A DNA stretch of 21,350 bases from a virus. Shown in pieces: positions 1-21,350 of this stretch. The translations under genes were made by a program, and so were the position numbers. Every line of letters starts with the position of its first letter. Position 1 is the first letter of the stretch. Under the pieces are notes generated by a model. The model saw only the letters and a program-made list of their open reading frames with translations, was not told the DNA's origin and made no database searches. The stretch is taken from the IMG/VR virus record IMGVR_UViG_3300013131_000288, positions 1 to 21,350 of that record. One strand, given 5' to 3'.

Positions 1-41
1 GTTTTGGTGTTTCTGTACAAAGGACTTTGTTTAGATTTTAA
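1..41 (+). CDS. 3' end of an upstream gene (partial, tentative)
   Basis: In the frame starting at base 3 the sequence reads as a short C-terminal tail (FGVSVQRTLFRF) ending in TAA at 39-41, just before the promoter-like element of the next gene. The tail alternates hydrophobic and polar residues, as at the end of many virion proteins, and the next gene is structural. A second frame is also open until the TAA at 55-57, so the frame choice is a judgement. No function can be given. Confidence 0.35.
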   Translation, partial: FGVSVQRTLFRF

Positions 42-47
42 AAAAAA

Positions 48-57
48 GAATATATAA
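48..57 (+). promoter_or_regulatory. Late-promoter-like element GAATATATAA
   Basis: The decamer ends exactly 3 nt before the ATG at 61. With its upstream A-run, bases 42-57 match the sequence upstream of the minus-strand gene starting at 17608 over 16 nt. It resembles the T4 late promoter octamer TATAAATA. With usual promoter geometry, transcription would begin at or next to the start codon. Confidence 0.5.
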
Positions 58-60
58 ATC

Positions 61-2388
61 ATGTCATTTACTTATTCACAGAAATTCTCAAAACTGACTG
101 GATATCTCCTTCTGGAGTATCAATATGCCAGTACTCCTAATCCAGAGACTCATTATGTTTTAGCTGGTACTCCAGCAATTGGATTTGAAAAAATAATCAA
201 TGGTTATTATTCAAACACTGCGCAGGTGTTTAATAAACCAGAAGATGTAGAAACTACAGGAAATACTAGGAACACTAACGTTGTTCAAATAAGTGATAAT
301 AGATTTATATCACTTAGTGAGGATTATTTAAATCCTTATATCAATACAGATCCCAAATTAACGGACGAATCTAATTTACCCGTTAATTTTAATTTCAATC
401 TTGGAGTTGAATATGATACTGCTAGATTTCATATCGTTTCCGGCTATTCTTTTGACGATATAGACGGTATTATAATACAGATAAGGTTTACTGAGAGAAG
501 CACAAAAAAATGCACTGTAGCTCAAGTATTAATAAGTAAGAATGATATTGAGAATGTAAAAATGAATCCCAATCCTATTTATTTGGGAGGAGCTTTATAC
601 GATCATTATATCGAGGTTAAAATACCAAGCTTCAATTCAATGGTTTATGAATATGAAGTTTTGGACGGAAGTCCTTACCAAGCAGACACTCTTGCTGCTA
701 AGATCTCTTCTGACGGTAATGGATTTTTAAGAAATAGTCCTATACAATTCTCTGTTTACGAGGTAACACAGACTAGTGTTAAAAATGGATATGATAATTA
801 TATTACCCAATTAAAATCACAGCTGTCAATAGAATCTCTTGATAATTTTTCAAATCTTGCAGCAGTTGTTCAGGAGAATACTAATTATAATTATATCGAA
901 TATTTCCCAACATGGAATAGCAACTTTCTAGAGGACTTCTTAAATTTAGAAGGAAGACTTGGTAGAACATATTATGTCATAAATGATGTTGAATTAAAAG
1001 AGCAAGTTGGTCTTTCTTATATAACAACACACAATTTCTCTTCTATACAGACGCAGGATTTTAATGCACCTATGATTTTTAGACCTGTTCTAGTAAATCC
1101 ACTTACAACATCTTTCATTGTTAATTACACGATGAGATTAGTTGATAGAGGAAACAATCAACAGATCACAAGAATATCTTCTTTTGGATCTTATGATGTT
1201 AATAGATATGGTAAGGAAGTTAATAAGATAACTTTAACAACTGGAGCATACTCTCAGAAAGTTTATAATAAAATTATAAATCCACCAAATTTAACTACTG
1301 GTAATTTGCCTTCGAATCCGGCTGCTCCGACAGAGAGAAGAATACCGGTTTTTTATAAAGACACTAATATTTCTATTACACAGGAAACTTTAATTGTAGA
1401 CAAGGATGGAAATATAGTGAGTCAGACATCTTCACCAGATGCTCTTAAAATATTAGGACAAGGTAAAGCCACTATAGTTTTAGACCCTTTTGATAATTTT
1501 TATAAATTCACAATGTATAATGTGAAAGCAGGAACTACTCCTGAGATACTAGATCTAGGTACTTCCCTTTCATACTTTTTAGTTTTTGTTGACACAAACG
1601 GACAACAGGTTAAAATAGAGAATATCAAGAATAGAACTAATATTTCAGATCCTTCAAAAGGACAGATAGCTTTTAAAATGGTTGAGACTGAATCTAAGAA
1701 AATATTAGGATTTACTAATAAAGATTTTTATATAACTTCTAGAACACCAGATGCCACTGAGACTAAAGTTTATTCTGGAACTTGGCAAAATCAAGCAGAT
1801 GCTAAAGCAGCAGCTAATTCGTCAACCACACCTACAGCTTTAAGTTCTGTTTCTTCTGCTAAAACAAATACGACTGTTACACCTGTGGCTGCTCCTGTTA
1901 CTACACCAGCAACTGAGAATCCTGCAAATGTGACTAGATCATCACAGGTTTCTGCTGGAGTTCCTAATAGTGATAATCCTAATGTACCTGTACAGAATAA
2001 AACGCCTTATGTTTTCGGAAGTAGTTCTATTACAAGTACTATACCTACTAGTGTTCTTGAAGGAAATGGATCCGTTGCTTCTGAAACGATAGATTCTAAT
2101 AGATTTGATGATATCAGTCCAAGAAGAATAAAAGCAACTATAGATCAATCTTCTGTTACTGGATCAATAGCAGGATTAGAAGCTCAAGGAATGAAACCTG
2201 CTGATATTACAAATTATCACTTCAAACCAGAATCTCCTGGATATAAATTATTTAGTGGATTAACTAAGGAACAGTATTTAATATCTTGTATAAATTTACA
2301 TCCGAAGTTAGCAGACGGTAGTTTTGATCCTAAATATATACAGTATTGTAATTCTGTAAATCTTCCGGTTAAAGATTACTCTAAATAA
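61..2388 (+). CDS. Virion structural protein, probably tail or baseplate
   Basis: This 775-residue protein is not recognised by family. Residues 1 to about 570 are rich in beta-strand-like alternating patterns with many Asn, Thr and aromatic residues, typical of phage baseplate or tail proteins. Residues about 575-660 form a Ser/Thr/Ala/Pro-rich, low-complexity linker, followed by a compact C-terminal part of about 110 residues with two cysteines near the end (C763 region). No signal peptide or membrane segment is seen. The gene is followed 9 nt later by a tail-tube-like protein, which supports a tail role. The ATG at 61 is chosen because a promoter-like element lies 3 nt upstream and the upstream gene appears to stop at 41. 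The specific T4 counterpart is unknown. Confidence 0.6.
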   Translation: MSFTYSQKFSKLTGYLLLEYQYASTPNPETHYVLAGTPAIGFEKIINGYYSNTAQVFNKPEDVETTGNTRNTNVVQISDNRFISLSEDYLNPYINTDPKLTDESNLPVNFNFNLGVEYDTARFHIVSGYSFDDIDGIIIQIRFTERSTKKCTVAQVLISKNDIENVKMNPNPIYLGGALYDHYIEVKIPSFNSMVYEYEVLDGSPYQADTLAAKISSDGNGFLRNSPIQFSVYEVTQTSVKNGYDNYITQLKSQLSIESLDNFSNLAAVVQENTNYNYIEYFPTWNSNFLEDFLNLEGRLGRTYYVINDVELKEQVGLSYITTHNFSSIQTQDFNAPMIFRPVLVNPLTTSFIVNYTMRLVDRGNNQQITRISSFGSYDVNRYGKEVNKITLTTGAYSQKVYNKIINPPNLTTGNLPSNPAAPTERRIPVFYKDTNISITQETLIVDKDGNIVSQTSSPDALKILGQGKATIVLDPFDNFYKFTMYNVKAGTTPEILDLGTSLSYFLVFVDTNGQQVKIENIKNRTNISDPSKGQIAFKMVETESKKILGFTNKDFYITSRTPDATETKVYSGTWQNQADAKAAANSSTTPTALSSVSSAKTNTTVTPVAAPVTTPATENPANVTRSSQVSAGVPNSDNPNVPVQNKTPYVFGSSSITSTIPTSVLEGNGSVASETIDSNRFDDISPRRIKATIDQSSVTGSIAGLEAQGMKPADITNYHFKPESPGYKLFSGLTKEQYLISCINLHPKLADGSFDPKYIQYCNSVNLPVKDYSK

Positions 2389-2397
2389 TTTTAGAAG

Positions 2398-2949
2398 ATG
2401 TTATTAAATGCTAGACAGAATGGTTTTATATTCAATTTTCCTAAATCTTTTATAGGTGAAAGTGTAGTTGAAAAATATGCACCTTATATAAAAAGGATGC
2501 CCATTCCTTATGATACTGTCCACCAGTTCATAAACTCTACTATACAACAAGTGAATTTTCCTACTCTGAAGGGTATAGATACTAGTGAACAAATTAGACC
2601 TGGTGGTTTTAAACAAACATACAAAAGTGCTACTACCCTACAAAACTTAATACAAAGGGACTTTACAGTAACTTTTAAATTAGGAGAGGGATTTATTAAT
2701 TATTGGGTTATTTATGAAAATATAATTAATTTCTTAGATTTTCAAAATCCGAATCAATATTTTGATGATTTTAAATTAATGCTATTAGACAATGAGGGTG
2801 TTATAATGGCAAGTGTTCTTTTGCAGCAACCTTTAGTTACTTCGATATCCGAATTACAATTAAACTATGCTTCAACAACCCCTCAATTTTCAACATTCAG
2901 TGTTGGATTTAGATGTAATTATGTGAATGTTAAACTCGAAATCGGATAA
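2398..2949 (+). CDS. Tail-tube-fold protein (gp19/gp48/gp54-like)
   Basis: At 183 residues this is about the size of the T4 tail tube protein gp19 (163 aa). The middle and C-terminal parts show the pattern I associate with the tube fold: DFTVTFKLGEGFINYW (about residues 88-103), a helix with YENIINFL, a strand pair with LMLLDNEGVIMASVLLQ, and a closing strand motif STFSVGFRCNYVNVKLE. This fold is shared by tail tube subunits and by the gp48/gp54 baseplate-tube proteins, and I cannot separate these from sequence alone. It follows the large structural gene at 61-2388 with a 9-nt gap. Its last 23 nt overlap, in another frame, the relic start of the RuvC-like gene at 2927. Fold-level assignment is moderate; the exact paralogue is open. 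Confidence 0.55.
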   Translation: MLLNARQNGFIFNFPKSFIGESVVEKYAPYIKRMPIPYDTVHQFINSTIQQVNFPTLKGIDTSEQIRPGGFKQTYKSATTLQNLIQRDFTVTFKLGEGFINYWVIYENIINFLDFQNPNQYFDDFKLMLLDNEGVIMASVLLQQPLVTSISELQLNYASTTPQFSTFSVGFRCNYVNVKLEIG

Positions 2950-3079
2950 GAAAATAATAGGTATAGATTTTTCTTTGAATTTAGGATATATAATATATGA
3001 AAAGGTATGTTACATATCTAACTGTTTATATTGGAGAGCTTTTACCCAAATACTATATTGGTTCAACTTCCGAGGATAA
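2927..3079 (+). pseudogene. Relic 5' end of the RuvC-like nuclease gene
   Basis: A 50-codon reading frame opens at ATG 2927, inside the end of the tail-tube-like gene. Residues 9-22 read KKIIGIDFSLNLGY, matching the first catalytic motif of the downstream RuvC-like protein, whose N-terminus reads TKYIGVDFSPNSPGF. After about codon 23 the frame loses resemblance, enters the endonuclease gene and stops at 3079. This is best explained as the original start of the RuvC-like gene, disconnected when the endonuclease gene at 2997 inserted with a substitute 5' end. The two copies differ at many synonymous positions, which argues against a recent tandem duplication. The similarity is short but includes the invariant Gly-x-Asp. 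Confidence 0.6.
2984..2993 (+). promoter_or_regulatory. Late-promoter-like element GGATATATAA
   Basis: The element ends 3 nt before the ATG at 2997. The 17-mer covering the element and start codon (2984-3000) recurs exactly at 16320-16336. It probably marks where the mobile endonuclease cassette begins, since the resemblance of the RuvC relic to its parent fades here. Confidence 0.5.
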
Positions 3080-3824
3080 AATAATTTCTGGTAATTATTT
3101 TGGAAGTGTAAAATCTAAAAAATGGAAATCCATATTTAGAAACGAATTAAAAAAAAATAAACATTTATTTTCTGTACAAATATTATCATATCATAATGAT
3201 AGAAAATCCGCATTAGAAGAGGAATTAAGATTACAAAAAGAAAAAGATGTTGTAAGATCAAAAGATTATATTAATGAATCATTAGCAACCCCAAATGGAT
3301 TCTTTGGAATGGATACTAAGGGAGAGAAATCTCCAACGTTTGGAAATAAAATGTCTGATGAATCTAAGAAAAAAATGTCATTAGCAAAAAAGGGGAAAAG
3401 TTATGAAGAAATATACGGAAAAGAAACTGCTAATAAATTAAAATTAAGAATGTCTGAAAGATTTTCTGGTGATAAAAATCCAATGTATGGAATATCAAGA
3501 ATCGGAACTGATGCACCTAACTATGGAAATAAAATGTCTGATGAATCTAGGAAAAAAATGTCGGATTCACAGAAAGGAAATAGAAATAGATTAGGAAAAG
3601 AATCTTCAGAAAAAACTAGAAATATATTATCAGAATTAAATAAAGGCGAAAAAAACCCAAGATATAAAGAAATTAATTTTTCATTAGTTATTGGATTTAT
3701 AAAAAAGGGAAAAACCAATAAAGAAATATGTGAATTATTTGGTATTTCTATATGTACTTTTAGAAATAGATTTAAAGAAGAAATGGGAATATCAATAAAA
3801 GAATATAGGAAAAAATATGAATAA
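2997..3824 (+). CDS. GIY-YIG homing endonuclease with NUMOD3-type repeats
   Basis: The N-terminus carries a GIY-YIG nuclease motif: TVYIG at residues 9-13 and YYIGST at 19-24, followed by basic residues and ALEEELRLQKE, whose Glu fits the metal-binding position. Residues about 108-215 hold repeated NUMOD3-like DNA-contact modules (GEKSPTFGNKMSDESKKKM, GDKNPMYG, YGNKMSDESRKKM, GEKNPRY). The last 45 residues read as a helix-turn-helix (NKEICELFGISICTFRNRF). This layout is that of free-standing phage homing endonucleases such as the T4 Seg proteins. The gene sits between the relic and the working copy of the RuvC-like gene and overlaps the latter by 8 nt. Lysine and AAA codons are more frequent than in its neighbours, consistent with a mobile origin. 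Confidence 0.9.
   Translation: MKRYVTYLTVYIGELLPKYYIGSTSEDKIISGNYFGSVKSKKWKSIFRNELKKNKHLFSVQILSYHNDRKSALEEELRLQKEKDVVRSKDYINESLATPNGFFGMDTKGEKSPTFGNKMSDESKKKMSLAKKGKSYEEIYGKETANKLKLRMSERFSGDKNPMYGISRIGTDAPNYGNKMSDESRKKMSDSQKGNRNRLGKESSEKTRNILSELNKGEKNPRYKEINFSLVIGFIKKGKTNKEICELFGISICTFRNRFKEEMGISIKEYRKKYE
3341..3378 (+). repeat. Intragenic direct repeat in the GIY-YIG gene, copy 1
   Basis: These 38 nt recur at 3524-3561 with one mismatch (AAG versus AGG). They encode the repeated G-N-K-M-S-D-E-S-[KR]-K-K-M module of the NUMOD3-like DNA-binding region. The copies are 183 nt (61 codons) apart, so the repeat keeps frame. Confidence 0.8.
3524..3561 (+). repeat. Intragenic direct repeat in the GIY-YIG gene, copy 2
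   Basis: This is the second copy of the 38-nt repeat at 3341-3378. Its segment 3537-3556 is also identical over 20 nt to 8600-8619 in the unrelated endonuclease inside the uvsW locus. Confidence 0.8.
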
Positions 3825-4503
3825 AACGAAATATATTGGAGTGGATTTTTCACCAAATAGCCCCGGTTTTTGTATATTAACAGAAGACTCGTGTAAATTA
3901 ATTAGTATTTTTAGAACAACTAATATAATTCCAAAACTTCTTAAAAAAGAAAGCTCACCATTTAAAGTATTTACGGAAAATAAATTAGTAGACATTAATA
4001 TCATCGAGAAACAAGAATTCAGTGGAGAATATCACGAAAAAGAGAGAGATAAACTTTTGAATTCGATATATTTTTCAGACTTAGTTTTACAATTATTAGA
4101 ACCATATTTAGATGAAAATACCTTAATATCTATGGAAGGGATTTCTTATGGATCTCAGGGAAATGCTCTAGTTGATATTTCAATGGTTACCGCATTAGTT
4201 AGAGCTGGTATAATCAAAAAAATAAATCCAGATAATTTTTATGTTTTTTCCCCTTCATCAGTTAAAAAATTTGCTGTTAAGGGGAATGCAAAAAAAGATG
4301 AATTATATTATGCTTTTATAGAAAAAAAGAAAAATGATATAAGATTTAAAGAATTAATAGATGTTTTTGAAACAAATAAAGATAAATGGGTAAAAGGACC
4401 AAAGAAGGTTGAAGGGCCTTGTTCGGATTTAATAGATTCAATATGGTTATCCTTATTCTTAGAGGAAAATTTGGAGAAACTTTTATCTGGTAAGAAGATA
4501 TAA
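3817..4503 (+). CDS. RuvC-like (RNase H fold) nuclease, possible Holliday junction resolvase
   Basis: The 228-residue protein has the four acidic positions of the RuvC/RNase H fold: D10 in IGVDFSP, E107 in LISMEGISYGSQGN, and D204 and D207 near the C-terminus (SDLIDSIWL). The segment VFSPSSVKKFAVKGNAKKDEL (about 143-163) resembles the substrate-contact loop of RuvC family resolvases. Such enzymes cut branched DNA. T4 uses the unrelated endonuclease VII (gp49) for this, so this protein could serve that role here, which is inference. The start overlaps the preceding endonuclease gene by 8 nt, suggesting translational coupling. A relic of an alternative 5' end lies upstream at 2927, so the present N-terminus probably came with the endonuclease insertion. 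Confidence 0.75.
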   Translation: MNKTKYIGVDFSPNSPGFCILTEDSCKLISIFRTTNIIPKLLKKESSPFKVFTENKLVDINIIEKQEFSGEYHEKERDKLLNSIYFSDLVLQLLEPYLDENTLISMEGISYGSQGNALVDISMVTALVRAGIIKKINPDNFYVFSPSSVKKFAVKGNAKKDELYYAFIEKKKNDIRFKELIDVFETNKDKWVKGPKKVEGPCSDLIDSIWLSLFLEENLEKLLSGKKI

Positions 4504-4541
4504 GTATTATATAAAATACAATTAAATAAATTTAAGTAATT

Positions 4542-5498
4542 ATGGAAAATTTCGACATTTTTAATTTAGACAATGAGGCATTTGTTAAGCAAGATGTAAA
4601 AAGAGAAGAGGATGAGTTTTTGTATAAGCCTTATCCTGAATTAGGAAAAGATGGTGTTTACAAATCTTTAGTTAGGTTCTTACCTAATATTGCAAACACG
4701 AAGAAATCAAAAATACACCAATACTATGTTTGGTTAAAAGATCCAGTTGATGGTAAAAATTTAAAAGCGCTTTGTCCTACTACTGTTGGTAAGCCTTCTA
4801 TTTTAAAAGACATTTTCTGGAAACTAAAAAATTCTCCTTCTGCAAAAGATCAAGATTTATCTAAGAATTTTGCTAGGAAAGAGGATTTCTATTCATTAGT
4901 ACAGATCGTTAAGGATGCTAACCGTCCAGATTTAGAGGGTAAAATAATGATCCTTAAATTCGGAAGAAAAGTTAACGATCTTATCGAACAACAAATAAAA
5001 CCAGAATTTGGCCCTTCTTCAAATCCTTATGATTTAGTAGAGGGTAAAAACTTTGGTCTACATGTTAGAAAAGTTGGTGATTGGAACAACTACGATTTAT
5101 GTCAATTCGTGGGAGATAGAATGCCTTTATATATTAACGGCGAGCCTGTAGAAAAAACAGCTGAATGGGCTGAGAAAATTTCTACCTATTTAAAAACAGG
5201 TCCACAAGATCTTGAAAAATATGATTTCAAAGAATGGACTGATGAAGAATTTGAAAAGATAACTAAGATTATCAGAAACACAGTTCCTGATGGAAGATTA
5301 GTTTCTGAGATTATTGGTGCAGGATCTGTGGATGCTAAAACTAGTACATCTTCTACATCATCTGTTGACGATTTCTATGGTGAAGCTACTCAAAGAACAA
5401 CTACAGTTTCTGAAGACGTTGAAGAGGATCACAAACCAGCTCCTAAAAAAGCTGCTAAATCTGCACCTTCATTAGATGACCTTTATAATGATCTATAA
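4542..5498 (+). CDS. 32: Single-stranded DNA-binding protein, gp32-like
   Basis: At 318 residues it matches the size of T4 gp32 (301 aa). The OB-fold core has the gp32 pattern KDGVYKSLVRFLPN (about 36-49), HQYYVWLKDP and GKIMILKFGRKVNDLI, then NFGLHVRKVGDWNNYDLCQF. The C-terminus is a flexible Ser/Thr-rich linker ending in the acidic tail SLDDLYNDL, the part that in gp32 recruits replication and recombination partners. gp32 coats ssDNA at forks and recombination intermediates. The T4 zinc site (His-Cys-Cys-Cys) is not conserved: the corresponding region has a single Cys (LCPTT) and no CxxC. The gene heads the block with primase, UvsY and UvsW, which act with gp32. Its leader is A-rich with no clear ribosome-binding site. 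Confidence 0.88.
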   Translation: MENFDIFNLDNEAFVKQDVKREEDEFLYKPYPELGKDGVYKSLVRFLPNIANTKKSKIHQYYVWLKDPVDGKNLKALCPTTVGKPSILKDIFWKLKNSPSAKDQDLSKNFARKEDFYSLVQIVKDANRPDLEGKIMILKFGRKVNDLIEQQIKPEFGPSSNPYDLVEGKNFGLHVRKVGDWNNYDLCQFVGDRMPLYINGEPVEKTAEWAEKISTYLKTGPQDLEKYDFKEWTDEEFEKITKIIRNTVPDGRLVSEIIGAGSVDAKTSTSSTSSVDDFYGEATQRTTTVSEDVEEDHKPAPKKAAKSAPSLDDLYNDL

Positions 5499-5519
5499 TA
5501 AATTTAATTTTAGATCTTT

Positions 5520-6596
5520 ATGGAAACAAAGGAAGTTAGTAGCCTATCGATCGATAGGGTAAAGACTATAGTCAGAAGTGCTTTAGTTAAATTCTTTGGA
5601 ACTGATAATCCAGAAAGATTAAACATTCATACAATGGGCGGCAGACTAAACTTCTGCTGCCCTTATTGTGGGGATTCTTCTGAAACAGCTAGAAAGAAAA
5701 GAGGAAATCTTTATCTTGATTCATTAACTTATAAATGCTATAATGGGGGATGTGAGGTTTTTAGAAACCTTAATACATTCGTTAGGGATTTTGATATGAA
5801 AGATTCCCTTAGTGCTGATGAGAGGAGAGAAATAAATGATCTTTCTAAATCAAGTCTTTCTAGGAAAAAAGTTAGAAATTCGATAGACTTCTTTTTTAGT
5901 AAGAATTACAAAGATATATTAATCCCTAGGGAAACACTAAAGAGTAAATTAAACCTTATTGAGGTGAAAGGAACCTTTGCAGAGAAATGGTTAAATAACA
6001 GAAATCATGGAGCTGATGAGAAATTCTTATGGGATCCTTATAGAAAGAACCTCTACCTACTAAATTTATCCGGAGATGAAACTTGTGTTATAGGATTACA
6101 AGTAAGGAATATAGTAAAAAAATCAGGTAGTAAATATTACACATACAAATTGAGCGGTATTTACGAGAAACTATTAGGAATAAAAGATCCAGAGGTTCTA
6201 AGGAAAGCTCAGGAGATTGATCCAGTTTCAACCGTATTTGGATTCAGCACAGTCGATTTAGATAATATGATAACTGTGTTTGAAGGACCAATGGATGCTT
6301 GGCTTTGTCCTAATTCTATTGCATTATGTTCAATAAACAACAAGTTCCCATTTGATGTTGAAAATAAGAGATGGCTTTTAGACAGTGATAAGACAGGAAA
6401 AAATAAATCTGCTGAATTATTAAGTCAAGGTGAGGAGATTTTTCTTTGGACCAAATTTATAAATGAAAATAATTTACCTGATAGGGATAAGTGGGATTTG
6501 AATGATGTTGTTGATTATGTGAGAGAGAAGGGAATGAAGATAAATAAACTCGATAACTATTTTTCTTCAAGTATATTAGATTTAGTTGATTTATGA
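5520..6596 (+). CDS. 61: DNA primase, T4 gp61-like
   Basis: This 358-residue protein (T4 gp61 has 342) makes RNA primers for lagging-strand synthesis together with the gp41 helicase. The N-terminal zinc-binding domain shows C46-C47-P-Y-C50-G-D-S and C73-Y-N-G-G-C78. A TOPRIM-type catalytic core follows: VFEGPMDA (E255, D259), LLDSDKTG (D288, D290) and a later acidic pair in DLNDV. The zinc motif CPYCGDS is typical of phage primases. The stop overlaps the ATG of the next small gene by 4 nt. The partner helicase gp41 is not in this window. Confidence 0.87.
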   Translation: METKEVSSLSIDRVKTIVRSALVKFFGTDNPERLNIHTMGGRLNFCCPYCGDSSETARKKRGNLYLDSLTYKCYNGGCEVFRNLNTFVRDFDMKDSLSADERREINDLSKSSLSRKKVRNSIDFFFSKNYKDILIPRETLKSKLNLIEVKGTFAEKWLNNRNHGADEKFLWDPYRKNLYLLNLSGDETCVIGLQVRNIVKKSGSKYYTYKLSGIYEKLLGIKDPEVLRKAQEIDPVSTVFGFSTVDLDNMITVFEGPMDAWLCPNSIALCSINNKFPFDVENKRWLLDSDKTGKNKSAELLSQGEEIFLWTKFINENNLPDRDKWDLNDVVDYVREKGMKINKLDNYFSSSILDLVDL

Positions 6597-6781
6597 AAAA
6601 GAACAACAATAAATATAAATCTCCTCTCAATCTAAAGGAGGAGAATAATATTTTTTCTCAAGATCTTGAATTAGGTGAAAACTTTGATGCTGGTTCGCCT
6701 AAAAGTAAAATAGATCAAGGTTTTGTTGAAGTTAAACCAGTAAAAAAAGGTAAGAAATGTCAGAGCAAAAAACTAATTTAG
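6593..6781 (+). CDS. Small hypothetical protein between primase and UvsY
   Basis: This 62-residue, charged and Asn/Lys-rich protein is not recognised. It has no membrane segment or cysteine-pair motif (one Cys) and ends in a basic stretch (KPVKKGKKCQSKK). Its start overlaps the primase stop by 4 nt and its end overlaps the UvsY start by 25 nt. The tight coupling in both directions supports it being translated. A T4 gene of matching position and sequence is not known to me. Confidence 0.6.
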   Translation: MKKNNNKYKSPLNLKEENNIFSQDLELGENFDAGSPKSKIDQGFVEVKPVKKGKKCQSKKLI

Positions 6782-7224
6782 ATTCATCTGTTAGAAAGGA
6801 TTTTGAAAGTGAGTTCATTCGTGAGAGAGCGGAATGGACTGAGAAGATAAAGGTCCTAGCAGTTAGATTAAAAAATATAAAGGAGATTGCAGATGTCCAA
6901 GTCGATTTATTTTCTTACCGACAGATCTTACTAGAATATAATGCTAGTCTTTTACAGGTTATGAGTAAACTTAATTCAAAACTTAGAAAAGATAAAAGCG
7001 AAAGACTAAAATACTATTCCGAAAATTATCAAGTTAAGTATGGTGCTAATGAAAAAACACCACTTATTGATGGAGACCTTTCAGAACTAAAGGAGAGAAT
7101 AGATATTGTAGACACACAAATAAGTTTCTTAAACGAAACTATAAAAACTGTAGATTTCATGCTTTATGGTGTGAAGGACAGAATTAGAGTACATGAATTC
7201 CTTGTGGGAAGTACTTTGAAATAA
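6757..7224 (+). CDS. uvsY: UvsY-like recombination mediator
   Basis: The protein has 155 residues (T4 UvsY has 137). UvsY helps load the UvsX recombinase on gp32-covered ssDNA. The match is by pattern: an N-terminal helical region (EFIRERAEWTEKIKVLAVRL), a basic helix followed by a Tyr-rich segment (SKLRKDKSERLKYYSENY, compare the L-D-Y-Y-S-G segment in T4 UvsY), a middle helix of alternating acidic and hydrophobic residues, and a C-terminal helix ending in IRVHEFLVG (T4: IKHIQDMRAFEAG). It lies between gp32/primase genes and UvsW, its functional partners, which strengthens the call. The ATG at 6757 follows an AAAGGTAAGAA leader. No recombinase (UvsX) gene is visible in the window. Confidence 0.72.
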   Translation: MSEQKTNLDSSVRKDFESEFIRERAEWTEKIKVLAVRLKNIKEIADVQVDLFSYRQILLEYNASLLQVMSKLNSKLRKDKSERLKYYSENYQVKYGANEKTPLIDGDLSELKERIDIVDTQISFLNETIKTVDFMLYGVKDRIRVHEFLVGSTLK

Positions 7225-7233
7225 AGATTAATA

Positions 7234-8247
7234 ATGTTAAAGTTTTCAGTGACAGATGATAATAATTGGTTGAGTTTATTTCACTATGATGAGGAGTTCG
7301 AGAGAAAACAAATGGAAATTTCTTTAACTAGAAAAATACACAATCACTTTTTCCACCCTTTGGTTAAGAAAAAACATTGGGATGGATCAATATGTTTTAT
7401 TGATAAAAAACCCACATTCTGGAGAATCCCTGTTGGACTATGGGGAGAAGTATATGAGATTTGTGAAAAATATAAAATACCTGTTGAGATCAATGGTCTC
7501 GAAAGGGTAATAGATAATAAATTAACTTTGGAAGATTTTACTGAATGGTGTAATGAATTTTTCAAAGATGGTATAGGAGGAGATCCTAATAAAAAACCTA
7601 GAGACTATCAAATAGAAGCAGCTTGGAGAATAGTTAAGTTTAAACTTTCAGTTTCTGAAATTGCTACTAGTTCGGGTAAAACTTTTATTGCTTTTATAGT
7701 TTTAGCCTATTTAAAAAGTGTGCATAAAGTACAAAAGTTTCTAATGGTTGTTCCTAACACAAATTTAGTGTTACAAGGATCGGAAGATTTTGAAGAATAT
7801 GGACTCGAGAATCTTGATAACTGTGAGCTTCAACAAATACACGGATCTAATAAAAAGAAAATATCAAGTGGCCTAATGATAGGAACCTATCAATCGCTTG
7901 TGAAATTAGGACCTGAGTTTTTTGATGGAGTTGAAGCTGTGTTTGTGGATGAGTGTTTACACCCAGATTCTTTAGTAACTATGGCTGATAATTCATTAAA
8001 AAGAATCTGTGATATTGTTGTAGGGGAGGAAGTATTAACTGTAAATGATAAATCAGGAAAGGTCGAATCTAAAATTGTAGATTTTGTTTATCATAATATG
8101 TCAAAAGGTAATCAGATGTATGAAATAGAAACTGATTGCGGTAAGATATTAAAAGTTACAGGTAATCATAAGTTAAGACTTTCTACTGGAGAATGGAAAA
8201 AGGTTGAAGATCTGACAGAGTCTGATGAGTTATGGGATTTATATTAA
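7234..8247 (+). CDS. uvsW: UvsW-like helicase, N-terminal half fused to intein N-half (IntN)
   Basis: Residues 1-240 are the N-terminal half of a UvsW-type superfamily 2 helicase. They comprise the small N-terminal domain (FERKQMEISLTRKIHNHFFHPLVKK, WDGSICFIDKKP), then RDYQIEAAW (Q-motif region), Walker A TSSGKT (G148-K149-T150), the VVPNTNLVLQ motif, GTYQSLVK, and the start of Walker B, VFVDE. UvsW unwinds branched DNA and R-loops. At C241 (base 7954) the protein turns into a 97-residue intein N-terminal splicing domain that stops at 8247. The remaining helicase motifs are encoded only at 9201-10025 in another frame. The product cannot be an active helicase alone. The last 23 nt overlap the endonuclease gene, suggesting coupled translation. 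Confidence 0.9.
   Translation: MLKFSVTDDNNWLSLFHYDEEFERKQMEISLTRKIHNHFFHPLVKKKHWDGSICFIDKKPTFWRIPVGLWGEVYEICEKYKIPVEINGLERVIDNKLTLEDFTEWCNEFFKDGIGGDPNKKPRDYQIEAAWRIVKFKLSVSEIATSSGKTFIAFIVLAYLKSVHKVQKFLMVVPNTNLVLQGSEDFEEYGLENLDNCELQQIHGSNKKKISSGLMIGTYQSLVKLGPEFFDGVEAVFVDECLHPDSLVTMADNSLKRICDIVVGEEVLTVNDKSGKVESKIVDFVYHNMSKGNQMYEIETDCGKILKVTGNHKLRLSTGEWKKVEDLTESDELWDLY
7954..8244 (+). other. Split intein N-terminal fragment (IntN)
   Basis: The 97-residue Hint N-domain starts with nucleophile Cys1 (CLHPDSLVTMADNSLKRI, block A), has the strand VGEEVLTV, and carries block B with the TxxH motif (V-T69-G-N-H72-KL), followed by STGEWKKVEDL. In inteins Cys1 performs the first N-to-S shift and the TxxH His activates it. 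Length and ending resemble known split-intein N-halves. It ends at a stop codon rather than running into the endonuclease. Confidence 0.9.
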
Positions 8248-9094
8248 TAAAAGACCCATGTGTAACAATCAAGATAAACAAAAAATTAAAGAATATATTA
8301 TTAAGAATAAAAAATTTATAACTCAGTACCGGATGAAAGAGATATTAGATAAGGAAAAAAGAGCATTATCTAATATTAGGCTTTTTTCTGGAATAAACAT
8401 TCCTGATGAAATAGATGATGTTAAATCATTATTGTGTTTAATTGATGTTAATAACGGAGTATGTGAGAGGGATGGTTGTATAAACGAAAAATCAAGGGAT
8501 CCAGGTAGATGGGAACTAAGAAAATTCTGTAGTAGATCGTGTGCAGATAAGGATTTTGGATCTAAGCAAATTGGATGTAAAAATTCTTTCCATAACATAT
8601 CTGATGAATCTAGGAAAAATATGGGATCTAAGATATCTAAAAAAATTAGAAAAAGGATACTAGATGGTGAATTTACTCCTAATATAACTAATTCTTGGTC
8701 AAATAGTAAGATCTCTGTTAATATTAATGGCGAATTAAAATTTGTAAGATCCTCCTGGGAAGCATATTTTTATATTTTAAATAAGGATCTTAGTTATGAA
8801 TTAATAAGAATTCCCTATTTAGACGAAAAGACAAACAAAGTTAGAAGTTATATAACTGACTTTTGTGATTTTAATAATAAGATAATATATGAAATAAAAC
8901 CAAAAACGAGAGTAAAAGATAATTTTTTAAAAATAAAAGAGGCTAAGAAGTGGTGCGAAATAAATTCTTATTCCTATGTAATAATAACACAGGAATGGAT
9001 AATAGAGAGATATGATCGAAAAAAATTAGTGGATCAACCTGAAGGAGAAAGAATAGCAAGACTTATTGAAAAAATGATAAAATATGAAAATTAG
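8225..9094 (+). CDS. PD-(D/E)XK-like homing endonuclease within the split-intein locus
   Basis: The ORF has 289 residues. C80, C85, C102 and C106 (CERDGC ... FCSRSC) look like a zinc finger. Residues 126-145 (SDESRKNMGSKISKKIRKRI) are NUMOD3-like. The C-terminal third has a nuclease core: VRSSWEAYF (E179), SYITDF (D212) and IIYEIKP (E223, K225), then a Lys-rich helix and SYVIIT, fitting the E...D...ExK order of PD-(D/E)XK or VSR-like homing nucleases. It would cut intein-free uvsW alleles to spread the element. The start is uncertain: ATG 8225 overlaps the IntN ORF, while ATG 8258 (residue 12) lies just after the upstream stop behind an AATAAAAG leader and may be the true start. The end overlaps the C-half gene by 11 nt. 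The exact nuclease subfamily is inference. Confidence 0.82.
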   Translation: MSYGIYINKRPMCNNQDKQKIKEYIIKNKKFITQYRMKEILDKEKRALSNIRLFSGINIPDEIDDVKSLLCLIDVNNGVCERDGCINEKSRDPGRWELRKFCSRSCADKDFGSKQIGCKNSFHNISDESRKNMGSKISKKIRKRILDGEFTPNITNSWSNSKISVNINGELKFVRSSWEAYFYILNKDLSYELIRIPYLDEKTNKVRSYITDFCDFNNKIIYEIKPKTRVKDNFLKIKEAKKWCEINSYSYVIITQEWIIERYDRKKLVDQPEGERIARLIEKMIKYEN

Positions 9095-9200
9095 ATCGAT
9101 AAAAAAAATTAATCATTGTGACGACGTTTATAATTTAAGAATAAAATCTGATGATGGAAATAATCATAATTATATTGCTGAAGGTATACTCGTAAGTAAT
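9084..9200 (+). other. Split intein C-terminal fragment (IntC)
   Basis: The 39 residues contain block F (DDVYNLRI ... NNHNYIAEGI) and block G ending LVSN before Cys+1. The terminal Asn39 would cyclise and the +1 Cys act as second nucleophile. The penultimate residue is Ser rather than the usual His, as in the fast DnaE split inteins (ending ASN before C). The length is typical of natural IntC pieces. Confidence 0.9.
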
Positions 9201-10025
9201 TGCCATCAAGCAAAATCTTCTTCGATCAAGCAGGTCGTTGCTTTGTGTAGAGACTCCAAATGGAGATTTGGTTTATCCGGTACTCTAACTAATAAGAAGA
9301 GTGCTGAGTATTTAACTATACAACAATTCCTTGGACCTTTAGTTATGGAGATATCACCTAAATTTCTTTTCGAGAATAAGTATGCTACTCCTGTGAATAT
9401 CAAGATCATTAAAATGAATTGGATGGATCCTGAGGTCAAGGCGAAGTTAGGTAATCTTAGAGAGAATAAGGTTGAGCTTGAAGGTAATGATCTTTTCAAT
9501 CTGGAGAGAAAACTTGTTGTTAATTCAGATGCTAGATTAAATTTCATTATCGAATTTATTTTAAAGACGTCTAAGAATTCATTAGTACTTTTTCAGTCTG
9601 TTGCAGAAGGTTATGGTAAAAAGATATATGATGGTATTAGAGGCAGAACATCAGACAAAGAGGTTTATTATATAGACGGAGATACTAGTCCAGATAAAAG
9701 AGATATATTTACCCAGAGAATGGAAGAAGGTACTAATAAAGTAATGGTAGCTTCTTTTGGTACTATGTCAACTGGGATTTCTGTAAAAAATATCCATAAT
9801 ATATTTCTAGTTGAATCTTATAAATCCGAGGTTCTTATTAAACAGAGTCTTGGTAGGGGGATGAGGTTATATGAAGGTAAAGAGAAAGTTAACATAATAG
9901 ACTTTGTGGATGATTTCTCTTATAATGGAAAAGATAACTACCTAATGAAACACTCCAAAGAAAGAATAGAGATTTATAAAAGAGAGCATTTCGAATATAA
10001 AGTATATAATGTAGATGTGAAGTAA
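9084..10025 (+). CDS. uvsW: Intein C-half (IntC) fused to UvsW-like helicase C-terminal half
   Basis: Residues 1-39 are an intein C-terminal domain. From C40 the protein is the second half of a UvsW-like helicase, beginning CHQAKSSSI, which completes the DECH motif. Then come motif III GLSGTL (63-68), the second RecA domain with LVLFQSVAEGYGKKIYD, a Y-Y-I-D-G-D strand, VASFGTMSTGISVKNIHN (motif V) and motif VI QSLGRGMRL (Q254, R258, R261), ending with IIDFVDDFSY. All match the order in T4 UvsW (QTIGRVLRK, VWDLIDDAG). The ATG at 9084 overlaps the endonuclease stop by 11 nt. Neither half contains a full set of ATPase motifs, so activity should depend on trans-splicing. Confidence 0.9.
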   Translation: MKIRSIKKINHCDDVYNLRIKSDDGNNHNYIAEGILVSNCHQAKSSSIKQVVALCRDSKWRFGLSGTLTNKKSAEYLTIQQFLGPLVMEISPKFLFENKYATPVNIKIIKMNWMDPEVKAKLGNLRENKVELEGNDLFNLERKLVVNSDARLNFIIEFILKTSKNSLVLFQSVAEGYGKKIYDGIRGRTSDKEVYYIDGDTSPDKRDIFTQRMEEGTNKVMVASFGTMSTGISVKNIHNIFLVESYKSEVLIKQSLGRGMRLYEGKEKVNIIDFVDDFSYNGKDNYLMKHSKERIEIYKREHFEYKVYNVDVK

Positions 10026-10026
10026 T

Positions 10027-10060
10027 AACTTTTTTGAAGATATATATAAAAAAGGTTTTT
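10027..10060 (+). terminator. Possible weak terminator after the uvsW C-half
   Basis: AACTTTTTT (10027-10035) can pair with AAAAAAGGTT (10048-10057) around a 12-nt loop, with one bulged G, and T residues continue to 10060. The stem is almost all A-T, so it may be too weak to act. It overlaps a promoter-like element. Confidence 0.3.
10039..10049 (+). promoter_or_regulatory. Late-promoter-like element GATATATATAA
   Basis: It carries the ATATATAA core seen before several other genes, here 15 nt upstream of the ATG at 10065. It starts the run of candidate head-packaged proteins. Confidence 0.4.
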
Positions 10061-10064
10061 AATA

Positions 10065-10679
10065 ATGTCTAAAATTTTTAAATATTCTGAATTTATCTTG
10101 GAATACCTAAAACCATATCCCGGATCAGATTCTTTGGGGTCTTCTAAATATAATGAATATTACAAAAAATATTCTAATGAGGATTATGGGGTTAGAGCTA
10201 GAAGCTATGGTATATCAGCCAATGATACAACTCTACAAAAAACAGAGAGCTTCTTTCAGAGAATGGAAAATAGAATTAATGCTATTGCTGATCAAATGGG
10301 ATATTCTCAAAATCTTAGAAGATATGCAAGAGGCGGTAATTTTAATACCGGAGTAGAACTTCTTTATGGTTTACCTTCTGTTGTTCCTAGTGTACTAAAA
10401 AGAATATTTGCCCCTACTAAAACTGGATATAATAGTCCATGGGAAGGGATTAAGTTCAATAAAGTTGGTAAAGGAGATGCTGACCAAGATATAGATTTTA
10501 TCAGACACACTAATAATGAGTTTATAAAAAATGATCTAGGTAATATAAAAAGCGAGAATGATCTAGAGAATCATATATCTGGTCTTTATAAAAGAGGTAA
10601 GGTGAAAGTTGGTGAAGATCCTATATTAGATGATGTTGCTAGAAACAGAGCTAATATATTTTATAGCTCAAGAGCATAA
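10065..10679 (+). CDS. Hypothetical protein with T4-like capsid-targeting N-terminus
   Basis: The protein has 204 residues and no recognised family. The N-terminus MSKIFKYSEFILE followed by Y fits the T4 internal-protein signal MKTYQEFIAE (aligned Y-S-E-F-I-L-E versus Y-Q-E-F-I-A-E), which in T4 directs proteins into the prohead and is cut after the Glu by the gp21 protease. The rest is basic and Tyr/Asn-rich, with one hydrophobic stretch (TGVELLYGLPSVVPSVLKRIF, about residues 94-114) that could be an amphipathic helix. It is the first gene after the uvsW block, with its own promoter-like element. A packaged, injected protein is the inference; enzymatic activity cannot be read from the sequence. 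Confidence 0.6.
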   Translation: MSKIFKYSEFILEYLKPYPGSDSLGSSKYNEYYKKYSNEDYGVRARSYGISANDTTLQKTESFFQRMENRINAIADQMGYSQNLRRYARGGNFNTGVELLYGLPSVVPSVLKRIFAPTKTGYNSPWEGIKFNKVGKGDADQDIDFIRHTNNEFIKNDLGNIKSENDLENHISGLYKRGKVKVGEDPILDDVARNRANIFYSSRA

Positions 10680-10705
10680 TTAAAGAAGTAAATAAATAAA
10701 AAACA

Positions 10706-11458
10706 ATGAAAAAATATTCATTAATAGTTGAAAAGAAAAGAAATGAAATAAGTGAAGATGCTTTGTTGAATGAGAGTAATCTTTATTTAGATTTTTCTAA
10801 AAAATACAACAAGGAACATGGAGTTTCTGGTCCTTTTGACAAAAAATTTAAAGGAGATAAAGCAGCTCAGAAAAAATATATGGAAGGACTTTCAGATGCT
10901 TGGGAAAAACACAAGGAGAAGAAAGGAATTAAGACTAAGAAGAATAAGGATTTTAATTTCAAAAAGAAAGTTAATGAATCTAAAAGCCTTGAAATGGCTT
11001 CTCAAATGATTGGTGATGGAGGTGATCCTAATTATCATTTTGTTAAAATGTCTGACGATTATACCTTTGTTAAAGATGGAAATGAGACTAAGTATAGTGA
11101 ATCTCCTATGGAATCTCCGTTAAAGATAAGAACTACTCATGATTTTGGTTCTTATACTTTTGGCCCATTCTTAAATTTAGAGGAATCTAAAATGTTTGCT
11201 GATAGTTTAGATCTTGATGAATTAAACGGTCCTAGAACTATCACTATTGAGGACAGAAAAAGTGGTTTAGTTTACAGTAGATATTTAACTTGTAAGCTTC
11301 AACCAGTTTGGAGTGAAAAAGTTGAATCTAATTCTAAAGGTTATACTGAAGACGAAGAAGACGAAGAAGAAGATGATGAATTCTCAATGTCAGCTAAACC
11401 TGATTTAGATGATGTTGAATACACACACAGAGAAGAAGAAAACGACGAAGAGGAGTAA
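10706..11458 (+). CDS. Hypothetical acidic-tailed protein, possible head-packaged protein
   Basis: This 250-residue protein is not recognised. It starts MKKYSLIVE, similar in spacing to the T4 signal MKTYQEFIAE, and has a second candidate cleavage motif LLNE before S at residues 21-25. Residues about 30-95 are very Lys-rich (KKYNKEHG, KKFKGDKAAQKKY, KKKGIKTKKNKDF style), followed by VNES. The middle part (about 105-205) looks folded. The C-terminus is extremely acidic (EDEEDEEEDDE, then EEENDEEE), as in histone- or DNA-mimicking tails. The ATG follows a TAAATAAAAAACA leader. The next gene starts 1 nt after its stop. Confidence 0.55.
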   Translation: MKKYSLIVEKKRNEISEDALLNESNLYLDFSKKYNKEHGVSGPFDKKFKGDKAAQKKYMEGLSDAWEKHKEKKGIKTKKNKDFNFKKKVNESKSLEMASQMIGDGGDPNYHFVKMSDDYTFVKDGNETKYSESPMESPLKIRTTHDFGSYTFGPFLNLEESKMFADSLDLDELNGPRTITIEDRKSGLVYSRYLTCKLQPVWSEKVESNSKGYTEDEEDEEEDDEFSMSAKPDLDDVEYTHREEENDEEE

Positions 11459-11459
11459 T

Positions 11460-11909
11460 ATGTTAGCTGGTTCTAAAATAAAGGCATTAAATTCTATAAT
11501 CCAACACTACATCGGTGAATCTGTTGTTGGTGTTGAAGAATCTAATTCCGGATTTTTTTTTAGAACTGGATTTGGTAAGACTGGTTCTTTAATTAGGTCT
11601 ATTATTGGAAACGAATGGTGTATATCAATTGAGGGAGAAATGGTGGATTCTATAGAGACTGAAGTTTTTTCAACTCTAATAGAAGCACAAGGTGATTATA
11701 CACTAGACCAATATGCATGTATTTTGCACGATTTAATAGAATCTGATAAGATTAAATATAGATCGAAATCTTTAGTCTCTAAAATACTAATAGTTTTAGA
11801 GGATTTTATGCTAAATTCCGAGGATTTTGTTCCTAAAGAACTAATAAGAATAGGAGCAAATTGTATTTTCTCTCATGGTGGGATTAGATTTATGTATTGT
11901 TTAAATTAA
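11460..11909 (+). CDS. Hypothetical protein (149 aa)
   Basis: This protein is not recognised. The start is placed at ATG 11460, one base after the stop of the preceding gene and 4 nt after GAGGAG. An in-frame ATG at 11409 would add 17 residues but lie inside the acidic tail of the previous gene, where the sequence is just its out-of-frame shadow. The product begins MLAGSKIKALNSIIQHYIGES, so an IGE-S motif like a prohead-protease site occurs near residue 19. The remaining sequence alternates strands and helices (GFFFRTGFGKTGSLIRSII, EWCISIEGEMVDSIETEVFSTLIEA) and ends with a Cys-containing tail. Confidence 0.6.
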   Translation: MLAGSKIKALNSIIQHYIGESVVGVEESNSGFFFRTGFGKTGSLIRSIIGNEWCISIEGEMVDSIETEVFSTLIEAQGDYTLDQYACILHDLIESDKIKYRSKSLVSKILIVLEDFMLNSEDFVPKELIRIGANCIFSHGGIRFMYCLN

Positions 11910-11914
11910 GCAAA

Positions 11915-13912
11915 ATGGCAGGTATTAAAAACTTAAATGAAATATTTCAAAAGAAAGGTAAAGATTTTACAGAGAATCTTTTTAATAGTGAAGTAACTAT
12001 AACTGAGAATCTAGACGGATCAGCTTTTTCTTTTGAGAAAGATTTTATAGGAGATAAAATCTCTTTTTATAAAAAAGATCAAAGTAACCCTATCACTAAA
12101 GTTGATAGGGTTTTAATGTCATATTACGAGAAGCCTATTTTGTATATAGAATCTCTTCCTGAGGATATTAAATCTGATATTCCTGTTGGATGGAGATTTG
12201 GGATGCTTTATTTCCCTAATACAAAACCAGTAAGAATAGAATATGAGAGGGTTCCTAAGAATCATTTGATCTTAACTCACATCACAGTAAGAAACGAATT
12301 CGGTGAGACCGAGGAATCTATACAGGATTCAGAGAAACTTAATGAATGGGCAGATAAGTTAGGTGTTGAAAGACCACCTATAATATTTCAGGGTAAATTA
12401 GATCCGGATCAGAAATTAAAGATCATGGATTTTATATCCACCCCTTACATGGATCTTAAAAATAAATTTAAGACTGAAAGCTTCACAAAATATATAATCT
12501 CTATATTAAATCCTGATATTGTAAAGACAACCTTAGGCAATGATCTACACGGAGAAATAGACAGTATCATATTTAGATTTAAACAAGAAGATGAATCCGA
12601 GAAAGACCTTTTAGCAAAAATGGTCGATCCTATATTCTATGAAGTTCTTAAGCAGAACAAATCTAAAAAATCTACATATTTTCCTAACGATGTTTATTCA
12701 CTGTGTCTTATAGATGTGATGAATTACATCCTTGAAATTGGTGTAGAGAATTTTGATGCTACGGGAGAAGAACCAGAAGAGAGGTATATTAAGTTTGTTT
12801 TTTCAGTTTTTAAAGGCTTTATTAACGAATACGGGGAAAAGTATATTGGTGCTGATTTTGATAAGCCAGACTACTTAAAATCTGATGAATTTAATCTAAA
12901 TGTTGAGATGATAGAGGACTTAGAAATTAAAAGTCTTTTAGATTATGATGATATTTACGGGGACATACTTCAGCTAATTCTAAATTCTTTCAGAAAGTTC
13001 AAAAGAACCGCTTATGGATTTTTTACTGAGGGCCTAATAGACCAATTCAATCACTTAGTTCAGGAGATAGCTGATTATATTAATGCTAAAAGAAAAGAAC
13101 AAATTGAGGAAGCAATTGGAGTTCCAACATTCATTTCATTTAAGAATAAGGTTAGAAGATTTAAAGCACTTGATGAGGATCTAGAAGAGACGTTAGATCT
13201 TGAGACTGAAGATCTAGATACTTACGAAATGATTAATGAGAGTGAGTCTACTAGTGAAGAAAAAGTTGAGGACACATCAGAATTCTTTTCATTTAATTCT
13301 TTTAAGAAAGTTATATCTACTAATAAGGAGAAGAAGAAGATAAAAATATTAAAGGAGAACAACGAAAAATGTAATCTTATAGTTGGTAAATTTCAGCCTT
13401 TTAATAATGGACATTTAAAAATGTGCACTAGAGTGATGAAAGAAAATAATTTACCTATCTTTTTGTGTGTTGTTCATCCAGGAGAGCCATCTAAAAAATA
13501 TCCATATTCAGAATCACTAATTAAGAAAAGTATTGGTGCATTAACTTCGGAAAACAGTAAGCTTTTCTGTGGATATAAAATAATCAAAGAAAATCTTTTA
13601 GAAGAGGCTGTTAATAGTGCTTGTGAAACACATAATCCTGTATCGGTTAGTGTGGGCGAAGAGGATTTTGAAAATGCAGTTCTACAGAGAGAATGGCTTA
13701 AGAAGAAATATGATGTTCCTGAATTTGAAATATTTAAAACCCCTAGATGGTCAGACAATGATTCTGTTAGAAAAACTATAGATAATAATGACTTTCAGGA
13801 TTTTAAAAGTAAAGTTCCTAAATCAGTAGCTATCCTATTCAACGAGTATGTAAAAGAATGTAGCGAAAGTAAAGCCTTGGATGAGGATAATAATGAATCT
13901 GAGGATAAATAG
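11915..13912 (+). CDS. Two-domain protein: ligase-like domain plus nucleotidylyltransferase (NMNAT-like) domain
   Basis: The start is taken at ATG 11915; a TTG at 11897 is less likely because it lies inside the previous gene. The product has 665 residues. The N-terminal part (about 10-225) resembles an RNA/DNA ligase nucleotidyltransferase core: ENLDGSAFSF at motif I (31-40), GWRFGMLYFP and IEYERVPKNHLIL near motifs III/IIIa, HGEIDSIIF near motif IV. The expected KxDG lysine is N32. A long helical, acidic middle follows. The C-terminal domain (about 484-645) resembles NMN adenylyl/cytidylyltransferases: LIVGKFQPFNNGHLK (HxGH position N497-N-G-H500) and NDSVRK late in the domain. The first His of HxGH is also Asn. 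T4-like phages such as KVP40 encode NAD-salvage enzymes, but the substrate here is unknown, and both replaced residues make catalysis doubtful. Confidence 0.65.
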   Translation: MAGIKNLNEIFQKKGKDFTENLFNSEVTITENLDGSAFSFEKDFIGDKISFYKKDQSNPITKVDRVLMSYYEKPILYIESLPEDIKSDIPVGWRFGMLYFPNTKPVRIEYERVPKNHLILTHITVRNEFGETEESIQDSEKLNEWADKLGVERPPIIFQGKLDPDQKLKIMDFISTPYMDLKNKFKTESFTKYIISILNPDIVKTTLGNDLHGEIDSIIFRFKQEDESEKDLLAKMVDPIFYEVLKQNKSKKSTYFPNDVYSLCLIDVMNYILEIGVENFDATGEEPEERYIKFVFSVFKGFINEYGEKYIGADFDKPDYLKSDEFNLNVEMIEDLEIKSLLDYDDIYGDILQLILNSFRKFKRTAYGFFTEGLIDQFNHLVQEIADYINAKRKEQIEEAIGVPTFISFKNKVRRFKALDEDLEETLDLETEDLDTYEMINESESTSEEKVEDTSEFFSFNSFKKVISTNKEKKKIKILKENNEKCNLIVGKFQPFNNGHLKMCTRVMKENNLPIFLCVVHPGEPSKKYPYSESLIKKSIGALTSENSKLFCGYKIIKENLLEEAVNSACETHNPVSVSVGEEDFENAVLQREWLKKKYDVPEFEIFKTPRWSDNDSVRKTIDNNDFQDFKSKVPKSVAILFNEYVKECSESKALDEDNNESEDK

Positions 13913-13921
13913 TATATATAA
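13912..13921 (+). promoter_or_regulatory. Late-promoter-like element GTATATATAA
   Basis: The ATATATAA core lies 9 nt before the ATG at 13931 and overlaps the last base of the upstream stop codon. It is a looser match than the 3-nt-spaced examples. Confidence 0.4.
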
Positions 13922-13930
13922 GAAACTAAT

Positions 13931-14470
13931 ATGAAACTTAAACACTTACACCTTTTTGAAAATTTTTTAAATGAGGACGGGTACGGTAGAGACTATTTCG
14001 TTAAGAAAAAGGATGGTAAAATAAATAAATACTTTTTTAAAATAGAAGGAGAAGAAAACGATTTAGGTTTTGTCCTTTCTATAAGCAAGACGTCTAGAGA
14101 ATCTTCTGTAGATGGCGCAGAAAATAGCTATTGTGTACTTAACATCGAACCTATCAGTACTAATGTTATGGATGATTATCTAGTAAACGAGACTGATTAT
14201 AAATCTAGAGATGAGGAGGTTTTTAAAATTTCTAAGAGTGAGTTTTTAAGATTTTATGAACTTGTTGGGGAATGTATAAAGGATTATTTAAAGAACAATC
14301 CTAAAGTGACTTCTATCTATGATGACATGCCTTTAAATCTTGACATAGAGTTAGAGACATATTCCGGAAGAGTTAAGAGTATGATTGATAGCTGGTCTTA
14401 TGGAAAATGGAGTTCACAAACTTCTTCTTCCAATAAAGGACTAGTCTATCTAAAAAGAGATCATGATTAA
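13931..14470 (+). CDS. Hypothetical protein with capsid-targeting-like N-terminus
   Basis: The protein has 179 residues and is not recognised. It begins MKLKHLHLFENFLNE followed by D, matching the hydrophobic-x-x-[YF]-x-x-F-L-x-E pattern shared by several neighbours and by T4 internal proteins (T4 Alt is cut in LFDE-D). The body has beta-type segments (KYFFKIEGE, LGFVLSISK, YCVLNIEPIS) and a helix EFLRFYELVGECIKDYLKNN, suggesting a small alpha/beta domain. It overlaps the next gene by 8 nt. A packaged role is inferred from the N-terminus and the company it keeps. Confidence 0.6.
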   Translation: MKLKHLHLFENFLNEDGYGRDYFVKKKDGKINKYFFKIEGEENDLGFVLSISKTSRESSVDGAENSYCVLNIEPISTNVMDDYLVNETDYKSRDEEVFKISKSEFLRFYELVGECIKDYLKNNPKVTSIYDDMPLNLDIELETYSGRVKSMIDSWSYGKWSSQTSSSNKGLVYLKRDHD

Positions 14471-14798
14471 TTTATTAGAGTACTCACAATTCCTAAATGA
14501 ATCTAGAATACCAATAGCATGGGCTAATCCTTCACAGCTCACTATTAATATTTTGGGTTTTATTCAAGAGAAGGAGAAGGTAACAAAGAAAGAATTGGTA
14601 GAATTTTTATCTGAGGTTCCGGAGGATGCATCAGGAAGAAAACCTAATCTGTCTTGGGCTAATAGGAATAAAAAATATGTGAGATATAAAATAGAGGAGG
14701 AAGGTACTAACTATTACTATTTGACCTCATTAGGAAAAAGAGTGCTTAAATCTGCCAAAATCAATGAAACATATCTTAAATCTAACACTAAAAAGTAA
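14463..14798 (+). CDS. Small protein with capsid-targeting-like N-terminus and winged-helix-like body
   Basis: The protein has 111 residues. MINLLEYSQFLNE followed by S fits the T4-type targeting and cleavage pattern closely (Y-S-Q-F-L-N-E). The rest reads like a winged helix: ITINILGFIQEKEKVTKKELVEFL as two helices, a recognition-helix-like SWANRNKKYVRYKI, and a YYYLTSLGKRVLKSA wing and final helix. If so, it could be a DNA-binding protein delivered with the genome, which is inference. It starts within the end of the previous gene. Confidence 0.6.
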   Translation: MINLLEYSQFLNESRIPIAWANPSQLTINILGFIQEKEKVTKKELVEFLSEVPEDASGRKPNLSWANRNKKYVRYKIEEEGTNYYYLTSLGKRVLKSAKINETYLKSNTKK

Positions 14799-14817
14799 AA
14801 ATAAATAATTTAAAATT

Positions 14818-15006
14818 ATGGTACATTACGAAAAATTGAAACAATTAGTAGAGTCTATGGAAAAAGACGTTAATGATTTCTACTCTCCAAAGAATAACGG
14901 AGAAGCTGGTAAAAGAGCACGTGCTTTCTGTCAAGAAATTAAAAATGTTGCACAGGAGTTAAGAGAAGATATTCAAAATATTAAAAACTCTAAAAAGAAT
15001 AAATAA
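14818..15006 (+). CDS. Histone H1/Hc1-like small basic protein
   Basis: This 62-residue, Lys-rich, helical protein has the arrangement I associate with the Bacteroidetes histone H1-like (Hc1) family: an N-terminal helix YEKLKQLVESMEKDVNDFY, then KNNGEAGKRARAFCQEIKNVAQELRED (compare G-N-K-A-A-G-T-R-A-R-K in that family), and a Lys/Asn tail. Members bind DNA without strong specificity. Here it could help compact or reorganise DNA, or be a protein captured from the host. It has an ATAAATAATTTAAAATT leader and shares one base with the next start (TAATG). Confidence 0.6.
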   Translation: MVHYEKLKQLVESMEKDVNDFYSPKNNGEAGKRARAFCQEIKNVAQELREDIQNIKNSKKNK

Positions 15007-15233
15007 TGGGTTACTACACTTGTAAAGTTAGCTTCTTCACGGGAGAGGTTTCAAAACAAACAGGAAGAGCAAAAGCTACTAAATCAGAGATCTTAGTAGA
15101 AGCAGAAAGTGTAACAGAAGCAGAAGCAAACTTGCATAAGCATTTGAGCGGAGAAGCTTCTACAGCACATTTAGATTTTGAGGTAACAGCAGTTTCTCAA
15201 TCTAAAATTGAATCTGTAGTTAGATATCATTAA
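15006..15233 (+). CDS. DUF4494-like small protein
   Basis: This 75-residue protein has the layout Y-x-C-K-V, then a T-G-R-A-K-A-T-K stretch, ILVEAESVTEAEANL, and a final FEVTAVSQSKIESVV strand. This resembles DUF4494, a family of unknown function that I know mainly from Bacteroidetes and their phages. The ATG overlaps the previous stop by one base. No catalytic residues are evident. Confidence 0.6.
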   Translation: MGYYTCKVSFFTGEVSKQTGRAKATKSEILVEAESVTEAEANLHKHLSGEASTAHLDFEVTAVSQSKIESVVRYH

Positions 15234-15238
15234 TAATC

Positions 15239-15409
15239 ATGAAAAAACCAGTATCATCAAAGAATAAAGCAGAGACGAGTAATTATACTCCACCGAATTC
15301 TCCTGTTAAAATTCCAGAGGGTGATACTGGTTTTAATTTAGTTAAAAAGAATTATAATAGATTTATTTGGACTTGGAATGAATATATAGATAAAAAAAAG
15401 TCTAAATAA
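15239..15409 (+). CDS. Small hypothetical protein (56 aa)
   Basis: An ATG at 15239, 5 nt after the previous stop, opens a 56-codon frame ending TAA at 15407-15409, 9 nt before the next start, so it exactly fills the gap. The product is basic, with a Pro/Ser/Asn-rich start (SNYTPPNSPVKIPEGDTGF) and an aromatic end (KKNYNRFIWTWNEYIDKKKSK). Its function is unknown. Confidence 0.6.
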   Translation: MKKPVSSKNKAETSNYTPPNSPVKIPEGDTGFNLVKKNYNRFIWTWNEYIDKKKSK

Positions 15410-15418
15410 ATTTAAATC

Positions 15419-15781
15419 ATGCCCGCAAAATCTAAGAGCCAACAAAGATTAATGGCACAGGCTTACCAAGTAAGAAAATTCAGAGATACTCACGGAAAAG
15501 AAGGTAAGGATCCAAAAGATATCAATCCCGAATACAGGGAACAAATCTCAGACATCGCAACTGGGATGAAAGACAATAAGCCAGCACTTAAAAAATATGC
15601 TTCTACTAAACACAAAGGCCTTAAGGACAGAGTAGGAGAATCCATTGAAAAAATCAATGCACCAGGATTGGATAAGATAAGTCCATATTTAGATCCTGAT
15701 TCTAAAGAGTCTAACGATAACGAATATAAAAAATTACAGAATTTAGTAGACTATAGAGAATTCCTAAAAAATAAGAAATAA
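15419..15781 (+). CDS. Hypothetical basic protein starting MPAKSKSQQRLM
   Basis: The protein has 120 residues. The start MPAKSKSQQRLMAQAY resembles short proteins of the DUF3008 type (MPAKSxxQQRxM) that recur in T4-like and other phages; their function is unknown. The body is Lys-rich, with GLKDRVGES in the middle. The C-terminus LVDYREFLKNKK resembles that of the next protein (LLDFKAFIKKSKNI). The leader is AAATAAATTTAAATC. Confidence 0.55.
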   Translation: MPAKSKSQQRLMAQAYQVRKFRDTHGKEGKDPKDINPEYREQISDIATGMKDNKPALKKYASTKHKGLKDRVGESIEKINAPGLDKISPYLDPDSKESNDNEYKKLQNLVDYREFLKNKK

Positions 15782-15783
15782 TC

Positions 15784-16278
15784 ATGGAAGAAAATTTAAA
15801 TGAAGATTGCGGATGTGGTGGAACTACCTCCACAATAAGAGATTACGAAACCCACGTCAATTACAATAATCACAGTAAAGATCCTTGGGTAGGAATGAAT
15901 GCCTATCTGAATGATGGAAGAAGTGGTAAGATTGATGATTCTATAAGAAACAATACTGGTGAAGTTATAGGATATGTTATAGAAGGAGACAGAGGAGCTT
16001 TTAGAGTTTTCAAGGATAAGATCGTTAGAGTTGAAGAAAGCGAAGGTGCAATGGCATCTTTACCTAATACACCAGGTATGGGAAGTCCTGCTATTCCTAC
16101 ACCGGATGGAAAACCTGGATCTGGCGACCAATTTCCCACTTTAACTGCTGGAACACCTGCTGCAAAAGGAGGAAAGAAAAAATCTAAAAATTCTGAAGAA
16201 GATGAAGAGGAGGGTATAAAAAAATCAGGATCTCTTCTAGATTTTAAAGCCTTTATAAAGAAGAGTAAAAATATCTAA
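15784..16278 (+). CDS. Hypothetical protein with Cys-rich start and flexible linker
   Basis: This 164-residue protein begins MEENLNEDCGCGG, including an LNE-D that could be a prohead-protease-type site, then a small folded part (DPWVGMNAYLNDGRSGKIDD ... GYVIEGDRGAFRVFKDKIVRVEE) that looks like an SH3-like beta-barrel. Residues about 98-130 are a Pro/Gly-rich linker, then a Lys/Glu-rich segment and the C-terminus SLLDFKAFIKKSKNI. It follows the previous gene by 2 nt and is the last gene before the terminator at 16291. Its function is not known. Confidence 0.55.
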   Translation: MEENLNEDCGCGGTTSTIRDYETHVNYNNHSKDPWVGMNAYLNDGRSGKIDDSIRNNTGEVIGYVIEGDRGAFRVFKDKIVRVEESEGAMASLPNTPGMGSPAIPTPDGKPGSGDQFPTLTAGTPAAKGGKKKSKNSEEDEEEGIKKSGSLLDFKAFIKKSKNI

Positions 16279-16290
16279 TAAATAAATTGA

Positions 16291-16317
16291 ATGGGGACTT
16301 TGAAGGTCTCCATTTTT
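16291..16317 (+). terminator. Rho-independent terminator
   Basis: ATGGGGAC (16291-16298) pairs with GTCTCCAT (16306-16313) in an 8-bp stem with one G-T pair around a 7-nt loop, followed by a T-run to 16317. It closes the operon ending at 16278 and lies immediately upstream of a new promoter-like element. Confidence 0.8.
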
Positions 16318-16319
16318 GT

Positions 16320-16329
16320 GGATATATAA
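16320..16329 (+). promoter_or_regulatory. Late-promoter-like element GGATATATAA
   Basis: It begins 2 nt after the terminator T-run and ends 3 nt before the ATG at 16333. Because transcription from upstream should stop just before it, this is the best evidence that the element is a promoter. Confidence 0.6.
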
Positions 16330-16332
16330 TAT

Positions 16333-16914
16333 ATGAATCATTTATTTAGCTATCAGGAATATTTAATAGAAGGGTCAATACTTGTTACATCAAACTGGGC
16401 CATTGTTTATAACGAGAAAGAACTTTACAAGAAACCCGGAAACGGTGCATTTATTTTTAATAGTATGGGTAAGTTCTACATCTATTATATGTTTCCTGAT
16501 TCTAAGAAAGAATGTTTCCTTGGTTTTTACGAGTCTAAGGATAAGTCTAGAGACAAAAAAAGTCTTTGTTATATAAAGGTTAAGGAGAACAAAAAAGAAA
16601 TCAGCTACGAGTCTTTTATTAATGTTGATAAACAAGAACTTGTGGATATACTAATTCATTTCTTTGATTCATGTGACGTTGAAGACCTTCAAAAATCAGA
16701 GAGAGGAAAATTCTTAATGGGATTATGTAAATCGTTAAAAGGTGTTGTGAAAAGTGAATATGCGGAAAAACTTCCTGCAGCATATACTCTTTTTAATAAA
16801 ACTATAGACGATTATACCAAAATAGCAAAAACTCCTGAATTGGATAAGAGTGATAAGAATTATAAATTTCTAGATGTCTTCAAACAATTTGTAGAATTTT
16901 ATAAGTCTTGTTAG
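16333..16914 (+). CDS. Hypothetical protein with capsid-targeting-like N-terminus
   Basis: The protein has 193 residues. MNHLFSYQEYLIE followed by G is the closest match in the window to the T4 signal: Y-Q-E-Y-L-I-E against Y-Q-E-F-I-A-E, with Gly, a favoured residue, after the cut. The body has beta-like strands (GAFIFNSMGKFYIYYMF, CFLGFYES, SLCYIKVKE) followed by helices and is not recognised. It is a single-gene unit with its own promoter-like element. Its stop directly abuts the stop of the minus-strand HNH gene with no gap. Confidence 0.6.
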   Translation: MNHLFSYQEYLIEGSILVTSNWAIVYNEKELYKKPGNGAFIFNSMGKFYIYYMFPDSKKECFLGFYESKDKSRDKKSLCYIKVKENKKEISYESFINVDKQELVDILIHFFDSCDVEDLQKSERGKFLMGLCKSLKGVVKSEYAEKLPAAYTLFNKTIDDYTKIAKTPELDKSDKNYKFLDVFKQFVEFYKSC

Positions 16915-17298
16915 TTATTCTATTGTTTCGAAATAGAACTTTACCTCTATATCAGTTTCTTTGATTAGTCCGTATCTTTTTGCAAATTTGTATTGTGTAC
17001 TGTATTCATTTAGTGATTTAACAAATTGTTTTATATTGTTTCTAAACTGCTCAAGTGTATATGAATTCTTCTGTATGTTACAACTAGCACATGAAGGGTT
17101 ATAGTTTTCCAAGGTTTCTTTCTCCGGGTTTCTACAATTACCAGTTTTTACAAATCTTCCTTTTTTCCTATTCCATTTACTTTCCCTGATGATTGGTTCT
17201 ATGTGATCTGCGTGCCATCCTTTTACTAATTCACAACCACAGTATGAACATTTTCCGTCGTATTTATTAAATACAATCTCTCGTTCTTTTTTTGTCAT
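16915..17298 (-). CDS. HNH homing-type endonuclease
   Basis: This 127-residue protein has a complete HNH core: zinc-binding CSYC (C17, C20) and CASC (C70, C73), the catalytic block WHADHIEPI (H29, D31, H32) and NYNPSCASCNIQKNS supplying the later Asn residues. Free-standing HNH nucleases of this length are common mobile genes in T4-like phages; a role in packaging or host DNA breakdown is possible but less likely here. It begins 1 nt after the stop of the minus-strand gene upstream and ends flush against the plus-strand gene at 16914. Confidence 0.85.
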   Translation of the reverse strand: MTKKEREIVFNKYDGKCSYCGCELVKGWHADHIEPIIRESKWNRKKGRFVKTGNCRNPEKETLENYNPSCASCNIQKNSYTLEQFRNNIKQFVKSLNEYSTQYKFAKRYGLIKETDIEVKFYFETIE

Positions 17299-17299
17299 G

Positions 17300-17608
17300 T
17301 TAGTTACCTTCCTTCCTTTTTAAATTTTCTAAGAATGCACCCCATACTGCTCCCCCGTCTTTTATACCAGGTTTAGGAAATTTGTGATTCTTTGCTCTTT
17401 CTGACATTATGTAAGCTGCTATGATAGCATCTTTTAATTCGAGTTCTTTTTTGTCTAGCATTTCTTGTATTCTCCTAACTGATCTTAATGCTTCATCTCT
17501 ATTAACAAATCTTAATCCACCAGGATATTTCTTGTCTGTTCTGTCAAAAGGATTTATGTCACTAAGATATACAGCCTCGTATAATTTGAAAGTTAGGATA
17601 TTTTTCAT
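17300..17608 (-). CDS. Hypothetical protein, possible capsid-targeting N-terminus
   Basis: The protein has 102 residues, read from ATG 17608. MKNILTFKLYE followed by A weakly fits the targeting and cleavage pattern (F-K-L-Y-E-A). The body has a helix pair (RDEALRSVRRIQEMLDKKELELKDAIIAAYIMSERAKNH) and a Gly-rich end with VWGAFLENLKRK. It is not recognised. It is transcribed opposite to most of the window with its own promoter-like element, and the HNH gene is directly downstream. Confidence 0.6.
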   Translation of the reverse strand: MKNILTFKLYEAVYLSDINPFDRTDKKYPGGLRFVNRDEALRSVRRIQEMLDKKELELKDAIIAAYIMSERAKNHKFPKPGIKDGGAVWGAFLENLKRKEGN

Positions 17609-17611
17609 GTA

Positions 17612-17621
17612 TTATATATTC
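17612..17621 (-). promoter_or_regulatory. Late-promoter-like element GAATATATAA (minus strand)
   Basis: On the minus strand the element ends 3 nt before the ATG at 17608. The 16-nt match AAAAAAGAATATATAA (17612-17627) is identical to 42-57 upstream of the first structural gene. Confidence 0.55.
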
Positions 17622-17660
17622 TTTTTTGAAACCTAGTGTGATTCTAACTATAAAATTAAT

Positions 17661-19079
17661 ATGATAATAGATATTGAAAACATAGGAGGAGGTACTTTAA
17701 AGGTATCTCATTACACTGAGGAGGGGGAAGTAAATCTTTTAAAGATAAACGTACCCAAGTCTCAGCATTTTGTTTGGAAAAGGACACATGATAGGGATAA
17801 GGAAAAAGACAATGAATGGACATCTTGGGATAAATCACCGATTAAGAAACATCCAACTACTAGATTTGATAAGTATAGAACAACAGAAATTCTAGAATGT
17901 ATAGATCCAAATATAACTAAGCCTCTTTGGGATTATCAAACGCCAAAAAAATACTTTGTCGATATAGAGGTAGAGATTACAGACAATAGAGCGGATTCAT
18001 TAGACACCTTGAATTCTCCGAATAAGGTTGTTTCTATCGGTATGGCATCAAGCCACGGTAAGGTTCTAGTTATGGGATTGGATGACATGCCACCAGAGAA
18101 AATATTAAGAATTAACAAAAGACTGGCAGAGTATTTCAAGGGAAGACCAGGGGAATGGAGTTTTAATTATAGAAAGTTTGAAAGTGAATTTGATATGCTC
18201 TACACATTCTTTTCTGCTCTACTTCCTAAAATGCCTCTAGTTACTGGATGGAACTGGTTTGGATATGACTGGCCTTATTTGTTAAATAGAGCGAGAAGAC
18301 TTGGAATAGATCCTAAGATTGGATCTCCTTCAGGAGTTCTTCTAGGTAACAATCAAATACCTATGCACGTACTAATGGTCGATTACCTAGAGATCTATAA
18401 AAAATGGGACAGGGTTATTAAAATACGTGAATCCAACTCTTTAGATTATGTTGCAGAGCAGGCACTCGGTATTAAGAAAGTTAAGTATGATGGAACATTA
18501 AGGGATTTATACGAATCAGATTTTGAGACTTTTATATTCTATAACGCAGTCGATTGTGTGCTACTTCATTATATAGACAAAAGACTTGATACACTTTCAA
18601 CATTCTTTAAAATTGCACAAGTAAGTAGGGTTGAAATAAACCGTGCGCTTTCACCGGTTTGGACAACAGAAGTACTGATGCTTAGAAAGTTCATGGAACG
18701 GAAACAAGTTATCCTTGATGAAAGGAAGGAGGTACCAGATGTTAAATTCGAAGGGGCATTCGTTAAGAAACCAAAACCTGGTATGTATTCTTGGATTGCT
18801 TGTTTTGACTTTGCTTCTCTTTATCCTAATACGATGATGCAATGGGGTATATCACCTGAAATATTTATTGGTAAGAATATAGAAGATCTCCCGGAGGGAG
18901 CTATAAAAACATCTTCAGGAGCTTGCTTCTATAGTCCTGAAGGAAGACCCCCAGTTTTAAGGGAGATACTAGAATGGCTTTATTCACAAAGAAAAGCAAC
19001 TAAGAAAAAGTACTTTGAGTGTGAGAAAGAAATAGAGAAAATAAAAAAAGCGATAAAAGAGAAACAAAAATCAATATAA
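17661..19079 (+). CDS. 43: Family B DNA polymerase, N-terminal half only (gp43A-like)
   Basis: The 472 residues cover the N-terminal and 3'-5' exonuclease domains and the start of the palm: Exo I VDIEVEI (D101, E103), Exo II GWNWFGYDWPYL (N198, D203), Exo III YNAVDCV (Y294, D298), and polymerase motif A CFDFASLYPN (D383, S386, Y388). The protein ends after WLYSQRKATKKKYFE and a Lys/Glu-rich helix, at the fingers, so motif B (KxxxNSxYG), motif C (DTD) and the thumb are missing. T4 gp43 has 898 residues. No continuation is present in any frame downstream to 21350. Some Aeromonas T4-like phages have gene 43 split into 43A and 43B, so a separate C-terminal gene outside the window is likely. The 3'-5' exonuclease residues are intact. 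Confidence 0.88.
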   Translation: MIIDIENIGGGTLKVSHYTEEGEVNLLKINVPKSQHFVWKRTHDRDKEKDNEWTSWDKSPIKKHPTTRFDKYRTTEILECIDPNITKPLWDYQTPKKYFVDIEVEITDNRADSLDTLNSPNKVVSIGMASSHGKVLVMGLDDMPPEKILRINKRLAEYFKGRPGEWSFNYRKFESEFDMLYTFFSALLPKMPLVTGWNWFGYDWPYLLNRARRLGIDPKIGSPSGVLLGNNQIPMHVLMVDYLEIYKKWDRVIKIRESNSLDYVAEQALGIKKVKYDGTLRDLYESDFETFIFYNAVDCVLLHYIDKRLDTLSTFFKIAQVSRVEINRALSPVWTTEVLMLRKFMERKQVILDERKEVPDVKFEGAFVKKPKPGMYSWIACFDFASLYPNTMMQWGISPEIFIGKNIEDLPEGAIKTSSGACFYSPEGRPPVLREILEWLYSQRKATKKKYFECEKEIEKIKKAIKEKQKSI

Positions 19080-19080
19080 T

Positions 19081-19341
19081 ATGGAAAATCGTAAATTACT
19101 ACCTGGTAGATGGCTAGATGTAACGATGGGAATTTTAGTATTTGGGGTCATATTTGGTGTGATGTTTTATTTTATACGTGAGGATGCGACAGTAATAGAC
19201 ACCAGAGTAGAAACCTTAGATGGTAGGGTATATCATTGCACTGATGCTGATTCATACAATAATGGTATGACATATATAAGAAGACCCTATGAAATTATTA
19301 TACCTACCAAAACTATAAAAATAATAAGTAAAATAAAATAA
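19081..19341 (+). CDS. Small single-pass membrane protein
   Basis: This 86-residue protein has a basic N-terminus (MENRKLLPGR), one hydrophobic segment at about residues 14-32 (VTMGILVFGVIFGVMFYFI), then a soluble tail rich in beta-type residues (VETLDGRVYHCTDAD, YNNGMTYIRRPYEIIIPTKTIKII). It is probably anchored in the inner membrane. It starts 1 nt after the polymerase stop. It is not recognised; a fusion with the missing polymerase part is excluded by sequence. Confidence 0.65.
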   Translation: MENRKLLPGRWLDVTMGILVFGVIFGVMFYFIREDATVIDTRVETLDGRVYHCTDADSYNNGMTYIRRPYEIIIPTKTIKIISKIK

Positions 19342-19348
19342 GTTAAAT

Positions 19349-19813
19349 ATGGCAAACACAGACAATAAATGTTCTGATCTTCCAGTTGAAGATTTTTACA
19401 CTGGAGCTAATGACACTCTAGGTTTGATTTACAACAAACAGAAAGAGTTACAAGAAAGATATGGATTCGATTTTAAAGATTGGTCTATTAAACAGATTGC
19501 TGATTTCTGGATGGTTAATAAACATGCCCTTGGTGATGAGTTAAATGAAATGTTTGATGCTCTAGGTGGTATCAATGACGGTATTGGATCTGCAGGGTGG
19601 AAGTACTGGAAAGGTGACAACAAGAAAACACAAGATATGAAAATCTCGGATCTTAGTGAAGGCGATAAATTAGAGCTATTCTATGAGTGGATCGATGGAT
19701 TACATTTCTTCATGAACTTCGCTATATCTATTGGTATGACAAGTAAGGATATTGTTAATCTTTATATGTCAAAGCATAAAGAAAATCACAGAAGGCAGGA
19801 TTCTGGATATTAA
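19349..19813 (+). CDS. 56: dCTP/dUTP pyrophosphatase, T4 gp56-like
   Basis: This 154-residue all-alpha NTP pyrophosphatase belongs to the dimeric dUTPase/MazG group. Its second half tracks T4 gp56 closely: ELNEMFDALGG (gp56 ELYTSLGG), GWKYWK (VWKPWK), ISDLSEGDKLELFYEWIDGLHFFMN (IQDLSPEDKLEIKFELIDQFHFFMN), and the C-terminus KENHRRQDSGY (KENFDRQDRGY). The metal-binding acidic residues E64, E67, E113 and D116 are present. T4 gp56 hydrolyses dCTP and dUTP to clear them for hydroxymethylcytosine DNA; here the role could be dUTP removal alone, supplying dUMP. It is 3 kb from the polymerase start and upstream of nrdB, fitting a nucleotide-supply cluster. Confidence 0.88.
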   Translation: MANTDNKCSDLPVEDFYTGANDTLGLIYNKQKELQERYGFDFKDWSIKQIADFWMVNKHALGDELNEMFDALGGINDGIGSAGWKYWKGDNKKTQDMKISDLSEGDKLELFYEWIDGLHFFMNFAISIGMTSKDIVNLYMSKHKENHRRQDSGY

Positions 19814-19835
19814 AGCATAAATTCTCGTATTTTTT

Positions 19836-19845
19836 GGATATATAA
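19836..19845 (+). promoter_or_regulatory. Late-promoter-like element GGATATATAA
   Basis: The element ends 3 nt before the ATG at 19849, with the same spacing as at 61, 2997, 16333 and 17608. It serves the second GIY-YIG endonuclease gene. Confidence 0.5.
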
Positions 19846-19848
19846 AAG

Positions 19849-20718
19849 ATGAAAGCTTTTGTATATCGTTGGACCAATCATAAGAATCTTATGCAATATA
19901 TTGGATCTCATATAGGGGATATTGATGATGGATATGTAGGATCCGGAAAATATTTTATTAATGCCTATAACAAAAATCCCGAATTTTTTTCACGTGAGAT
20001 ATTGGAATTTATAGAGGGAGATGACGTAAAGAGTATAATAAAGGAGAGAGAAGAGTATTACCTAAATATTTATGAAGTTTCAAAAAATCCTCTATATTAT
20101 AACATAACTGAAAGATATTTCGGTGGAGATGTTTATTCAGGATTAAACGAGGAGGATAAAAAGATTATGATGGATAAAACGGTAAAAAAAACTAAGGAGG
20201 ATAGGGCCAATAATCCAGAAAAATGGAGATTAATATATGATAAGATGTCTAAAACTAAGAGAGATAAATCTTCTTATATTAACCAATTTGATATTAATGG
20301 AATATTGATAAGTACTTATTCTTGTATAGAGGAAGCACACGAAATGACTGGAATATCTAAAGGAAATATACATTCGGTTCTAATAGGTAAAAGAAATAAT
20401 GCTGGTGGATTTAGGTGGTCCTATACAGATGTACCTAATCTGCTTATTAATAAAAAACGCGGAAGACCTAATGGGGTAAGGAACAAGAATAAAATGGAAA
20501 GATCACATACCAATGTAAGAAAACTGGAAGTGATTCAGTATGATCTAGAGGGGGATTTAATTAGAATTTGGGAATCTTCTTTAGAAGCATCTAGGGAGTT
20601 GGGATTAAGCTCAGGATCAATAAACCATTTTATTAACGGAAGAAAACCAAAGTCAGGAAACTACGGAGGATTTATATGGGAAAAAGGAAATAATATCACT
20701 TACACCATATACAAATAA
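19849..20718 (+). CDS. GIY-YIG homing endonuclease with two NUMOD1-type domains
   Basis: This 289-residue protein has a GIY-YIG-type N-terminus (AFVYRWTN at 3-10, QYIGSHIG at 16-23, then GYVGSGKYF and EREEYYLN with a candidate catalytic Glu). Two NUMOD1-like repeats follow: INQFDINGILISTYSCIEEA ... GGFRW (about 134-186) and VIQYDLEGDLIRIWESSLEA ... GGFIW (about 228-280), each a beta-hairpin plus helix-turn-helix used to bind DNA. An RGRPNG AT-hook-like stretch lies between them. The domain layout differs from the first GIY-YIG gene, so the two are separate arrivals. It lies between gene 56 and nrdB; nrdB is a known target region for such enzymes in T4-like phages. Confidence 0.88.
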   Translation: MKAFVYRWTNHKNLMQYIGSHIGDIDDGYVGSGKYFINAYNKNPEFFSREILEFIEGDDVKSIIKEREEYYLNIYEVSKNPLYYNITERYFGGDVYSGLNEEDKKIMMDKTVKKTKEDRANNPEKWRLIYDKMSKTKRDKSSYINQFDINGILISTYSCIEEAHEMTGISKGNIHSVLIGKRNNAGGFRWSYTDVPNLLINKKRGRPNGVRNKNKMERSHTNVRKLEVIQYDLEGDLIRIWESSLEASRELGLSSGSINHFINGRKPKSGNYGGFIWEKGNNITYTIYK

Positions 20719-20729
20719 TAAGATAATAC

Positions 20730-20739
20730 TAATATATAA
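20730..20739 (+). promoter_or_regulatory. Late-promoter-like element TAATATATAA
   Basis: The ATATATAA core lies 12 nt before the nrdB ATG at 20752, between the endonuclease stop and nrdB. The spacing is looser than in the 3-nt group. Confidence 0.35.
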
Positions 20740-20751
20740 AATAAAAAATTC

Positions 20752-21350
20752 ATGGAAAAATTATTAACCCCGAATCCTAAACGATTCTCTTTATTCCCAG
20801 TTAAGCACCAAGACATTTGGACAATGTATAAAACTGCGGAGGCTTCTTTCTGGACTGCAGAAGAGATTGATTTAGCTCAGGATATCACAGACTGGAGAGA
20901 AAAATTAACTGATAATGAGAGATACTTCATTAAGCACGTAATTGCTTTCTTCAACAACTCAGATGGAATCGTTAACGAGAATCTAGCTGCTAATTTCTTT
21001 AACCAGGTTCAATACCCTGAAGCAAGATGTTTCTACGGATTTCAGTTAGCTATCGAAAACATTCACGGGGAAACTTATTCTCTATTGATTGACACTTATA
21101 TTAATGATGAGGAAGAAAAAGATCACCTTTTTAATGCTGTAGAAACAGTTCCTTCTGTTAGTCGTAAAGCTAATTGGGCTATGAAATGGATTGACAAAGG
21201 TTCTTTTGTTGAAACGTTAATTGCTTTTGCAGCAGTTGAAGGAATTTTCTTCTCTGGATCTTTCTGTTCTATTTATTGGTTAAAGAAAAGAGGTTTAATG
21301 CCAGGTCTTTCTTTCGCTAATGAATTAATATCTAGAGATGAAGGACTACA
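20752..21350 (+). CDS. nrdB: Ribonucleotide reductase class I beta subunit (partial, 5' part)
   Basis: The gene starts at ATG 20752 and runs off the window end after 199 codons. Diiron ligands and the radical tyrosine are in place: D40 in [13 protein letters not shown]102 and H105 in [10 protein letters not shown] with radical Y109, E164 in [10 protein letters not shown], and E197 near the edge. The later His ligand would lie just beyond. NrdB houses the tyrosyl radical used by NrdA to reduce ribonucleotides. An endonuclease gene sits directly upstream. No intron or intein is seen in the visible part. Confidence 0.93.

Follow-up and report, generated by a model that had tools for sequence, protein, structure and literature searches.

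A GIY-YIG homing endonuclease inserted in a phage RuvC-like resolvase gene, with a relic of the old gene start and a probable replacement 5' end

RESULTS

A homing endonuclease gene lies between a relic and a complete copy of a resolvase gene

The window (the whole stretch of DNA analysed) is a 21,350-nucleotide (nt) record of an uncultured virus and represents a fragment of a T4-like phage. It carries genes for the tail tube, a homing endonuclease with GIY-YIG, NUMOD3, and helix-turn-helix (HTH) parts, a RuvC-like resolvase, a gp32-type single-strand binding protein (ssb), and a primase; the named distant relatives of the tube protein come from Bacteroidota phages (Prevotella Lak, Tenacibaculum), alongside uncultured huge phages. 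The features of the locus are as follows.

2398..2949, + strand: tail tube gene (phrog_45, E = 7e-8; 33 relatives at 68-83% amino acid identity)
2927..2980, + strand: relic, read as codons 1-18 of the pre-insertion RuvC-like gene (MLNSKSDKKIIGIDFSLN) and cut after motif I; matches intact relatives
2981..2996, + strand: left end of the cassette, the endonuclease leader TTA-GGATATATAATAT with a TATATAA-N3-ATG start signal
2997..3824, + strand: GIY-YIG-type homing endonuclease gene with NUMOD3 motifs and a C-terminal HTH (NUMOD3, E = 1.5e-14; homing endonucleases phrog_10820 and phrog_314)
3817..4503, + strand: live RuvC-like Holliday junction resolvase gene (phrog_159, E = 3e-12; AlphaFold pLDDT 91.9; best PDB matches RuvC)
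3829..3858, + strand: replacement motif I copy (KYIGVDFSPN), duplicating relic positions 2951-2980 (63% nt identity; Asp10 codon at 3844-3846)

The initial annotation of this DNA had described two copies of RuvC motif I, one in a relic frame at 2927 and one in a live gene at 3817, on either side of a GIY-YIG gene; this arrangement was confirmed, with the endonuclease at 2997-3824. The frame that opens at 2927 encodes MLNSKSDKKIIGIDFSLN-LGYIIYEKV, and its motif I and 18 family codons stand, but the frame past 2980 is endonuclease leader. The true end of the relic is therefore 2980 (...DFSLN, codon N18), and a reading of "LGY" as RuvC residues was rejected, since these letters belong to the leader (TTAGGATATATAATATATG). 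The start of the relic overlaps the last 23 nt of the tube gene, just as the intact RuvC-like gene does in relatives, and positions 2951-2980 share 93% nt identity over 30 nt with the best relative, L052. Because the relic spells out 18 family residues without a gap, overlaps the tube gene in the correct way, and reaches this level of identity, the resemblance is not a matter of chance, and the 18-codon stretch is, judged by its sequence, the pre-insertion start of the RuvC-like gene.

The live gene begins MNKTKYIGVDFSPNSPGFCIL and carries the second copy of motif I. Its ATG falls within the final codons of the endonuclease gene, an 8-nt overlap that suggests translational coupling of the two. 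Asp10, Glu107, Asp204, and Asp207 are all kept and are invariant across 13 homologues, and the top PDB matches of the predicted structure are RuvC (TM up to 0.70 by target length), so that the live gene has both the fold and the four acidic catalytic residues by which RuvC-like resolvases (phrog_159) are recognized. A gene without the second motif I would lack Asp10; from RuvC chemistry, it is thus the replacement start that would keep the live gene functional. The annotation's claim that the target gene stays functional agrees with the retained residues and fold, as predicted from sequence and model, and the resolvase gene apparently remains working thanks to its substitute start.

In the endonuclease, NUMOD3 was detected in four stretches, along with the HTH and the matches to homing endonuclease PHROGs; the Pfam match to GIY-YIG is weak (SegE_GIY-YIG, 0.029), and the core (YLTVYIG...YYIGST) was recognized by eye. 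The features of the class, a GIY-YIG core with NUMOD3 and HTH DNA-binding parts, are present. The relic/endonuclease junction reads TTRGGATATATAATAT. TATATAA, placed 3 nt before an ATG, precedes five open reading frames (ORFs) of the window, those at 61, 2997, 16333, and 19849 (spans 48-61, 2984-2997, 16320-16333, and 19836-19849) and that at 17608 on the minus strand, and the same arrangement precedes the homologue of the first window gene in relatives. The window has 11 occurrences of TATATAAWA, versus 3.4 expected. This distribution suggests a phage-specific start signal, perhaps a late one, and TTA-GGATATATAATAT-ATG is, by its motif content, the endonuclease's own start region. Another homing endonuclease gene of GIY-YIG type (phrog_314) occupies 19849-20718, flanked by a dUTPase-like gene and the gene for the small subunit of ribonucleotide reductase. 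The leader of this second endonuclease has GGATATATAA in common with that of the first endonuclease, and no relic of either neighbouring gene was seen beside it.

The resolvase gene is uninterrupted in relatives without the endonuclease

Relatives were collected through the tube and RuvC proteins, which yielded 31 distinct tube-end sequences. In 26 of these 31 junctions, all endonuclease-free, the RuvC-like gene is uninterrupted, overlaps the end of the tube gene, and has a single motif I, as the annotation had predicted for relatives lacking the endonuclease. An ATG stands at the exact equivalent of 2927 in 12 of the 26 empty junctions; in the others, the start appears to be TTG or some other codon close by. 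No endonuclease-free relative carries two copies of motif I; this, and the absence of any start equivalent to 2927, had been named as observations that would speak against the insertion, and neither held. In L043 and L116, ruvC begins just past the tube stop.

Other arrangements were seen near this junction. In L192, tube and ruvC are separated by a short ORF (MANKKEYMKEYYARVKD..., 2186-2405), a remnant that may be what is left of a different type of endonuclease after decay. L062 is rearranged at 5553-7064, where the tube gene is followed by an inverted block with divergent RuvC-like and glycosyltransferase-like (HPAT) genes on the opposite strand. On the other side of ruvC, between it and ssb, L036 (6213-6911) and L057 (6227-6937) carry a T5orf172-type endonuclease gene. 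L036 is 99% identical on both sides to the endonuclease-free L034, with the 3' end of ruvC and the 5' end of ssb replaced, and this comparison suggests that the endonuclease gene was inserted by clean and recent homing. No relic from the T5orf172 endonuclease was found at the ruvC 3' end; L036 loses only the last codons.

Origin of the live 5' end in the window

Between relic and live copy, 11 of 30 nt differ. The best relative of the live copy is L043, at 77% (74-77% over motif I), so the relic is closer to relatives than the replacing end is (93% versus 77%). The similarity to L043 is a short match in the top 0.04-0.08% of scanned windows, where other segments score as high. L043 also has AATATGAATAA and M-N..TKY-GVDFS in common with the live start of the window, a resemblance which may come from both genes starting outside the tube overlap. 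If half of the 11 differences were the relic's own, about 5 relic changes would be expected, and the probability that a neutrally evolving relic still encoded the exact family consensus protein after 5 changes is about 0.001; the relic is therefore young, and the divergence of the live copy came from elsewhere.

The window forms a lone long branch in the g775, tube, ssb, primase, and ruvC trees, and its live 5' end shows no clear foreign affinity, so that L043 as the donor lineage is only hinted at. The insertion, the relic, and the replacement 5' end are well supported; import from a related phage, as the annotation had proposed, is likely. Import of the whole ruvC gene was rejected, as the same lone long branch recurs in all five trees with no switch of sister. 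A local hot patch at motif I, as compared between close endonuclease-free pairs, is not exceptional. Co-conversion of the left flank by an L057-like donor was also considered and rejected: identity to L057 over tube codons ~120-183 is 84%, but this is only a top-0.4% window. The base composition of the live 5' end is indistinguishable. A search of viral contigs by junction patterns gave no donor phage with an intact cassette, the sole further carrier being L047, and the same search of genome contigs and named phages gave no carriers. The related endonucleases EnA02, KMB20, and RHph_I46 appear to carry no target ends, as by annotation they occupy plain intergenic spots.

A second carrier with a decayed endonuclease

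L047 (IMGVR_UViG_3300016472_000356) has the same relic/endonuclease junction as the window (TTTAAATTTGTGATATATAATAT) and a near-identical cassette leader (TTGTGATATATAATAT). Nearly all of its endonuclease gene has been lost by internal deletion, with ~115 nt left, and the RuvC gene has been re-started; the remaining C-terminal HTH matches that of the window at 15 of 30 residues (50%; E = 1e-5). The phages that group with L047 in its clade lack the endonuclease, and the cassette would thus have been acquired independently in this lineage or have moved into it; alternatively, there was a single ancestral gain followed by many losses.

The relic of L047 (GACTTCTCTTTAAAT) is identical to L048, and its live copy (GATTTTTCGTTGAACTCTCCTGG) is identical to L034 and L049. 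The two spell the same five residues with all five codons different, all synonymously; such complete recoding was also seen in 9 of 153 haplotype pairs. Of the ~1,700 stretches of 66 nt scanned across five genes, those at the live 5' end show the most anomalous closeness to L034 over L047's own clade. The patch of anomalous similarity covers codons ~7-27 and stops at codon ~28, with an abrupt rise there in similarity to L066/L049, to 92-94%. L034 was first picked out after looking at the L047 data; when all relatives were scanned without such a choice, the patch came within the top ~0.1%, and other segments also score high. On these haplotype matches, the case for a foreign origin of the live 5' end of L047 is strong rather than final. 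The annotation's expectation that the present N-terminus would cluster with another lineage is thus borne out in L047 (relic with L048, live copy with L034/L049), while for the window the similarity to L043 over motif I gives a hint only.

DISCUSSION

A probable mechanism and its rivals

We consider it probable, from these sequence comparisons, that a cassette with a free-standing GIY-YIG homing endonuclease entered the RuvC-like resolvase gene of a phage behind codon 18 and brought a replacement 5' end with it. The parts of the cassette would be the endonuclease with its start signal and, overlapping the 3' end of the endonuclease gene, a diverged version of the target 5' end. The endonuclease would cut empty alleles in or near the motif I codons. 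Up to the break, the tube/ruvC start of the recipient itself would serve as the left homology arm and become the relic, and the donor's ruvC would serve as the right arm, such that endonuclease and replacement start enter the recipient together and the resolvase is kept working. Insertion would split the original site, and the replacement start, spelling nearly the same protein in different codons, would offer protection; the cassette allele should then escape cutting, through TCA-CCA for TCT-TTG in the window and through all five codons in L047.

The same layout could have arisen at an ordinary recombination junction, with an endonuclease that first sat harmlessly between the tube gene and a non-overlapping ruvC and arrived by crossover, the relic being accidental and the new start simply the donor's own rather than a selected rescue part. 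The layout of L043 and L116, the residues that L043 shares with the live start, and the small ORF remnant of L192 at the same place, as expected of a repeated insertion spot, are all consistent with this account, but the same relic/leader junction in two separate lineages points to a unit moving as such, and both live copies restore motif I; we therefore regard it as unlikely. Still less probable is in-place duplication, in which ~30 nt of target sequence would have been doubled on insertion and then diverged by drift, with no import. The duplicated stretch is indeed only ~30 nt, and no clear donor stands out for the live copy of the window, yet the window relic still spells the family consensus despite the 11 differences, and the two L047 copies exactly match different existing haplotypes of endonuclease-free relatives, which argues that duplication and drift are not the explanation.

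An endonuclease between two gene pieces is also the classical picture of a group I intron, or of a split gene whose true first exon is the relic, joined by splicing, bypassing, or protein assembly. A ribozyme core flanking the ORF is absent, there being no Rfam match and no room for one (16 nt before the endonuclease ORF and the 8-nt overlap after it), and the live gene already has a complete N-terminus with motif I, so we give this reading almost no weight. That the locus is a metagenome assembly chimera might be suspected of a 21-kb record of an uncultured virus but is scarcely credible, given an independent contig (L047) with the same junction and a decayed endonuclease. Returning to cassette insertion with a replacement 5' end, the broader proposal that phages carry natural home-and-rescue elements, in which an endonuclease cuts a core gene and brings a divergent, cleavage-proof start so that gene invasion is tolerated, seems to us evenly balanced.

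Relation to known mobile endonucleases

Phage homing endonucleases are thought to occupy introns, inteins, or intergenic sites, or to leave their target gene split. Among those inside genes are mobE in nrdA of Aeh1, mobA in the topoisomerase of T4, and seg43 in phage 25 (PMC2988022). The window endonuclease resembles these in being free-standing, within a core phage gene, and missing from relatives, but their targets stay split and the two proteins reassemble (PMC2988022), whereas the window has a single complete gene, its start replaced, beside a dead relic. Free-standing endonucleases also occupy gene junctions, such as Seg/Mob of T4 and those of ICP1-like phages (PMC10448857). Like the window endonuclease, they are intercistronic, beside core replication and tail genes, and show flanking exchange, but they insert between genes with the neighbour's coding start undamaged (PMC10448857); in the window, that start is damaged.

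The closest likeness drawn by the annotation was to a mobile ORF of Allomyces mitochondria. Mobile endonuclease ORFs with gene-end duplications are known from fungal mitochondria, in atp6 of Allomyces macrogynus and in atp6, atp9, cox2, and nad3 of Glomus sp.; there, the native-end relic matches close relatives at 91-98% and the inserted end at 64-81%, the differences are mostly synonymous, and hybrid transcripts have been shown (PMC3630166). The phage case, known from sequence, shares with these an endonuclease within a protein gene, a probably foreign replacement for the broken end and a relic left behind, mostly synonymous differences, a target gene uninterrupted in relatives (the 26 distinct empty junctions), and a relic nearer to relatives than the replacing end, with the L047 haplotypes in agreement. 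The likeness to the Allomyces atp6 ORF holds for endonuclease, relic, and replacement end and fails for the end replaced: the mitochondrial ORFs replace the 3' end (C-terminus), but the window replaces the 5' end, in a lytic-type phage. Because of this difference, we would describe the window element as working like the Allomyces/Glomus end-replacing ORFs, not as a member of that type. There is also a likeness to home-and-rescue gene drives, in which an important gene is cut and a restoring unit inserted; those drives are engineered, in flies (PMC7968924), whereas the window element is natural and would draw its recoding from a divergent homologue.

In the open-access literature, no earlier report was found of a phage endonuclease carrying a replacement 5' end. 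Such an element would add a further survival route within a coding gene, in which the endonuclease supplies a replacement for the end it damages, and would be the mirror image (5' versus 3') of fungal mitochondrial end replacement. It would also illustrate how endonucleases can exchange catalytic segments of core genes among phages, and empty allele, relic, and replacement together offer a simple, testable design for natural recoded-rescue homing.

Other observations

At 3049-4951 in L010, an RNA-ligase-like gene is apparently interrupted by a homing endonuclease gene on the opposite strand, with a second endonuclease gene directly after; the gene is uninterrupted in L013. Elsewhere in the window, a gene for a TnsA-like endonuclease-domain protein (8225-9094) is flanked by two helicase genes, and a family B DNA polymerase gene at 17661-19079 encodes only 472 amino acids, with a stop early in the polymerase domain; as in other T4-like phages, the polymerase is probably split.

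What the first reader, a model, noticed from the sequence alone, without database searches (positions are those of the whole stretch)
7234..10025. UvsW helicase encoded as a fractured gene requiring protein trans-splicing
Three overlapping ORFs in three frames encode N-extein+IntN (337 aa), a homing endonuclease (up to 289 aa) and IntC+C-extein (313 aa). Both intein halves have full block A/B (Cys1, TxxH) and block F/G (Asn before Cys+1) motifs. The summed exteins (514 aa) match T4 UvsW in length and motif order. I know fractured genes with split inteins and an intervening endonuclease from marine metagenome work on helicase, reductase and similar genes. I do not recall one in uvsW, so this may be a new split intein, but novelty is unverified.
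Basis: partly seen in the sequence, partly recalled or inferred. Interest (0 to 1): 0.93.

Follow-up and report, generated by a model that had tools for sequence, protein, structure and literature searches.

The report
Split-intein UvsW helicase with homing nuclease
In this phage the repair-helicase gene uvsW is broken in two by a selfish element, a split self-splicing protein segment with a DNA-cutting enzyme gene between its halves, so the helicase probably has to be joined from two separately made proteins; this is a known kind of arrangement that the papers I could search do not describe in this gene.

Summary
Three overlapping ORFs in three frames encode UvsW N-extein (240 aa) + IntN (97 aa), a 289-aa nuclease, and IntC (39 aa) + C-extein (274 aa). 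Precise removal gives a 514-aa protein whose closest solved relative is T4 UvsW. The break lies inside ATPase motif II, DE|CH; the Cys of DECH is the +1 nucleophile. It is not a sequencing error: the same layout at the same residue recurs in about 19 other IMG/VR contigs and in public phage genomes (Salmonella S16 group, Proteus PM2, Prevotella Lak-B), without intein annotation. Related loci show an empty site, a split form with a decayed nuclease, and two fused cis mini-inteins at the same residue. The element has moved laterally: window and L021 are interleaved with empty alleles in the UvsW tree, and element codons are less diverged than the host gene. The nuclease is TnsA-like PD-(D/E)xK, not the Vsr-like family I recall from the original fractured genes. 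Best reading: a functional fractured gene with split intein and homing nuclease, a known kind with a host gene apparently unreported in the searchable literature. Trans-splicing and homing are inferred, not shown.

The parts
7234..7953 (+). UvsW N-extein (240 aa): N-terminal domain, Walker A (TSSGKT), up to ...VFVDE of motif II
   Evidence: PF04851 ResIII 5.6e-14; PDB 1RIF/2OCA T4 UvsW 3e-14
7954..8247 (+). IntN (97 aa): Cys1, block B TGNH; stop codon at 8245-8247
   Evidence: TIGR01445 4.1e-9; conserved in 4-way and 38-row alignments
8225..9094 (+). TnsA-like PD-(D/E)xK putative homing endonuclease (289 aa; overlaps IntN end by 23 nt and IntC start by 11 nt); alternative ATG at 8258 gives 278 aa
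   Evidence: PF08722 4.1e-6; E179, D212, E223-x-K225 invariant in 18 sequences; Foldseek best hit TnsA
9084..9200 (+). IntC (39 aa): block F NHNY, block G ...LVSN, last residue Asn39
   Evidence: TIGR01443 3.3e-4; 38-row alignment
9201..10025 (+). UvsW C-extein (274 aa), begins at +1 Cys: CHQAKS..., helicase C-terminal domain
   Evidence: PF00271 4.5e-6; PDB 2OCA T4 UvsW 1.3e-26

Best explanation
A mobile element made of a naturally split intein with a nuclease gene between its halves sits in the phage uvsW gene, exactly inside the DE|CH Walker B (motif II) box. The two host-gene ORFs are translated separately. IntN and IntC associate, Cys1 and the +1 Cys (the Cys of DECH) carry out the thioester exchange, Asn39 cyclises, and an intact 514-aa UvsW results. 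The nuclease is proposed to cut the conserved empty DECH-coding site in co-infecting phages, so that the whole element is copied in (homing). Shown: anatomy, conservation, site, empty/split/decayed/fused alleles, lateral movement. Inferred: trans-splicing, site-specific cleavage, loss of helicase function without splicing.
For: Intein and UvsW domain matches on the correct halves. Exact empty alleles in relatives 71-81% identical over the spliced 509-513 aa. Same residue in about 19 other IMG/VR contigs and in S16, PM2 and Lak-B phages, with C1, a terminal Asn and +1 Cys kept. In S16 and PM2 the three-ORF overlap is kept with a different frame relation, which argues for separate starts rather than programmed frameshift or error. 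W versus L021: dN/dS 0.09-0.18 in N-extein, IntN, HEN and IntC. Extein tree needs at least 6 changes of state; window and L021 sit among empty alleles. Element synonymous codons less diverged than extein for W-L021 (excess 0.33 vs 0.10, P about 0.001) and S16-PM2 (aa 75% vs 62%, P about 0.004). Contiguous mini-inteins at the same residue in L029/L030 and L043.
Against: No biochemical evidence of splicing or cleavage. Penultimate residue of the intein is Ser, not His (tolerated in many inteins, from general knowledge). The AlphaFold model of the fused relative L029 is low-confidence over parts of the intein (pLDDT <50 at residues 231-280 and 338-370). No co-conversion tract is visible. The nuclease target was not determined. 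Most pairwise codon tests other than W-L021, S16-PM2 and W-L063 show no difference, because synonymous sites are near saturation.
Confidence: 0.86

Rival explanations
1. The split is old and the halves work as a two-subunit helicase without splicing, with intein remnants as a docking domain, as in genes-in-pieces ribonucleotide reductase.
For: A nuclease-split ribonucleotide reductase that keeps function is known (Friedrich 2007, cited in PMC3322345 and PMC10448857). Translation of both halves is expected anyway.
Against: Cys1, TGNH, a terminal Asn and +1 Cys are kept across all the distant relatives examined, although nothing but splicing needs them. The break is inside the DECH catalytic motif, which could hardly work unjoined.
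Confidence: 0.05
2. Sequencing or assembly errors broke one continuous intein ORF with an internal endonuclease.
For: Overlapping ORFs in shifted frames can look like indel errors.
Against: The same layout in independently sequenced isolates and metagenomes; frame shifts differ between lineages; HEN has its own start, and each frame is under purifying selection.
Confidence: 0.01
3. Programmed frameshifting produces one long precursor that splices in cis.
For: ORFs overlap by 23 and 11 nt.
Against: The needed shift differs between relatives (0, +1, +2), and in several loci (L025, L031, L042) the first HEN start lies after the N-ORF stop. Every complete split locus keeps an ATG at the IntC start.
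Confidence: 0.02
4. Splicing still occurs but the nuclease of this copy is inactive and the element is now inherited only vertically.
For: Some relatives have truncated or missing nucleases (L037/L038, L029, L043).
Against: The window's nuclease is full length with all catalytic residues, dN/dS 0.16-0.33, and patchy distribution with lateral transfer.
Confidence: 0.06

Closest known systems
Fractured genes with split inteins (Dassa et al. 2009, NAR 37:2560; text not held, known from memory and citations)
   Same: Host enzyme gene broken by split intein halves with a free-standing endonuclease gene in between; phage DNA-metabolism genes
   Different: Host gene is uvsW; nuclease is TnsA-like rather than Vsr-like. 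I recall eight enzyme types in that paper and could not check whether UvsW is among them.
Salmonella phage S16 gp114/gp114.1/gp115, Proteus phage PM2, Prevotella phage Lak-B2
   Same: Same gene, same DE|CH residue, same three-ORF layout, homologous intein and nuclease
   Different: IntN only 31-40% identical to the window's; annotated as helicase pieces (S16, PM2) or not annotated (Lak); Lak copy read with TAG=Q
Pseudomonas phage MIJ3 split PolB intein (PMC6892783)
   Same: Split intein with endonuclease ORF between halves of a replication gene
   Different: Host gene PolB, nuclease HNH
gp41-1 and NrdJ-1 split inteins (PDB 6QAZ, 8UBS)
   Same: Phage/metagenome split inteins; profile of this family matches both (5.8e-9, 2.5e-11)
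   Different: Different host genes and sequences; those were shown to splice
TnsA N-terminal nuclease (PF08722; PDB 1F1Z, 1T0F)
   Same: PD-(D/E)xK catalytic core, best Foldseek hit, E 1.5e-3, probability 1.00
   Different: TnsA is a transposase subunit; here linked to DNA-binding-like modules (NUMOD3 in 7 of 18 members)

Membership tests
Intein, split | Block A Cys1 and block B TxxH on the N half | tested here: met
   TIGR01445 4.1e-9; C1 and TGNH conserved
Intein, split | Block F/G with terminal Asn and Cys/Ser/Thr at +1 on the C half | tested here: met
   TIGR01443 above cut-off; N39 and C+1
Intein, split | Halves on separate ORFs | tested here: met
Intein, split | Trans-splicing activity | not testable with these tools
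   No experiment possible
Fractured gene (Dassa 2009 type) | Nuclease ORF between the intein halves | tested here: met
   IntN 93-100 aa, IntC 35-39 aa with nuclease ORF between them in all split relatives
Fractured gene (Dassa 2009 type) | Exteins join to a complete conserved enzyme; intein-free alleles exist | tested here: met
UvsW helicase | Sequence match to T4 UvsW over both halves with helicase motifs | tested here: met
   PDB 2OCA 1.3e-26 (C half), 1RIF 2.9e-14 (N half)
Vsr-like (EDxHD) homing endonuclease | Vsr profile or fold match | tested here: not met
   No Vsr hit in Pfam for the window protein or 17 relatives; fold search returns TnsA
TnsA-like PD-(D/E)xK nuclease | Profile match and catalytic E..D..ExK | tested here: met
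   13 of 18 members match PF08722; E179, D212, E223, K225 invariant
Homing endonuclease | Cleaves the intein-free allele | not testable with these tools
   Lateral movement supports it indirectly

The most novel reading that the evidence does not exclude
One intein family at one residue of one gene shows the whole homing cycle in split form: empty site, split element with nuclease, split element with decayed nuclease (L037/L038), and secondary fusion to a cis mini-intein that keeps the former IntC start Met (L029, L043). This would show that natural gene fracturing by inteins can be reversed.
Probability: 0.45. Interest if true: 0.65.

Novelty: new member of a known kind. Interest (0 to 1): 0.5.

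Why it matters
It adds the T4-type recombination helicase to the genes found fractured by split inteins and explains why several sequenced phages, including Salmonella phage S16, appear to have uvsW in pieces. It supplies about 20 diverse natural split inteins for protein-ligation work. It also gives a natural series (empty, split, nuclease-decayed, fused) in which the direction of intein splitting and fusion can be tested.

Tried and rejected
Group I/II intron reading: Rfam finds nothing in the window. Programmed frameshift: frame relation not conserved. Co-conversion tract: no gradient of identity around the site, relatives too diverged. Vsr-type nuclease: no match. AlphaFold of the natural cis relative L029: parts of the intein below pLDDT 50, not used. 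Near DNA matches in annotated phages: none. Literature: no held paper joins 'split intein' with UvsW; of the seven that hold both 'intein' and UvsW, the six I searched inside do not describe this, and PMC6690015 was not opened; Dassa 2009 is not held.

Full report
What is there. The window is a complete IMG/VR record of 21,350 nt, a fragment of a T4-type phage genome; there is no further sequence of this genome to search. ORFs 7234-8247, 8225-9094 and 9084-10025 are open in three different frames. The first encodes 240 aa of a UvsW-type helicase ending in VFVDE, then 97 aa that match the intein N-terminal splicing region (TIGR01445 4.1e-9; Pfam Hint 2.7e-10). The last begins with 39 aa matching the intein C-terminal splicing region (TIGR01443, above its cut-off) and continues with 274 aa of helicase. 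Each extein half finds T4 UvsW (2OCA, 1RIF) as its best solved relative. Joining the exteins gives 514 aa and restores the DECH motif II. The Cys of DECH is the +1 nucleophile.

It is real and recurrent. Intein-free uvsW alleles 71-81% identical over 509-513 residues align across the junction without a gap (L002-L012). The same break, at the same residue, with a nuclease ORF between the halves, occurs in about 19 other IMG/VR contigs and in public phage records: Salmonella phage S16 and its relatives, Proteus phage PM2 and Prevotella phages Lak-B2/B4/B7/B8. The Lak copy has intact ORFs only when TAG is read as Gln. In every split relative examined, IntN is about 93-100 aa and IntC 35-39 aa; Cys1, a terminal Asn and +1 Cys are present. 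The frame relation between the ORFs differs among lineages. dN/dS between window and L021 is 0.09-0.18 in N-extein, IntN, nuclease and IntC (extein synonymous sites are near saturation). Sequencing error and programmed frameshift are therefore rejected.

The nuclease. The 289-aa ORF matches PF08722 (TnsA-like N-terminal nuclease, 4.1e-6; 13 of 18 members of the family match). An AlphaFold model (mean pLDDT 87.8, pTM 0.56) finds TnsA as best solved structure (E 1.5e-3, probability 1.00). E179, D212, E223 and K225 are invariant, a PD-(D/E)xK signature. Homologous nucleases sit beside terminase large-subunit ORFs in Yersinia and E. coli phages and between the halves of a split clamp-loader gene (gp44 type) in LR756500 (L018), again at a DE|C ATPase motif.

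It moves. In the UvsW extein tree the window and L021, both fractured, are interleaved with empty alleles L002 and L003 on supported branches; the labels need at least 6 changes (empty alleles were found with the window's own extein, so they are sampled near it). The element is less diverged than its host gene in two pairs after correction for codon usage: window-L021 (excess synonymous identity 0.33 vs 0.10, bootstrap P about 0.001) and S16-PM2 (amino-acid identity 75% vs 62%, P about 0.004). About 25 pairs were compared; a third, window-L063, is weaker (P about 0.02), and most others are saturated. No co-conversion tract could be seen.

A series of states. At the same residue, L029/L030 and L043 carry contiguous mini-inteins (139 and 134 aa) in one open frame, lying within the split family in the intein tree. 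Both keep a Met where split relatives start IntC, which suggests, but does not prove, fusion of a formerly split form. L037/L038 keep the split but have only a 120-aa nuclease remnant. Together with empty alleles this looks like a homing cycle.

Mechanism. Most likely the halves are translated separately and trans-spliced to UvsW, and the nuclease spreads the element between co-infecting phages by cutting the conserved motif II coding sequence. Anatomy, conservation and mobility are shown; splicing and cleavage are inferred from the families. Starts in this phage show little Shine-Dalgarno signal, so separate initiation at 8225 and 9084 is not out of keeping with its other genes.

Novelty. No paper in the searchable library joins 'split intein' with UvsW, and six of the seven papers holding both 'intein' and UvsW, opened by text search, do not describe this; the seventh (PMC6690015) was not opened. 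The defining paper on fractured genes (Dassa 2009) is not held, so its host-gene list could not be checked. The sequences themselves are public, and PHROGs already has separate families for the N half with IntN and the C half with IntC (phrog_16259, phrog_9690). I file it as a new member of a known kind, with a nuclease type that differs from the Vsr-like one I recall for the original fractured genes.

Noticed in passing
L037 2126-4297, L034 1497-3485, L054 2066-4258: uvsW carries a second, contiguous intein (LAGLIDADG type in L037 and L034) in the Walker A region (GAGK|C...HN|T in L037), in addition to the split intein in Walker B: two inteins in the two ATPase motifs of one gene.
   Followed up: partly
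L046-L049, L051, L052, L056-L059, L036: Split genes of RNA-ligase type: RNA_lig_T4_1 match in L046 and L058, PHA02142 OB-fold match in L056; related split inteins, in L046, L058 and L036 just after a KxDG-like motif, separate nuclease ORFs, one with a weak Vsr match (L056).
   Followed up: partly
L018 1576-4321 (LR756500): Clamp-loader gene (gp44 type) fractured by a split intein at a DE|C ATPase motif with a nuclease of the same TnsA-like family.
   Followed up: partly
17661-19079: DNA polymerase B ORF stops at 472 aa after motif A; no C-terminal half follows in the window and no intein sequence was seen at its end, so the polymerase may be split too.
   Followed up: partly
2997-3824, 16915-17298 (-), 19849-20718: Three further putative homing endonucleases: two GIY-YIG-like (NUMOD3; NUMOD1) and one HNH, in 21 kb.
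   Followed up: no
1-21350: Gene starts mostly lack Shine-Dalgarno motifs and GC is 31%; with Lak (Prevotella) phages as relatives this hints at a Bacteroidota host.
   Followed up: no
L037 4291-4653: 120-aa remnant of the nuclease without the catalytic domain, between intact intein halves.
   Followed up: partly

Follow-up and report, generated by a model that had tools for sequence, protein, structure and literature searches.

How can a phage encode its UvsW helicase in two pieces that part in the middle of the DECH motif, and where does the cysteine that resumes the motif come from? The gene lies in a window of 21,350 bases (the whole stretch of viral DNA analysed here) that belongs to a T4-like phage, with genes for a tail tube, a RuvC-like protein, SSB, primase, UvsY and UvsW. 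The closest phage DNA match is to Lak, at 69% over 257 nt, and no T4-type late promoter (TATAAATA) was found in the window. UvsW is encoded as ...VFVDE / C(intein)...N / CHQAKSS. The explanation that we hold with considerable confidence is that uvsW is here a fractured gene, with a split intein placed between D-E and C-H and trans-splicing that would restore DECH, and that homing by an endonuclease would carry the +1 codon into DEAH or DETH alleles.

A helicase gene broken within motif II

The two exteins are readily recognized. The N-extein matches T4 UvsW (1rif) by phmmer at 2.8e-15 and Pfam ResIII at 5.6e-14, with a separate HMM match besides; the C-extein matches T4 UvsW (2oca) at 1e-27 and Pfam Helicase_C at 4.5e-6. 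Together the homology spans both helicase domains, with motif II reading DECH (T4 UvsW 2oca/1rif; PHROG 16, DNA helicase); PHROGs places the two halves in distinct families. As the first-pass annotation had proposed, the phmmer alignment of both halves to T4 UvsW puts the break inside DEC(H), and DECH is seen at the matching place in the T4 protein. The positions of the features are given in Table 1.

Table 1. Features of the broken uvsW gene, in coordinates of the window.
Feature	Position	Strand	Description
UvsW N-extein	7234..7953	+	240 aa, C-terminal ...EAVFVDE; Walker A TSSGKT inside
Codons GATGAG	7948..7953	+	D-E of motif II / Walker B; final codons ahead of the insert; aligned with T4 UvsW DEC
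IntN fragment	7954..8247	+	97 aa (CLHPDS...TGNHK...LWDLY) + stop TAA
Free-standing PD-(D/E)XK endonuclease (putative)	8225..9094	+	289 aa; second in-frame ATG at 8258
IntC fragment	9084..9200	+	39 aa, own ATG (MKIRS...NHNYIAEGILVSN); terminal Asn, penultimate Ser; HMM match
Codons TGCCAT	9201..9206	+	C-H of DECH (as in T4); Cys is the +1 residue
UvsW C-extein	9201..10025	+	273 aa + stop; helicase C-terminal domain

At the left junction the N-extein codons GTG TTT GTG GAT GAG end at base 7953 and are followed by the intein's Cys1 codon, TGT (7954-7956); at the right, the last IntC codons, GTA AGT AAT, end at 9200, and the C-extein begins TGC CAT CAA at 9201. Joined without the insert, the uvsW site reads GTGGATGAG/TGCCATCAA. 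The insert itself, 7954-9200, is 1247 bp long, a length not divisible by 3, and the interval originally annotated, 7939-9215, reaches 15 nt further into the extein at either end. The annotation had taken it for a single intein; instead, two internal stops divide the region among three ORFs, each in a frame of its own, and it consists of a split intein and a free-standing endonuclease gene. One ORF (7234-8247) joins the N-extein to a 97 aa IntN and another (9084-10025) joins a 39 aa IntC to the C-extein, in different frames and each with its own start and stop. The length of the insert, the three frames and the two stops indicate that the halves are separate gene products. A cis intein with a nested endonuclease is ruled out by the reading frames.

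The intein halves and the endonuclease between them

Both intein fragments score above the cut-offs of the curated N- and C-terminal intein models, which match at residues 241-315 and 15-40, respectively: IntN reaches 37.3 bits with TIGR01445 (cut-off 24.5) and 2.7e-10 with Hint, and IntC 20.8 bits with TIGR01443 (cut-off 15.6). IntN carries Cys1 and a block-B TGNH of the TxxH form, and the end of IntC reads ...SN/C. Together with the recurrence of the same junction in 89 distinct loci, these scores place the break in uvsW far beyond chance. Cys1, the block-B TxNH and the terminal Asn are conserved in all 89 of these filled loci. The penultimate residue of inteins is usually His; here it is Ser in 71 of the 89. 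Contiguous mini-inteins from the same site in other phages have a predicted Hint fold (pLDDT 91) that matches the NpuDnaB, gp41-1 and NrdJ-1 inteins, and their sequence profile likewise matches the DnaB intein and, at 7e-9 each, gp41-1 and NrdJ-1; Foldseek gives about 1e-7 for these two. With gp41-1 (6qaz) and NrdJ-1 (8ubs) the UvsW element shares the Hint fold and, with an IntN of about 97 aa and an IntC of about 39 aa, the canonical split position. It differs from them in its +1 Cys (the +1 residue of the gp41-1 intein is Ser) and in the penultimate Ser of most members. Judged by its sequence, then, the locus is a split intein on two polypeptides that would need trans-splicing, the arrangement known as a 'fractured gene'.

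The two stops that part the halves could also mean that the intein has decayed and left uvsW simply broken, or that the halves form a non-covalent enzyme without splicing, for which the split nrdA of phage Aeh1, described without splicing, offers a precedent (PMC3653736). We regard this as very improbable: the splicing residues are all intact in the window and in 89 of 89 relatives, both exteins are intact and conserved, and a cut inside DE/CH is ill-suited to non-covalent complementation.

The middle ORF, which overlaps the IntN ORF by 23 nt and the IntC ORF by 11 nt, encodes the homing-type endonuclease that the annotation had presumed. It matches the Pfam TnsA-like N-terminal family (PF08722) at 4.1e-6, with 27.7 bits against a cut-off of 26.5, as do 24 of its 40 relatives. 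It has a zinc-finger-like set of cysteines (Cys80/85/102/106) and the catalytic residues E179, D212 and E223-x-K225; D212 and E223 are present in 40/40 relatives, and position 225 is K or R in every one. A sequence-profile search against the PDB gave weak matches only, e.g. T7 endonuclease I at 0.23, so that fold comparison was needed to place the protein. Its AlphaFold model (pLDDT 92) was compared with known folds (VIA), and the best agreement was with the catalytic domain of TnsA of Tn7 (1t0f and 1f1z, Z 9.3 and 8.8 over 125-126 residues), followed by the Vsr-like homing endonuclease I-Bth0305I (3r3p, Z 5.9 over 78 residues) and Vsr (Z 5.1). Identity to TnsA and I-Bth0305I is about 14%, and neither matches the N-terminal zinc-finger-like part; no Tn7 genes were found near the endonuclease. 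By modelled fold and catalytic residues it is a putative TnsA/Vsr-like PD-(D/E)XK nuclease.

The general plan is a familiar one. Fractured genes, in which split inteins come with free-standing endonucleases, were reportedly described by Dassa and colleagues in 2009 in eight enzymes, with a Vsr-like (EDxHD) endonuclease said to be present at half of the loci. The UvsW element resembles these in that a conserved phage DNA enzyme is broken by a split intein with an endonuclease gene between the halves. It is unlike them in its host, UvsW broken at DE/CH, and in a TnsA-like PD-(D/E)XK nuclease with an E-x-K triad rather than the EDxHD reported for them: the residues are D212...E223-x-K225 with no HD pair, and the fold is nearer to TnsA (Z 9.3) than to Vsr (Z 5.1). 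An EDxHD endonuclease is not a defining feature of every fractured gene.

Filled and empty sites among related phages

Scans of IMG/VR gave about 270 loci, and the comparison covers about 200 relatives; the calls of filled and empty sites are HMM-based and automatic, with key pairs read by eye. There are 109 distinct filled loci, in 89 of which both junctions can be read as DE / C...N / CH. These 89 comprise 77 fractured genes with a TnsA-like endonuclease, five contiguous mini-inteins of 130-139 aa (L027, L028, L042, L063 and L089), five split inteins with short spacers and two with other inserts. Among the other 20 are truncated loci, Lak-B2, a few insertions at a different site, loci in other genes and the spurious-looking L263; the Lak-B2 junctions were read by hand, since TAG is reassigned there and the automatic call ends early. 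The one 122-aa ORF examined in the L018 insert has no PHROG match. In the cis intein of L027 there is still a Met at the point that corresponds to the IntC start of split forms, which suggests that it may be a re-fusion of a split ancestor.

The element occupies the same codons in the isolates Salmonella phage S16 (gp114, gp114.1 and gp115) and Proteus phage PM2, whose records call the middle ORF a hypothetical protein and each of the halves a DNA helicase. It is also found there in the huge Prevotella phage Lak-B2. Insert lengths in the 84 split loci fall in all three phases (25, 21 and 38 at 0, 1 and 2 mod 3), and 82 of the 84 have an ATG for IntC, both of which indicate independent translation of the halves. 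This bears on the idea that the insert is one large, uninterrupted intein carrying an endonuclease domain, its two stops being artefacts of sequencing; the contiguous inteins at this site and L116, where IntN and endonuclease are joined in one ORF, might be cited in favour of that idea. The separated layout recurs in independent assemblies and in the isolates S16 and PM2, with inserts in all three phases; the recurrence in isolate genomes rules this reading out for practical purposes, and we give it almost no credence.

Empty sites, for which the annotation had proposed a search, do occur in close relatives, namely Salmonella phage Melville and Lak-B3. Lak-B2 and the empty Lak-B3 are nearly identical over kilobases, with 14 mismatches in 3880 nt elsewhere against 34 in the 120 nt adjoining the site, a cluster that marks a co-conversion scar, the trace expected from homing. 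The same tendency for mismatches to lie near the site is seen in L010 (filled) and L206 (empty). S16 and Melville show no excess change adjoining the site, so the trace is not universal, and no conversion tract past the +1 codon was found in the pairs L017/L258 and L014/L255. In a tree of the exteins of 122 UvsW proteins, built with the +1 residue masked and unrooted, so that direction is inferred from nesting, there are at least 18 changes between filled and empty, 16 of them forced by well-supported branches. The endonuclease tree conflicts with the extein tree: in L014, L016, L017 and L034 the endonuclease belongs with those of the window's clade (8 rows, support 100), although the extein is placed elsewhere. 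On the evidence of these trees the element has been gained or lost at the uvsW site repeatedly. The pairs of filled and empty loci, together with the co-conversion tract in Lak, suggest that the endonuclease may cleave the empty site.

The break splits a catalytic motif, and the first-pass annotation had drawn from this that splicing could gate the helicase, UvsW staying inactive until it is spliced at the right stage or signal; the three overlapping ORFs could in principle order such expression. Since a RecA-like ATP site requires the two helicase domains together, the enzyme would be inactivated by a break anywhere between them, and the position of this one is no evidence for a gate. From the known two-domain site both precursors are likely to lack ATPase activity. 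No regulatory feature was found; the near-identical phages Melville, Lak-B3 and L206 do without the element and have uvsW intact, which makes it dispensable; and the site is held by different endonucleases or none, as expected of a parasite. We therefore consider gating very improbable. Most likely the element is selfish and is tolerated since trans-splicing restores DECH UvsW.

The origin of the +1 cysteine

In all 89 filled loci with both junctions the +1 residue is Cys, in agreement with its proposed role as splicing nucleophile. Among 78 distinct empty UvsW it is Ala in 39, Cys in 22, Ser in 9, Thr in 7 and Met in one. Filled loci and Cys are strongly associated by Fisher's test (8e-18, for 48 UvsW-like filled loci and with kinship ignored). 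In 16 independent filled/empty pairs, Cys goes with the filled member about 9.6 times and the reverse is never seen (p about 0.002), so that the association holds after phylogenetic control. Filled genes are nested within DEAH and DETH clades, and at least eight filled tips have DEAH or DETH genes as their nearest empty relatives. The clearest pairs lie in a DEAH clade: L017 (TGT) and the empty L258 (GCA) encode proteins 99.0% identical over 507 aligned positions and have no base of the +1 codon in common, and L014 (TGT) and the empty L255 (GCG) encode proteins 97.3% identical. Several further cases lie in a DETH clade.

We know of no intein that splices onto Ala, so in such cases the Cys codon most likely arrived with the insert; as the +1 codon directly adjoins the insert, any repair in the course of homing would copy it too. 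In the mechanism that we favour, the UvsW halves would be translated separately, IntN and IntC would associate, and Cys1 and the Cys(+1) of the C-extein would provide the splicing chemistry that restores DECH UvsW. An empty uvsW would be cut by the endonuclease at DE/xH, and its repair on the template of a filled allele would bring in both the insert and the adjoining +1 codon, so that a DEAH or DETH allele would be DECH after the element's entry.

The element might instead enter only alleles that are already DECH, the Cys being a prior requirement and the motif never rewritten. The 22 DECH genes among the 78 empty ones, which include all near relatives of the window, fit such a restriction, as do the lack of a conversion tract past the codon in L017/L258 and the empty DECH genes L187 and L229 inside DEAH clades, which suggest that Cys may have been present beforehand in some recipients. 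Against it stand the three differing codon bases in the otherwise 99.0% identical L017/L258 and the filled tips whose nearest empties are DEAH or DETH, each of which demands a separate, unsampled DECH population. On balance we think this restriction unlikely. The annotation had the motif Cys doubling as nucleophile, and for the window's own clade that simpler view suffices, since the nearest empty relatives are already DECH and no codon change is needed; in several other lineages the Cys appears rather to come with the element.

The pattern extends to other phage ATPases. The same endonuclease family is found beside split inteins at the Walker B of the clamp loader (LDE/CD), TerL and PhoH. In the clamp loader Cys is present in 8/8 filled genes and in 15/77 empty ones (A 43, F 12, S 6, V 1; p 1e-5, uncorrected). 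AceL and GOS-TerL are split TerL inteins, and the AceL-type IntN is much shorter than that of the UvsW element. The TerL inteins resemble the UvsW element in breaking the Walker B of a phage P-loop ATPase, with a TnsA-like endonuclease also beside split TerL, and differ in the ATPase fold. Inteins in the Walker B of TerL are known from mycobacteriophages (TerL1-e; PMC5050341), inteins of PhoH from a Campylobacter phage (PMC3322345), and the placement of inteins at conserved sites is the rule (PMC2814812). Nor is uvsW new to homing endonucleases: T4 segE targets it (PMC2988022), and in S16 a GIY-YIG homing endonuclease lies directly upstream. Like the present element, segE and its relatives exploit uvsW; unlike it, they are of the GIY-YIG class, lie outside the gene and have no intein. 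Among the papers found on UvsW with an intein, none was seen to describe this element, and a search on S16, uvsW and homing endonucleases gave none.

The element itself belongs to an already known class; the novel and testable part is the proposed rewriting of the motif. We think it reasonably probable that split-intein elements rewrite the Walker B/DExH motif of host ATPases on arrival, the obligatory +1 Cys codon travelling along, from DEAH or DETH to DECH in UvsW and probably from LDE[A/F/S]D to LDECD in the clamp loader. If so, past invasions would have left their scar in some of the DECH alleles that now lack an intein, and the conservation of the residues at which inteins are found can conceal the opposite, that the element sets the residue. 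The site also provides a large natural family of +1 Cys split inteins, and the series at one site, from five contiguous mini-inteins to 77 fractured genes and forms with another endonuclease or none, informs how split inteins arise and re-fuse. Salmonella phages S16, with the element, and Melville, without it, offer a cultured system for direct tests of whether a split intein can home into a catalytic motif.

Forms of the intein at the DECH break of uvsW

The uvsW intein is not always split at DE|CH. Some of the loci recovered from IMG/VR (L-numbers), among them L027, L042, L063 and L089, carry contiguous mini-inteins of 130-139 aa there, and the one in L027 retains a Met at the position where the C-terminal half (IntC) starts in the split forms, which suggests that it is a re-fused split intein. 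L116, in which the N-extein, the N-terminal half (IntN) and the endonuclease share a single open frame while IntC lies apart, is another stage of gene breaking. No recognised endonuclease was found in the 1.46-kb insert of L018.

At the C-terminus of IntC, in the window and its relatives, Ser takes the penultimate position in 71 of the 89 distinct filled loci with both junctions readable; Ala stands there in 13 and His in only 2, a pattern unusual among inteins. Intein-free L187 and L229 have DECH and are nested within DEAH clades; their DECH motifs are possibly scars of lost inteins.

Coordinates of features in the window and in related loci
Feature	Location	Strand	Match
IntC C-terminus	window 9192-9200		
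contiguous mini-intein at DE|CH	L027:3701-4117		
contiguous mini-intein at DE|CH	L042:3710-4099		
contiguous mini-intein at DE|CH	L063:3662-4066		
contiguous mini-intein at DE|CH	L089:3716-4105		
N-extein, IntN and endonuclease	L116:2819-4471		
uvsW split at DE|CH	L018:2544-4000		
homing-type endonuclease gene	window 2997-3824		
homing-type endonuclease gene	window 16915-17298	(-)	
DNA polymerase gene, N-half	window 17661-19079		N-half PHROG
homing-type endonuclease gene	window 19849-20718		

Other sites in uvsW and in other ATPase genes

A second uvsW-like site for split inteins lies directly after motif III (TGTLDGx|C; L059, L064, L073, L079). The two inserts read there, of L059 and L073, are HNH-type and not TnsA-like, and that of L059 matches homing-endonuclease PHROGs. 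In L045 and L065 uvsW is interrupted twice, by the DE|CH split intein and by an insert in the C-terminal helicase domain, the latter an HNH endonuclease in L045.

Split inteins accompanied by the same TnsA-like endonuclease as at DE|CH also break the clamp loader (gp44) gene, here at LDE|CD in Walker B (L105, L111, L113, L118, L119 and L165); in empty clamp loader relatives the +1 residue is mostly A, F or S. In L110 a split intein with an endonuclease of this family interrupts the PhoH gene at VIVDE|CQN.

Split and mobile genes within the window

The 21 kb of the window hold three further homing-type endonuclease genes, two GIY-YIG/NUMOD-like and one HNH, one of the three directly upstream of nrdB. 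The DNA polymerase gene covers the exonuclease and the beginning of the palm domain and then stops; its remainder is absent among the window's ORFs, and the gene is part of a split gp43.
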